A DNA stretch of 64,000 bases from Tribonema minus (taxonomy: Eukaryota > Sar > Xanthophyceae > Tribonematales > Tribonemataceae). Shown one piece after another: positions 1 to 64,000 of the stretch (position 1 is the stretch's first letter; the number at the start of each line of letters is the position of its first letter). Made by a program: the position numbers and the translations under genes. Below the pieces are notes generated by a model. The model saw only the letters and a list, made by a program, of their open reading frames with translations. It did not search any database and had not been told where the DNA came from. The DNA lies in assembly GCA_017506865.1 (NCBI GenBank), contig JAFCMP010000536.1, positions 186,001-250,000 on the forward strand, written 5' to 3'.

Positions 1-39
1 GCAGCACAGCCATAACTTCGTACAGATGCAGTATGGGGC

Positions 40-570
40 CTGATGGCGCTCAGCATTGCTACATCCACTCCAGGACCTCAGGAGTGTTGTTCACATGCAG
101 ACGACGGAGCTTGGAATCGACGACAGCAGCTGCAGCTGCCCTGGCAGCTCAGGATGGACCTATGAAGTAGAGCGCGTTTGGAGTGTTGGCAGCGGCATGC
201 AGAGGCACTATCCTGTTGGCGCCAAGGATTGCTACATACATCCACTCCCCTGGAGTGTTGCCCGGATGTGGAGGACAGAGACAGGGGCCGGTGCGCACTT
301 GTGGGATTGCTGCTAGCAACAGCATCGCTCAGGGCAGCGCTAGGGATTGGAGCGCGCTTGTGGACTCATTGGCAGCAGCAGCACCAGCAGCAGCAGGACC
401 TTCGTTCCGCACCTGCAGCAGAGGCGCCTATAGATTAATGGCGCCCATGATTGCTACCACTCCTTTGGAGTGTTGCCCGTATCAGGATGCAAGGGGGGGA
501 TGGAGTGCGTTAAGCCTGCGCGCTTGCCAGCAGCAACGGCTGCAGCTTTGCCGGACCCAACTGTGACGGC
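40..570. repeat. Degenerate tandem repeat at the left edge
   Basis: Three diverged copies of a block begin near 42, 209 and 437. Each reads roughly 'tggcgc..(g)attgctac(at)ccactcc..ggagtgttg' and is followed by a CAG-rich stretch and 'ggagcgcg/ggagtgcg'. Spacing is irregular, about 165-225 bp. Short open frames across it are repeat by-products and show no recognisable domain. Confidence 0.5.
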
Positions 571-1205
571 ACCATATTGTGGGGCTTGCTGCAACCACCA
601 TGGCGCTGAAGTACCGCCCGCGAGCTGAGGGCGGACATGTGTGCTGGAGTGTGATTACAGTGCAGCAGTTGCTGGGACTTCCGCAACTGCAGGGGGAGGG
701 TATGCAGTGGTCGTAGTGGTAGCTGTAGTTGGGTGGGAATGGGATGCTCTGCCATGGGAGCCGACGCTAATGATATTGTGTCTATATGCAATATGCTCTG
801 CATGACACACTTTCTAACATCTTTCTAACATACACGCCTTAAAGTCAAGTGCTGATGAATGTATAGCAGCGCGTTGCTCAGCCGCACACAAACCCGGCTT
901 GGGTCTGGTCTACGACCCAGGACTCCGGCAGCTTTTCAGAACAAAAGAACCAATGGTACCGCATGTACATCATAGTGTGTGCCGGCGTGACGCACTTAGG
1001 TGAGCGTGGCTGAGCGCGTGCCTGTTGGATTGCATCCCGCTTAGAGGATCTAAACGACAGCTCGGAGAGAGGAGATCCAGTGCGGCTGTGGGCTCAGCGC
1101 AGCAGCAACAGAGTGATGGGATCCTCGCGCTGGTTGTGAAGGCTCCGCCTGCGGCCTGACACGTCTATCACACGAGCTCTGCGATCAGTCCGCTCTTGTG
1201 AGACC
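571..1205. other. Upstream region of the DUF4954-like gene
   Basis: No coding signal was seen. The last ~200 bases are GC-rich and run straight into the ATG at 1206, so the promoter and 5' leader of that gene probably lie here. No clear TATA box was identified. Confidence 0.4.
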
Positions 1206-3389
1206 ATGTTGTCGGTCCGCCACCAGCAAAACCGTCCGCTCTATGATTCGCCCCTGCGCCAGCCGCTGCTTGCAGGCAAGGGCGAGTCGTTAGTAACAAG
1301 GTTTTTGGAGAGCTCGTGGGTGGAGACGGCGCAGCAGGCATGCAGGGACGGCCATGAGATGCTACAGCAAGGGAGGGCTCTCAGCGATTCCGAAATTCAA
1401 CAGTTGGAGCGGCAGGGAAACTGGTCCACGGCGTGGCACCTCGTGCGCTATGCCGGCAGCAGCAATGCGGACGGCCCCATCGATTTCTGCTCGAGAATTC
1501 GGAACTGCTCCTTTGTCGGCCCGGTGCTTCTTCACGATTTCCACAGTACAGTCGTGCTGGCGGAGACGTCGGAGCTGCCCTCCGGCGTGTACAATTCCTC
1601 TCTCTCCATGGTGCTCGTCGGCCCTGGCGCCCTCATCAAGGACTGCTCGCTTGTGAGCAACGCCGTGCTGCGGGAGGGGTCGGCGCTCGTGCGCTGCAGC
1701 AACGTCAGCTGCGTCTCCGGCACCTCCTACGGCAACGGCATCAGCATACCCGTGGGCCCAGAGACGGGGGGCCGGGAGGTGCCCTGCTGCGCAACCACAT
1801 GCCTTCCACAGGCAGCATACATGGCGGCTGGCAGCGGCACCGCTGTTCTGCGTGCCGCGTACATCTCACACGTCTCTCAGCAGCAGACGGCGCTCTCCGC
1901 CGCCCCCGACTTCACGGTGCTGGAGGCCGGCGCCCAGGCCATCGGCTGCAACATCGTCAGCGCCTATCTGGGGCCGTGCGCGCGTGTGGAGAGCTCGCAG
2001 CTGGACACCGTCACCGTCCTGTCCCAGGCGGGGCGCCCAGTGCACATCCAGGGCGCGAGCGTGCGGCAGGCGCTGCTGCAGCCCGGCGCGCACGTGGGCG
2101 GCGGCGCCACCGTCGCCTGCGCCCTCATCATGGAGCACGCGCGCGTTGATTTGCACGCCAAGCTCACCAGCACCATCCTCGCCCCGCACTCCCACATCGG
2201 CGCCGGCGAGTGCCACCACTCTCTCGTGGGCGCGTTCGTGCGCCTGCGCCGCCAGTCGCTGCTCATCGCGGCGCTGTGGCCCCTGGGGCGCGGCCACGTC
2301 TGCTACGGCGCCAACGTCGGCTCCAACCACACCGCGCGCATCCCGGACCAGGAGATGTGGGCGGGCGAGGGCGTGTTCATCGGCCTAGCCGTCTCCATCA
2401 AGTACCCATTCAACACGACAGAAGCGCCCTACAGCATCATCGGCGCCGGCACCACCTGCCTGCCGCAGCGGATCGCGCTGCCCTTCAGCCTCATTGCTCC
2501 GCCTGACACAGCAGCGCCCCCGGGCGCGCCTCTCGGGTTCAACCACTTGCACCCAGCGTGGGTGCTCACCGAGAGCCTGTACAGCGTCGCACGCAGCGCG
2601 GCTCAGTGCCGCAGCAGCGAGGCGCTGTGCCAGACGCCGGTCGGGTGGGACGTGTTCAGGCGCTCGACGGTGCAGCTGATGGTGCATGCGCGGCAGTACC
2701 TGCGCGCTGCCGCCAAGGCCGCCGCTTCTGCCGCCGCCGCTGCCGCTGGCGGCGGCAGCAGCAGCCGCGGCAGCAGCCTGAGCAGCGGCGGCAGCGGCGG
2801 CAGCGCGGTGCCGCTGGACCACGTGTACGTGGGCGAGGCGCAGGTTGCAGGGCTCGGCAAGAACGTGATGACGGAGGCGGCGCGCCGCCAGGGGGAGGCC
2901 GCGTACACGCTGCACATCCGCTGCTACGCGCTCGCGGCGCTGCTGCGCTGGCTCGAGCGCAACGGCCGCCGCAGCGCGCCGCCGCCGCTGCCGCCGCCGC
3001 CGACGGTGCTGCTGCACGTCGCGCGCGAGCTGGCGCAGCCGCCGCCCACCGGCGAGGCGCAGCTGAGGGCGGCGTTCGAGAGCGCGGCGGGGGATGAGGA
3101 TGCAGAGTGGAGCTTTCAGCGCGCGCTGCTCGGCTACGAGTTCGGCGCAGCGCTGGAGTCGGTGCAGGGGGTCAGGGGGCTGCTACGGGAGTTAAAGGCG
3201 GTGGCGGCGGCCGCGGCAGCGGCGGTGGCGGCGAGCAAGGGGCGCGATGATACGGAGGGGGAGGCGGTGATACCGGGGTATGCGAGCGCGCATATCAGCG
3301 CTCAGGACGACCCGATAGTGGTCGCTGCGCAGCGCGAGAGCGAGATGATAGCTTCACGCGTTGATGCGATGCTTGTCCGACTGCTGTAG
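1206..3389 (+). CDS. DUF4954-like left-handed beta-helix protein
   Basis: This is an intronless 727-residue frame. Residues ~90-430 are rich in hexapeptide-type turns with repeated V/I-x-x-(G/A/C)-x runs such as GPGALIKDCSLVSNAVL and LIMEHARVDLHAKLTSTILAPHSHIGAGE. The segment ANVGSNHTARIPDQEMWAGEGVFIGL and the following KYPFN resemble the DUF4954 family, described mainly from Bacteroidetes and spirochaetes and thought to be sugar-nucleotide-transferase-like. Residues ~500-545 are an Ala/Ser/Gly linker. The C-terminal ~180 residues are helical with Pro and Ala tracts. The start is the first ATG after a GC-rich leader, and no targeting peptide is obvious. Family membership is from recalled motifs. 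The enzymatic role is unknown. Lack of introns in an intron-rich neighbourhood and a mainly bacterial family suggest lateral acquisition, but this is inference. Confidence 0.65.
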   Translation: MLSVRHQQNRPLYDSPLRQPLLAGKGESLVTRFLESSWVETAQQACRDGHEMLQQGRALSDSEIQQLERQGNWSTAWHLVRYAGSSNADGPIDFCSRIRNCSFVGPVLLHDFHSTVVLAETSELPSGVYNSSLSMVLVGPGALIKDCSLVSNAVLREGSALVRCSNVSCVSGTSYGNGISIPVGPETGGREVPCCATTCLPQAAYMAAGSGTAVLRAAYISHVSQQQTALSAAPDFTVLEAGAQAIGCNIVSAYLGPCARVESSQLDTVTVLSQAGRPVHIQGASVRQALLQPGAHVGGGATVACALIMEHARVDLHAKLTSTILAPHSHIGAGECHHSLVGAFVRLRRQSLLIAALWPLGRGHVCYGANVGSNHTARIPDQEMWAGEGVFIGLAVSIKYPFNTTEAPYSIIGAGTTCLPQRIALPFSLIAPPDTAAPPGAPLGFNHLHPAWVLTESLYSVARSAAQCRSSEALCQTPVGWDVFRRSTVQLMVHARQYLRAAAKAAASAAAAAAGGGSSSRGSSLSSGGSGGSAVPLDHVYVGEAQVAGLGKNVMTEAARRQGEAAYTLHIRCYALAALLRWLERNGRRSAPPPLPPPPTVLLHVARELAQPPPTGEAQLRAAFESAAGDEDAEWSFQRALLGYEFGAALESVQGVRGLLRELKAVAAAAAAAVAASKGRDDTEGEAVIPGYASAHISAQDDPIVVAAQRESEMIASRVDAMLVRLL

Positions 3390-3419
3390 TTGGCGGTCTT
3401 GTTGGTGTATGGCGTGTGC

Positions 3420-3680
3420 CGCTGTTGGCACACGTCTCTTAAAGTTGAAGTTGCTCCACACCATTGCACACACACTACTCAAGTGTGCGCGAAGGTGTGG
3501 TGCTGATTGGCAGTACTCTCTCAGAGATGAAGCTGCATCACATTGGACAAACGCGCACACGCACCCATGTGTGCGCAGCGTGGTGGTGTGCTGATGGCTG
3601 AAGTCTCTCAGAGTTGAAGTTGCATCACACCATATCTGCGCACACACACTCAAGTGTGCGCAACGGTGTGGTGCTGTGTT
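3420..3680. repeat. Three-copy ~85-bp repeat with palindromic cores
   Basis: Copies begin near 3438, 3521 and 3605, each with 'gaagttg(c)...cacacc' followed by a gcacac...gtgtgc inverted repeat and 'ggtgtggtgctg'. Copies differ at many positions. It lies just after the DUF4954-like stop codon, so it may fall in the 3' UTR. Confidence 0.6.
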
Positions 3681-4717
3681 CATAGAAGCTAGCAGCTGCG
3701 GACGACATAGTAGGGATAGTGCGCACCACTGTGGAACCCCTTTCTGTCAGGTGCAAAACGCTCGACACTCAACGTCAACCATGTCATGCAGTGCATCTGT
3801 AGCACTTTGCATGTGGAATGAGGTACCTGCTCGTACACAGTTCGACTGTGGTTTGACTGCGTATGTGAAGCCACAAGGTTCACATTGTAGTGTGTGTGTA
3901 CCGCAAGTGCTGCTTTTTTTCTGACTCCCAGGAGGTCAGAACATCCATATATACTTTGTGTTCAGTCATAGCGAGACTGTGTTTTGTGTTTTCTTGTGCT
4001 ACTGGTGCCTTTGTTCTGCACTTCTGGCTGGCTTCTTGCATCATGATTCAGGACCATGTTGGTGTGTGTGTGTATATGTCAGCCACGTGCGTCAGGCAGG
4101 TGCACTGTGTCCAGCTGCCACTCTCACAAGATAGGTTTGGCAGTGCTCCCACTTCCACCAACGAAAGGATGTTGCATGTAGTATGCCTTGCATGTGCACA
4201 ACCAAGGCGCATGTTCTCACTGCAATTCATGAGAAATGCAATTCATGTTCATGAGTGCAATCCATGATCATGGCGTCAATTCAAGTTAATGTGCCGAGTG
4301 TGCACCGCTGACATCACAAGGTGTGATTATGCGGCTCACTTGTGAAAGTTATACTTTTATACACCATGCAAGGTGAATGTTGATGATGCATAGCATACGC
4401 AGCAAGTGAGAGCAGACGACACCCGCACATTTACAGCAACTGGCATCCATTGATATCTACATTGTGTGGTCGTTGCGTTTCGCAATACATGCAGCATCTG
4501 CTGAGCGGTGGTTCTCTATATCATCTGCACCCCATCACTCCAGCTGTGCACTGCCGCTGTGCATTCAGCCACCAAGTATCTTGTGCCAGTTCCCCCCCCC
4601 CCTCCCCGTTGCCAGCGTGTGTGATGCATCTATGGCTACTGCAGAAGCACGCGTGTGCACGATACGCTACACATGTACAATACATGCAAAGGCCGGACAC
4701 AGGGGGTGGCAGCGCGC
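3681..4717. other. Intergenic region, nothing recognised
   Basis: AT-richer than the flanking genes. The open frames are short and without domains. It separates the 3' ends of two convergent genes. Confidence 0.4.
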
Positions 4718-7700
4718 TCAGCGGTTGGCGCTGCCAGAGAGGTAGATGTTCCAGAAGATGGCAACAAAGTTGGCAAACAGCACGCGCAGCTGGGGGGGCA
4801 CCAGCGAGAAGTTGATGAAGTTGGCAGCGGGCCTGCACAACAACAAAAACACCACAGAACCACAGGAAAAGTTTAAGGCTGAGGCGCTCAAGCAAGCAGC
4901 ATTCTGGCGACAAATATGGGTCGTCTGGTGGCTGCAGCTTCAATGATGGCGGGCGCGGTCTGCTATTGTACATCTGGAAACAATATGGGTCATCTGCTGG
5001 CTCCAACTTCATGAGGGTGGGCAAGAGCAGTACCTCAAGTAGCGTGATCCATACACAGAGGCCTCATGTGCATCATGCATGTTATGTCGCGCCAACATTC
5101 AGCACGCCATGAATAAGGCACCTGCTGCTCAGCAGTGCTCAATGCCACACAGCACATTTCAGTGCCATGCGTTTCATCACAAAGTCTACAGTAGTGGCGT
5201 GCACTGGCACTGTGCCCTCATTCATCCGAGAGTCTCAGGCAGCGGCAATCATCATGGTGTGCAATGGTGCAATCACAGTGAGCAGTGGTGCACCCTCAGC
5301 TGCAAGCGGCGGCTACCAGAAGCCGTATGGCTTCCACCAGAGAGCACAGGTAAACAAGCCTTCATTATTGAACACTAAATCCGCGCAATGGCTGTATGCT
5401 TTGCATCACCTCCTCGTCGATGCATCGTTCCGACTGCTACGAGCTTCATTGGCAATGATGAAAATGCGCTTTCTTGCTGACGAGTGAAATAAGCAAGTGC
5501 CAGCAGTACCACCAGCACAACAGGCCTGGCTGTTCACCAATGTTCCATGGCAGCTCTCCCTGCACTGCCAACACCAAGTACTGAGCAGAGCGCACTATCC
5601 ACACTGTAGACACACCCCTTTCTTGAAGGGATTGAGAGCGGTTGACCCTGTATTGATTCATGTCACAACGTGCATTGTTGGTGTGGAGAGTGGGCTGTTT
5701 CGGCGAAGCATTAAAACGCTGTACTTGTGAATTACATAGTACGTTTACATCATAGTTCGAACATGCACCCAATTCCTGTGACAGATGAAATTCAACTTCA
5801 GCCATACGGTTGAGGTTAGGGTCAGGTACATCCATAGTGCCCGCCGATCGAGACCATCGCAACCCCCACTCACCAGAGCTTCCAGTTGTTGATGAGCATG
5901 GGCCACATCTCGCGCGAGAGCTTGCCGGTGATGGTGTCAGCCAGTGCCCCCAGAGGGAACACACGGCCCATGACGACGGCGCTCACAATGGTGTGCACAA
6001 TGTAGAAACCGGCGTTGAGCACTGTGCAGCCAACGGTCTGGTCCACTGCCAGCTGGCGGAAGACGCGGTTCCACTTGCCCTTGACCTGCGTGAGGCAGCG
6101 GCGTATTCATTCATTTCATGAATTCATTTGTTCGATGAATTCATGTGTTGAGCACTGTGCAGCCGACGGTGTGGTCCGCCGCCAGCTGGCGGAAGACGCG
6201 GTTCCACGTGCCCTTGACCTGCGTAAGGTCATTCATTCATGAAGTTCATGAGTTCATTCGTTCAATTGATTGCCTGTTGTCATGCTAGCGGCTTTGGGCA
6301 TTGCAGGGCCAATGCCGCTGAGCTTTGCAGTGCACATGTATGTATATTCAATGTCATGTCAGAGCACTCACTTGCCATGATGATATGGGCGACCTTCGGA
6401 ACACAACAAGTAGCAGCAGAGCAGACCGCGCTTCAAAAGCGCTGCACCAGTGTTCACAATTGTTCTGCACTGGTGAGACCCGTCCTGTACAGCCAGATTT
6501 GCGCTGTGAATCAGGTGCAAACTGCGCTGTGAAACAGAGGTATCAGGCAAGCCACATTTTGTGCCGCTCTCTAGGCAGTATGCGCCTTCACGTGCGTTGT
6601 CAACGCAACAGAAGTCTCTCACGGCGGGAGCGACCTGTCAGTACAGCAGAATGGCCCTGAGTGCACAACACGCACCCAGCGTGTTTGCTCACCGTGTTGG
6701 GGTTTGCAACCTTCTGGTCGAGGAAGTTGTACCAGTAGTGCACGGCCGTGGAGCCGATGGCGACGGCGCAGAAGATGTAGATGGCGGTGCGCTGCGTGTC
6801 AAACACAAAGGGGATGCCCTTGGTGCGCGCCTCCAAGACCTGCGCTATCGTGTCGCCTGCAGCAGCAGTACGTAGCATTGAACAGGTTTACATACTATGT
6901 GCTCCATGACTGATAACAACCAAATAACTACACACGCATCCAGTGTCTGCGCCCAGCACCTGCGCTATGGTGTCCCGTGCAAGCACAGAGACGCTGTTGT
7001 GAGCAAATGGAGTGACAGAGTGACCTGCGCTATCGTGTCGCCTGCAGCAGGTGTTGCACCAAAATCAGGGTTACATGGTGCTTCATGACTGATAAAGGAC
7101 AACCACACATGCCTTCAACTTCAACCTCCAAGACCTGCGCTATCGTGTCGCCTGCAGTAGGAGTAGCACTAAACGCTGTTACATGCTGCTTCATGACTGA
7201 TGGTGATATGCAGCGCACACTTGTGGTAACATGGATGCAAGCGCTTTGCTTCTCAGAAGTTCAGCGCATTTCTGATTGTGGCCATCGCTGTGCTGTCCAA
7301 GACGAAAAACACATACATGAAGACATACCGTATTGTCTATAATTAAGCCCATGGGGTGGGTATTTCAGGAGTTTTCGAGCTCTCACAGAATGACGCCCCA
7401 CCCTTATTTTTCGCTCATAAAAAGGTGCCCCCCCCCCCCCCTTTTTCTCACATGCATGCGCAGCTTGTACCCTCTGCGTCCGTGTACTCTGCACACGCAG
7501 TGACTCATGCTTCATCACCAATTGTGGTTGCGTATGCATGCACTGTCAGCAATGTGCAGAGCAGACAGAAAGACAGCTAACATAGAGCAAAACTTACAAA
7601 CAGGCCCTCGACAGTAACAGCTGGCTTTCTGAAAGTTAAACCAGTTGCAGGAGCGGCGTAGAAGCATGCTGGCACCCCATGATGGTAATAGATGAGCTGA

Positions 7701-10696
7701 AATTCCTCAAACATGAATGCAGCCCACCCTTATTTTCTCCATGTATTAATGGTGCCCCAAACCCCTTTCTGTGCTCTCATTAAAAACTCGCCCCATGGGC
7801 TTAATAATAGATAATATGGTAGGTCAACTGGACCTTCGCGAGACACTAGTGAACAACCACCGCCTGATGACGGAACATGTGATGCGGCACTTTCTGAACA
7901 TAGCAGCGGCACTACCATTAGCTAGTATACGAGCTGATGCACAAGTGGAAAGTGGCGACCACCAGCAACAATCGCAAACAGCGTGTCCAGCCACGTGGGA
8001 TGCAAGTAATGGGTACACACAACAAGGTCAAGTTTATGTGCATTGCACGCAGCCTTGCCTTTGTGATATGAAAGAGCGTGATTGTCTAAAGTGGCAATGT
8101 CAGGTACTGTTGGCTATCTACTGACATTCAACTTAAGCACTCTTTTAAGCTGTACGCAGGACTGCTGTCTACCCCTCACCCCTAACCCTAAGCACCGCAC
8201 TGTTAATGCAGGCGTCACCACGCCTACCACGGGGATGAACAAACATGAAGTTGAAGTTCAACACTGATGCAGCCAAGGATGGTGCTGCTCCATGCCTTGT
8301 TGATAAGGGGGCGTCTGTCCAGCTGCCCCAGGTACCTCTTCACATGAAATTCAACGTGAAGTTTGGCACTCACCGATGCAGCCAATGATGGTGCTGGTCC
8401 ACGCCTTGGTGATAAGGGGGCGTCTGTCAAGCTGCCCCAGGTACTTGTTCCAGAGCTGCTGCGGTGCGCCTCTGGAAGGCTGCATGGCACCAAGCACAAT
8501 TAATTCATGGTTCAATTCCGATGATCACAAGGTTGTGTGCAGATAGAAGTGGACGATTACTTCAATTGAAGTTTCGTGTGACGGGCGTCACCTTCCGTCA
8601 TTCAGGGCTTGACCTTGAGCTTTACAAGCACATCAGTCACCGCAGATATAACCATAAAAGCAACACTCTATAGCACTTCTAAGTAATTTGAAAAGCGAAC
8701 AGGGTCCCTCATTTTTATATACAGGTGCTTGCTGTGCAAGCATGGACAGATAGTCAGGATGCACTTCATGCGAGAGCTGTGCACATGAGCAGTGAAGCAG
8801 GCAAATTGTGAGGCTGCTGCAATTTTGTCAGTGCCTGTGCCATTGTTGCGGAAGCACCACAACTGGTCCAAGGTGGTTATGTAAGGTCAAGTGCAATGTG
8901 ATGCCGACAGACAGGTCATAGCATCATTGTCATGAGATACTGCTGTGAGGAATGCGACTTGTGACTGGCCATGATGGGTGAGACTCGTGGCGTCAACACC
9001 ACAGCCATGGTCAAGTGCGCTGTTGGCAACAACAAGTGGCTTTGCGTCTTGGTTGCTGTCAGCAGTGTTGCCATAACTTTGTCCGTGCAGGGCACCTTCT
9101 GTGCTGAGGGAATACATAGTCCTGTGTTAAAAGTTACTGTTCAGATCATGGCCGCAGCAGTAAAAGCATTTAAGTATTTCACGACGAGAGGCTACGTCAG
9201 CCTTGCAGTGGTCGAGGACTGCTGCGTTTTTGAATTTCACATGCTGTGTTGCCAAAGTAAATCTGCCGCGAACTTCCACATCTATGTCTGCAAGCATGCC
9301 CGCACTGGCATCTGCAACTGGGGAACCCAGAATTCAACGGTGAATACGACCAAAGCCTTCATGTGTGTACCGTAGGAAACGGATTATAATACCCCCCCAT
9401 CTTGCAGTTTCAGGCCCTTGCTAAGACGGGGGGGTACTATACAAAGTAGCCCCTCTTACACAGAGTTCCCCTGTCTTAGCATCCTTCCAAGCTTCGTGTT
9501 GACAAGACCCCCCGTCTTCGGCAAACTTATCTACTCAATTTGCGCTCTGGAGCAACTAGCGAGAGCCTAATCTGCTGGTCAATCAAGCGATCGTGATGGT
9601 GAGAACACCATCTTTCTGGTTTTCACGTATATCTGCAGCATCGTGCAACACAATCGCGGGCATTTAGCTCACCGAACGTACTCAGATTCAGGTTGCTACC
9701 TAGCCTGGCTGAGCCACAATAGGCTGTGCGCAGCAAGCGTTCAGCACAACATGTGCCATAGCTGCGCGTTCATCAGAGCTCGCTGCGCTGGGAGCGCATG
9801 CAAGTGTCGGCACAGGCGCCACTTAACAGTGCGTGACCTCGTGCGCCACGAACTTCAACAAGACATTGCAGTTCAAACTTGAATTTGGCTGATCGACGGA
9901 AAAGCTTTTTTTTCAAAAAGGGAGTCAAAGGGAGTAAACACTCCATTTTTGTCTGGTCTCTGGTCATCTGCGTCAGCTTACAAGAAGGGGGGGTCTTATA
10001 CAAAGTGGCCCCTGTCTTAGCAACGAGAAGCACAAATCAACAAGGCGGGAGGGTCTTATACATATGGGGGGTCTTATACAAGGGGGGGGTATTATAATCC
10101 GTTTCCTACGGTAACCCCATAGTGCAGCAGACGTTCCAGCTTCAGCTTGTAGGCTTTTCTCCTGCATCTAGGAGCCATGTCAAGCACTTGAGACCAAAGA
10201 AGCACGCATTAGTGGACAGGTAATTCCGGTGCTTTGACGAGCGCTTCGCACTACCACATACTGCAAGAGCATGCTGCACATCACGAAGTTCAACTTGAGG
10301 CACGCGTCTGTTGATTGCATAAGTGACCCAAGAGTTATGCACTGGGATTTACGCAACGACCAGCAAGCGCACTCATTGGCACAGGTAAGAAGAGGCTGAG
10401 TCCCAGCTACAGTACTGAGATGAAAGCTTACTTTCAGGCAGTATCTAGAATTCCATGCACACAGAACATCTGGGATCTTGAAGACCACACACACGCACCT
10501 TGGCGTCGCCTCCACCCTGCACTGCCATGGTGGCAAGCACTCGCCTCCTCACATCAGCTTGCTCCTGCTCCCTGTTCCGCATCTGTATTCTGTTGAGCTG
10601 TTTGCCGTTGGTGATCGATGGCACGGATGCAAAAGCACGTACAGCGCTGGCACACAGCAGTGCTATCACCAAGAGTGCCAGGCGCACGCGATGCAT
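4718..10696 (-). CDS. Mpv17/PMP22-family membrane protein with plastid-type leader
   Basis: Five exons join in frame to 264 residues: 10696-10499, 8479-8374, 6856-6693, 6085-5874 and 4832-4718, all with GT-AG borders. Exon 1 encodes a hydrophobic signal peptide starting MHRVRLALLVIALL and ending around VRAFASVPS. An Ala-Phe after the signal is typical of heterokont plastid pre-sequences. Later exons carry family hallmarks: WNKYLGQLDRRPLITKAWTS, then GDTIAQVLE, FDTQRTA, a WYNFLDQK segment, KGKWNRVFRQLAVDQTVG, and the C-terminal FINFSLVPPQLRVLF / FWNIYLS. Mpv17 proteins are small four-helix proteins of organelle or peroxisome inner membranes with debated channel or metabolite roles. Membership of exon 1 rests on phase agreement and sense. 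Introns 1 and 2 hold the two inverted-repeat elements, and introns 2 and 3 hold partial exon copies. Confidence 0.8.
4880..5030. repeat. Two-copy direct repeat in Mpv17 intron 4
   Basis: The block 'acaaatatgggtcgtctggt' (from ~4910) recurs as 'caatatgggtcatctgct' (from ~4980), each followed by 'ggct(gc/cc)a(g/a)cttca'. It is a diverged ~70-bp tandem duplication inside the last intron, with no coding sense recognised. Confidence 0.5.
6150..6224 (-). repeat. Shadow copy of Mpv17 exon 4 start
   Basis: About 75 bases repeat the first ~75 bases of exon 4 (6085-6012) with a handful of differences. The copy includes the 'cttgacctgcg' acceptor border and still reads KGTWNRVFRQLAADHTVG-like sense. 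It lies upstream of the true exon within intron 3. Use as an alternative exon start would need a transcript. Confidence 0.75.
7021..7165 (-). repeat. Two shadow copies of Mpv17 exon 3 acceptor
   Basis: The block 'gacctgcgctatcgtgtcgcctgcag', the exon 3 acceptor plus its first codons (GDTIAQV), recurs near 7021 and 7133 beside the true border at 6856. A weaker third trace lies near 6957. The CAG|GCGAC acceptor is intact in the two better copies. All lie in intron 2. Confidence 0.75.
7328..7819. mobile_element. 492-bp inverted-repeat element with TA duplication
   Basis: The left end (CCGTATTGTCTATAATTAAG...) and the reverse complement of the right end match at about 28 of 32 positions, both continuing into GCCCATGGGG. 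TA flanks both sides (7326-7327 and 7820-7821). Inside, a ~35-bp direct repeat 'ccacccttattttt..ctc' occurs twice. No transposase frame is present, so it looks like a non-autonomous miniature element. It lies in Mpv17 intron 2. Confidence 0.65.
8265..8334 (-). repeat. Shadow copy of Mpv17 exon 2
   Basis: This copy of exon 2 (8479-8374) still reads KRYLGQLDRRPLINKAW..ILGCI on the minus strand. It lies 40 bp downstream of the true exon in intron 2. The GT donor of the true exon (ATCG|GTGAGT) is changed to ATCAGTGTT, so this copy has probably lost splicing competence. Confidence 0.8.
8480..9367. other. Mpv17 intron 1, proximal part
   Basis: No additional exon of the Mpv17 gene was recognised. 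A plus-strand open frame at 8971-9375 (134 residues, Cys-rich) has one hydrophobic stretch but no known domain and overlaps the end of the inverted-repeat element. I do not call it a gene. Confidence 0.35.
9370..10111. mobile_element. 742-bp inverted-repeat element with TA duplication
   Basis: Terminal inverted repeats of at least 29 bp (CCGTAGGAAACGGATTATAA then TACCCCCCC) are near perfect at both ends, flanked by TA at 9368-9369 and 10112-10113. Subterminal blocks of the form 'gggggg(t)cttatacaaag' with 'cccc(t)gtcttagcaa' repeat several times. No transposase is encoded. The TA target and CCGTA ends suggest a Tc1/mariner-like or related DNA transposon. The ends resemble those of the element at 7328-7819. 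Confidence 0.85.
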
Positions 10697-11328
10697 CGTG
10701 CGAGTTGGGAGTGGTCTAGGAACACAGCAGCGAACGCACGCTTTACTCTCTTGTTCTCTCTCAGAGCCAAAGGGTGGTGTGTCTCCCCCCATCAACAGTT
10801 GAAGTGGGGTCTCGGGGCATATTGTGCCGATGGTTTTGAATGTGTGCACACACTGCATGTGCTTTTTTCGGCCAGTGATCTCGCCTTCCTTACGCAGCAG
10901 TGCACACATCGACCAAACAGAGCAACAGCAATGGCAAACAGCCAACTGCAAGTGAATCAGAATAGGAGGCATACTTGTGCGTCACGCCGCCTGTACTGCC
11001 ATGCCTGTACACATGTCAGCTCGACAGACAAACCAGATGGTCCAGATCACAGTGCACTTGAGGGTGCCACACGCTCACATTTCACCACCACCACCTCCCC
11101 TTCACTGCAAACTTCAATATCTGGGAATGCAACTCCTTTCCTCGTCCGAATGTACATGGTCTTCGCTGCACTAGAGCCCTGCTGGCGCCGCCGTCGTACG
11201 TGAAACGACTGACGCCTGCAGGTCAGCTGCTCACCGAGGGTAGACATCAGATGCGGAGCACGCAACACCATCGTCCGAGCCTGGTTTGAACTTCGAAGTT
11301 CCTTCAGCAGAAAGCTTTTTTTGACGCC
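10697..11328. other. Divergent intergenic region
   Basis: It lies between the Mpv17 ATG (minus) and the PRELI-like ATG (plus), so it probably holds both promoters. Open frames here are short and without domains. Confidence 0.4.
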
Positions 11329-13000
11329 ATGACGGAGCGTGCGCCGTGTATGGAGATGTCATTTTATTTTCCCTTTCCCTGGGAGGTTGTGTCCATGTTC
11401 GTTGACAACAGGAAGCGGAACGAAAAGCCCGAGTACCAGGCATGTCAGATGACCTACTCAGAAGCCACTTCTGCTGGGGAAGCTGTCGCCCTGTATACCG
11501 TGACCGTGCCGTGGCTTCTGCGCTGGTTTCTGCCGGAAGCATTTATATGGGAGGATACTATAGTGGTCGACCAGCTGACACGGTCCAGAACGGAGTTCGG
11601 CCGCAACCTCTCCCTGCCGGAAAGCTTCAAGGTGCAAGAGGTATCGGTGTGGAGGGCCTCTGCAGATGGCAGTGGAACCGAGTACCAAAAGACGGTGCAT
11701 GCAGAGGTGGCCTTCCTGCCAGGTGACTTTGCTGTGTACACATGTATAACACCATAAACTGCGCCAATTCGAAAGTGCTTGCGTATGTTTGGAAATAGCA
11801 CTGCGCACGTGTAGCATCACCTTGGCTGGTCAAGAGGGCAGACAAGTGGCAGTAACGGCTGCTACTGAGTCATGCTGACATGCTTGGTCAGTAGCGGGTC
11901 AGTCAAGGATTCCTTGGAGATCAGCGCGTGGCTGTTGCAGGATGTACCACTTGGACACATGCTGTATCATGTTCGTGTACTCGCGACGGTGAGAATCTGT
12001 TGGTCACCCAGTGGCGCACAGGTGCATCTTGCAGCGGACTGGCGCATCGGCGGCCCCAAATCAGTCAGCCTACCATCCTCACTTGCTACCAGGTTCAGAC
12101 GGAGGCTGATGTAGAGCATGGCAGTAGGGCTCACCCAAGCGGGGCACAGGGGTATCTGTAGACTCAGGTAGGAAGCTTGACATGCGCATCAATCTGGGCT
12201 TCTCGCGCTTGAAGCAAGAATCAGAGCTATGTGCATGAGCTCAACTGAAGCCTGATACCTGCACGTGCTGAGCTGAAAGCTTGGTGACGGTTCACACATG
12301 GTCAGCAGGACTGGCCTCGTTCGTGCCCTTCATTGATCGATGATTCCTCTGCGCGTTTCATGTGTGCCTTGCTACAAAGTTGAGCAAAAGGGGCAGTGTT
12401 GACCACAGCCTGAGGCCCGCGGTCCGCTAGAATGCGTCTGTTTGTATGACAGATGCTGCGACAGGACTCGTGGCCCTTTGAGGTTTGGGACAATCCGGAG
12501 GCTTCTGCTCCACAAGTCTCCAGCACTGCTGTATACGTACTTACATGGGCTATGAAGAGTGCTCTCATAAATTTCATGTGATTTTAATACGTCAAGTGCG
12601 GACTTCAAAGGCTATCACCAACTCTATGTGTTTGGCTTACAAGCGTTCACACTGATTCTCTCTCATGATCATTGGTGCTGGACTTTGTATACATCTCGTC
12701 TGTGCGATTCAGAGCTGCACAGGCTGACCGTGTTGTGCCCACTGCTGTTGCCGGATGTTTTCAGATGCTGCGCTTGCACAGATTGTGAAGCTGGTCAAAC
12801 ACTTCAGCCTGAAGACGCGGCATGCTGAGCTGGCCGCAATCCAGGCCTACTACGATTCGCTGGTGCAGGAGCGCTTGGAACCTGGCAGAGGCGACGCTGC
12901 CGAAGACGAGGAGCTCATGCACGACTCAGCATTGGCAGAGGTGTCAGCACCGTCTGATGAGCTCAAGGCTGCCAGCGAGTTTCCTGCCATAGTGTCATGA
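11329..13000 (+). CDS. PRELI/MSF1-like lipid transfer protein (gene model partial)
   Basis: The first exon begins at the ATG at 11329 and encodes FYFPFPWEVVSMFVDNRKR, a LYTVTVPWLLRWFLPEAFIW segment, then IVVDQLTRSRTEFGRNLSL and VQEVSVWRA. This order matches the PRELI/slowmo domain: an F-x-W start, R-x-L strands, then 'E.S.VD....(T/L)...N'. These proteins shuttle phospholipids across the mitochondrial intermembrane space. A likely donor is CCAG|GTGACT near 11720. The last exon runs from 12765 to the TGA at 13000 and encodes a helical tail (LAQIVKLVKHFSLKTRHAEL) and an acidic end. One or more middle exons between ~11.9 and 12.2 kb could not be fixed. Family call is moderate and the exon structure is incomplete. 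Confidence 0.5.
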
Positions 13001-13496
13001 TAGCTATCGGTCATCTGCCGACTGTACATTTGTTCAAACCGCACGTCGTTCTCAAATCGCAATCATAGACCAGTTTTGGGTGCACCGGATACATGTATAA
13101 AGCTGAGTATGCATTCACACATGCGCAATTGCTCTGTCGCGGGTCTATAAATACAGGAACTGAGCCTCTATAAAGGCTGTCAATATGTAGCTGTCTGCGA
13201 GGCGCACTGCGCGCAGGTGGTTTCATTGCATAGTCATCCCTGCACACCCGTTGCATGTTGGACAGCTTATCATTGTCCGCCATTTGGTTGAGTGATGCAA
13301 TGTGGTCTTTGCGTGCAGTGTTGCTACAACAGGAATGATTCAACTGCATATACACTATGTGGCTACTTGGCTGCCAGACGGGTCAGAGGTCAGGGTTGTA
13401 ATTAGAACCTGAGTCCACCTTGCCACGTCACGAACTGAAGTTCGCGAAGTGAAGTTCGCGAACTTCTCCAACTGGAAGAGCCTGTCCCAGGGATTG
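13001..13496. other. Intergenic region
   Basis: No coding signal seen. Just before the PPR gene is a short 'gaagttcgcgaagtgaagttcgcg' style direct repeat (13436-13460), an example of the GAAGTT-type hexamer found across the window. Confidence 0.4.
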
Positions 13497-15513
13497 ATGT
13501 TACCTTTCACGGGGCGGCAGGGCTGTCGTGTGCTTAGAGGGCTTCAGCCGCCATGTGCTATACAGTCTGTAGCAAAGCAGCGTTGCTTTCACGTCAACGC
13601 AAGATCTCAAGTCTCTGGGATCTCGACGGTGGTCTGGTCCGCTATCAGGGCAGGCGGATCCCACGCGAAAATGATCAGTGTGAGAAATGTTGCCACAGGC
13701 ACCACGAGAACACGCCGTAGCTCTGCCAGTGTCCCTCACGAGAAGGCCACAACGGCCGTCGACAGCGAGGCTGAGGGCGTTTTCAGCAAATCATCGCCGC
13801 CGCCTGACGGACAGGAAGCAGCCGGCAGCAGCAGCAGCGGCATTAGTGGCAGCGACGGCGAAAGCAAGGGCACTGGCAGCAGAGGAAGGCGTACCGGCGA
13901 CACCAGCGGCAGCGGTGCCCGCCCCAGTGTCAGCGACGGCTTCAGCAGTGCCGGCGGCACGAGTAGCGGCAACGATGAGCACCTGAACCAATTGATCCGC
14001 GATGGCAACTGGAGACAGATTCTGCAGCTCGTTCAATCGTCTAAAAAGCCTGTCTCGAGCGACCAACTCAGGGCCATCATGCACCCCGCAGCCGAAGCGG
14101 GCCAGCATGAACTGGTGCGCAGGGCCCTCGAGCGACTGACCGACGCCGGTCTCGCCACGTCGAAGGACTGGGCGCACCTGGTGCGTGCGCACGTGGCAGA
14201 GCGCAAGTTCCACAACGCCGAGCTCGCCCTAGGCGAGATGATCGCCAGTGGCCACAAGCCTGAGATGGCCGTCTTCCACGACGTGCTGCGCGCCAAAGCC
14301 AGCGACCTGCGCCGCGGCGACGCGAGCGTGGTGCTCCAGCGCATGGCGCAGTGCGGCATGCCGCCGGACCTCCTGACGTACAACCTGGCGCTGCGCATGT
14401 GCTACGGCGGCACACGCCGTGGCGCACGCCGACAAGATCCTGGCGGACATGGCTGCGGCGGGCCTCGCCCCCGACAGGCACACGTTCAGAGCGATGCTCA
14501 GAGCGTGTAAGGGGGCGAGGGACTGGCGCCGCGCGCTCGTCGTCTTCAGCGACATAGAGGTGCAGCACCCCGCGCTCGCAGACAGGGCCCTGTGGATGTG
14601 CCTCCTGAACACGCTCTCCATGTGCGGGCAGCCGCAACACACGCTGGCGGCGGCGGCGCGCATGGCGGAGCGCGGGTGCGCGCCGACCGCCACCGCGCAC
14701 CTGTTTGTCGTGAAGGCGCACGCGGAGCTCGGCGACGGCGCGGCGGTGGAGGGCGTGCTGTCGAGCGCGCGCCTGATGGCCTCGGACCTGGCTCTCGCGA
14801 GGTTCAAGGCCGCCGAGGGCTACGCACGAGGCGGGCACCTGGATGCTGCGGAGGAGGCGCTGGAGGCAGCGCTTAGGAGCAGCAGCAGCAGCAGCGGTAG
14901 CAGCAGCAGCAGCGGCAGCAGCAGCAGCAGCGTCCGCGCCACGGGGGCGCACATGCCTGCGATCGTGGCGTTTATGGGAGCATGCAACCGCGCCCGAGAC
15001 CTGCCGCGCGCGCTACGCTGGCTGCGGCTCATGCCGTCGCTGGGCGTCGCGCCGTCGCCGCCGGTGGTCCAGTTCGCCGTATCGGTGGCGCACGACGCGG
15101 GCGACGCCGCGACGGCGGACGCACTGTGGCGCGAGGTCGGCGGAGCGGCGCACTTCGGCCTGTACAAGGCCCTGGCGCCGCCAAAGGAGGGGAAGCGGCG
15201 GGGTTGGACGGTGCTGATGGACCATCCCGTGCGGCAGCCGCATGCGCAGCGCACCGTGCTGGATCTCAGCTCCAGGACCTGCGTCGACGGCGTGCTGCAT
15301 GCCGCGCTGCGCGCTGAGGCGGCGCGGCTCCGCACGCAGCCTCCGCCGGCGACCGTGTACATATATATCGCAGGGGCGACCACACCCCCGAGGGTCGCGC
15401 GTACAGCAGTGTTCCACGCGCTCGTAGCGAGTCTTAGCATGCACGTCTCCGCTGTGCCGCCGACGCCAGGCTTGTTCAAGGCCTCGGTTCGTGCACACGA
15501 GCAGACGAAGTGA
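13497..15513 (+). CDS. Organelle-type PPR protein with a frame break
   Basis: An ATG at 13497 opens a basic, Ser/Arg-rich leader (MLPFTGRQGCRVLRG...) that looks like a mitochondrial or plastid transit peptide. It is followed by a Ser/Gly linker (to ~residue 160) and pentatricopeptide repeats such as WAHLVRAHVAERKFHNAELA, DLLTYNLALRMC, then LADMAAAGLAPDRHTFRAML and WMCLLNTLSMCGQ. PPR proteins bind organelle RNA. The reading frame changes around 14400: repeats continue in the +1 frame (HADKILADM...). The homology flows across, so one base has been gained or lost there, by mutation or sequencing error. A Ser tract occurs near 14880. The last ~90 residues (VLDLSSRTCVDG...YIYIAGAT...PGLFKASV) resemble a diverged Smr domain. 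That part is uncertain. Confidence 0.7.
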
Positions 15514-15936
15514 GAGTGTGGCCAAGGGCCGAAACGCGTGAATGCACGTGTCTTGTGCCAATGCATGAGTGCATGTGTCTCTTGTGCCGATGCGCATGTG
15601 ACATTGCTCCAGTCGCAAGCATGCATTGTCTGTTGGTTGTGCTGGACAATTGATGGGGCACTCCGAGGGGTTCACAGCACATCTCAGATGGCGAGATTGT
15701 TGCAAGCCATCGCTCCTGTCACCTAACGGAGAGTCGAGCTTCGTGCAATGAGCTGGTTGGCTCACGGACAAAGTGACGTGAGCATCAAGCAACCATGCCA
15801 CAGAGGAACTACTGACCGGTACAAGAGGCCCCCACATATCGTCCGTTACCTGGAACGAAACGCCAAAAGAAGAAAAGCTTTTTATGACCAGCTTGACGCC
15901 ACGCCGCACCAAACTCGCTGACATAGTGTACATGCC
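15514..15936. other. Intergenic region
   Basis: No gene seen. It carries 'atgcat/gtgcatgtg' rich short repeats near 15540-15600. The minus-strand open frame 15933-15013 is the antisense shadow of the PPR gene. Confidence 0.4.
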
Positions 15937-17830
15937 ATGATTGGGATAAAGCTGCTGCCGTTGTTGGCGCTTCTACAGATCCTCTCCACCGCTGCTGCTG
16001 TACCACAACAGCAAATACAAGGCAGCGCCAGCATCAGGCACCAGCTACAGCGGCGACAATATGGCAGCTGGCACGTCCAAGCGCAGCGGCATAGTCAGCG
16101 CCGTCCCCTGGCTCTGTGCTCCGTGTTCGACCTGAGATCATTGTGCACCATCAAGACTGTGGGAGCCTTCTATTCCGCTGCGCAGGTGATACCTTCGCTT
16201 CATGTTGGCAATGCATTCGTGCAGCAGTAGCTACAGCCGCTAGGCAGACTCTCAACGCCACCTCTTTTTTGCCGTGCTCAGCTGAACGTGCACACGATTG
16301 CCCAAGTCGTTGTGCTTGCTATATACGCGTCAGGCTGGCGACGATGCTGGCGGTACACGCGCTCAGGTGTCACGCGGGGAACGTGTCACCAACATGACGC
16401 AAGTCGCGGCCTGCTGAACCGCCCGACGTCACTTTGCTGCCTGCCTGCGTGCTCGCAGACCTGCTTCCCCAAGACCACCTGCGTGACCCAAGGCTGCTTA
16501 TTGTCAGTAGTGGGAGACGCTATCAGCCAGGCAATCAGCCAGCGACAGGAGCCACCAGAGCCCGGCGCTCGGCCGATCAGATACTGCTGGAAGCGCTTCG
16601 CAATAGCGGGTATGGCGGGATGCTTGTTTGACGGCTTGGCGATACCGGTGTGGTATGGGTACCTGCATGGGATCGTGCCCAATGGCTTGCGGTTCAGGGG
16701 GCTGGCGCTGACGGCGATCGACCTGGCGCTGCTGAGCACCTGTGGCAACTTGTAAGTGGCAATGTGGCAATATTGCTCGTACTGACTTGAGATATTGGTT
16801 ATGCGAGATTGGCTGTAGTGTGGTGGGCTGCGTCATGCAGCGCATGAAAATGCAATCGACCCACATCGGTGCCTTCATGCTTTGAGGACCTGGTCTGTAC
16901 CTGGATAGCGTGACTGCTTTGGCTGTTTGAGAGCCACTTGCACACGCCTGCCCATTGCACCTAGTCCCAGCATTTAGCGAGTGTTAAATTGAAGTATAGT
17001 GTTAGGCCGTTGCTGCCACGGAGTTCATGGAAGAGTAGAGCAGGTACACAGTGGACATTTCATCACCGGTGGGCGGCGCACAAATGCAGCATGTACCATA
17101 CGCCAATGACACCAGACCGAGTTGACGCAAGGAGTTCTCGCACTGCACAGAGCCACCACTTGCCAGTCACTTTCGAAGTTGGCTGGTGTGACTATGCTGC
17201 AACGTGGCGACTTGTGGATTGACGATGTCGTGAGGCATTTGCGCATCACCTTGCTTGATGCTACACATGCTACTGCAACTACACTTGTAGGATTATCAAG
17301 CATGCTGACGCACTGATCGAACATGTGGAGTGCCATGCATAGATCACACGTGGATGATTGCATGTCCTGCTTGCCCTGCTGCAACTGCAACTAAATTTAC
17401 TTGTGCGACGAGCACGTGCTGTTTCGCAGCCTCTTGGCCTCCTCACAACTGATTATCTACAGTCACCGCTCATCATGCCCTCATCAGCTACAGCTATCAT
17501 GAATGACCATCACACGCCCCGCCCACCCTGTCCCCTTGCGTGCACCCCCCCCCCCCCCCCTTCCGCAGCGCCAACATGATGTTCCGCAACCTCCTCGCCG
17601 GCGGCTCGCTCACCAAGGCCTGGCGTGAGACGCGCAGCAAGATCACCGGCGTCATCCTCGTAGACCTGCGCATCTTCCCGGCGTACGACATTCTCATGTT
17701 CACATTCGTGCCGCGGCACGTGCAGGCGCTGTGCACGGCCGCCGTGTGCTGCCTGTGGAACTGCTACCTGAGCTCCGTGACGGCGGAGTCGACGCACGCG
17801 CACCCGCTCAAGTCGCTGAGCGTTGTGTAG
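15937..17830 (+). CDS. Second Mpv17/PMP22-family protein
   Basis: Three exons (15937-16185, 16459-16751, 17569-17830) join in frame to 267 residues with GT-AG borders. Exon 1 starts MIGIKLLPLLALLQILSTAA, a clear signal peptide, followed by a basic Gln/Arg-rich stretch. Exon 2 has CFPKTTCVTQGCLLSVVGDA with AISQ, matching the family's P-x-(L/T)T ... GD-x-x-Q core, then a RYCWKRFAIAGMAGC segment and PVWYGYLHGIVP. Exon 3 has the C-terminal YDILMFTFVPRHVQAL and LWNCYLS signature. It is only ~5 kb from the other Mpv17 gene on the opposite strand, but the two are quite diverged and have different exon borders. Membrane location in an organelle is inferred. Transport role is unproven. Confidence 0.8.
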
Positions 17831-19386
17831 AGGCGATGCGACGGCAGTGCTCAGCAAAGCAGCAGCGCTCGGCGGTAACAGTGCTCATCGCGGGGGCGTT
17901 TCGCTTGCAGCGCCGCTCGGCGGTTGAGTGATGGCGAGTTCACACGCGGGCGCTGGCGTGCACACAATCTCTCTCGGTAGAAGGATACACACGGGGTGGG
18001 TGGGTCGGCTAACGGCCGGCTTCACGCCAGCTCGCATTAGATGTCAAAGTGGTTTGGAACCACACCTCGGGGGCTGAAGGTGGTGCCGGCAGGCGCGGTT
18101 TCCACGCAACTGCGGTGCACCTGGCTGCCCCTTTCTTGCCGGAATGCTGCATCACATGATACACAATCACAACAGGCGCAGAGCGACACAGAAGGCAGCG
18201 CGCACACACCCTTGTGGCACGCACACATGCATACGCGGGAAACCGCAGGTTTTTGTTGAGTTTTACTGTGACAGTCATTGACGTATAGGCAATAAATAGC
18301 AGCTGGTTTGGGATGTTCTGTTGACGACCACAGTGTGCCTGTTTTCCTACTGTATGCTTTCCGTCTGAATGTCAAGCCATGTGATTGGCATCTGAGCTCG
18401 TGGCATGCACGCGCAGAAGTGAGGAAAGCTGCCAGTTTTTTTTTTGTGCACATGACTTGGATTCCCTGCTTACTTCGAAGTATGTAACTCATGGACACAG
18501 AACAGACGCTTGTTGTTAGCGCCGACTGCACAACTTCAATATCCCCAGTTGGGATGGGGGGATAAGCTTAAACTAGGTCTTCATATGCAGCAATGCTCAG
18601 CAATTGAATTGGCTCGTATTATTTTATCCTGCCACAGCTGCTAGTGTAAACTGGCAGAGTGCACCTGCTAGATGGGTACCAGCACAGACAGCATTTTAAT
18701 GTAGCACCGAAACATCAGTGCTCCCAGGCTGAGAGCAGTGCTTTGTCTGTGCGTTCCAGGATGTGTGCTTCGCCACCTTGATGATCTCACACACACAAAC
18801 CTGCTGTCAGCTGTTGCCCATTAAGGCCCTTTCAACCACAACCAATTTTTACCTTGAGTGCCGGCGAGTGCAATTGTTCGAACGGAAAACTCAGTGCGCA
18901 CCTTGAAAAAACTTCACGGCTAATTCAGCAAGCTTTCATGTGCGAGTCTGCACCCTGAGATGGTGAGCAATGTCGCAGAGCAAACATGCGCAGCGAAGCG
19001 AACAACAAGAAGACACAAGCTTGCACTGTTGAATTCAGTAGAAATGAAAGTTCATAAATCACCGGAACGGCTCACTCCTCCTAAGCCACATACTTATATA
19101 TTTCCAAACATCTCACCGGGAAGGTCAAAGTCGGGATTGACCGGGGTGTCGAGAATACCGTCAAACATTATATTGTAGTCAAGGTTGAACGTGTCTGAGG
19201 CTACTGGGTGGACCTAGACTGTCGGGCAATTTGAGTGCCGCATCGTAGTCACGACTATTGGTGGCCGGTGATAGCGGGTGGCCCACTAGTGGTGCATTGT
19301 AAAATGCCCAATGGTAGTAGTGGTCGCGTAAGCCTGAAGCGGATGGGCCACCTAGCATATGGTAAAACGCCCCACCGTAGCCATAC
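17831..19386. other. Intergenic region, nothing recognised
   Basis: About 1.5 kb without a convincing gene. It includes a short T-run (~18440) and 'ggcagtgctcagcaaagcag' near 17850, one of the recurring TGCTCAGC sites. A minus-strand frame reaching 19179 partly overlaps the ankyrin gene but shows no domain. Confidence 0.4.
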
Positions 19387-20106
19387 TCATCTGCGAGTGA
19401 ACGTACCGAGTGGCGCGGCCCAGGGGCACCCGTTGTCGCAAGCCCAGTGCAGTACCTCCTGGTGACCGCCCCTAGCAGCCATGCGGCACGTCTCGCTATC
19501 CCACGGGCATCCATTGGCGCGCGCCCACTGCAGCACCTCAAGGTGACCGGCTGCTGCGGCCTCCGAGCATATGCGCTTGCCACATGGGCGAACGTGCTCA
19601 TGAGCCCACTTCAATACCTCGAAATGCCCTGCCTGCAGTGCTGTGTTGCACAGGGAGGGGTCGCACGGGCAGCCCTCCTGTCGCAGCCACTGCAGCAGCA
19701 GCAGCTGCCCCTTGGCAGCAGCTCTGGACGTGTGGTTGATGTACAGCTGCATGTGGAAGTGGTCACGGAGGAGGCGCAGTCCGCTCACGTCGCCGCGGCA
19801 GGTACACGAGTTCTGCGCTAAGCTCGCCTTTAAGCCGTTCTGCATGGCCCAGCGAAACAGGCTGACGTTCGCGACAGCGTCCGCCGCCACCGTACAGCGC
19901 CTTCCTTCGGTCGTACGCTCCTTGATGGCGCTACGGAAGATGCGGCACGTGCTCCTCACCATGATAGAGGGAGGCAAGAACGCCAGAATGTGCCTAACGA
20001 CAGCCACATCGACCATCGCGCTCTCGTGCTTCGTCTTCTTTGAGACGGCCACATCGACCAGCGGGCTCTCATGGTTCGCCTTCTCTGAGATGCGCGCGGG
20101 CATCAT
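19387..20106 (-). CDS. Ankyrin-repeat protein, F-box-like N terminus
   Basis: A 239-residue single-exon frame. Residues ~30-65 (VVRHILAFLPPSIMVRSTCR) resemble an F-box-like helix pair that begins many algal and giant-virus ankyrin proteins. Residues ~105-230 hold four short ankyrin units: GQLLLLQWLRQEGCPCD, GHFEVLKWAHEHVRPCG, GHLEVLQWARANGCPWD, and GHQEVLHWACDNGCPW. This subtype is abundant in brown algae and in large DNA viruses of algae. The final unit ends abruptly in APLGTFTRR, and no further repeats are seen in other frames, so the protein is short or truncated. A tandem pair of 'VDVAVSKKTKHES'-like segments sits at the N terminus. Partner and function are unknown. Confidence 0.7.
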   Translation of the reverse strand: MMPARISEKANHESPLVDVAVSKKTKHESAMVDVAVVRHILAFLPPSIMVRSTCRIFRSAIKERTTEGRRCTVAADAVANVSLFRWAMQNGLKASLAQNSCTCRGDVSGLRLLRDHFHMQLYINHTSRAAAKGQLLLLQWLRQEGCPCDPSLCNTALQAGHFEVLKWAHEHVRPCGKRICSEAAAAGHLEVLQWARANGCPWDSETCRMAARGGHQEVLHWACDNGCPWAAPLGTFTRR

Positions 20107-20357
20107 GCAATAGGTTTTGTGGACACGTTACTTCATGTTTGAATGTTTGAAGTTCCATGACCCAACTTCAACGTTTGCAGAATTTGGGAAAGCAGGTGGC
20201 TTGCCCCTAGCAGCGCCGTTGAGAAGACTAGATCTTCACTGCAGCTCTGTTATCTTCGAGAGCGTTCAACCAGTGTTGGCACAGGTCGCTATCCACCTTC
20301 GCGACTCGACTTCAATCAATTGGTTCTGCAGGCGACCTGGTGGCATTCTAAAAACTC

Positions 20358-23300
20358 ATGCTGCTGCACAGGTGCCTAGCACATAGCGGCCGCAGAAGAA
20401 GAGCCTTCGGTAGGTGCTGCCTGGCTCAGAGACTAAGGGCTGGTAGCAGTCATGGCTGTCTCAGCAGAGATCAGAGCACCACAGCAGGAGCAGCTTCAAC
20501 GTCAGCGGGCGTGCGCAAGAGAGGCAAGGCCGTGATGATAGCTGCGACAAAGGAGCATACTGGCAAAACTTCTGTGTCCATGGCACTGCTCTCTGGCCTT
20601 ATTGCGAGATTTGGGGTGGAGAATGTTGGCTACATCAAGCCGGTAAGTCTTGCACTGCATTCTACCTTCTTGAGCACAGCTGCAGATGGTGTATGTTCTG
20701 CACTTGTGAAGCCGAAGTATCTATGCTGAGCATAGGTCTTTGCAAGCTCGCAGCTGAGCATGAGGGTCTTAACGTTTAAAGCGCTGCTCCTGTCTGCATA
20801 CTTTTTGTGGATGTTGCGATGTGCTTGACTCTCACGTGTTTTCAACACACCGGCAGCGAGGTGTGGTCATGTGTCTTTGAGGTGATGGACCATATGGCAG
20901 CTACATGTTCATTGCCGGTTGCACGCTTGACGGTTACGGCAGGTACACTTGCCAGTAGACAGACTACAGTACATTCACTTCCAGCAGCACACGACTGACT
21001 TCGTCTTCTGTTGCATTGGTCACTTTGTTGTCCACCTCTGATGGTGTGAAGCAACTGGCTCGTGAGCAGCAGCTCTCTACGTTGCAACAGTACATGTATC
21101 AGGTCATGACTTCCAGCTTACGAGTGGACACAAGGGGTCGCCTTCCTACATAGCGTCAAAGGCGATCAGTAGGGATGGGCTCTCTACGTTGCATCATGAG
21201 GCAATGACTCGTTACACCGTGAGCGCAGCCCCATCACCCCATCAATTCCTGTGCATGATGCTTGTGCTCCCGATCGTTCAGGTGGGGCAAAAGTGGGTGC
21301 CAGTGCCGGATGACTCCGGCGAGGTGCTTCAAGTCGACAAAGATGTCAAGGTAATATGTTGCGACTAGTGAACATCCACTGTTCTGGGGGCTTCACAGGA
21401 GGCGCAAGCTTTCATCATTCTGGTTATCGGTGGTGACCAGTTTATGGGAACCTAATTTTTTTGGGGCTTCACAGGGGTGCAAGCTCCATCATTCTGATGA
21501 TTGGTGGTGAGCAGCGTGAGGCTCCAGGCAATTGCAGGCATGGTGCACGTCACATGCGCGAGAAGCACTGCAAATCTTGACCGATAACAAATTCAAGCCC
21601 AGTGATCCACGACAAGTGCCAGGCATTGCTTTCGAGCTGCACTGCAAGCATGAACTATTAATGCGCGACTATGTGTCATCCATGCATTTGTGTACGTTGA
21701 CACTGCCAACAAGTCGTGTCAACATCAACACTTGCATAACTCCGTGCTATCGACGCCGTGCTCTGGATGGCGCCAGGTGGCGCGTGAGCACTGGGGCCTC
21801 ACCTGCAACTACCGGGACATGAGCCCCCTAGTGCTAGACAAGGGGTACACGCGGAGATATCTGGATGGGCAGGTGGACATCTCCAAGCAATTTGCGGCAA
21901 TACAGCAGGCGTTCGACAACATGCTGTCGCAAAAACAGGTGATTGAAGTGTTGGGAAATAGACGTCACTCATATTCCAGTGTTTGCTTGTATCAGCACTC
22001 ATCATTTGCATGGGACATGATGACGTACTTGCGGCCACCTGTTGAGAATGACCGTTACATGAAGTATATACTCGGTTTCAACTCTGATGTCTGCTGAGCA
22101 TCAGAAGCCGGCTCTTGAGACAGGGGGCAACAGCAACTTCAGCAAGCATTTCAGTTGTCGTCAGACACCTTGTCACACTGAAAGCGATCGCCACAGCCCC
22201 TGCTGGTCGCCATGCATGCAGCATCAGCAAATGCAAATTGTACATGCTCGCTGAAAGGTTGACACTCCTGCGGCTGATACAGATGGCTTTGTAGAGCCTC
22301 CAAGCCCATCAACTTCAACTTTGTGCACGTGAACGAACCAACAGGCCGTTCACAAGACGTCCATCGCCATACCCAGATTCAATCAGTCCTTGGACCTTGT
22401 CAACATCCGTTTGTTACTGCCACAATGTCACTGAAAGGCACCAGACACACACAGTTGGCTCCTTCTTCTCTTGACTGTTGAAGTGCGTGTTTTGTCGTCC
22501 CTCAGTCGTGGCCGATAGCCAAGTGATGGCATCTTCACAAAGTCAATTGTTGACTGCCACCTTCTTGCTGATGGTGACAGTGGGACCTATAGTACTGCGG
22601 CAACAAGCGTCAGTCTGGAATCGGGCTGCAACCATCTGAATATTGCAGCAGTGCTCTGCGCTTGCCTTTGGTACCAATGATGTGCCGTGGTGTGGGCATT
22701 GCATGCTGCTGCAGTGCGACAAAGCAGGGTCTGACTGCCATCTATATGTCTGTCTGCAGGCAGTGATAGACCCAACTGCAAGCGTGCGGATGGAGCAGTA
22801 GCGCTTTGCACTTGAATTTGTCACCAATGACGTATGTCATTTGTGCGTATCATTATGCACTCTTGCAGTTCCACAAACTCACGTTCAACTGGCACATGTG
22901 ACATGCCCGTCTCTCTCTGCAGGTAGTGATAGTGGAAGGCACGGGGCACACGGGCGTTGGCTCCATAGTGGGCTGCAACAACGCGGACGTGGCAGCAGTG
23001 CTGGGCATAGGCGTGGTGCTGGTGGCGAATGGGGGGTTGGGGAGCACGTATGATGAGCTGGAGCTGAATCGGCAGATGTGCATGTCAAAGGGCGTACCTG
23101 TGAGCGGAGTCATCATTAACAAGGCAAGCAGTGTGTACATGCTCGTGTGTAGTATAATTGCAATAGTAATGACTGTAATCAGCAGTGGCAGGCAGCGGTG
23201 GCACATGTATGTACAGTGAAAAAGATGAGCAATTGCAATGACAAGCAGATGTGGTACATGTACTTGCATCAAATAGATGAACATGGCACGAGGCATGAAC

Positions 23301-26230
23301 ACGAGGGTTCATGGCTGGCGAGTTGCCACCGTTTTCGTCATCACTGGAGATTTTAATGCTGTGAATGTAGAAGTATGTGAGTAGTCTATGGGTATGAATG
23401 GGTATGAGGTTTGGGTACGTAGGTATGGGGATGCAGGGCGAGGGGCATGCCATGAGTTGCGAAGAAAGGCACTCTGTGTGTTTGGACAGTGCCTCAAAAC
23501 CTTTGGCATCAGCCAAGTGTATGGCTCACGGTGTATGCTGACAGACGAGCAGACACCGATGGTGATGGACATGGCAGTGAGCAATGTAGCCTTGCATGGC
23601 TCACAATTGGCATTGCTGTGCTATCGACAGTTGTAGCAGTGCAACGAGGCGAATGTAAGTGTGATAACTCATTTGCACTGAAAGCGGATTGTTTGCAGTG
23701 GCTTTGCGCCTGTGTCGTAAGTTTCGTCAAGCTGAGGTGCATCCCACACGAATGCGCACGCTGTATCAGCACAACAGTATCAACAGTATCAACTTCAAGT
23801 GCAAACAGTTCAACTGTGCTCTAGCATCACCTGCTCGCAGCATGCCGACTCACTTGCGGACTCGGGCGCTTGCCACGCGCCCCACGCTGCACCAACTTAC
23901 TTCACTGCCAACTTCAACTTCAACAAGCTGCAAACTGCGGTCACCTGCTGGGAGACCATAGCAAGGGGATAAGGGGGGACAAGCGTTGTCATACGCTGAT
24001 GACATGTGCTTTATGCTCGCGCGCCCATGTAGATTGGTCGTTCTGAACATCTGCTTGGTCCACGACCAATGATTATTAACGAAGGGACACACACACGCAG
24101 ACCAGCGGCAGCAGCATTGCTGATCGCTGCTACGCAACCATTCCTGGGGCACAGGGCACACGCCGTATGTATGCAGCACATAAGATAGCAGGCAACATGC
24201 CACTGAGCGGCTACAGCAGTGCTCAACCAATTCCCGAGAGAACTGACATAAAGCATGCACTACGCTCATGTGCCACTGTTTCCAAATGTCACAGAGCGCG
24301 TTCGTGCGTAGCAGCTCCCCTAACTCTAACCCTCACCACGTCGCTGCTGCCACCAGGGCGTAATGGCCAAGCTTGCACCGGCGCACAAGCACCTGGCGCT
24401 GCTCTCATTGTGCGCCATCTATTTTAATGATGCCATGTGTTGCATTGTAGACAGCACAGGAACGGAAATTCATGAGGTACCCCATACGCACAACACGACG
24501 GTCCACCTTGCCCAATGCTGACCGCATGTCTACGCCGCCGCCGCCGCCGCCAGATCAAGAAGGACAAGTTGCGGCGACGCGCAAGAACCTGTCGCTGGCG
24601 CTGCGCGCATCGTCTGTTGCAGAGGGAAACAAACACCCGTGAGGTAACTCACTGTGCATAGCGTGCTCGTCACTGACTGTATGCCGCCGCCGCCGCCGCC
24701 AGGTCAAGAAGGACAAGCTCGCGGCGACGCGCAAGAACCTGTCGCTGGCGCTGCGCCCCTGGGGCGTGCCGCTCATCGGCGCGGTGCCCTCCGCCGACTC
24801 CCTCGACGTGCCGTCCGTCAACGACCTCGAGACGCTGTTCGGCGTGCGCGCGCTCAACGCGGACGCGCTGCTGCGCGGCCGCGGCGGCGGCGCGCTGCGG
24901 CGCTTCACGCGCTTCGAGCTCGTGACGGCAGCGCTCAGGAGCTTTATGGACCACTTGAATGACCCCGCTGTGGACTGCAGCCAGACGTGTTTCGTGACGC
25001 ACGCGAGCAGACATGATATTATACTGGGGCTGCTGAGCCATGCTGCGGAGGCGAGCGCTGACGCGGACGCGCGGCCGTTCCAGGGCGGACTCATGCTCAC
25101 AGGTGCGTTGGGGTCTGGTAGTTGGGTCTGGTGGGCATGTAGGTACGCACCGAGGATGCATGTTGTTCGCTTGGTAAGCAAGATTAGGACGAGGATCAGG
25201 GTAGGCATGGTGTTCGATTACTCAGCTAAGTTAGGGTGAGGATTGGGGACGAGGTTGAGGGTAGGGATAGGGTCAGTCATAGGTAGGCAAATTGTCCGAC
25301 TCACAAGGAAGGAAGGTTGGGATGAGCGTAAGGGTTACTTTGAGGATCAGGGGTGGGCTTCGGATGAAATACCACAGTGCTCAGCTGTTCTCACGGCAGC
25401 GCTGAGGAGAGCTCACGCGTCGCTGCAGCAGATTCTGCGCAGCTCGATGCGGTGCACGGCTGCAGGCAGGTATGTATGTATGTATGCACTCCGCGAGCCT
25501 TTGGGGTTTGGGAATGTCATGCTCGTTGTGAAACCGAGGGTTGTGTGCGGCAAAGGCTGGTGCTGACGCGGTGCCCTTTCAGCAAGGCATCATGCACGCA
25601 AGTACATGCGGGCGGCAGCACATCCTGCGGCAATGCAGCTGACGTGTGAGCACTGCTACCGCTGAAAGCAACGCAGCCGTTATGCGCCTCGGACTAAAAG
25701 CGTCGTGTCGCTGTAGGTCTAACTTTGTGCTCTGGGTTGCTGACAACCTTTGCTTGGTACTCCCATTGAACACGCGTCATGCTGATACTGAACCTTGGGG
25801 TTACAATGGACCCTCAGCTCTACACCTGGCAGCGCTCTTGCCAATCATTAATTCATGATGAAATAGCACGCCTGCTGAATCACTCTCTGCACATTCATTG
25901 ATGCACGCAGGCTCTCCGCCCGGCAACATCCCCGACAACTACATGCTGGAGTACATCAGAGACTCCGACATGCCGGTGCTCTCCGTGGGGCTCAGCACAA
26001 CGCAAGCACTCGCGCGCATGGAAGGCTTCACACCCAAGATGAACGCCGCCGATACTGAGCGCACCGCGGCGGTAGTACGTCACTACGCTCCGCACCTGGA
26101 TGTTGAAGCTCTGCTGACCCTCATGGGCGGGGGTAGAGCGGCCACTGAAGGGGGCCCCATTATGCCCCACATTGCGCCGACGATACCCCTCGGGGCGGCT
26201 CTGGGGGGTTTGGGGGAGGGCTTGCCGTGA
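20358..26230 (+). CDS. P-loop/DRTGG protein (phosphotransacetylase N-terminal type)
   Basis: Six exons in frame give 478 residues: 20358-20642, 21282-21350, 21777-21938, 22923-23123, 24703-25102 and 25911-26230. Exon 1 has a basic Arg/Ser/Cys-rich leader suggestive of organelle import, then AATKEHTGKTSVSMALLSGL, a Walker A motif of the BioD-like fold. Exon 4 has VVIVEGTGHTGVGSIVG and VLVANGGLGSTYDEL. Exons 5 and 6 have the linker, a DRTGG-like part (TCFVTHASRHDIILGLL) and the C-terminal SPPGNIPDNYMLEYI. This matches the N-terminal regulatory half of long bacterial phosphotransacetylases and stand-alone cyanobacterial relatives. The acetyltransferase domain itself is absent. Intron 4 has a GC donor (AACAAG|GCAAGC). 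A partial exon 5 copy precedes exon 5. Substrate is unknown. Confidence 0.75.
24552..24610 (+). repeat. Shadow copy of exon 5 start
   Basis: About 58 bases repeat the exon 5 start (24703 on), including the GCC-rich tract and CCAG acceptor. It reads IKKDK followed by a one-base deletion relative to the true VKKDKLAATRKN. It lies ~150 bp upstream in intron 4 and is a possible decoy acceptor. Confidence 0.8.
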
Positions 26231-27268
26231 GTGTTGACTGTTGTTTGGTTGAAGGGAGGAGGTATGGGTGGCGCATAGAATTGACTAGCACTGTGTAGCA
26301 GTTTTGTGTGAGCGGTAATATGGCGCTGGCTGCGACTTTTGCCTCAGCAGATGCATATATACATTAGGTCTCGCTGGCTGTAGCTGCACCTGTTGCTCTT
26401 TCTCTCTCTCTGTGTGTGTTTGTATGGCCATGAGGATCTGTCGTTCTGCTCACTGCTCCTGCCCCCCTTCGATACTCAAAATTCTGTGTGACATTCGGTT
26501 CATCTACCCTTGCCGCTTGAATGGTGGCATGAACGGAGCAAGCTTATCTGCAGTCATGCTGGTGTGTTTTGGAACTGCAGATCTGTTTGCCCAAGGATAT
26601 AGATTGCGGAAGCAATGTGTCATGCACGTCAACCACATTTACTGGAAAATGTGCCATTGGCACATGTTGCCATGGCACTGAGAGAGGCAGGCTGAGCTCA
26701 GAGTTTGAAGTCCATGCACGTGCAGGAATCTACTGTGACTGCCCTAACAACAGACGGAGATTGTGCCGCCGCTTGATCAGACATCAGAAAAGGCAATACA
26801 ATCATGCAGCAAGACAACATCAATTCAACGCAGTTCAAGGTGGTGTACCTACCAACACAAATAGCACATGCCACAAAGACACACCGGCTGTCTGGATAGG
26901 TTCACATTATGCACCACGGAGGCACAAATCAAACCAAGGGTGTTCCAAATTCCTCCCTGAACCGACACACTGTGTCCTCGCTGCATGGCATGGTGCGCAA
27001 TGGCATTTATCCCGCTTGCACAACAAACCTCAAGTTGGCAGTTGCCACTTAACCCCTAATCTCTCTGCCCAGTAAGCCCCAGCCGCTTGCATTTTGTCTA
27101 ACACTCCCCCCCCCCCCAATTAGTTTGCAACTCATGTCGAGTAGCATCTACAGACAGCAAGAATGCCAATCTGTTGTCAAGCTCCCGACCGCGCCCCTGT
27201 GTGCCCTGCAGTTTTAGTCTGCCATTGATGGATGGTGCCTCTGGTGGCCGAGAATTTTCTGGCACTTT
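26231..27268. other. Intergenic region
   Basis: It lies between two converging genes. A plus-strand frame at 26569-27075 (168 residues) is Cys/His-rich at its start but has no recognised domain, and I do not call it. A C-run lies near 27107. Confidence 0.4.
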
Positions 27269-30200
27269 CTAGAAGAGGCCCAGTGCCTTGGCAGCCGTCT
27301 GGCCCATGGCCATCATGTCCGTGTTGCCGGCCTGCTGCATCTGAAAAACATGCGACAAACATAATGCATGTCAGTATATATAGTGTTAACAGTGAACCAG
27401 CAATTGCCAATTCAAACCTGAACTGCAGTGGCGCAAGCCACGCAAGCGCGCGTTTGACCGAGCAGCCTCAGATTGTCCTTACCAGAACTCCTCAGTCTCT
27501 TTGTACAGCCGTGTTCTCACTGGTGGCTTGCTTGCAAGTTTGTTGAATCCAACATCGGGTGATCGTTTGCACCAGTGCAAAACGCTTCACAGGAAGAATC
27601 GCTCATCATGGATCCATCCCAGAAATACCTGAGCTGCACCAAGTGGGTGCTTTCATGAGTGCCCTGACATGAAGATCGTCAGTGTCCAACAAGACGCAGC
27701 AAGCAGACACACGACCACATACACAAGATACACAAGGAAGTGCAGTATTGAAAACTTTCTGAAAGTAGTACGAACCTTGTACAGGTCCATGGCGACCTTG
27801 AGCACCTTGCTGACGCTGAAGTTCTCGTTGGCAACCTGCGAGCAAGCGCAAGAGGTTGCAAAAACAGGTGTCAATGCACAGCTCATTTGTGTGTTGAGAC
27901 TTTTGCATTTTTGGCGTGCAGGCAATAAAGCTTGTGCAATGCTGGGCGCCCGTATTATTATTATGTACGTTTGCCCTTGTCGCTCATAGCTGGGCCACAG
28001 TCTGCACAGTATGAGAGCAATCTGAGTCAAAGTCTGTGTGCTCGCACTTGACAGCTGTGCTCCATCACGTGTGCAAGAATTTCCCAGCCGAACCAACACT
28101 TGCGTGGGCTAGCATTTGAGCTCCTCTGCTGACACGAAAGTCATGCATAAAACCTGATGTGTATGCTACTGGTGTGGCCACAAACCGAGGCCAAGGCACT
28201 GGTGCTCAAACAAACAACGGGGTGGAACTGCAGTAGTGTTATGGCTGCTGTGTCCTACCTAGACTGTCCTTCAACCAGCACTGGGCTGAGACCACTTTGG
28301 CGCGAAATCAGGCAACGTAACCATTGAATGGCATTTAACTGGCATGCACAACGACGATACTGAATGCACAATTGCAATACTGAATGGCGTTGGAGTGGCG
28401 CGCGCATTGGCGACATTGAATGGCAACTAGCGGCATGCATGATATCACCTTGTCAAATGGCAATGAAATGGCCTGCACAACGGCGATACTGGATGGCATC
28501 AAATGGCATGCACAATCTCACCTTCGTGAACACACTGTAACGACCTGCACAATGGCGATACTAACTGGCATTGAAATGGCCTGCCCGATGGCCATTTTGA
28601 ATGCACTGACATGGCATCATTGCTGGCAATATCGAACAGCATTAATGTGGGTATTATGGCAAACTGGCGTGCTCACCAGCGACGGCTGTTCTCCCGCCTC
28701 CACGGCAGCCACCAGGCAATGTTGAACAGCATCAACATCGGCATTATGGCAAACTAGCACCAAAATGGCATGGTCCATGGCAATATGGAATGGCATTGAC
28801 ATGGCATGCATAATGGCGTGCTCACCAGAGAGGGCTGCTCTCCCGCCTCCACAGCAGCCACCAGGTCGCCAGTCATGGCAATGTTGTATGGCAGGTCAAA
28901 GATAGAGCCGGAGTGGCAGCAGTCTGCAATCACACAGAATGAGGAAAAATCATACGAGATGGGTTGAGCAACGCAGTAGGCTATGGGCAAGAGGGTCAAA
29001 TATCTGCATGCCCTGCCCATGTCACACAAGCAACACAAAACAGCGGCAGCAGTGTGCAATCACGCAGAATGAGGGAAAGGCATACGATAAAGGGTTGAGC
29101 AATGATACACGTAGGACAAGGGTAGGTACATGTCAGGTATGTGCATGCCTTGCCATACAAACGCGGCGCCCCACCATATGGACACACATGTATACACACA
29201 CAAAGGCGTAGTACATCTTGGCGGCATGCTCAGCTCACTTGATATGCTTCATCTTCAGTGACGCGTAGGACCTGTGTTCACTCACCCGTGACGATGGTTA
29301 TCTCAATGCCGACCGTAAACATGAAGGCATACATCTTGGCGACATGGTGATTTGATAAGATCATGTTCAAAGCCGCAGTCACAATGCACAGCGTTATATA
29401 GCACAGCGCCTGTGTTCGCTCACCCATGACGATGGTCATCTCGACGCCAACCGGCAGCGGCGCCACCAGCATCTGTCAAGTGGCACAACAGCGGAGGTGT
29501 AAAAGGTCAGAGATTTCATGAGTTTTTGTGGCTATTGTGTTTCGTGGCTGCAAGTGTGTGTCAGCTTTTGACTTTGGTGCATGCATTGCGCGCAATACTA
29601 GTGCACACACGCGCTCTACACACGCTGTAACGCAGTTGACATACCTACATACTATACAAAGCAGTCAGCCAGCATCTGCCACGCAGCACATCAGCAGCTG
29701 CACAGAAGGCAACATGTCATTTGTGTCCCTCTTGTTGGGACTGCATGTAGTTGCTGGCCATCGACCTTTGTGTACAAAATGCGCGCATTATCAGTGCACA
29801 TATGTAAGCATGTTGTCCATGTACGCAGTCGACATACCTTCGGTACATAGTGCATACCATACAAAGGCGGTCAGGGCTGAGAATAGGATCAGGGAGTATG
29901 TTTGGTGTCAGATGGGACCAGTCACAGAAGATAAATACGCGCCAAACATCAGGAGCCGCATCATGTCTTACAAACATGCGCATGCACACTTTGAAATGTG
30001 CACATCCGTTGAGAGTGCCAAGAGTCAAGTTCGGGGAATCGTATCTCTCGGATGTCATGTGATGAGTCATGCCACATTGAACAGAGCACGATGGTGCTCC
30101 AAACTATAATTACTGCGTATATCGAGCTGGGCTGTTGTTCACACGTTGCGGCAACATTCACGCGCCTGGTAGAGATGATCGCCTCTGATCATCAGTAAAG

Positions 30201-33200
30201 ATCATCATATGTCGTTCACATACCGCGACCATCCACATACTGCAACCATCATCTGTTGCAGAGATCATCATATGTTGTTCACACACTGCGGCCACATTAT
30301 TTCACGCACCTTGTAGAGATCATCGTCCCTGATCTGGCCCACGGTCTGATAGTCCAGGGGCACCATGGTCTCGTCCTTAGCGTCGGCCTCTTCGCTCTCG
30401 TCATCTGCATTGCAAACACAACATACATACATACATACCATGGCATTGTAAGCACATACCCAACATCCTCTGGCATCTGCCTCCTCACTCTCGTCATCTG
30501 TATGTACCGCGCACACAACATACATACATAACACGGTGGTGGTGAACCACTTGCAAAACCTGGTGACTGAAGGTACTTCTACATACTACCCACCCAAGAA
30601 TCTGGCCAAGATGAACATCAAAGGCATCTGCCTCCTCGCTCCACTTTTCAACTGTGTTCTCGTCATCTGCATTGCAAACACAACATACATACATACATAC
30701 CATGGCATTGTGAGCACATACCCAACATCCTCTGGCATCTGCCTCCTCACTCTCGTCATCTGTATGTACCGCGCACACAACATACATACATAACACGGTG
30801 GTGGTGAACCACTTGCAAAACCTGGTGACTGAAGGTACTTCTACATACTACCCACCCAAGAATCTGGCCAAGATGAACATCAAAGGCATCTGCCTCCTCG
30901 CTCCACTTTTCAACTGTGTTGCATGTTGACCTCAAAAAAACACTCATGTTACTGTACCCTGACACTGTCCTTGACCCTAGCCATAACCCTGACACATGCT
31001 TCAGCATGGACTTGCCTGGCATGCTGCCTCCGTGTCCGCTGTAGTGCATGAACAGAGAGTCACCCTCCTGGGCACCATCAACCAGCCACCTGCATCGAAC
31101 AATTCGACGTAGGTACATACATACATGGGTGCGTGCAATATGACCATCATGAATACGTGTGTGTACGTGTGTGCATGTACTATATGAATGGTTGCGGGTA
31201 TATATCTTGAAGTACATGCGAATGTCCACCAGCCGCCCGCATCAAAAACATGCCGGTATAGGTGCATGCATACATGCACGTCGTACATGGCAATTAAAGC
31301 ATATATACATACTTTCGAACTTGAAGTTATATAATTTTCTAGTGTCGTTGTCATCAACCTTGACAAGTCTGATTCAAAGTCACATTTTATCAACAACACA
31401 AATATGCCAAGAGTGGGGGCGGTACCTAGGTCATAGTTCCTGTGTTCATCTACGAACACATGCGGCACCGAACACTGGGCTTTGCGGAGCACGATATGCA
31501 GTTCGGGTAGTGATAAGTAGCAACGCATAGATAGTTGTGCAATCAACAATGCAGCAAAATGCATGGACACTCACGCAAAAGCCTTGGCGAGGTTGGCGGC
31601 GGTGGGGTCCTTGTGCTTTCCATCGTCCATCAGCACCTGACCAACAATACATACATACATAATTACATGAATGCATAGTGTTGCTCCTTGTTGAGGTTGG
31701 AGTGGGCTGCAATCATACAAATAGTGATGTTCGCAGTGGCGGTGAACGCAGTACATGTGTGTTCAGCAGCAACGCTCAGCAACAATGATGCAGCGCGATT
31801 GCCAACAGGGGTCACCGATCGGTGCATTAAGAAAAAAACTTGTGAGTGTGTATACATACATCATGCGCCTTGTACCCAGGCCTCGAGGGATGTGTATGCG
31901 GCCACTTGACGAAAGCAAGCTGCTCATCAACTACACTGTTGCCAGGGCGGCATTGTCCATCATGGTGTCAGGACAATGCGTGTAGCCCTGCTGGATGATC
32001 AAATACATTGGTTGTGGAGTGGGAAAAATCACATGGCATCATTGAAGCGCCAAGAATGGAATGGTAACAGAACAACACATGCTTATAACTCGATATATAT
32101 ACTTCTACTTGAAATTTGATGCATGCTGTGAACACACCGTTTGGTTCAGGGTTAGGGTAACAGCGGGCACTGACCATCATGGTGTCGGGGGAGTCCGTGT
32201 AGCCCTGCTCAATGATGTACTCCTTCATGGCCTCCACGTCATTGTGGCACCCCTTGAGCTCGCCCTGCTGGCCCACGTAGTTGATGCCTGGCGTGTGCAG
32301 CGACGGCAGCAGTGCTCAGCTTCAGGTCCACCACCACGCTATAAAATGCCGCATTTGAGAAGCTGTTGCTGCAATGCTACAAGCGAGAGCAACTGTACTT
32401 GATCCCTGGCGCAGCGGCGGCAGCAGTGCTCAGCTTGGGTCCGCCACGCGTTGAGATGCTCGATTTCAGAAGCTGTTGCTGCGTTGCTATAGGCGAGAGC
32501 CACTGGTTTGTCAATGCTTGCATGCTGCGCTCCTACTTAGCGCAAGGTGTGTTAAAAAAAGAGACAAATCGACGCCTTAGGCATTGCTCAGCTTGGGTCA
32601 ACCGCGCCGCACTGAAATGCCGGATTTGCGAAGCTGCTGCTGTGATGCTTCACGAGAGCGCCACTCGCATGTGTCAAAACTTACATACGCGCTGCTACTG
32701 TAGTGGAAGGTGTGTCAAAAAGTGAGGCAAATTCGCGCATCAGGCGCGCGAGCAAGGCGGCTACAGGAAGACCTTCCATCTGCTGGCGCAAGTTGCACAT
32801 GCGCGTACCATTAAGAATTGGTCACGTGTGTAGTCTCACGTACCAATGAGCAGTGCCTTGTGGTTCTTGCTGTCCGGCAGCATGATGTCAAAAGGGGCAG
32901 ACAGGTCCAGGTCACGACTCGTGCTCAGCTGGGGGATCTGCGGGGGATGGGGGGGGGGGGGGGGGGGCTTCGTGAGTGAATAATGCTGCTTGTTTTGTGT
33001 TTTGTCACGCGCTTTGATTAGATGCTCAATTGTGATATGAAACATGCACCCAAGCTGAGCAGTGCAACATTTGGATTGATTGAGACACGTTGTTCAAATT
33101 CACAGATTTTACACTGCAACTGCCCCCCTGCAATTTTGCACGTCCTTTGCAGCGGCGTCCTGTAATGATCGTTACACAGAGGCTGTGATTGCATGTTCAG

Positions 33201-35618
33201 TTTGCGCTATGAACATGTACTCAAAGCTGAGCAGTGCGACATGAGGGGCAGGGGTACGTCCGATTGAGAAGAGTTGTTCACATGCACAGAGAATCTGCAA
33301 GTGCCCCCTGCAGCAGCGCACGTCATTGACAGTGGTGTTGTGTAATCATCGCATGACAGGGGCTGCTGCTTCACTACATAGGGTGACAAGTGCAGGCGGA
33401 ACTGACAGCTGACTGTTGACCTTGTGCCTCTGATCAACAGACAGAGGGCACATGTGTCCTTCAAGAACTTGACGTTTTGTTATGGTGAGCACCTGTCTGA
33501 ACTGACGGCAAGCCCTGTGCTCACGTGATAGAAGGACTTTAACAGTCGACCACGCACGGAACAGGAGGCCCAGCCACCACATCATTGAATCTTCGACCAA
33601 ATTGGCCGCAATCCTACATTGACATGCACACCGCAATAAAAAACGCTCTCACATCATAGTTGGAAATCACTCACAGCTTCTGTGCATGCATTGAGCATAC
33701 ATCATATCAATGCGCGCGCGATACACCATGATGAAGACTACTCTCATAATGATGATCACAGTTAGGGTTAGGGTTCGCTTCTTGCCTGCGTGTACTTCTT
33801 GGTCTTGAGCACCGCCTGCATTTTCTGCAGCAGCGAGGTCCAGGTATTGGAGCCCTGGGCAGCGCTCAGTAGCAGGGCGTTGGTGCAGGCTGCAGCGACA
33901 CACAATTCATGATCATGAATGAGTGCATGCTGCAGCGACACGCATTTCACAATCATGAATGACTGCACGAATGATTGCAAGGCTGCAGCACCACGCATTT
34001 CACAATCATGAAAAGGTCTTGCGGCGCAGTTGTCGCGATTCGCGTTCAAATGTCGCAACAGATGTGTACATGGATAAAGATACTCTTTGCGTGTCCATCT
34101 ACAGCAGGCCGATGCTCAGCCATGGAAGAGTTTAATCATGAATTTTGAACCATGAAGTCAAGTGCCCACCGAGTCCGACATGCCAAAGGAGGATAATCCC
34201 TGCACGTCTACACTGGCTACACCTCCTACAACAAGCTCGAAGTATGTGTTCGCTGATGAACCCCAGGTCAATGCTCAGCTTTGGGTAAGGGTTACGGCCA
34301 ACCCTAACGGTATTTCATTACAACTCACCGCCGCCTGCGCCCTCCGAATCCGGCAGTCCGAAGGAGGACACACCCTGCACGTCCGCGCTGGTCTGCTTAG
34401 GGCTGGGGTGACAGTTATCAGCAACCCTACAGGTATATGATCATGACAATTAAGCCCTACGTAGGAAAAAAGCAAGAAAATCTCACCGCCGCCCGCGCCC
34501 TCCGAGTCCGGCAGGCCAAAGGAGGACACGTCCTGCACTCATTAACCAGAGCTCCATGCTCAGCAAACCCTATAAGAAATTTCAGTGTGAACCCTACCGA
34601 GGAAAGAGAATTTGCTCATCACCGCCTGCCCCCTCCGAGTCCGGCAGTCCAAAGGAGGACACATTGTGCACGTCTGTGCTGGCTACACCTGCTTTAGAAA
34701 ACTATTTGCTCGCTGATCAACCCAGGTCCCATACGCGCTGATCAGCCCAAGGTCCATGCTCAGCTGAGGAGTAGGATTATGGTGAACCCTAGAAGTGGTT
34801 TATTACAAACCGTACGTAAAAAGGACATCAAGCAGTTCTTACCGCCGCCTGCGCCCTCCGAGTCCGGCAGTCCGAAAGAGGACACGTCCTGCACATCCGC
34901 GCTGGTCTGCGCGTCCTGGCACCCCGAGATCATGCGCACGTTGGCGCACACGGCCTGCGCAAACAATAGCCGCAGCGACAGCAGCACTAGAACAGGTCAG
35001 GGGTATGTCTAACGGTTGGCACCAGAAATGGCCAGGGTAGGGGAGATCCTGCCATCCAGCAGCTGCCGTCGCCGTCGCTACCGCTGCCATGGCCGCCGCC
35101 GCTGTCGTCGCCGTCATCACAGCGCCGTCGCCGTCACCGCCGCCGCCACCGCCGCCGCCGCCACCTCCGTCAAAGTCAAACGCTTTGGACAGATTCCGCC
35201 ATGGTGAATGGCAACAGAAAATCATACTTCAAGAAGTACAGAATTTGCTATCTCTAAGCCATGCTCCTGGTGCACAAGCACGCTCTCTCGCAGCCCCCAG
35301 ACCCCTTCACCCTGTGTACAGACACACACACACAGACCCCGAAGTGCAAGGCAACCACCAGCTTGACACAAAGAACCCGGGGTGCATACCCGTGCCACTG
35401 CAGTTGGGCGAGCACCGGCAACATCTTCACATTTGAAGTTCAGAACGCACCGCCTCCGCCTTCTTGGCATACTCGGGGTCGCCGCGCGTGCCAGCGCCGC
35501 GCATGGCGGGTCCCTTGCGGCGACGGCGCGCGGGGGGCCTGCCGGCAACGGGTGCTGCGGGGGCGGGCGGGGCCTCTGCCTCCTGGCTGTTCACCGTCTC
35601 ATTGTACACGTTCTGAAC
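27269..35618 (-). CDS. Type III metacaspase (p10 before p20)
   Basis: Twelve exons join in frame: 35618-35451, 34954-34843, 33889-33786, 32937-32844, 32287-32175, 31636-31575, 31089-31016, 30404-30310, 29472-29424, 28923-28826, 27835-27776 and 27340-27269. The first listed exon begins with an acceptor, so the start codon lies upstream and was not found. Exon 2 carries the p10 signature MISGCQDAQTSADVQDVSS. Exons 4-10 carry p20: NHKALLIGINYVGQQGELKG, LMDDG, DSLFMHYSGHGG (catalytic His in SGHG) and DCCHSGSIFDLPYN (catalytic Cys). In types I and II p10 follows p20. The reversed order is type III, described from algae with secondary plastids. Metacaspases are Ca-dependent Arg/Lys-specific Cys proteases linked to stress and cell death. 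Introns 3 and 7 use GC donors. Several introns hold copies of adjoining exon edges. Confidence 0.9.
28320..28665. repeat. Degenerate minisatellite in metacaspase intron 10
   Basis: Irregular units built on 'aatggcat(t/g)...aatggc(c/a)tgcacaa(t/c)ggcgatactga' recur about every 30-60 bp, roughly ten times. Open frames through it are low-complexity. Confidence 0.6.
28666..28716 (-). repeat. Shadow copy of metacaspase exon 10 end
   Basis: This repeats the end of exon 10, reading VAAVEAGEQPSL followed by an intact GTGAGC donor on the minus strand. It sits ~110 bp downstream of the true donor in intron 10. Unlike some other copies, the splice site is preserved. Confidence 0.8.
29271..29315 (-). 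repeat. Shadow copy of metacaspase exon 9 end
   Basis: It reads VGIEITIVTG with GTGAGT, against the true VGVEMTIVMG with GTGAGC at 29424. It lies ~110 bp downstream in intron 9, donor intact. Confidence 0.8.
30401..30918. repeat. 262-bp tandem duplication beside metacaspase exon 8
   Basis: Positions 30401-30662 are repeated almost exactly at 30663-30918. Each unit contains two traces of the exon 8 acceptor region ('gcctc(c/t)tc(g/a)ctctcgtcatctg') plus (TACA)n tracts. The array starts at the exon 8 border and lies in intron 7. Near identity of the units implies recent duplication. Confidence 0.85.
31957..31999 (-). repeat. Shadow copy of metacaspase exon 5 end
   Basis: It reads IIQQGYTHCPDTMM on the minus strand, against IIEQGYTDSPDTMM in exon 5. 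The donor GTCAGT has become GACAAT. It is located in intron 5, ~170 bp downstream of the true donor. Confidence 0.8.
33763..33777. repeat. Short interstitial TTAGGG tract
   Basis: 'gttagggttagggtt' is a telomere-like tract of about two units. Similar short tracts (ctaaccctaa, taactctaaccct) occur near 8175 and 24315. It is too short to call a telomere relic with confidence. Confidence 0.4.
34167..34690 (-). repeat. Array of shadow copies of metacaspase exon 2 end
   Basis: Four diverged copies, starting near 34167, 34325, 34483 and 34621, repeat the last ~60 bases of exon 2 (34843 upward, sense SSFGLPDSEGAGG) plus its donor and ~90 bp of intron. Spacing is ~140-160 bp. Donors read GTGAGT or GTGAGA in two copies and are damaged in the others. 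Most units also hold the TGCTCAGC motif. Confidence 0.85.
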
Positions 35619-37069
35619 CTGCGCACACGAGGGTGGTTGAGGAGGCAAAAATTACCAATGTACTGATGCATGCAAGTTAGGTGTATGGTCTATGCGTATT
35701 GTGTGCGACTGTTGAGTGTTGTGTACGGATCATGTGCGCGCACACAACGCTGCTGATTGTGTAATTGTTGTATGCTATATGACATAGGATTGCTGGGCAG
35801 AATTACAGGTAAATTGAAACGACACGCAGCGGCTTGCTGCGTGCGATCGAACAACTGCTGGTACGAGATTGCAAGGGCGCTTGGGCCATCAAGTCACTAC
35901 TACACAAATACTTCGTGCACATTTTGGCGGGGGGGGGGGGGGGGGGGGGTGTCAAGACGACACCAACTACATACTTCTATACAGGTCCACTTTTGGTTTG
36001 CATGATACGACCTGAAGATATGCACTGTAAGGTTTTGCTGTCGCGCAGAGGTATGATGTTTCGCGAGCTACCAAATTTATCCACATATAGCCTTGTCACC
36101 TAGAGCTCTACGATCTTTTGATTGTTTTTTCATTGAACTGTAGACCATAGGACAATTCGGACAACAGCTATTCGCCATTTGCGTTCGTGTGTTGCGTTAT
36201 TGGACGTTTGAAGAAGCACATGTATGAGAGCATTGTAGCAGTGATTTATTAACAGACTTCACATTACCCCCATCTGGCGAGTTTGAATGCCTGACCACAA
36301 CAAGCCGGCGTTATGGAATGTGGAGGCCCGAAACGGCAAGCTGCAGAGCGACAGCTGTTGCTATCTAGTATTTCGAACCTTGGCAAGAAGCGCAGGCTGC
36401 ATCAGCGTCTTCTGATCTAACTAGAACACAATCAATGAGTTTGTTGGAATTCGTCAGCAGCTCGCAAACGCAAATGCTGTTTGCGTCTACAAAATCACCA
36501 AAAGTCGCTAAATCTTTGGTGCTCGTGCTCAACGGCGTACTGAGAGAAATAGGGTTGAGTAGCATTATTTCAGAACCATACACGCCAAGTGATGGCTGGT
36601 ACGGCTGGTACGGCTGCTGCTGCTCACGTGATCTCGAGATTCCTGCACGTTCTAAAGATATCTTCCGAGGCTCAGTTTACATGGGTGTTTCGCTGACGAA
36701 CGCCAGGACACGGTGGTGCCTTACCTGCTCCAATCGCTTCAAGAAGTCCATCGCGCTTGAGAAACGGAAGCTGGCTGTGCTGAGACTCTCTCAGGCAATT
36801 GGAATGACCCCCTCGCCAGGGGACACTTTTCGCCATGTTCAAGTCAAGTTTAAAGTATCCAACCCGAAACCCTTTTTTTTTTAAAGAAAGAAGACCCTAT
36901 GTAGCCCTGTCTGAGCCCTATTGAAATTTCGAAAAAAATAACACTCGAAAGACTCTGTAGCCCACACGTATTGTCCTAGCGGCTGCAGCCCATACGTAGT
37001 GTCCTAGCGGCTAGATGGTGCATTATCCTCGGCGATGCCGTCTACGCAGACGGCACGATGCAAAAAGTT
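35619..37069. other. Region upstream of the metacaspase
   Basis: It should hold the missing metacaspase start exon and promoter. A ~20-base G-run lies at 35931-35950. An unassigned plus-strand frame of 149 residues (36435-36884, ending VKFKVSNPKPFFF) contains a Trp/Tyr/Cys-rich patch near WYGWYGCCC and a basic helix. No family was recognised. It abuts the palindrome and may be part of a mobile element. Confidence 0.35.
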
Positions 37070-37874
37070 GTGGTCGAGTGACAGTGCAAGCTTGACATCC
37101 ATCCCAAGGGAGAACCAACCAGAAAGTACAATATGGCAAGTATTACTGTCACCTTGAGACATCACCCGCCACCAGAGTCTGCAATTACCATGCATATGCC
37201 TCTTGCAGAGCTGTGTGCCATACTCCTACAGTACTTTTATTATATTCCACTTGCGGCTGTGGAAATGCCATGTTTTTTTCATTAATTCTCGCTCAGGGCG
37301 CGAAAAAGCCCAGATGATGGCACTTCTACATGTAGGTAATGAGTTATCGGCAGAGAGTATGCTGCATTCGCACTGGTGACCGTGTCACATGCTGTTGTCA
37401 GGAGTCAAACCTCCTGGCAGCTTGATATAGTTACCCCTTGTATCTAATAGATACAAGGGGTAACTATATCAAGCTGCCATGTATCTAATAGATACAAGGG
37501 GTAACTATATCAAGCTGCCAGGAGGTTTGACTCCTGACAACAGCATGTGACACGGTCACCAGTGCGAATGCAGCATACTCTCTGCCGATAACTCATTACC
37601 TACATGTAGAAGTGCCATCATCTGGGCTTTTTCGCGCCCTGAGCGAGAATTAATGAAAAGAACATGGCATTTCCACAGCCGCAAGTGGAATATAATAAGA
37701 GTACTGTAGGAGTATGGCACACAGCTCTGCAAGAGGCATATGCATGGTAATTGCAGACTCTGGAGGCGGGTGATGTCTCAAGGTGACAGTAATACTTGCT
37801 ATATTGTACTTTCTGGTTGGTTCTCCCTTGGGATGGATGTCAAGCTTGCACTGTCACTCGACCACAACTTTTTG
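37070..37874. repeat. Long near-perfect palindrome (fold-back structure)
   Basis: The left arm (~37070-37446) and right arm (~37489-37874) are reverse complements over about 380 bp, with a few substitutions (four noted) and rare indels. The centre holds a smaller self-complementary block (ggtaactatatcaagctg with its inverse) present in an extra copy. Both arms encode the same peptide, including SQGDSNTC and VLSGWFSLGMDVKLAL, outward from the centre. Arm differences argue against a pure read artefact. It could be a fold-back transposon or a transposon inserted head to head. Confidence 0.85.
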
Positions 37875-38667
37875 CCGCTGCCTGTCCCTCCTCCGCACGC
37901 CAGCCAGGGCTTCCGAGACACCACCACACGTTTGAAGTTCTCTCGAAGGGGCTACGCACGCTGGCATCACCTGAGGGCCGCTGGTGCTAGCTCCTGCAAG
38001 CCCTGCAGCCCAGCCCACCCACCAAACCAGCCGCATTCGCTGCCACGCCTTTCGGCGTTAACGAGCTTGGGACGCTGCAGGTGTTATCACAGCTCTAGAC
38101 TGCCCATATGGGCCAATGACATGCTGCATTCAATTTGCTGCATAACTGCAGGCGTCAATCACAGAACATGGCCATCTGCTCCAGGACCTGCAATGGTGGG
38201 TTGTGCCTAAATTACAGCTGACAAACAAGCATGCGGCAGTGCGTCAGCATCAGAGTCTGGGGGGTCAAAGTTCGTGCATGCATCGCCGAAAAATTGTGCC
38301 CATGCTGCACAATTGCAATAGCATGACCATCATCAGCAATGCACGCACTACCCTCATTCGTATGATCATCACCATCATGCATGGTGTTCGTTGCCAGTGT
38401 GGCAACTCGTGTTACCTGCCAGGATGTGAAATGATCACCGTTGATATGGCTGACAATTCAATCAAGTTACGGACCAGCTCTGGAAGTTCATGTCTTATGA
38501 CACAGCAACAGGGTGCTAAGCTGTGTGCGTGTGTTGTATCAATGGCGGCCACGTTTTAACAGTACTGTGTGCAAGAGCTGCCACGCAAGAAACGGTTGAA
38601 GTTGAAGTTGTATATTATGTCCTGGACCGCATGGGTTGAGCACACGATAATCGGGCAATAACTAAAT
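37875..38667. other. Region right of the palindrome, nothing recognised
   Basis: The plus-strand frame that leaves the palindrome arm continues to 38210 without a known domain. A 'gttgaagttgaagttg' tract lies at 38595-38610, just downstream (on the minus strand) of the non-LTR retrotransposon stop. Confidence 0.35.
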
Positions 38668-39688
38668 CTACGGAGGGGCCGGCGGTTCGGCGCTGGCCGG
38701 CGAGGGCCGCGGCACTTGCAACAGTGCGATGCGGCGGTAAGCACTGACGTCGCCATCAGGGGCAATGACTGCGTTCCAGTTGTCGATCACGACACGTGTG
38801 AGCGCGCGCTGTAGCGCGAGGGAGGTGCGGCGGCGCCAGAAGGCAACGCGCTGCGCGAGATTGTAGCTGCCCTGCGAGCTCTGCTCGGCGAGTGCGTGTA
38901 GCAGCGCTTGTGTGTCGCATGACATAGCGCCGAAGTGGTCAAAGGCTGCGGAAAATAGGGTGTGTGTAGTGGGGTCCAGGGCCCCTGAGACTACGTATGT
39001 GTCTATCTTTTCCTGCGAAGCCGATTCAAGCACGCGCTGCACATCGCGCGCGCCCCCCTGAGCCTGACGGAGGCGGGAGGGACATGAGCTGTCACGTATG
39101 GTGACGTCTATGCAACAAGCTACTTCAAAGCCGCCGCGCAGTTTAGTGCACCGGCCTGCCGCTACCGCGTCAGCGCTCGGCTGCACTTTAGGGACTGGAA
39201 GGCAGATCTGGTTGCTGCCGAAGACGATGTCCATGAACTTGTTGAACCCGTGGCGCGCCGCGTAGCGGCGGAAGGGGGCAAGGGTGTCCCGGTCGAGACC
39301 GCGGAGGTGGGCCACCTGCTTGAGCAGCTGAAAAAGCGCGTCTGCGAGCAAGTTGTGTCGCGTGACGTTGAGCCCTTGTGTGCAGCGGCGCAGGTGGGCA
39401 CCTGACTCCACTGTTTTATGACACTTGGGGCACCGCGCCGCAGCGGAGGCGGGGCGCTCCACGCCCAGGTGGCGCCGCAGCGTCTCGCGGAATTCCGGCG
39501 GCGACATGGTCTCCGCTGGGTCAGTGCTCGGCAGTTGTGCCAAGAAACCCATGGCCCCCTTAGAGGCACCGCTGCGCCACGCCGCGACTGCTTCCAACGC
39601 ATTTGCTGCTTCAAGCCGGCGCAGCTGCGTGGCGGCGAGCGCTGCGTCTAGCACCCGTGATAGCGCGGCTTGACGCCGCGGCAGCACG
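38668..39688 (-). pseudogene. Non-LTR retrotransposon, C-terminal part (split by LTR element)
   Basis: This is the distal part of the frame that starts at 52424. It begins at the LTR insertion point with VLPRRQAALSRVLDAAL and ends at the stop at 38668. It contains a zinc-knuckle-like CPKCHKTVESGAHLRRC (C-x2-C-x8-H-x3-C). Downstream is GFEVACCIDVTIRDSSC and a later EKIDTY, which resemble the restriction-like endonuclease that follows the zinc finger in R2/CRE-type elements. Frame and sense match across the insertion (see 49965-52424). Endonuclease assignment is by motif order and is moderate. The frame shown from upstream codons 39729-39689 is LTR sequence, not part of the original gene. Confidence 0.7.
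39685..39688. other. Target site duplication, left copy
   Basis: CACG directly before the 5' LTR equals CACG at 49965-49968 directly after the 3' LTR. A 4-bp duplication is slightly shorter than the usual 5 bp of Ty3/gypsy integrases. Confidence 0.8.
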
Positions 39689-40083
39689 TGACACGGTTTG
39701 ATGTATATAATTGAAGTACTTATTATCAATAGGCTTATGATGTGTCAGTGCCCTCATGTTCAGTCTTGTGTACATACACTCAGAGCATAGGAAGTGAGAC
39801 TGCTGCATTGTAGTGGATCTTCATGACTATTAAGACTTGCCCCTTGTTTGGGGGTTTGCAAGTATTGATGGCCATGAGATCTCTGCATAAGCACACAACC
39901 TGAGAGCTGGAGCAACAAGACCAAGTAGAGGCACAGTGACTGAAGCCACCCAACAACATCCACTATGGCTCCCCCAGCAGCAGCATCATCATCAGCATCA
40001 GCAGCAGCCCAGGCTGCAGAGACAAGTAAGCCATGCATGCCACAGATCTTTACAACCACACACCTACATAGTTGCATGTTAGA
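39689..40083 (+). repeat. 5' LTR (395 bp)
   Basis: It begins TGACACGG and ends GTTAGA and is identical to 49570-49964 by eye. Near its 3' part an ATG at 39965 opens a short Ala/Ser frame (MAPPAAASSSAS) that runs into ACAA|GTAAGC, a good splice donor. Confidence 0.93.
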
Positions 40084-40084
40084 A

Positions 40085-40102
40085 TGGCACCCTACAGACA
40101 GG
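40085..40102 (+). other. Probable primer-binding site
   Basis: TGGCACCCTACAGACAGG starts one base after the 5' LTR. TGG is the complement of a tRNA CCA end. The priming tRNA would end in GGGTGCCA. No tRNA was matched from memory. Confidence 0.55.
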
Positions 40103-42413
40103 CTTTACCTTCCCCTCCGCTCCGCAGATAGTTCAGTAGGCTACTCGTGCTAACGCACCGTACTCGTTAGCCGACTAGCTAACCATTCTAGCTCGTCCTG
40201 ACCGCTGCGGAGGCTAATTCTTCTTACGCACATTAAAGCTTATCTCGTCACGTTAGGCTCTTAACACTCCATTGAATAGTAGGCACCTTCGCGCTAGCGG
40301 ACGCGCGGCGTGGTTGGTTGCTATTCGTACTAATTGTTGTTTATGGAGGACAGAGAAAGTTCAGGAAACTTGGGGAAATGGCTGGCAGTAGCAGCTTCGA
40401 GACACGCTCTGCCGCCACTTTGCTACACGATGTTAGCTGTCATCGCAGTCGCAAACACTCAACAGCCGTGCTTTGGCTGTGTAGGCAGCCCTCCGCCTGA
40501 GTGCCCGCATAAGTTTACTCGTGCGCGGCGGTGCACACGCGCTGTACGACGTCAGTTGTTAGCGCTGAAATACGGGATGATGAGGTTGATGGCCATCAAT
40601 GCACAGTGTAGCGCACTGCCTTGCATACGCCTAAGTGGGATCAGAGGTTAACAGATTACAGACCCCCCACCCTTTGTTTCCTAGCACCGTTGCGTGTAAC
40701 CGACTTGCGGCCGCAATTCGTCCGCCAGGTTCTGTCGCGGCCTGCCGGTAGTACTGCACGTCCAATGCAGTAGCTATTTTGTCAGATGGATGCATGATGC
40801 GTACGTGCGTACATGCGAGAGAGAGAGAACCACATTTCAGCAAAGACAGCAGCGCTAACTCATGACGTTAAAGATAGAATTTGATCAAGCTTGCTGCTCG
40901 GCGCGGGCAGGCTCGCTTGTTTCATGCGCGCTCTAACCGGTGCTACCTGCAGATTCGAGCACTGCGCGCAGCACAAATGGTAGAGGCGAGATAAGCAGGC
41001 ATTTAACATCTTGTGGAAGTGTTACTTGTCTTGATGTGCTGACCCATGCTGGCATATGTATGGGCAGAATACACACGGATTCCAGTTGCTGATGTGCTGT
41101 GAGCAGGGGGATGTCTGGCAATTGCATTACCATGCTCACAGCGCATAATCAAAGATGATGACTGAACGAAGAGGAATAGCGTGGTGCGAATGGGGTCTAA
41201 CACATGTTCCTTGTCATGGACAGACTCAGAATTTTAGAAGAGAATGCAGCCCGCATCAAAGCCACGTGCGGCGCACGGTGCATACCGCATGTGTTGAGGA
41301 GGTGCACGGGGTCAGACTCAACTTCACGCGGCTTTCAGCAGCTGTGAAGCAGTCTGACACTGTCCTCCGCGCACACGGGTCAGGGCTGACAGCGCGGTCA
41401 CGGTTGACGATGAACTGGATTCCATGATGGATATCCAGGTCACTGACGCCGAGCGACTGCGCGCCCTGATCGGCACGAAGAGAGAGAGAGAGATGTTGAG
41501 CCATCTGCAGCGGGCTGTGCGGTGACTGTGCAATTTGCAGTCGCTGCCACCCGCTCGGTGTCGTCTGCTTCACCCTCGAAAGAGGCAGGCAGCGGTGTCC
41601 ACGACGAACCCTCCTTGGAGGACGGCGGTGGTGCTGGATCGAGCGTGTCGCAGGATACAAAGACCTGTAGCGTTAAGTCGCTGTCGCGCTCGACACGTGA
41701 CCAGAAGTATGAACAGAGAGAGTCGAGCACACATGCTGCCGCAGTCACCGCGCTCCAGTTGCAGGTCGCCACCGCCACTGCGGTCGCGTCAGCCGCGCAG
41801 CCCCGGCGTCAATTACGCCGCCCCTGCTGGCGCGCCGGGCGTGCCCCCCTCGTACTATGTTTGCGGCGCCTTGCAGGCTACCGCGCTGCACCAGGCTGAG
41901 CATGGCTTGGAGCAGGGCAGGGAAAGCTATGATGGCTTGCTGGCCGTTGCTGCCGCCATGACGCGCGCGCCCAGCGCCAGCGTCGCGCAGCGGAGTGCAA
42001 TCATGGAGCAGCTTGCGGACTACGGAGTCGCGCACATTGGTGAGTCACGCTCGCGTGCGCGCGTACCCAGCCAAGATGCTGCTGCCTCTGAGCCGCGTCG
42101 AACGCTTGCTGGCACTGACAGACGTGCGGCACCTATTGACGCGCTCATGCGTAACGCAGTGCGCGGTCAGCGCCGCTGGGTTGCTGTGTGCACTGCTCGC
42201 ACCGTCACTGCTCACCGGTGCCCCCATGCAGGTGGCACCCGTGGTTGCAGTTGACGTTGAAGTTGACAATGATAGATGTACACCACGTTCAGAGCCGTTG
42301 CCGTCAGGTTCAGCACCTGACGGCAACTCTACATCTGTGTGTGCTGCTGCTGCTGCCACATAGGACCTTGACACTGACAGAACAGTGACAGGGGCAGCGC
42401 AGCGCATCACTCA
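40103..42413 (+). other. Leader and gag-like region of the LTR element
   Basis: About 2.3 kb separates the primer site from the methyltransferase. One frame (41535-42254) is Ala/Arg/Ser-rich and includes QATALHQAEHGLEQGRES and IMEQLADYGVAHIG. It lies where gag is expected but has no capsid homology or zinc knuckle that I recognise. An acceptor-like CCTTGCAG at ~41876 precedes QATALHQ and could pair with the LTR donor. Function is uncertain. Confidence 0.35.
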
Positions 42414-43901
42414 TGCCTCCTTTGCTGTGGCATTGGAGAGTGGGACGAGGGGCTTGCCCAGGCAAGCGTGGTTGGCTTTGCAGTGAACACTCAACTGCCG
42501 TTGACATGTGTCCCCGCGTGTGTAAGGCCTACCATGAATTGCACCCTCGCACCCCACAAGTGCTGAATGCATGTTTGAGCAGCGTTGAAGTTACCAAAGC
42601 ACTGGTTGAACTTGACCCTGATCTCACCACGATCTCCCCCCCGTGCACAGACTATGCCAATGGACTGGGCATCGAGGACGAGGCCGCCGAAGTGACAGAG
42701 AAGGCCGCGCAGCTCACCGTGAGGGCGGGGCTGCGTTGATGTTTGATTGAGAACGTGGTATCCATGCTGAGCTCGAGGGCTTGGGCACGGGCGGAGGCTA
42801 TACTGCTGGAGGCGGGCTACTTGCTGTACGTGAGCAAGCTCAAGGGCTCGGAGTTTAGCATTGCCTGCCACAGGCGCCGAGTTTACATACTCGCCGTCAA
42901 GGCAGGACCGGGGGTAACCGCCGCTGCGGCGCGGTTTGGGGCTTTGCTTAAATGCTATTCAGCGTTCATCATTGCCAGTCTCGGTCCGCCGTGTTCTTCG
43001 CTGCCCTGAGCGCTGTTTCTTTTGGAAATCACGCACCAAGGGTTGCAAAAGCGTGTATGCTGCCACTGATTGCATGCCAAGCCCTGTTCGAAGGAACCCT
43101 GGCAAACCGCCGGTGGACCTTGCTGACTATGTGCCTGATGCAGTCAACGATGCTGGTACTGTGCATGAAGCTAGAGTGCTGTCATTGCGCGAGATGGCTG
43201 TGTTGCTCACATTTACACGCGACCTGCCAACAAGTGCCACCATCGAAGACGTGAAGTTGTGGCTAGTGAATCTTGTCATGCCCCGCATGGCATTTGACCT
43301 AGCAGTTGCCCTTGCAGGCTCTGGCATACTAGACCTTCCCGCTAGCGTCTCGTGCTCTCGAGGCGTTCGCTTGGACCATGATCCGTCTGCGCCCCGCCCT
43401 GAATGGATGCAGTCGGATTTGGAAGGCATTGTGCATGTGGCAGAGACCCGTGAAGAGCAAGCGCGTACGCAGGTTAGGGTTGCTGCCATTACTGCTGCTC
43501 ACTGCAGTTGGCAGCACCGCATTACACCTAACATGATTAGTGCCGAGGGCCTCAACACTGGCCCTTGGTCCTCCATTGACGCGTACCAGGATGAGACAGT
43601 TGAAGATGAGACAGTTGAACTTGAAGATGACAGCGATGAAGAAGAACCGCTCATGCAGAGCTCAGTCGGTGACGGTGATTCGTCACACTGCCACCCTACA
43701 GGCAGTGATGACAATGATGAGCCCTCGTTTGACAATGACCCCCATGAAGTTCTGCGCAGACAAGGGCGTGGCAACCCACGTGTCAGCGCTGTCGCAGCTA
43801 GGCTTAATGAGGAGATTGGGAAGCCACTACACTCAATCGTGGACCCTGCCTTGGTTAGACCTGGTGAGACGGTAGTGCAACCAACCGGCGCCCCTAGCTA
43901 A
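42414..43901 (+). CDS. Cytosine-5 DNA methyltransferase in the LTR element (frames broken)
   Basis: C5 methyltransferase motifs follow in order. Motif I LLCCGIGEWDEGLAQA binds AdoMet (42417-42464, frame 0). Then come VDMCPRVCKAYHELHP and motif IV TISPPCTDYA, whose Cys at 42644 is the expected nucleophile. Motif VI is IENVV (42746 on), motif VIII is HRRRVYILA (~42869), motif IX is LSLREMAVLLTF (~43179) and motif X is VNLVMPRMAFDLA (~43266). An acidic tail (VEDETVELEDDSDEEE) leads to a TAA at 43901, in frame with pol. This copy shifts frame at ~42480 and ~42900 and has a TGA at 42737, between motifs IV and VI. The target-recognition stretch between VIII and IX is short. Methyltransferases captured by retrotransposons are known from dinoflagellates and charophytes (de Mendoza and colleagues). 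Presence here is read directly. Confidence 0.88.
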
Positions 43902-43916
43902 CAATGCTTTGGCCGG

Positions 43917-46900
43917 ATGGTAGCACGAGTACAGCGTCAGCGCAGGTTCAAAGAGCAAGACTTTATTGCCTTGCTGGACCCTGGTGCTGAAGCTGGCATG
44001 ATGTCAGAAGAAGAGGCCCGGAAGCTTTCTCCTGGGGGAATTTGCCCCCTAGAGAAGGGGGACCATTCAGTTATTGAGCTAGCAGACAATCACACTCTGG
44101 TGAAGATACAGGGTGTGGTGTACCTTACACTGCGGTTTGGCAATAAGCTGGTGCGGCACAAGTTCTATGTGGTGAACCTGCCCATCACCACCATCCTGGG
44201 CAGTGATTTCTTTGGCTTGTACAGCACCTTGTTTGATTCCAAGGACCTGACATACACACCGCTGGGAGCCGAGGGCCCCACCTTGAGAATGCTAGACAAT
44301 ACGAAAGTACGAGCGGCAAGCTCGGTGCTGCGCGATGCCAAGGTTGCAGGTGTCGTGCAAACGAGCCCAGAAACCTGCGCACCACCGGCGTATCGTGCTG
44401 TGTGCCTGGTGGAGGACATACTCATCCCCGCGCACACAGAGATGACAGTTGAAGTTGCACTTAACCCGCCGGTGCAAGGGCTCACCCCCTACACGGCGAC
44501 CATAGAGCCTTCAGTGTCCCAAACGATGTTGAAGTTGCAAGAAAGAGGTGTGAAAGCCGCGATGCCAATAGATATAGTGAGCGCGCAAAACCCTGTCAGG
44601 GCCCGATTGGTGAACTTCTCGGATCAATCAGTGTTGGTGACCAGGAACACCTACATTGGTGATGCGCGCCCCGCACGGCCAGATGAGATCATTGAGCTGG
44701 AAGCCGCAAGCGCACTCCAGCTGGAGCAAAAGCTCTTGCGAGTAGCCGCTGCGCACAACCCTGATGTGGCGTTTCGCGCGGCAGCAATGCAAGCGCTAGC
44801 CGCCATAGACAACGAGAAGAGTGCAGGTATGTATGGTGCCACGGCGAAGGCGTCGGCCGCCGCCGCCGGCAACGCGCGCACGCGCACTTCGCAAGAACCA
44901 TGCACCACCGAAGAGCTTCGCGAGATGTTGCCAAAGGATGGCGACCTGTATGAGATGAAGGCTCCGGATGGCAGACTGTATGCTGAGCACCTCATGGACA
45001 TTTTCAACGAGTTCTCGAGTGTATTTGCCAAGGACCCCAAAAACCCTACAGTGACCAACCTCATGGAGTTTGAGATTGACACTGGTGATGCAATGCCAAT
45101 TGCTGAGAAAGACAGACGATGGGCGCAAAAAGAAGCAGAGTACATCATGGAACATGTCAAGGCAATGCCACTGCGAAAGCAGGTAGAGCCTAGCAATGGA
45201 CCATGGGCCTGTAACCCTGTGCTTGCGCGACAGGGGGACAAGATCAGATTTTGCGTGGACTTCCGCCGTCTCAACGCTGTGACAAAGCGCGACAGCAGAG
45301 GTCTGGGCAACATTGATGACATGGTGCATCAGATGAAAGGCGCCAAGTTCGTGTCATCCATTGACATGGCCGCCGGCTACCATCAGATACCATTGAGAGA
45401 AAGTGATAAGCCCAAAACTGCTTTCCGCACGCCAGATGGCGGGCTGTGGCAGTATACAGTCGCCCCGTTTGGTTTGGTGAACCTGCCTGCGCAGTTCACA
45501 CGTCTGATGCACAACACACTAGGCTCAGCCCTAGGGGCCTACGCCATGGTGTATGTTGACGATGTGCTGATGTACGATGACTCAATGGAAGCGCACTTGA
45601 CTCACATTCGAGAAGTCTCGTCACGAATTCAGAACGCTGGCCTCAGTGTGGCTAGACACAAGTGCCAGTGGTTCCAAAGTGAGATCAAATTTCTTGGTCA
45701 CATTGTGGGCGCTGGAGGCATACGCCCCGACCCTGAAAGGTCCAGGCCATGGCTGACATGAGTGCGCCATTGAATGCAAAGGGAAGAGCTGATTTGAAGC
45801 TGGTGCGTACGGTACTGGGTTGCTTCAACTACTACCGAAGATACGTTGACCACTTTGCAGAACTGGCTGCGCCGCTGGTGGAGCTGACTAAAACTGATGC
45901 CAACATGGAATGGGACCGACGAAGGCGTGACGCCTTTGAAGGACTCAAGCAGGCCATGTGCACAGCAAAGTTGGTGTCACACCCGGACTTCTCACTGCCG
46001 TTTGTGCTATACACCGATGCCTCTCAAACCGCCTGCAGTGGCATATTGACGCAATTCAAGCCGGTAGAAGCACTCAGTGGCAAAGAAGCTGCCCCTGCGG
46101 CAGGCCGCAGACGCACAGTAAATGGGAGGGAGGAAATGGAAGTGGTAGTGGGTTATTTTTCAAAAATTAACTCCACACAAGACGCCAAGATGGGCGCTAC
46201 CGCACTTGAATGCCTAGCCGTTGTGCTTTCACTCAACCACTACCGACCGTACGTATGGGGGGACCCAGTCACTGTGGTCACAGATGCAGCAGCCCTGCGC
46301 TGGCTGTTGACGTTACAAGATCAAAACGGCAAGTTGATGCGATGGGCCATGAGGTTGCTGGAGTACGACATCACAGTACAACACCGACCAGGCTTGGTCA
46401 ACTCAAACGCCGATGGGCCCTCAAGACTGCCGATGCAGAAAGAGCAGAAAGAGTTAGACGCGCCGAGAGAATATGATCATGCAGACGAGCAGTGGTCAGA
46501 CTCCATACCGTGCTTCGCAGCACCACCTTCAGGGGTGAAGTTTGCGGCGGCAAGGGTAAACCATGAGTCTGAGCCACAAGCACCGCTGCAGGCTATGCGT
46601 ATTGCGAACTTCAGAGGCAGACTCGGAAGCTCAGAATGGGGCAACCCCTTCAGCCTCAACGAGCTGGCCATGAACGACACAAGCGACGATAGTTTAGTTG
46701 CCAAGCTGTCAGCACTTACAGTTACGCAAGTGAACGAAAGGTTAGATGAGCTGGAGGAAGAGGACTGTACGTGGACGGATGGAGAGACCACCGCACTGTC
46801 TTTCAGCCCAGCTACGCTTCACATGTATGCCAATGCATGCATGGACGAGGCAGCGGCGCCCGATGGGGGCGTCCACACCTCTAGCAGAGCCACGGAGAGA

Positions 46901-49301
46901 GCAGAGAAGAGACGGAAAGTAGCTGCAAGCACTACTGCACCGCAAAGTGGGGGCGCCATCCCTCCTCAGCGCGCAGAAGACGTGTCGGAACGACGCCGCA
47001 AACGCACAATCAGCGAGCCCAGCCGTGGACTGGTCCCCCAGCAACCTGCTGCAGGACCTAACCCTACTCCAGCGATGCTCAGCAGAGAAGCCTTTGTAGA
47101 GTTCCAGCAGCGAGACCCCCACAGCCAGGCCATAGCCCGCACACTGAGAGAAGGGATCCTTCCCCAGGACAGTGAGCTGGCCTTACACCTGATGATGAAC
47201 CAGGATTGGTACTGCATTGAAGACGATGGACTGTCGGTGCACCTGGCCACTAGTCACCCCAAACGCGGGATGGTGCTGCGCCAATGGCTGGTACACCACA
47301 GCTCTGAGAGCCCTAGTGCTGAGACTTGGACACGATGACGCCACGGCCGGGCATGCAGGCGTCAGCGCTACCCACTTGCGAATCTTTGAGCGCTTTTACT
47401 GGCCTCAGATGAGCACTGATGTGCGTGCCTACGTCACTAGTTGTACCGCGTGCTTGCAGCGCAAGAAAGCTACCACTGGTAAAGCCCAGCCGATGTTGAC
47501 GCTGCCAACTCGCATGTTCCAGCGAGCGCACACAGACATCACTGCGACGTCCATGACCTCCACTGACGGCCATGTTGCCATTTTGACAGTGATTGAAGCT
47601 CGCTCTGGTTTTTGCTGGCTCATGCCAATCAAGAACAAGGACAAGTTCACCATTGCCACCTTGCTGTACAAGGTGATTTTAGAAGCGGGGGCCATGTTCA
47701 AAGAGCTTGTGTCTGATCAGGGCAAGGAGTTCTTCAACCAGGTGGTGCATGACCTGTGCAGAATTTTCCAGATCAGGAAAATTGACACTGCTGCATACCA
47801 CCCCCAAGCGAATGGCATTGCAGAGAGACAGAATGAGCGAATTATAGCAGTCCTAGCCGCGTGGGTCAACAAGACACAGAAGAATTGGCATGAGGGCCTA
47901 GAAGCGGTGCAGTTTACACTACGCGCCACACCCAGGGAAGAGACGGGCTTGAGCCCCTTGTTCTGCGTGTATGGTCGCGAGCCTACCCTGCCTTTTGAGA
48001 CCTTTGTTGACGAAACCCATGGTGGTGACCTGCACGCAGAGGTTGAGCGCAAGATTGACAACTTCAAGCTGGCCCAGAAAGTGATTGATGACGCCTATGG
48101 CATCAAAGTGCGCAGGATTGACAAAGCCAATGAGGCTGTCAAGCGCGCAATGCATGTCAAGGTCGGCGATCTGGTCATGATACGCCAGGCGCCTGCCAAG
48201 GGCCGATCTAAGAAGTTGGGCCCGAAGTTTGGAGGCCCTTGGGTGATTGTTGAGCAGGCAGGTGGTTCAGGGTTGTCATTTTCATGCCGCATGATCATCA
48301 TGATGGGGCGTCACATACGCCGCACACGCCAGCATGTGACTAACATGAAGCCCTTTCACCTGAGGCCCGAAGTCCTAAAGACTGACCGGCCATACGCCCT
48401 GCTCAATGCCGACGATTTAAAAATGTTGGCGCCTGGCGAGATGATGGAGCGCTTGGTGGACCGCCGGTACAACCCCAATGGTTCCTGGGACTACCGCTGG
48501 CTCCTGCGCGATGGTTCCACGAGTGGCTGGAAGACGGAGCACGAGGCGCTCGAGGTTGCCATGCCTTGGACGCTTGACACCTTCCACGCACTCTATGAGC
48601 TCAAGCATGAGAACAATATGCCAGACTACGCGATGCGCGTGCCCAAGGGAGACGTGCGCGTTGCCACGAAAGAGGCGGCGCTGGCGCTCTTCCCCAGAGG
48701 TACAAAAGTAGCGCGAGAGCACAGAGACTCACTCAAGCAACGAGTCAAGTACGTGTGGGGGACCGTTGTCGGCTACCTAGCCCCGTACTGGCGCGTACGC
48801 TATGAAGACGGCGAGTGGGAGGACTTCACCAAGAGGCAGTTGCAGTTACCCATTGCTCTTGCTGAGGCCACCCAGCAGCAGGCTAAAGATGTAGGGGTCA
48901 CCACTGCAAACCCCCAAGTTGTGCAGAAAATGTGCCCTGGCATCCCTGTCGATTTTGGCGAGACCTACTTAGGTCAGACTGTGCGCGTGAAGCATGTGAC
49001 TGGCTGGAGCCGCGGAGTGCTGAAAGAGTATCTGCCCCGGTCCGGCAAGTACACGTTTCGGGTGTGGTACAATGGCCAGCCGGCTTCACAGCTGGTCACC
49101 GTCAAGCTTCGGCCTGAGTACTACACGACTGCCGCAACGACCGCTGAGGCTGAGGCGTGCCCCATGACGAGCTGGAACTTGCTGCTTCTCACGGCGCAAG
49201 AGCAGAGCACCGCCCGGGATGAGCGCGACCCAGACTCAGACTCGTCCAATGAATGTGAAGCGATGGAAGTTAGCGACGACGAAGAGAATTTTGAGAGCTG
49301 A
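43917..49301 (+). CDS. pol polyprotein: protease, RT, RNase H, integrase, chromatin readers
   Basis: Protease: ALLDPGAEAGMMS (43968 on), with Asp-Pro-Gly where D-S/T-G is usual, and a partner ILGSDFF. RT: DMAAGYHQIPLRESDKPKTA, APFGLVNLPAQF and YVDD at 45552-45563. RNase H: FVLYTDASQTACSG ... ALECLAVV ... TDAAALRWL. Integrase: an H-H-C-C zinc finger (HDDATAGHAG ... CTACLQRKK), then D at 47535, D at 47715 and E at 47823, giving D,D-35-E. The tail has chromodomain-like MERLVDRRYNPNGSWDYRWL (~48444-48551) and two Tudor-like segments (VWGTVVGYLAPYWRVRYEDG at ~48729-48851; ~48969-49112). It ends acidic. The frame shifts at ~45735 and ~47310, where homology flows across, so single bases have been lost or gained. 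Confidence 0.9.
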
Positions 49302-49556
49302 TTCAGAAGTTCAAGAGCGAAGCACAAACACAACTTGCGGTTGTGGTAGAGCTGTGGCTATGCAGTGTGAACGATGAACATGACGCTGCATGGTACCAAC
49401 GTGTAACCTCGGACAGGACAGTCCATATGAGAGCACTACCGGTTGAGGGCAGAGATAATAAGTGTAGCTATGATGATACATCTAACAGTGGTACGTACGT
49501 TGGCAGCGCTGATCCCATTTTGGTCTCAGTCGTTTCTCTGGGGACAGAGAAAGGTC

Positions 49557-49568
49557 GAGAAGGGGGAG
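49557..49568 (+). other. Polypurine tract
   Basis: GAGAAGGGGGAG ends one base before the 3' LTR, the expected site for plus-strand priming. Confidence 0.75.
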
Positions 49569-49569
49569 T

Positions 49570-49964
49570 TGACACGGTTTGATGTATATAATTGAAGTAC
49601 TTATTATCAATAGGCTTATGATGTGTCAGTGCCCTCATGTTCAGTCTTGTGTACATACACTCAGAGCATAGGAAGTGAGACTGCTGCATTGTAGTGGATC
49701 TTCATGACTATTAAGACTTGCCCCTTGTTTGGGGGTTTGCAAGTATTGATGGCCATGAGATCTCTGCATAAGCACACAACCTGAGAGCTGGAGCAACAAG
49801 ACCAAGTAGAGGCACAGTGACTGAAGCCACCCAACAACATCCACTATGGCTCCCCCAGCAGCAGCATCATCATCAGCATCAGCAGCAGCCCAGGCTGCAG
49901 AGACAAGTAAGCCATGCATGCCACAGATCTTTACAACCACACACCTACATAGTTGCATGTTAGA
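49570..49964 (+). repeat. 3' LTR (395 bp)
   Basis: Identical to the 5' LTR over its whole length by direct reading. Followed by the CACG target duplication. Confidence 0.93.
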
Positions 49965-52424
49965 CACGGCGGCCGGCGGGGCCTGGGCGGAGCCTGGCTC
50001 GCGCGCCGCCGCTGGCGCAGCGCGGCGCGCGCCGGCGCGAGTCCGCATGCCCAGCCCCGCAGCTCCGCCTGCCGGTTGCAGCAGATCGCGCAGTGCCCGC
50101 CACGCGCCGTCGTCCTGGCGCCAGTCCTGGTACCAGACCGAGGGCAGGAGCAGTGCGAGGGCCGCTGCGGCATCATCGCTGCCGCTGCGCAGCTGCTGCA
50201 GGCAGGTAGCTATCTGAGTGAAGGTGAAGCCGTAGCGGGCGTGCTCTAGGACGCGGCTGCGTGCCGCCACTGGAAACGCCGCCAGTGCCGGTCCCATGCA
50301 CTCGAGGGTACGCGCAGCAAATGCGGCACATGCACGCGGCGCCGCGCCCAGCACGCCAAAGCCGCCGCTCCCCAGCCGCAGATGCACGCGTACCTGCTGA
50401 TGTGCTAGTAGCGTCACCGGGGCCTCGCCACCCCAGTCGGCGCCGCGTACCCATGCCACTGCCGCCGCCCACAGAGAGGGCGGTGCCGCCGCCGCCGCAA
50501 CCGCCGGCGGGCTGCGGCAATTGCCACCAGCCGCCGGCGCGCCCTCGTGGGCCGGCGGCGTAAGGCCCGCCGATGGCTCCTGCGCCAGCGCAGCCACGGC
50601 CGCCAGCGTGATGGCGTCGAAGCGCCGTAGCTCCTCGTGCGTGAGGGATGGCGCCGTGTTGCGCGCGACATGCCCTGCGCGGGCGGGGACAGCAAGACGC
50701 AGAATCGAGAAGGCAGCCTGCACATCCTCCATCTGCACCAGCTCCGCCACCAGGCGGTCGGTGCCGGGGGCACGAAGGGTCGCCGCTACGCGTGTGCGCA
50801 CGAAGTCCTCGGTGCCCACCGGCACCCCCATCAGCGTGACGCCGTCGTCACATACTGGTACGGGGACATCGGCGGCGGCGAAGACGGCGGCGGCGCGCGC
50901 GCGGGCGCCGCCTGAGGCCGGCACCAGCGCTGCGCATTTCGTGACGTTGACCTGAATGTTCAGCTCGCTCAGCGCCTGTTGTATAAAGCAGAAAGCGCGG
51001 CCAACGTGGCCGAGCACTGGCGCGTCACAGCTGGGCGTCATGATGGTGAGGTCATCGAGGTAGCCCGGAAGCGCCAGCTGCGGGAACTTGGCGCGGGCAG
51101 CCACCATGGTGCCGCGCAGTGCCAGCGCGAACAGCAGCGGCCCCAATGGGTCGCCCTGCTGCACACCCTGTTGGTAGAGGATGATGGCGGCGTCGGCGTG
51201 CCCATCTAGGCCAAATTGTAGCCAAGGGGCCCGCCCGGGGCCGTAGATGTGCTCGCCGTAGCCGTACAGGCCAGGCAGATGCTCGGCCACCGCAGTGAGG
51301 ACTGCCGAGCGCGACAGCGCGTTGAAGGCATTACTGCCGTCAATGGCAAGGAGCACGCCGCCGCACTCATGCGTGAGCTGCGCCATGAGCGCCACCCTCT
51401 CCGCGCCCCCCCGCGCGCCGACCCCAAACTGGCCAATGGTTTCTAGCAGCGCGGAGACACGGTCTCGGGTGTCCGTGCAGAAGGTGCGGGCGAACAGGCG
51501 GCGGATGGTGTCGCCGCACGCGATGGGGCGCGCCTTCTCGCCCACAGCGCTGAGGCGCGCGGCTGCATGGAGGCGCCAAAAGGGGGCGGGCAGCGTGGCG
51601 GGGGTGGAGTACGCAGTGGTACCCAGCTACGCCAGTAGCTCAAGGAGCCAGTCAACCATGCGCCCCGACGTGTGCGCCGTGTGCCGGACGCACTGCTGGA
51701 GGTGGGAGTTGCGCAGCCCAGAGGGACCGGCGGCCGAGCCAGGGTTGGCGGCGAGGATGGCCTCACGTAGCCCGTCCGCTGTGAACGAAGCGCAGTTGAG
51801 TGGTGCCGGCGCCGCCAGCGCCGCCGCCGCCACTGAGCTGCGCGTCCGCGATGCCGCGGCATCCAGCTTCGCACACGCATCGCCAGCTGGGTGTTTAGCC
51901 TGCAGTTTATGCAAGGTAGCGGAGTCGCGGGGGGCAGATGTGTCAGCACCCTCCGCCAGCAGCCGGGCGGCGCGCCTGACGCCGCCCGGCTGCCGCGCCG
52001 TCGCCGCCGCGCGCTCGCGGACTGCCGCCGCCGCCTCCGTCATGGACCTAGCGCGACGCGCGCACGCACGGGCGGCGCCACGGCGGCAGAAGGCCAGCGC
52101 TGTGCGCGTGAGTAGCTCCAGCTCGCCTGCCGCGAAGGCCGTGAAACGGTGCGCCCGCGGCAAGGAAGCGTCGGGCACTAGCAGCAGGCACGGCAGCAGA
52201 TGCAGCAGCTTGCACCATGCACCCGCTGTAGCGGACGCCTGCGCCGCTGCCTCGGCACCGTGCGCCTGCGCTACCGCCGTTTGCGCCTCCCGGAGGCCCG
52301 CCAGCGTGGCCGTCAAAGCGGCCGTGAAGTCCGAGCGGTGCTCCAGGCGAATGCGGCGGCCAAGTTGAAGTTGAAGTTGAAAAGTAGACAACGCACCAGA
52401 AATTACGCGCCCACGGCAACGCAT
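49965..52424 (-). pseudogene. Non-LTR retrotransposon, N-terminal and RT part
   Basis: A minus-strand frame starts near 52424. Its first 265 residues include ANPGSAAGPSGLRNSHLQ, typical of the start of a LINE reverse transcriptase, and stop at a TAG at 51629-51627. The same frame continues after the TAG through KARPIACGDTIRRLF, LAIDGSNAFNALSR (palm Asp), QQGVQQGDPLGPLLFALAL and GYLDDLTIM (YLDD at 51062-51051), then an Ala-rich thumb region up to the LTR insertion at 49965. It resumes in the same frame at 39684. Lesions are therefore one nonsense codon and one 10.3-kb insertion. With the zinc finger and endonuclease-like tail, it belongs to an R2/CRE-like class. Coding GC is much higher than the LTR element's. 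Confidence 0.82.
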
Positions 52425-53408
52425 AAGCGCAGCGAGGTGCGCTGTACAACGAATGCGGCTATCGACACCATTGTATCAGGTCGCATCCGCAAAGCGCGCT
52501 GGCGATCATGGCGCCCCATGACTTCAAGCTCAACGGGCCATGAAAAAGAAAAGGACCGGTGCGGCGCCTGAGAGGCTCAAGGCTCATGAGAGCTCATGCA
52601 CGAACTTCGAGCGCTCTCTCATGTGCTGCAGGCAATGCAATGACGTTCGCAAACGGCGCACTGAGTGAGTCATTGAGCACAAAGCGAAGGCCGCCGCCGA
52701 GGTAGCACAGCCACAGTTGACCAACGAAAGTCGAGGCACCTGCAACAGGATACGCAATTGACGAACACACGGACAAGCCGGATTGTTTTGATCAAGGACG
52801 GCCTGAAACAAGCCTCGGGTCGCTCCAGGTACGTGGCGCTCAGCAAAATCGTTTGTCTTAAGCGACACTCCGAAGTTCCGCAGCAGCCGCGCTGCGTGCA
52901 TCCGCCATGTACTGTCAGGCAGGCGCAAGCGCCAATGTACGCTATCATGAACTGGAGCGCATGCGCTGCTGTATGTCAAGCATCGCCTTGCCGTGCTTTG
53001 TCAAACACGTGCAGCTTCGATCAGCCAGCGCGCACAAAGATTTCGCTGTCGTGATACATCGCCAATGAAGTGCGCTCCCATCGTATCGTTGTGCGTTCGG
53101 ACTGGTTCACGGCGTCGCAATGGTGGTACGACAGCGGGCACCATAGCGCTGGCATCATGTGTCGCAGCACAGATAGCAGGCCACGAACGCTTGCCGGCAC
53201 CACATTGAAGCGCATTGCATTCGACGACATGTGCAAGCCATATGACTCATGATATGAGGCAGCATCACGCTTGTTTGTTGAAACAATGAATTTCTGCCTG
53301 AAAGGGATGCAGGCTTTCCACGCGTGTTTTGGACAGCTCTCTTCATCAAAAGTCGAATTGAAAGCTAGCCATTGACAATGTATCGCTCTTGCGCTGCTTG
53401 CAGGGCCG
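52425..53408. other. Between retrotransposon and membrane-protein gene
   Basis: A GAAGTT hexamer tract (52365-52380) marks the 5' end of the non-LTR element. Minus-strand frames at 52594-52979 contain short hydrophobic runs in three frames but no domain. The last bases 'gcttgcag' before 53404 look like a splice acceptor, so the next gene may have an upstream exon here. Confidence 0.35.
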
Positions 53409-54146
53409 ATGACTGACTACATCGATGACACGACCACACTCAATGGGGTGCTGGTCGCAGCGACCCTCCTCGCCACTCTCGGCAACGCTTGCTGGGACTT
53501 GGACGCCGAGCCCCCCTACCACACCGCCTTCAGCGTCATGGCCTCGATAGCATTCTACAGTGCCATCATCGCCATCTGGCTCTCCCTCTTCACCCTCGTG
53601 ATGGGGAACGAGAAAACGCCATACGTAATCAATTACCCCCGCTGGACGCTGGCCTCCTACCTCTTCTTTGTCCTGGCTATAGCTAGTGGGACTGTGACGT
53701 TCTTTTTGGCGGGTTTTGTGGTAACGGGAAGCAATGCGATCATGTGGCCGCCGTTTGCGGTCGCGGTTGCTGTGATCCTTCTGTCGGTACTGATTGGATT
53801 TTGTTGCAACTCGCGGAGTCAGCTGATGAAGCCTTACTTGGCGGTTATGGACCAGAGGAGTAAGGCCAAGCGATTCTTGAGCTTAGCAAAGGCTCGGGGC
53901 ATGGCAATCGAAAACATCCAGAAACAAGTAGAGAAGATTGAGCATTGCTACGAAGGCATAGGCGCCATGTTTGGGTTGCCAGTGGGATACGATACAAAGG
54001 ATGCTGCATTTGCTCTGATGGGAGAGTCTCGAGCCACCCTTGACGGCATTAAGCTTGCAGTGGACAATCATATAAATGGCCGAGTGCCGAGCGCTGCAGC
54101 TGAAACTAAAAACCAGCACGCGGAGGCCGATGATGACACCAACTGA
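53409..54146 (+). CDS. Predicted four-helix membrane protein, unknown family
   Basis: A 245-residue frame from MTDYIDDTTTLNGVLVAATL to a stop at 54146. Hydrophobic segments lie at about residues 12-28, 43-67, 78-106 and 110-130, then a soluble cytosol-type tail with a helix (AKRFLSLAKARGMAIENIQK) and an acidic end. LNGVLVAATLLATL before the first helices resembles the start of PGG-type membrane domains found at the end of plant ankyrin proteins, but no ankyrin repeats are present. The ATG is preceded by CTTGCAGGGCCG, an acceptor-like context, so an upstream exon is possible. No function is proposed. Confidence 0.6.
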   Translation: MTDYIDDTTTLNGVLVAATLLATLGNACWDLDAEPPYHTAFSVMASIAFYSAIIAIWLSLFTLVMGNEKTPYVINYPRWTLASYLFFVLAIASGTVTFFLAGFVVTGSNAIMWPPFAVAVAVILLSVLIGFCCNSRSQLMKPYLAVMDQRSKAKRFLSLAKARGMAIENIQKQVEKIEHCYEGIGAMFGLPVGYDTKDAAFALMGESRATLDGIKLAVDNHINGRVPSAAAETKNQHAEADDDTN

Positions 54147-56004
54147 TTACCATTCAGTCCCTTGTTTGTTAGTGGAGAAATGGTGCTATAGGCTTGAATA
54201 CGATACAAGTAGTTTTTGACAAAATTGACAAAATTGATGCAATACTGAGAAGAAATGAAATCGGGTTAGTAACATACATATACTTGTAAGGTATGCGCTT
54301 CTTGATTGACGTATGCCTTCTTTTCTTTGTTTTCTTGTGGCTCGCTCTTGTGTTGTTGCTGAGCTTTTTTGTCAGCCTTGCCTTGTGAGGTACGTAGCGC
54401 CTGTTGCATCTGGCATGCTTGTGAAATCCGCGTATGCCTATTGCTGCCATGTTGATCAGCGCACCATGCACTGTCTGCTGGACATAATGTTCGGCGATGG
54501 CCGCACTTGATGCCGTGGTGAGGTTTCTGGAGGTAACAGTGCTGTGTTCAGACATTGCAATATTGCAAAGCGAACGTGTAACGTGAGGGTGATGCTTCGC
54601 AAATGCCACGCGACACACTGTATACCACAATATGCCGTGGACTTATCAGCGGCTTTGGCCATTCAGTCATGTGTAAATTGTTCATATTCAAAAGTAGTCT
54701 AACCATGAAGGGCGCAAATTGCTCAAGATGTCACACATATCATCAACTGGCACAGGCTAAATCAATGGCGCTCTGTTGCATCCTGCTTTTGAAGTATCAT
54801 GGCAGTTACATGACCGCTGTTCAGCGGCCACGGGCAATGTGTACACTTGCCAGAAAGCACAATTACTCCTAGCAGCACACGACTGGCGTCAGTAATTTGG
54901 TCCTTGACTCACCCTGATCTACCTCTGACGCGTATAACATCAGTCTGGTGCATCATGAAACTTTTGGGGCAACCATTGCAAGCTCAGTCATGTAGCATCG
55001 ACAACTCCGATGCATGCCGCAATTCCGCAGAGAGAGTCAAGACTTCTTGATAATGATGTGCAGCACAGATGAGCAGGACAGTGGGTACTGCGCCAGCAAA
55101 GCACCCCCTGGCGCAAGGTCCCAAGCTCCAACGGGTTTCGTGTGTGCAGCTCTCGACCGATCTATCACACATTGTCGGAGACCCTCGAGGCTGTCCTTGC
55201 GCAGAGTACATACATGACACAAGGCATATTGCAACACAAGCAACAGAGACACATGACAACGGTCTGCACCGTCCATGACTGTGTTATTTCCACGTGACCA
55301 AACTTTGACGGGAATCATGCTCAACCATTTTCTCTGGTCATAATGCCCGACGCACGCTTGACAACACAAGCTGAAACATCCGTGCATAAGCCATTAAGTA
55401 CCTGTATATCTGTACAAGAGCCTGTTCTCCCACGCTACGTCATCCGGCGCTCTAGATGCTGCTAGCACCCTCAGCTGCCACCCCCGCTGACCCCACATAG
55501 CACACCCTTGCAACATCTAGCTCCCGCAGGGGCCTTCCCCCCCCCAACCCCCCCAACCCCTGCCACCTGCAACTCCAGCAAGCTCTCCAGGAAGAGCACG
55601 GGGACAGGCCCTCCCAGCAGATTCAAGTGCTTCCTTATTCGCTGCTCTCCTCGCCACTGCATGTCCTGCGCAAAAAGTCACAACCGCCTCCTCTTGCGGC
55701 AGCAGCAGCGGTGTTGAAGTCCGAGGCACAGTCGCCAGCGTATGAGCGCTGAGGCCTGCACAAAGGAGGAGAGTCACACCCTTCCTTCGCCCCCCTATCG
55801 CCAGTGCCCCCGCCCTGTCGGCAGGGGAGCCTCAGTCGCACCCATCCGCGCTTGATGCAGCAGCAGGCAGCGTCTGCAGCAGCAGCAGCAGCAGCCGCAG
55901 CCGCAGCAGCAGCAGCGCCTGCGGCGGCGGCAGCACCGGCGCCTGCTGCGACAACAGCTTCAGCAGCAGCAGCAGCACCCCCGCCCGCCGCAGTCGCGCG
56001 CCCC
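54147..56004. other. Intergenic region
   Basis: No gene recognised in ~1.9 kb. A C-rich tract (55535-55560) and a CAG/GCA-rich tract (55858-55975) are low-complexity. Long frames on both strands across the latter are compositional. Confidence 0.4.
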
Positions 56005-57442
56005 TCAGAACTGTTTGCCGATGCCGCCGCCGCCGGCGCCAGCGTCGGAGCGCTGCCTCTTGTTGCCGGGCGACTGCAGCTCGTCGTCGTCCACGTGATC
56101 GGGCCCTAGGTACAGCCTGTCGCCCGCGTCTCCGATGCCGGGCACGAGGTCGTGGCCGTTGTCGGCGAGCGTATCGACGGCGGCACAGTGCACGATGACG
56201 TCCGGGTGGACGGCGAGCAGCTGCGCTAGCCCGGTGCGCGATACGATGAGCGTCACCACCTTGACGCGCGCGGCGCCCCACTTCTTGATAATGGACACCG
56301 TCGCGCAGATCGTCTTGGCGCTCGCGATGATTGGGTCGAGGAGGATCGCGACGTCGCAGCTCTGCCCCTTGGGCAGGCGGTTGTAGTACTGGATCGGCAT
56401 GCTCGAGCCGGGGTTGCGATACATGCCGATGTGGTAGACGGGCGCGTTGGGCAGCAGCTCCAGCATGGCGTCCGTCATGCCCAGGCCGCCGCGCAGGATG
56501 GGGATCACCGCGACTTTGTCCGCAATCTTGCGCACCTCGCAGAACTCCGCCGTGTGCGTGTGGATGTGCGCGACCTTGGTGTGCAGGTCCTGTATGGGGG
56601 GGGGGGGAGAGTTTGAGGGAATGGTAATGGCGCTGTGGTGCAAATTCGTTTTTGCTGCAGCTTGCATGGTACTGAATGATGCACAGGGTTGCAAGCGCAC
56701 ATGGGCCTAGACATGACCATTTGGCAGTTGGATGACTCAGCATATGTGCAATTGCTTAGTGGTCTGACGTAAAGCTGCTGCAATGTTGCCGCTTCTGCAC
56801 TTCCATGCAATTGTTATTTTGCTCTGACATGGCGCTCCTATTCTGTAGCGTAGCAACGTTTCCACACTCAGGGCTATGGCATACGCAGCGTCTGGTGATA
56901 AAACCACGATGTCATATGGCTGCTGTTTATGTCATCAGAGCTGCATACAGCACTTGATTCATTCTTCATGTGATTCCAAAGCTGCCGCGTTGGATCCGAA
57001 CCTGAGTTGCTTCATAGCCCAAGTAGAAGCTGATTTCCCGGAAGAGGGACCGAAACTCCCTGCTGTTGGTGCTTTTTCGCCGAATGAGGCTCAATTTGTG
57101 CATCAGAACCTGCAGCAATGGCAGATTAGCAGGCAGCAAGCGCGCAGCAGCTGTTGAGTACAAAAAATGCAGAATCACCTGTCAAGCATCACAGGTTGCG
57201 CTGTGAAGATCGATGCCAGTCCCAGAGTGCTCTTGTGTGTGCCATTCACCAAGCCTAGCAGCGTTTGCATTCAGGCAAACCGGCTTACGTACGTTGACTA
57301 CACATATCCGTTCGGTGCATGCAATCCAAAGCCTCCTGGGTCTACTTACAGGATGACTCGAGACTTGAACGCCAGGTGGTGGAGTATATCCATCGTCAGC
57401 GTCATTTTCCGCAGCAGCAGGGTGCCCGTTTGCAGCGCTCAT
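56005..57442 (-). CDS. upp: Uracil phosphoribosyltransferase
   Basis: Three exons in frame (57442-57350, 57109-57002, 56589-56005) give 261 residues. The enzyme converts uracil and PRPP to UMP in pyrimidine salvage. Exon 2 reads HKLSLIRRKSTNSREFRSLF and LGYEAT, the N-terminal signature of the bacterial-type enzyme. Exon 3 has VAVIPILRGGLGMTDAMLEL, HIGMYRNPGSSMPIQYYNRL, VAILLDPIIASAKTICATV (PRPP loop position) and HCAAVD...LVPGIGDAGDR, the uracil-binding end. The usual T-G-G of the PRPP loop (as in LDPMLATGGS) is ASA here, which may lower activity or reflect a divergent subfamily. A ~30-residue extension (to KRQRSDAGAG) follows the normal C terminus. Intron 2 ends in a C-run before CATACAG. 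The start at 57442 gives a polar leader. Confidence 0.9.
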
Positions 57443-58228
57443 TGTTCACAGCAGATCTGTTGCTCAAGCAAAAGCAGCCGCCGTTATTAGAGTGCTTCCG
57501 GAAGAATGAGGAGGGGGCCGTTACTTAGAGGCTTCCGGAAGAATGAAAGGGGGGGATTTCAGCGAAAGTACCTGCCTTAGGAGATGACGTCACGCCAAGT
57601 GCCACGCCATTGTAACCTTGGCGCAGCACATGATGTGCGCGAACATGCTAGATGGACCTTTAACGTGTTTAGCAGCACTGTGGAAGATTTTCTTGGCAGC
57701 ATACTTGATTGCTGTGCCAGCAGGTCTGCCAACTAGTACCGTCCTGCCCCTGCAAAACGTGCCGCACTGTGTGAGATTGGCAAGCGCTTCAAGTGGCTAC
57801 ATGATCAAGCATGGGACAGTTGCGAGGCAAACAGGAGCAGAATAGATGCTGGCAGACTTTGCCAGAATGTGCACAAGGATGCAAGTCCCTGTTGAGTGAC
57901 ATCATGTCAAAATCTCAAAGATCCTCTTTCCATTGCGGCATAGGGCGTCCATGCCCAACGTCAACGGTCATAGCCAATATTATTGGCAACAAGCCCAGCA
58001 GCGGTTTGCAGCCAAGCACAAAACCACTGCCCTCCGTTCAAAATGGGCACTGTGGCTGCGCCATTTGGGTCTCTGGAACAGCATATCCGGGTCAGCAAGT
58101 TTCAAGAGCCCGTCCTACCACAAATTCGAATGTGAATGTGAAACCCAAGCAATCAAATCCCCGAAGCCACCAAGGCAGCTTTCTAGGCGGACCTTGCCTC
58201 TCATTCGTGCCACTACACAAAAATGCAA
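57443..58228. other. Intergenic region
   Basis: It lies upstream of the uracil phosphoribosyltransferase and downstream of the methyltransferase on the same strand. A repeated 'gcttccggaagaatga' occurs at ~57496 and ~57530. A plus-strand frame at 57811-58287 is antisense to the methyltransferase end and shows no domain. Confidence 0.4.
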
Positions 58229-60443
58229 TCATACGTTTGACTGTCGCATCCGAAACTGGAGCAGGCACTCCTGCCAAAACATGGTGAGATCGTCTGTCTG
58301 ATCGCCGTAGATGTCCCAGACCTGCCCGTCCGCAACTTCTCCGATCAATCCACAGCGCTCAGCAGCCTCTAAAACCTATGCAGAAGTAGAAACATAAAAA
58401 ATACAGGGCACAGTCGCAGCACATCAGAATGACAAGCCAATTCGTGGGCAAGGTTCCATGATGTCTGAATCGCAGTCCAGTCACAAGGTGGATGTCAGCA
58501 TAGTGTTGGTGCCATGCTTACAGCGGTCAGCATGGCACGCAAATAACTTCCATTGCGCACAGCTGCTGTGAGTGCAATAGATGCTTGCTTGTTGAGCATC
58601 ATCCCGCAAGTCCATCCACGTGCTGCCCAGCAACGCTCAGCATGACAGTGCCGCCCTTCGACACAGCAGTGAAGACAGGCAGTCGGTCAGGCTCACGTAC
58701 AGCGCTCACTGACAGGTACAGCAGTGCAAGCAAAACTCACAAGCATTACATCACATCCTAGAGCCGCCGGTCTTGCCAATTCGCGCCTGATGTGCCAGCT
58801 GCAGCATAGTCCACCCCCACCGCCAGCCACTTTGCGGAATGGTGCATGTCCCACAGCATGTACTTCTTGAAGTTTGCAACATACAAACAGAATGACAAGT
58901 TAGTGACTCAGCATGCATAATCAGCACTGGCCACCCACCTCATGCAGCGGCACGAGCCTCTGCTTGAATGCCATGTAGAATACCACAGGGCCAAGCGCTG
59001 GCAGCGCCGCCGCTGCGTCTGGCAGCGCCGCTGCCGCACTGCGCGCCGCCGCAGCCGCTGGCCGCACGCACGCCACCACTGTACCAAAAAGAGCGTCTAA
59101 ATCGCCGCGGTTGCCATCGTATATGACCTCCCCCCCTAGCACCAGGTCAAACGTCCCAGCAACTGCCGCCACTGCTGCTGCCTTGGCAATAATGTCCGGT
59201 GCCGGCTCTGCATGCAGTGCCGTTGCCACCACTGCTGCCGCGGCCGCTGCTGCTGCTGCTGCTGCTGCCGCCGCTGCAGCCACCAGTTCCTTGTCCCCTG
59301 CTGCTGACTCTTCTTTAGAGCTATGATTATAAGAGTCTTTTCGCCCAGCCGCCAGTCGCGCAGCTGCTCGCGCCGCCGCCGCCGCAGCCGCCGCCGCTGC
59401 CGCTGCCGCTTCCACCTCTAAACCCGCTGCAGCTGAAACCAGCCACGCTGCTGCAGCTGCGCCGCTGTTGCTGCAGCGGCGTCTATCGCAGGACGCCCTC
59501 ACCGTCGCAATGTCCGTGGCATCGCCCCACAGGAGCCGCAGGCAGTGCACACTGCCGCCGGCCGCCGCGCTCGCCGCTGCTGTCGCTGCTGCCGCGGCTG
59601 CCTCCGCAGCTACAGCTGCGGTCGCCTCGATGTCTGCAGCGCACGGAGTGCACGGGCTGCCACTGCAGCAGCCTCGTAATCGGACAGCGGACACCGCCGC
59701 TGCGGCTGCAATGGCAGCCGCCGCCGCGGCTGCGCACGTCAGGCACTCGCACAATGTGCCATCCTGCGCAGCACCGCCGCCGCTGCTGCCGCTGCCGCCG
59801 CCGCCGCACACGTTGTCTCTGACGTTGCTCAGCATGAGGCCCAGCGCGCCCTCGTTGCCGTCCGTCATGACAGTTGCGGCAGCGCCCAGCGAGTGCGCCA
59901 CTAGCCCCACCAGCCCCAGGCCTGCACCCAGCTAAGCCATGGCAGGTGCGTACAGGTCATAATGTGCGTGTATGTGGCAGTGCTGCTGTGATGAGAACTC
60001 TTGCTGAGTGAGACCAATGGCAAACGGACATAGCATGACATACTGAGAATTTGCATGCTTTACATGGGGGAATGCTGGCATATGAAAGTCCTTGTGCTCG
60101 TAGTTGTACAGGCGCACAAGCTTTCAGGGCAATCAAAACGGTGCTGGGTTCATGAGCCTGCCTGTTCGCCTGCAGCTGCCAGTGATGTCAATGCTCTTGT
60201 CAAAGGACCAGGCTTTGTTTGCGGCACGCAGCGCGCAGGCAACTGTGCCGGGTGTGGGCCCAAAACATGCCATGCCTAATGCACATCAAGCAGGGCCAGC
60301 AGGACTTCTTGCTGGTGTAAATTCACCGGCGAACAACAATAGGTTTTGCTGACCCACCTCCAAGACAGTTTTGCCCCTGACGATTGATGGCTGATCCAAC
60401 AGGAGATCGACGAGATGGCTGGTCGTAGCCCACGTTGTCAGAC
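58229..60443 (-). CDS. Family-16 protein methyltransferase with poly-Ala inserts (5' incomplete)
   Basis: Three exons in frame: 60443-60358, 59931-58939 and 58366-58229. Exon one reads LTTWATTSHLVDLLL and VRGKTVLE. The next begins LGAGLGLVGLVAHSLGAAAT, together making the motif I AdoMet site of METTL21/FAM86-type lysine methyltransferases. TDGNEGALGLMLSNV follows. After ~220 residues of Ala-rich low complexity comes FDLVLGGEVIYD (the usual post-II D-x-x-Y segment), then VVFYMAFKQR and a last exon with AAERCGLIGEVADGQVWDIY. These enzymes methylate proteins such as elongation factors, eEF1A/eEF2 or chaperones. The substrate here is unknown. Low-complexity insertions split the fold at a loop. 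The first exon starts at an acceptor, so an N-terminal exon near 60.6-60.8 kb is expected but was not fixed. Confidence 0.75.
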
Positions 60444-61041
60444 CTGCCGTCATGTTCAGGCAGTGCAGTTTACCAGAATGCGATCAGCAAAGGCAGCAGC
60501 TTGGGTTGGTGGTGTGCTTGTGTGTTAGAGTTCTACCTGTGAGCTAAGGGAACAGCAAGTGTCTCAGCTGTTGTGTCTTACACAGCAAGTGTCTCAGCTG
60601 GTGTGTCTAACATGTTCACTTGCCTGTGCAGCCAACGTTGATAGCATTTTCATCGGCCTTGGGGACGCCTCGCAGCACAAGATCCTGCGACCGGCCTGGT
60701 ACCTGCACTCGCAGCAGCTCCATGAATGCCGCAAGAACTTGCTGCCGACAGCAAGGAGAAGGCAATGAAAGCCGTCGGCAGAGGCGTGGGTCTCAGAAGA
60801 GGCAAACACCACACACGGCGAGTCGGCTGTCTCAAGATCGTATTTGAGTTGAAGAACCACTACTTCAAGCGGCTGAAGAAAGAGCGCTCCCTGGAGTGCC
60901 AGTCTTGCCGCGCTGGAGCAACTGCTGCTGCTGCTGCCCTCATTGACTTTCCTGCCGGCCGTCGTAAGGAGAGCGCCGTGCTGGGTGGGCGCCGAGGGCG
61001 CTGCGTGCTGCTTCAATCGAAGAGGGTCGCACACGTGTATC
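60444..61041. other. Divergent region with probable missing exon
   Basis: The minus-strand frame 61124-60594 and a second frame near 60750-60640 (MELLRVQVPGRSQDLVLRG) may include the N-terminal exon of the methyltransferase. A direct repeat 'acacagcaagtgtctcagctg' occurs twice at 60555-60600. Confidence 0.35.
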
Positions 61042-64000
61042 ATGAGAAGGAAGAGGGCTTGTGGTGTCAACAGCAGATGCAGATGGCTATGCTGTGCGAC
61101 GGTCATTGCTGTTGCTGCCGCCACTGCGATCGTGACAGATGATCTGGATTTGGATGGCCCTAATCACCCCTTCATGCTCCAGGCAAGTGAGAATGCAGGA
61201 TCTGAAGTTTGTATGTTTGACTTGGGGCTTAGGCGGAATCATGCCTGCTTCCGCGAATACGCCGGCATGCGTGTGAGTGCGGTTTCTGCCGAATCTGTTC
61301 AGCAGCGGCCAACCCTATTACAGGGAGGCGACAGGCTGGCAAACAAAAATTGACGACAGTACAGCACCATTGCCACAATAGCAATAGCAATGTCGCATCT
61401 TCAGCTTCTCACCAGTGCTCATGGATTATATGTTGTTCATCCGTTTATACAGAACCAACACGATAAAAGCTGTAAGCCAGGGATGATGATTACGGCCTCG
61501 CTGTCACCGGAATGCAGCCAAGAGTTGTCATGCTGGCGCTTTATCAAAAACTCATGATGCCGTAGCCGATTGCAGCAGGCGTGTTCAGCCCGGTTAAGCA
61601 CTTCACCGTCATCACATGTCGCGGAAGCATCACACATTATATTGAGCCAAATTTCGGCATGCAATGCGATGTATTTCGTGCCTTCCCCGCACACACTCGC
61701 ACCTACTCACTGCGCCCCGGTCGTAGCGCAGGACGCCGTGGACGGCCTCTGCCTGAGCGGTGACACCTTCAAGCGCTGCGCGATAGACACGCTCTGGTAC
61801 GCCACCGGCACCAAAGCCGACTATCAAATTCACCACAGGCCAGTGGAAGAGGACGGAGAGGAGGAGGGGCTGTGCCTGGGGCGCAAATCGTGCGACACGG
61901 TGCACACGGCGCTGAAGCGCGTGGCGTGCGGCGGGTGCGGGTCTGTGAGCTGGGATGTATCGGGCAGCGCGGAGGACGGGTATTATCTGTCTGCATTGCA
62001 GGTATGTATGTAGGGTGTATGGCAGGGACAATGCCTAACCTTTGCCCCAGGAGCTGTGAACCTTGGATAAAGTGTCTCTGGGCAGTGGGCACTGATGTGA
62101 GACAGCGCGCATGACACTGGCGCTTTGGGTACTACCTGTCCGCATTGCAGGTATGTATGTAGGGTATGGCAGAGGCATGAGCTGTAGAATACCTTGAATG
62201 AAGTGTCTCTGGGCAGTGGGCACTGATGTGAGAAAGCGCGCATGACACTGACGCATGCAACGTGCGCTGGGCACGCTGTATATGAGCTCTGGACGTGCCG
62301 GGCAGTGCATAGGGTCAGTGCTACACAGTATTAATAGGTCATGGAATGGAGCAGGTGTTTGCACTTTGAGCAAGTGCGCCACACTATGTGAAGGTACATG
62401 TCACTGAAGCGTGTGATATGTGGCAGCTTGAGGTCTGCAAGGTGGTTGTGATACGGCGCCAACAAGCCCTGCTTGTTACCCATGGCTGCTCTCGGCTGCT
62501 CTGCTGCCACCCGGGGGTGCATGCTTCATAGTAGAACGGCAGGTCTCTGTGCTTTGCAGGTTCAAGTGAAACTATATGTGCTGAAGTGTGCGCGGCGCTG
62601 AAGTGCATGGTATGCATGTAGCCGCCGGCATATTTGTGACCTAGCCTCTAGCAGGCTGCGGTTCATCCACAATATGTGTCGTACTCGTCGTGTGCATCAA
62701 CAGGACTGCTTCATTGAAAGCACGCTACTGATGCTGCATTGCCATGTCAACAGCAAGTTGATTCATGTTGATTGTGCAGTCTACCATAAGCCTGCCTGTC
62801 GCTGAACCATTACAGGACAAAGTGCATCAGACACGGCTGAAGGGCTGGCGAATGCTGCCATGATGCGTCATACAGAGAACGATTCATGTCACTTGGACCG
62901 GTGCAAACACTGCAAACACTCCTTACGGTTGGGGTTAGGGTGAGGGTTCAGTGGTGTGGTGTTTTGTGTTTGTGTAAGGGGTCGATCAGTAGCACCCCTT
63001 CACATGACTGGCACAACGGCATGCCGCACTGTGATCCAATCTGCTGCATTGACAATTGCACCCCATGTGCTCCCTTCACAGGGGAAGTCTTGTCTGGTCC
63101 GACACAAGGACCGGGGAGACGCAGCTATGATGGTTGACTGCAAACAGGCAGACAAGGAGGGGGGCAGAGCACGCCTCAAGCTGCAGTACACCAGCCAGGA
63201 GGACCTCAAGACCATGAGCAGCGGGGGGGTCAGGCTCATCACGGTAAGACACACATTTTGTTATGTTTTCTGTGAAGTTTCATTTGAAGTTTGATGGTTT
63301 TCGTCAGAGCCTGTTAGACTAATGATGTGCAGTTACGGTTGTCAATGTATGCAAGGGTCATTTGGGAATACCATTGAGGTGTGTCTGGCATGCTTGCCTT
63401 GGTGCGCGTGAGATTGTAACATTGCAGGACGGGTCAACATGCAGGGTTAGAGTCAGGGTCAGGGTCATCGCAGTCAGTGATGCCCACAAGCGCGTGACTC
63501 TGAAGCATTGCTCCAAATCATGCCCGGCAATCACGCAAGGTGATAGGAAATGAGGTGTCTTTCTCTGCAGAGCCACCGTTTGCTCGCGTACTACGCACTG
63601 CCGCGCTGTTCACGATTCATGGCCTTCGCTCCAATGCGGGCCCCGTGTGTCAGGGCTCAGGTGACATCAAGGGGGCAGGGCTAGGCTCCATATTTCCTAC
63701 ATACGCCCCATATACCTACCTTCGCCACGCCCCATATGGTGGCACTGTTTGACTCGTGGCCTATTGCCGCAGTAGCGGCGACCACAGTTATCGGCGGAAG
63801 GCATTCGAGTTGACGGCCAACCTTGTCAGCTAGAGTCCTCTACGATCTTTCAATTCGTTTCCATACCTACCTACGCAGGCCGCCAGCGACGGCGACAAGA
63901 AGGCGGTGAAGAAGTGGCTGGACAGCGGCGTGGATGTCGACGCGCAGGACTGGGACCAGCTCACGGCGCTGATCGCTGCCGCGAGCGCGGGGCACCTGGA
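61042..64000 (+). CDS. Membrane-anchored or secreted ankyrin protein (runs off window)
   Basis: Exons in frame: 61042-61182, 61732-62001, 63082-63243 and 63879 to the window end. Exon 1 has a hydrophobic core (CCATVIAVAAATAIVT) after MRRKRACG, a signal peptide or anchor, and ends NHPFMLQ at a GC donor (CAG|GCAAGT). Exons 2 and 3 encode ~145 residues of an unrecognised domain, with a Cys-rich part (CLGRKSC...VACGGCGSVSWDVSG) and KSCLVRHKDRGDAAMMVDC. Exon 4 begins ankyrin repeats: AASDGDKKAVKKWLDSGVDV then AQDWDQLTALIAAASAGHLE. The N-terminal domain would face the lumen or outside. Its partner is unknown. Exon 1 assignment rests on phase and sense. Part of exon 2's end is duplicated in the next intron. 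Confidence 0.65.
62129..62255 (+). repeat. Tandem shadow copy of exon 2 end and intron
   Basis: The segment from ~61983 (YYLSALQ exon end, GTATGTATG donor, and ~110 bp of intron to 'gcgcatgacactg') is repeated at 62129-62255 with a small deletion. The copy keeps the exon end (YLSALQ) and an intact donor, so it offers a second 5' splice site. Confidence 0.85.
62256..63081. other. Remainder of intron 2 of the ankyrin gene
   Basis: No coding segment recognised. A short 'ttggggttagggtgagggtt' telomere-like stretch lies near 62930. Confidence 0.4.

Follow-up and report, generated by a model that had tools for sequence, protein, structure and literature searches.

A cytosine-C5 methyltransferase (DNMT) is a standing, family-wide domain of a Ty3/Gypsy retrotransposon clade in Tribonema minus, a yellow-green alga of the stramenopiles. 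Unbroken copies encode the domain within a single polyprotein together with gag and pol, and its substitution pattern points to purifying selection. We consider it most likely, with a probability of roughly one half, that this domain methylates the element's own DNA and that the copy in the stretch of DNA analyzed here is a non-autonomous derivative of such elements.

A broken methyltransferase in a young Ty3/Gypsy copy

The window (the whole 64,000-nucleotide stretch that was analyzed, from the 158-Mb, 554-contig T. minus genome) contains a 10.3-kb element at positions 39689-49964, the features of which are collected in Table 1. Its assignment to Ty3/Gypsy follows from the LTRs, the target-site duplication, and the domain order protease, reverse transcriptase (RT), RNase H, integrase, with the protease recognized partly by motifs, as its Pfam matches lie below cut-off. 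The pol region of this copy is divided among three open pieces. The first-pass annotation, made from the sequence alone, had proposed that a Ty3/Gypsy element had captured a C5-methyltransferase, located upstream of its protease, and that the host was probably a stramenopile. This is borne out: the DNMT region has a decayed gag on one side and the protease on the other, and the host is indeed a stramenopile. The candidate primer-binding site would be expected to pair with a tRNA.

Table 1. Features of the element in the window.
Feature	Position	Strand	Evidence or remarks
Target-site duplication CACG, left	39685..39688	.	
5' LTR, 395 bp	39689..40083	+	100% identical to 49570-49964; 1 CpG vs ~21 expected, CpG o/e 0.05
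Candidate primer-binding site TGGCACC...	40085..40099	+	Directly 3' of the LTR; same place in the C201 and C121 copies
Gag remnant, large deletion and several frame breaks	41200..42387	+	blastn pieces vs gag part of the L024 ORF
Broken C5-methyltransferase (DNMT) region	42399..43502	+	Homology span; PF00145 piece; intact relatives
DNMT motif I	42423-42455	+	Read from sequence
DNMT motif IV	42635-42658	+	Read from sequence
DNMT motif VI	42746-42760	+	Read from sequence
DNMT motif VIII	42872-42895	+	Read from sequence
DNMT motif IX	43179-43208	+	Read from sequence
DNMT motif X	43266-43295	+	Read from sequence
Aspartic protease	43947..44210	+	PF13650/PF13975, E ~0.01, below cut-off; DPGA and ILGSDF motifs
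Reverse transcriptase (RT)	45237..45707	+	PF00078, 1.1e-29; YVDD
RNase H	45986..46366	+	PF17917, 3.2e-23
Integrase, zinc-binding and core domains	47298..47804	+	PF17921, 2.2e-18; PF00665, 1.3e-9
Tudor-like C-terminal segment	48747..48842	+	PF21743, 0.0011, below cut-off
Candidate polypurine tract	49555..49569	+	Purine-rich run 5' of the 3' LTR
3' LTR	49570..49964	+	395/395 identical to the 5' LTR
Target-site duplication CACG, right	49965..49968	.	

All six motif strings named in the first-pass annotation can be read at approximately 42423-43295, yet they are spread over different frames. Motif I lies in the frame of 42378-42563, and motif IV in an open piece (42389-42736) that a stop ends just 5' of motif VI; motifs VI and VIII share the piece 42740-43006, and motifs IX and X the piece 42918-43898. 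When these pieces were searched separately against Pfam, the third matched PF00145 at E 0.0014 and 18.6 bits, under the 22-bit cut-off, and the other three gave no match. The DNMT is thus untranslatable as one piece, and this copy encodes no whole enzyme. The region is nonetheless a genuine DNMT despite its weak own match, because intact relatives score 39.0 and 45.1 bits with the same profile. The originally proposed span, 42414..43330, is a real methyltransferase region but proved slightly short, as homology extends it to about 42399-43502.

The element itself sits inside a minus-strand RT gene, whose two flanks occupy 38671-39687 and 49974-51545; the latter matches PF00078 at 2.7e-8, and the former is without a Pfam match. 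The interrupted gene looks like a non-LTR element, as far as these matches indicate.

The methyltransferase is present throughout the family

A DNA search with positions 42378-43330 identified at least 40 copies in the genome among the matches scored (of 78 candidates), 11 of them at 96-100% identity (including the window's own) and 29 at 74-76%. We examined 11 copies, comprising the window copy, seven of the window type, and three of the 76% kind. One unbroken frame runs through all domains in 2 of the 11, L024 (contig C201; 3087 aa) and L032 (C121; 3093 aa), and the remainder are either broken or truncated where a contig ends. Both intact copies have the order gag-DNMT-protease-RT-RNase H-integrase. 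Their PF00145 matches (residues 798-963, 39.0 bits, E 8.7e-10 in L024; residues 807-971, 45.1 bits, E 1.2e-11 in L032; cut-off 22) are followed downstream by Pfam matches to RT, RNase H, and integrase, and by eye we recognize a DPGA protease motif, YVDD, and, upstream of the DNMT, a zinc-finger-like CX2C...H...C pattern. A Tudor-like tail in L032 falls short of its cut-off (PF21743 2.1e-5, 24.7 bits vs 27.2). Eight further places in the genome carry DNMT and RT together in open frames of 3104 aa.

The linkage between the two domains holds at the scale of the genome. With the L032 RT as query, 50 matches reach 85% identity or more, and 44 of them are preceded by a DNMT at a distance of 0-4.5 kb; five of the six matches lacking one lie near a contig start, at most 2.6 kb from it. 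When matches of every identity are counted, at least 102 of 138 RT matches have a DNMT upstream; this is a lower bound, with 138 of 549 RT candidates scored and the two DNMT sets scored for 123 of 378 and 110 of 452. The DNMT places used in this pairing came from these two sets and from 16 matches of the DNA search. Distinct DNMT places in the two sets together number at least 195, a figure that includes three virus-like genes and one DNMT2 exon. Among 35 listed DNMTs at 93% identity or more to that of L032, 26 cover all 373 residues without a stop and nine are split or shortened, and all six members of the set designated A1 match PF00145. The methyltransferase is therefore present in other family members and not confined to the one copy. 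One open frame of 6208 aa on contig C311 (C311:3904-7296), with DNMT and RT matches, is twice the normal polyprotein length, and perhaps represents a tandem pair of elements joined in frame.

Three lineages with at least two domain orders

By blastp, 14 sampled TE-like DNMT loci fall into clade A (L024, L032, L040, L006, L036, L039), clade B (L035, L008, L037, L038, L005, L007), and clade C (L043, L044). Across these three lineages there are at least two domain orders. Where a protease was recognized, it lies 3' of the DNMT in clade A (by motif in L024 and L032, by a weak Pfam match in L040) and 5' of it in clade B, where L037 and L038 have weak Pfam matches (in L037, protease at 251-342 and then DNMT at 513-831) and the ORFs of L005, L007, and L008 have a protease-like reading 5' of the DNMT by eye; Pfam detected no protease in L035, L036, and L039. 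In clade C, the RT of L044 lies downstream of the DNMT in a separate open piece, and no RT was found in L043. The L007 element has an integrase followed by a chromodomain (PF00385, 5.4e-8). The original picture of a single methyltransferase-bearing element therefore stands as regards the enzyme domain, but not as regards the element, as the window copy is broken and the domain occurs in several lineages with differing orders.

In the DNMT tree, clades A, B, and C are joined at 81/90, which is not strong, with C beside A at 80/89. The RT tree (10 loci) recovers A at 93/94 and B at 100/100, with the pairs L024/L032 and L036/L039 within A; as this tree has no outgroup, it does not give the branching order among A, B, and C. 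The two trees agree on groups A and B and on the pairs inside A, and RT identity between A and B is approximately 28-36%. One old capture would explain these results, with co-descent and a later change in the position of the DNMT with respect to the protease, but so would two captures whose sources were related. A bolder proposal is that a single ancient capture of a non-DNMT3 enzyme predated the split of the three lineages, that the enzyme has since been a core domain paired, within the element, with a Tudor-like or chromodomain reader, and that these elements are a main source of genomic cytosine methylation; we regard this as doubtful. Were it true, at least 102 RT-linked DNMTs would be a main methylation source in an alga reported, in the survey text available, without DNMT1 (PMC10538959).

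Two features of the flanking sequences of these elements deserve mention. At L047/L048 (contig C340), a 3.6-kb stretch repeated at 99.7% identity flanks a clade B element and may be a nested or tandem copy. Among primer-binding candidates (L045, L046, L047, L049), the window family has TGGCACC and two clade B elements TGGTTCC, so that the window family and these two elements likely use different primer tRNAs, to judge by these short sites.

Catalytic residues and selection

An alignment of six members, five of them at 34-78% identity to the first, shows an invariant cysteine, ENV, and RxR in all six, which we take to be motifs IV, VI, and VIII, respectively; motif I and parts of motif IV vary in some members. 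For L024 vs L032, the DNMT has a Nei-Gojobori dN/dS of 0.153 over 398 codons, beside 0.275 for gag (part), 0.134 for protease, 0.022 for RT, 0.04 for RNase H, 0.07 for integrase, and 0.109 for the C-terminus; with dS at 1.06 in the DNMT and 1.3-2.8 elsewhere, these ratios are approximate. The less diverged pair L037/L038 (dS 0.41) gives 0.067 for the DNMT and 0.037 for RT, and L035/L037 gives 0.205 and 0.08. DNMT ratios of 0.209 for L036/L039 and 0.277 for L032/L040 come from pairs in which the dS of RT is saturated. Although constraint on the DNMT is weaker than on RT (0.153 vs 0.022 in L024/L032), these ratios indicate that the DNMT is under purifying selection.

Affinities of the methyltransferase

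A profile search of the PDB found DNMT2 as the best match (6.8e-13), followed by M.HhaI (2.4e-8) and by DNMT1 at 1.2e-4 or weaker; DNMT3 was absent from the 53 matches. Searched alone, the L032 domain had no significant match in the PDB (best E 0.11). Approximately unbiased (AU) tests rejected grouping with human DNMT3A both for clade A (p 0.0025) and for A+B+C (p 0.007), where the DNMT3 reference is one human DNMT3A fragment on a long branch. Grouping with DNMT2 gave p 0.07 for A, 0.14 for A+C, and 0.047 for A+B+C, the last a marginal rejection. The trees span ~185 residues and a small set of references that lacks DNMT5 and DNMT6 and has one DNMT1 fragment, on a long branch. In the best of them, the two DNMT2 proteins group with each other (100/99) and fall outside the clade of retroelement DNMTs (81/90). 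The rejections above, with their single DNMT3A fragment, set the T. minus enzymes apart from the DNMT3 type reported in Gypsy elements of charophytes and DIRS elements of dinoflagellates, so that they were likely captured or transferred separately, as suggested from the outset.

Searching 5.8 billion proteins with the L032 domain yielded seven matches among the 7996 candidates scored: JGI metagenomes supplied four (61-75% identity) and T. minus the other three. A profile search recovered four of those seven and three distant proteins (E 7e-9 to 3e-6). One metagenome protein, P0005, is 80% identical to L024 over 175 residues and groups within the window family. No polyprotein-sized protein was found among the distant relatives and no relatives in IMG/VR; phage matches amounted to six records at 24-30% identity.

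The genome also contains methyltransferases unlike those of the retroelements. L001 (C223:936374-939871), L002, and L003 are free-standing DNMT genes of 367-390 aa, with PF00145 scores of 131 bits in L001 and 115.6 in L002, and L001 adjoins a deoxynucleotide monophosphate kinase (PF21448, 2.8e-21), which suggests that they lie in endogenous DNA-virus stretches. Uniting the virus-like L001 and L002 with the retroelement DNMTs in one clade gave an AU p of 0.057, short of rejection, although they stand apart in the best tree. L004 (C523), with SPPCQPYTRIG and ENVQGFE, groups with human DNMT2 at 100/99 and is apparently a DNMT2 exon of the host. A search of the genome for SRA and DNMT1-RFD domains gave no match, the control genomes being equally silent; the available text of a published survey lists CDCA7, HELLS, and DNMT5 for T. 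minus, and not DNMT1 (PMC10538959).

Recent movement of a gag-deleted, DNMT-broken subfamily

The window copy and those on contigs C27, C84, and C68 have in common two DNMT frame breaks in the part with motifs I-II and the same large deletion in gag. In the sister group, the DNMT is without frame break in the C201 (reference), C239, C72, and C146 copies, the latter three having frame breaks outside the DNMT. Differences between paired LTRs, per 395 sites, number 0 in the window copy, 0 in C27, 6 in C84, and 9 in C68, and the C84 copy is flanked by TTGA on both sides. These LTR pairs indicate that the window subfamily moved recently, presumably mobilized by proteins of intact relatives. Recent transposition of a lineage broken in both DNMT and gag means that the DNMT is unnecessary in cis.

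CpG footprints

The window LTR has 1 CpG and 28 GpC in 395 bp (Poisson P ~7e-7 at the CpG level of the window), beside a CpG observed/expected ratio (o/e) of 0.81 in the element body, and among 1273 intervals of 395 bp across the 64 kb, the five with the lowest values all overlap the two LTRs. Six window-family LTRs (that of the window and five more) have o/e values of 0.05-0.19, below all six LTRs examined from Copia elements (0.23-0.68; bodies 0.88-0.93), in which Pfam detected no DNMT. For the Copia loci L052 and L055, which have further repeat pairs, the ORF-flanking pair alone was counted. LTRs of three other DNMT-bearing elements lie at 0.42-0.72. More generally, the LTRs examined (L017-L056 and the window) are CpG-poor relative to the bodies with or without a DNMT, the window family being extreme. 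We considered this CpG desert as a sign of self-methylation and rejected it, as the LTRs of the DNMT-less Copia elements are likewise poor in CpG.

Across six window-family copies, transitions affect 52 of 405 CpG columns and 31 of 664 GpC columns, a 2.75-fold excess (p 3e-6), and four window-family pairs give ratios of 2.0-3.9. The clade B pair L037/L038 gives 2.33 (p 5e-5); three other pairs, one of them virus-like, give 1.3-1.55, which is not significant, and one further pair is too alike. A Copia pair, at 34/414 CpG and 20/591 GpC, reaches 2.43-fold (p 0.001), on which ground we also rejected the excess as a footprint of self-methylation; a second Copia pair has too few changes (CpG 2/219, GpC 1/325). 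CpG sites in these transposons thus mutate faster, as expected from CpG methylation, and the DNMT-bearing elements are not marked out among them.

What the methyltransferase may do

The order of domains in unbroken copies, gag-DNMT-protease-RT-RNase H-integrase with a Tudor-like tail in one polyprotein, suggests how self-methylation could operate. The DNMT would be packaged with Gag, in an amount equal to it because the two share a single frame, and would then be freed by the protease. It could methylate the element's new cDNA or the fresh insertion, such that new copies would arrive marked and quiet, with less damage to the host and less loss of copies, and the chromatin-reader tail may aim integration at similar chromatin. 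The window copy, with gag deleted and the DNMT broken, would be a non-autonomous passenger on the proteins of its intact relatives. Against self-methylation stand the unspecific CpG footprints, a DNMT unneeded in cis and less constrained than RT, a DNMT2-like profile that would also suit an RNA substrate, and the published yeast experiment in which the KnitGypsy and SymbioLINE domains gave no methylation.

The DNMT could instead act in trans, on rival elements or host genes, from which the element's own, nearly CpG-free promoter would escape in the window family. The single CpG of the window LTR beside a body at 0.81, and values throughout the family below those of the six Copia elements, are what one would then expect; however, the LTRs of Copia elements, without a DNMT, are also CpG-poor, and those of three other DNMT-bearing elements are much less depleted. 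Because of these two sets of values (0.23-0.68 and 0.42-0.72), LTR CpG poverty is a general trait here, maybe decay rather than armor, and we think action in trans unlikely. Still less probable is that the enzyme methylates RNA, either the primer tRNA or the genomic RNA, and so aids packaging or priming. DNMT2 is a tRNA-methylating enzyme, and it is both the best PDB profile match (6.8e-13 vs 2.4e-8 for M.HhaI) and a partner with which grouping of A or A+C is not rejected; yet DNMT2 forms a well-supported clade outside the retroelement DNMTs, and uniting all of them with it is marginally rejected.

A purely structural role within Gag-Pol, for a domain that has lost its catalytic activity, is improbable: motif I and portions of motif IV do vary in some members, but six divergent ones share an unchanged cysteine, ENV, and RxR, and three clade B members cover nearly the whole PF00145 profile. 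The broken state and weak score of the window copy might also have suggested that a methyltransferase fragment had landed by chance in a single copy; with a DNMT preceding 44 of the 50 close RT copies, that reading is refuted. Self-methylation remains our preferred reading.

Relation to known methyltransferase-bearing elements

What reason a retroelement might have to encode a silencing enzyme has been asked since at least 2018. In that year, de Mendoza et al. described SymbioLINE-Dnmt and SymbioDIRS-Dnmt3 in Symbiodinium and KnitGypsy-Dnmt3 in Klebsormidium nitens (PMC5890265). As that paper presents them, DNMT domains of dinoflagellate DIRS retrotransposons performed de novo CG methylation in yeast, and the KnitGypsy and SymbioLINE domains gave none, a result termed inconclusive there. 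KnitGypsy-Dnmt3 is similar to the T. minus elements in being a multicopy LTR Gypsy whose polyprotein includes a C5-methyltransferase, with purifying selection reported at Ka/Ks < 0.2 (PMC5890265). It differs in its enzyme, which is DNMT3-related, whereas grouping of the T. minus DNMTs with human DNMT3A was rejected (KnitGypsy being compared by its description only), and in its repeats, said to be DIRS-like in arrangement (PMC5890265), whereas the T. minus LTRs are ordinary direct repeats. The T. minus elements further depart from KnitGypsy in where the DNMT sits, 3' of gag and 5' of the protease or, for clade B, 3' of the protease and 5' of RT, and in having a stramenopile host. The Symbiodinium families likewise are many-copy, retrotransposon-borne DNMTs, the isolated DIRS domains methylating CG in yeast, but they are LINE and DIRS elements of other hosts, with the DNMT in an upstream ORF or in the DIRS Pol, according to the same description (PMC5890265). 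A 2025 paper, in its accessible text, names Copia and DIRS families for such captures (PMC12344493). DNMT2 (TRDMT1) resembles the T. minus enzymes as their nearest solved structure by profile and in its SPPC motif IV; it differs in that the two sequences used here stand in a clade of their own with strong support, even if uniting them with the retroelement DNMTs is not firmly rejected.

DNMT-bearing Gypsy elements are thus already known, and what is new here is the other type of DNMT, its other positions, and the stramenopile host. A 2019 opinion, in its available text, refers briefly to Gypsy and DIRS elements that encode methylases in several groups including stramenopiles (PMC6338049), and we found no report of a DNMT-bearing Gypsy in T. 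minus within the open-licence literature, subscription papers lying outside that scope. Gypsy-10_Ec32 of Ectocarpus has a Tudor-bearing Gypsy homolog in T. minus (PMC12477816). The C-terminal Tudor of that lineage has its counterpart in the sub-cut-off, Tudor-like tail of the window family, which may, on this resemblance, be that homolog; the word DNMT is absent from the main text on Gypsy-10_Ec32 and its T. minus homolog (PMC12477816).

In most brown algae, DNA methyltransferases other than DNMT2 are reported lost (PMC13076208, in its accessible part), and DNMT1 is named in one early-branching brown alga (PMC12459048, likewise). Because T. minus is near the brown algae, it bears on whether mobile elements can sustain a methylation system. 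Its genome has, side by side, many recent copies that have or lack a whole DNMT, lineages that differ in DNMT position, and DNMT-less Copia elements, so that methylome and expression measurements would find their controls already in place.
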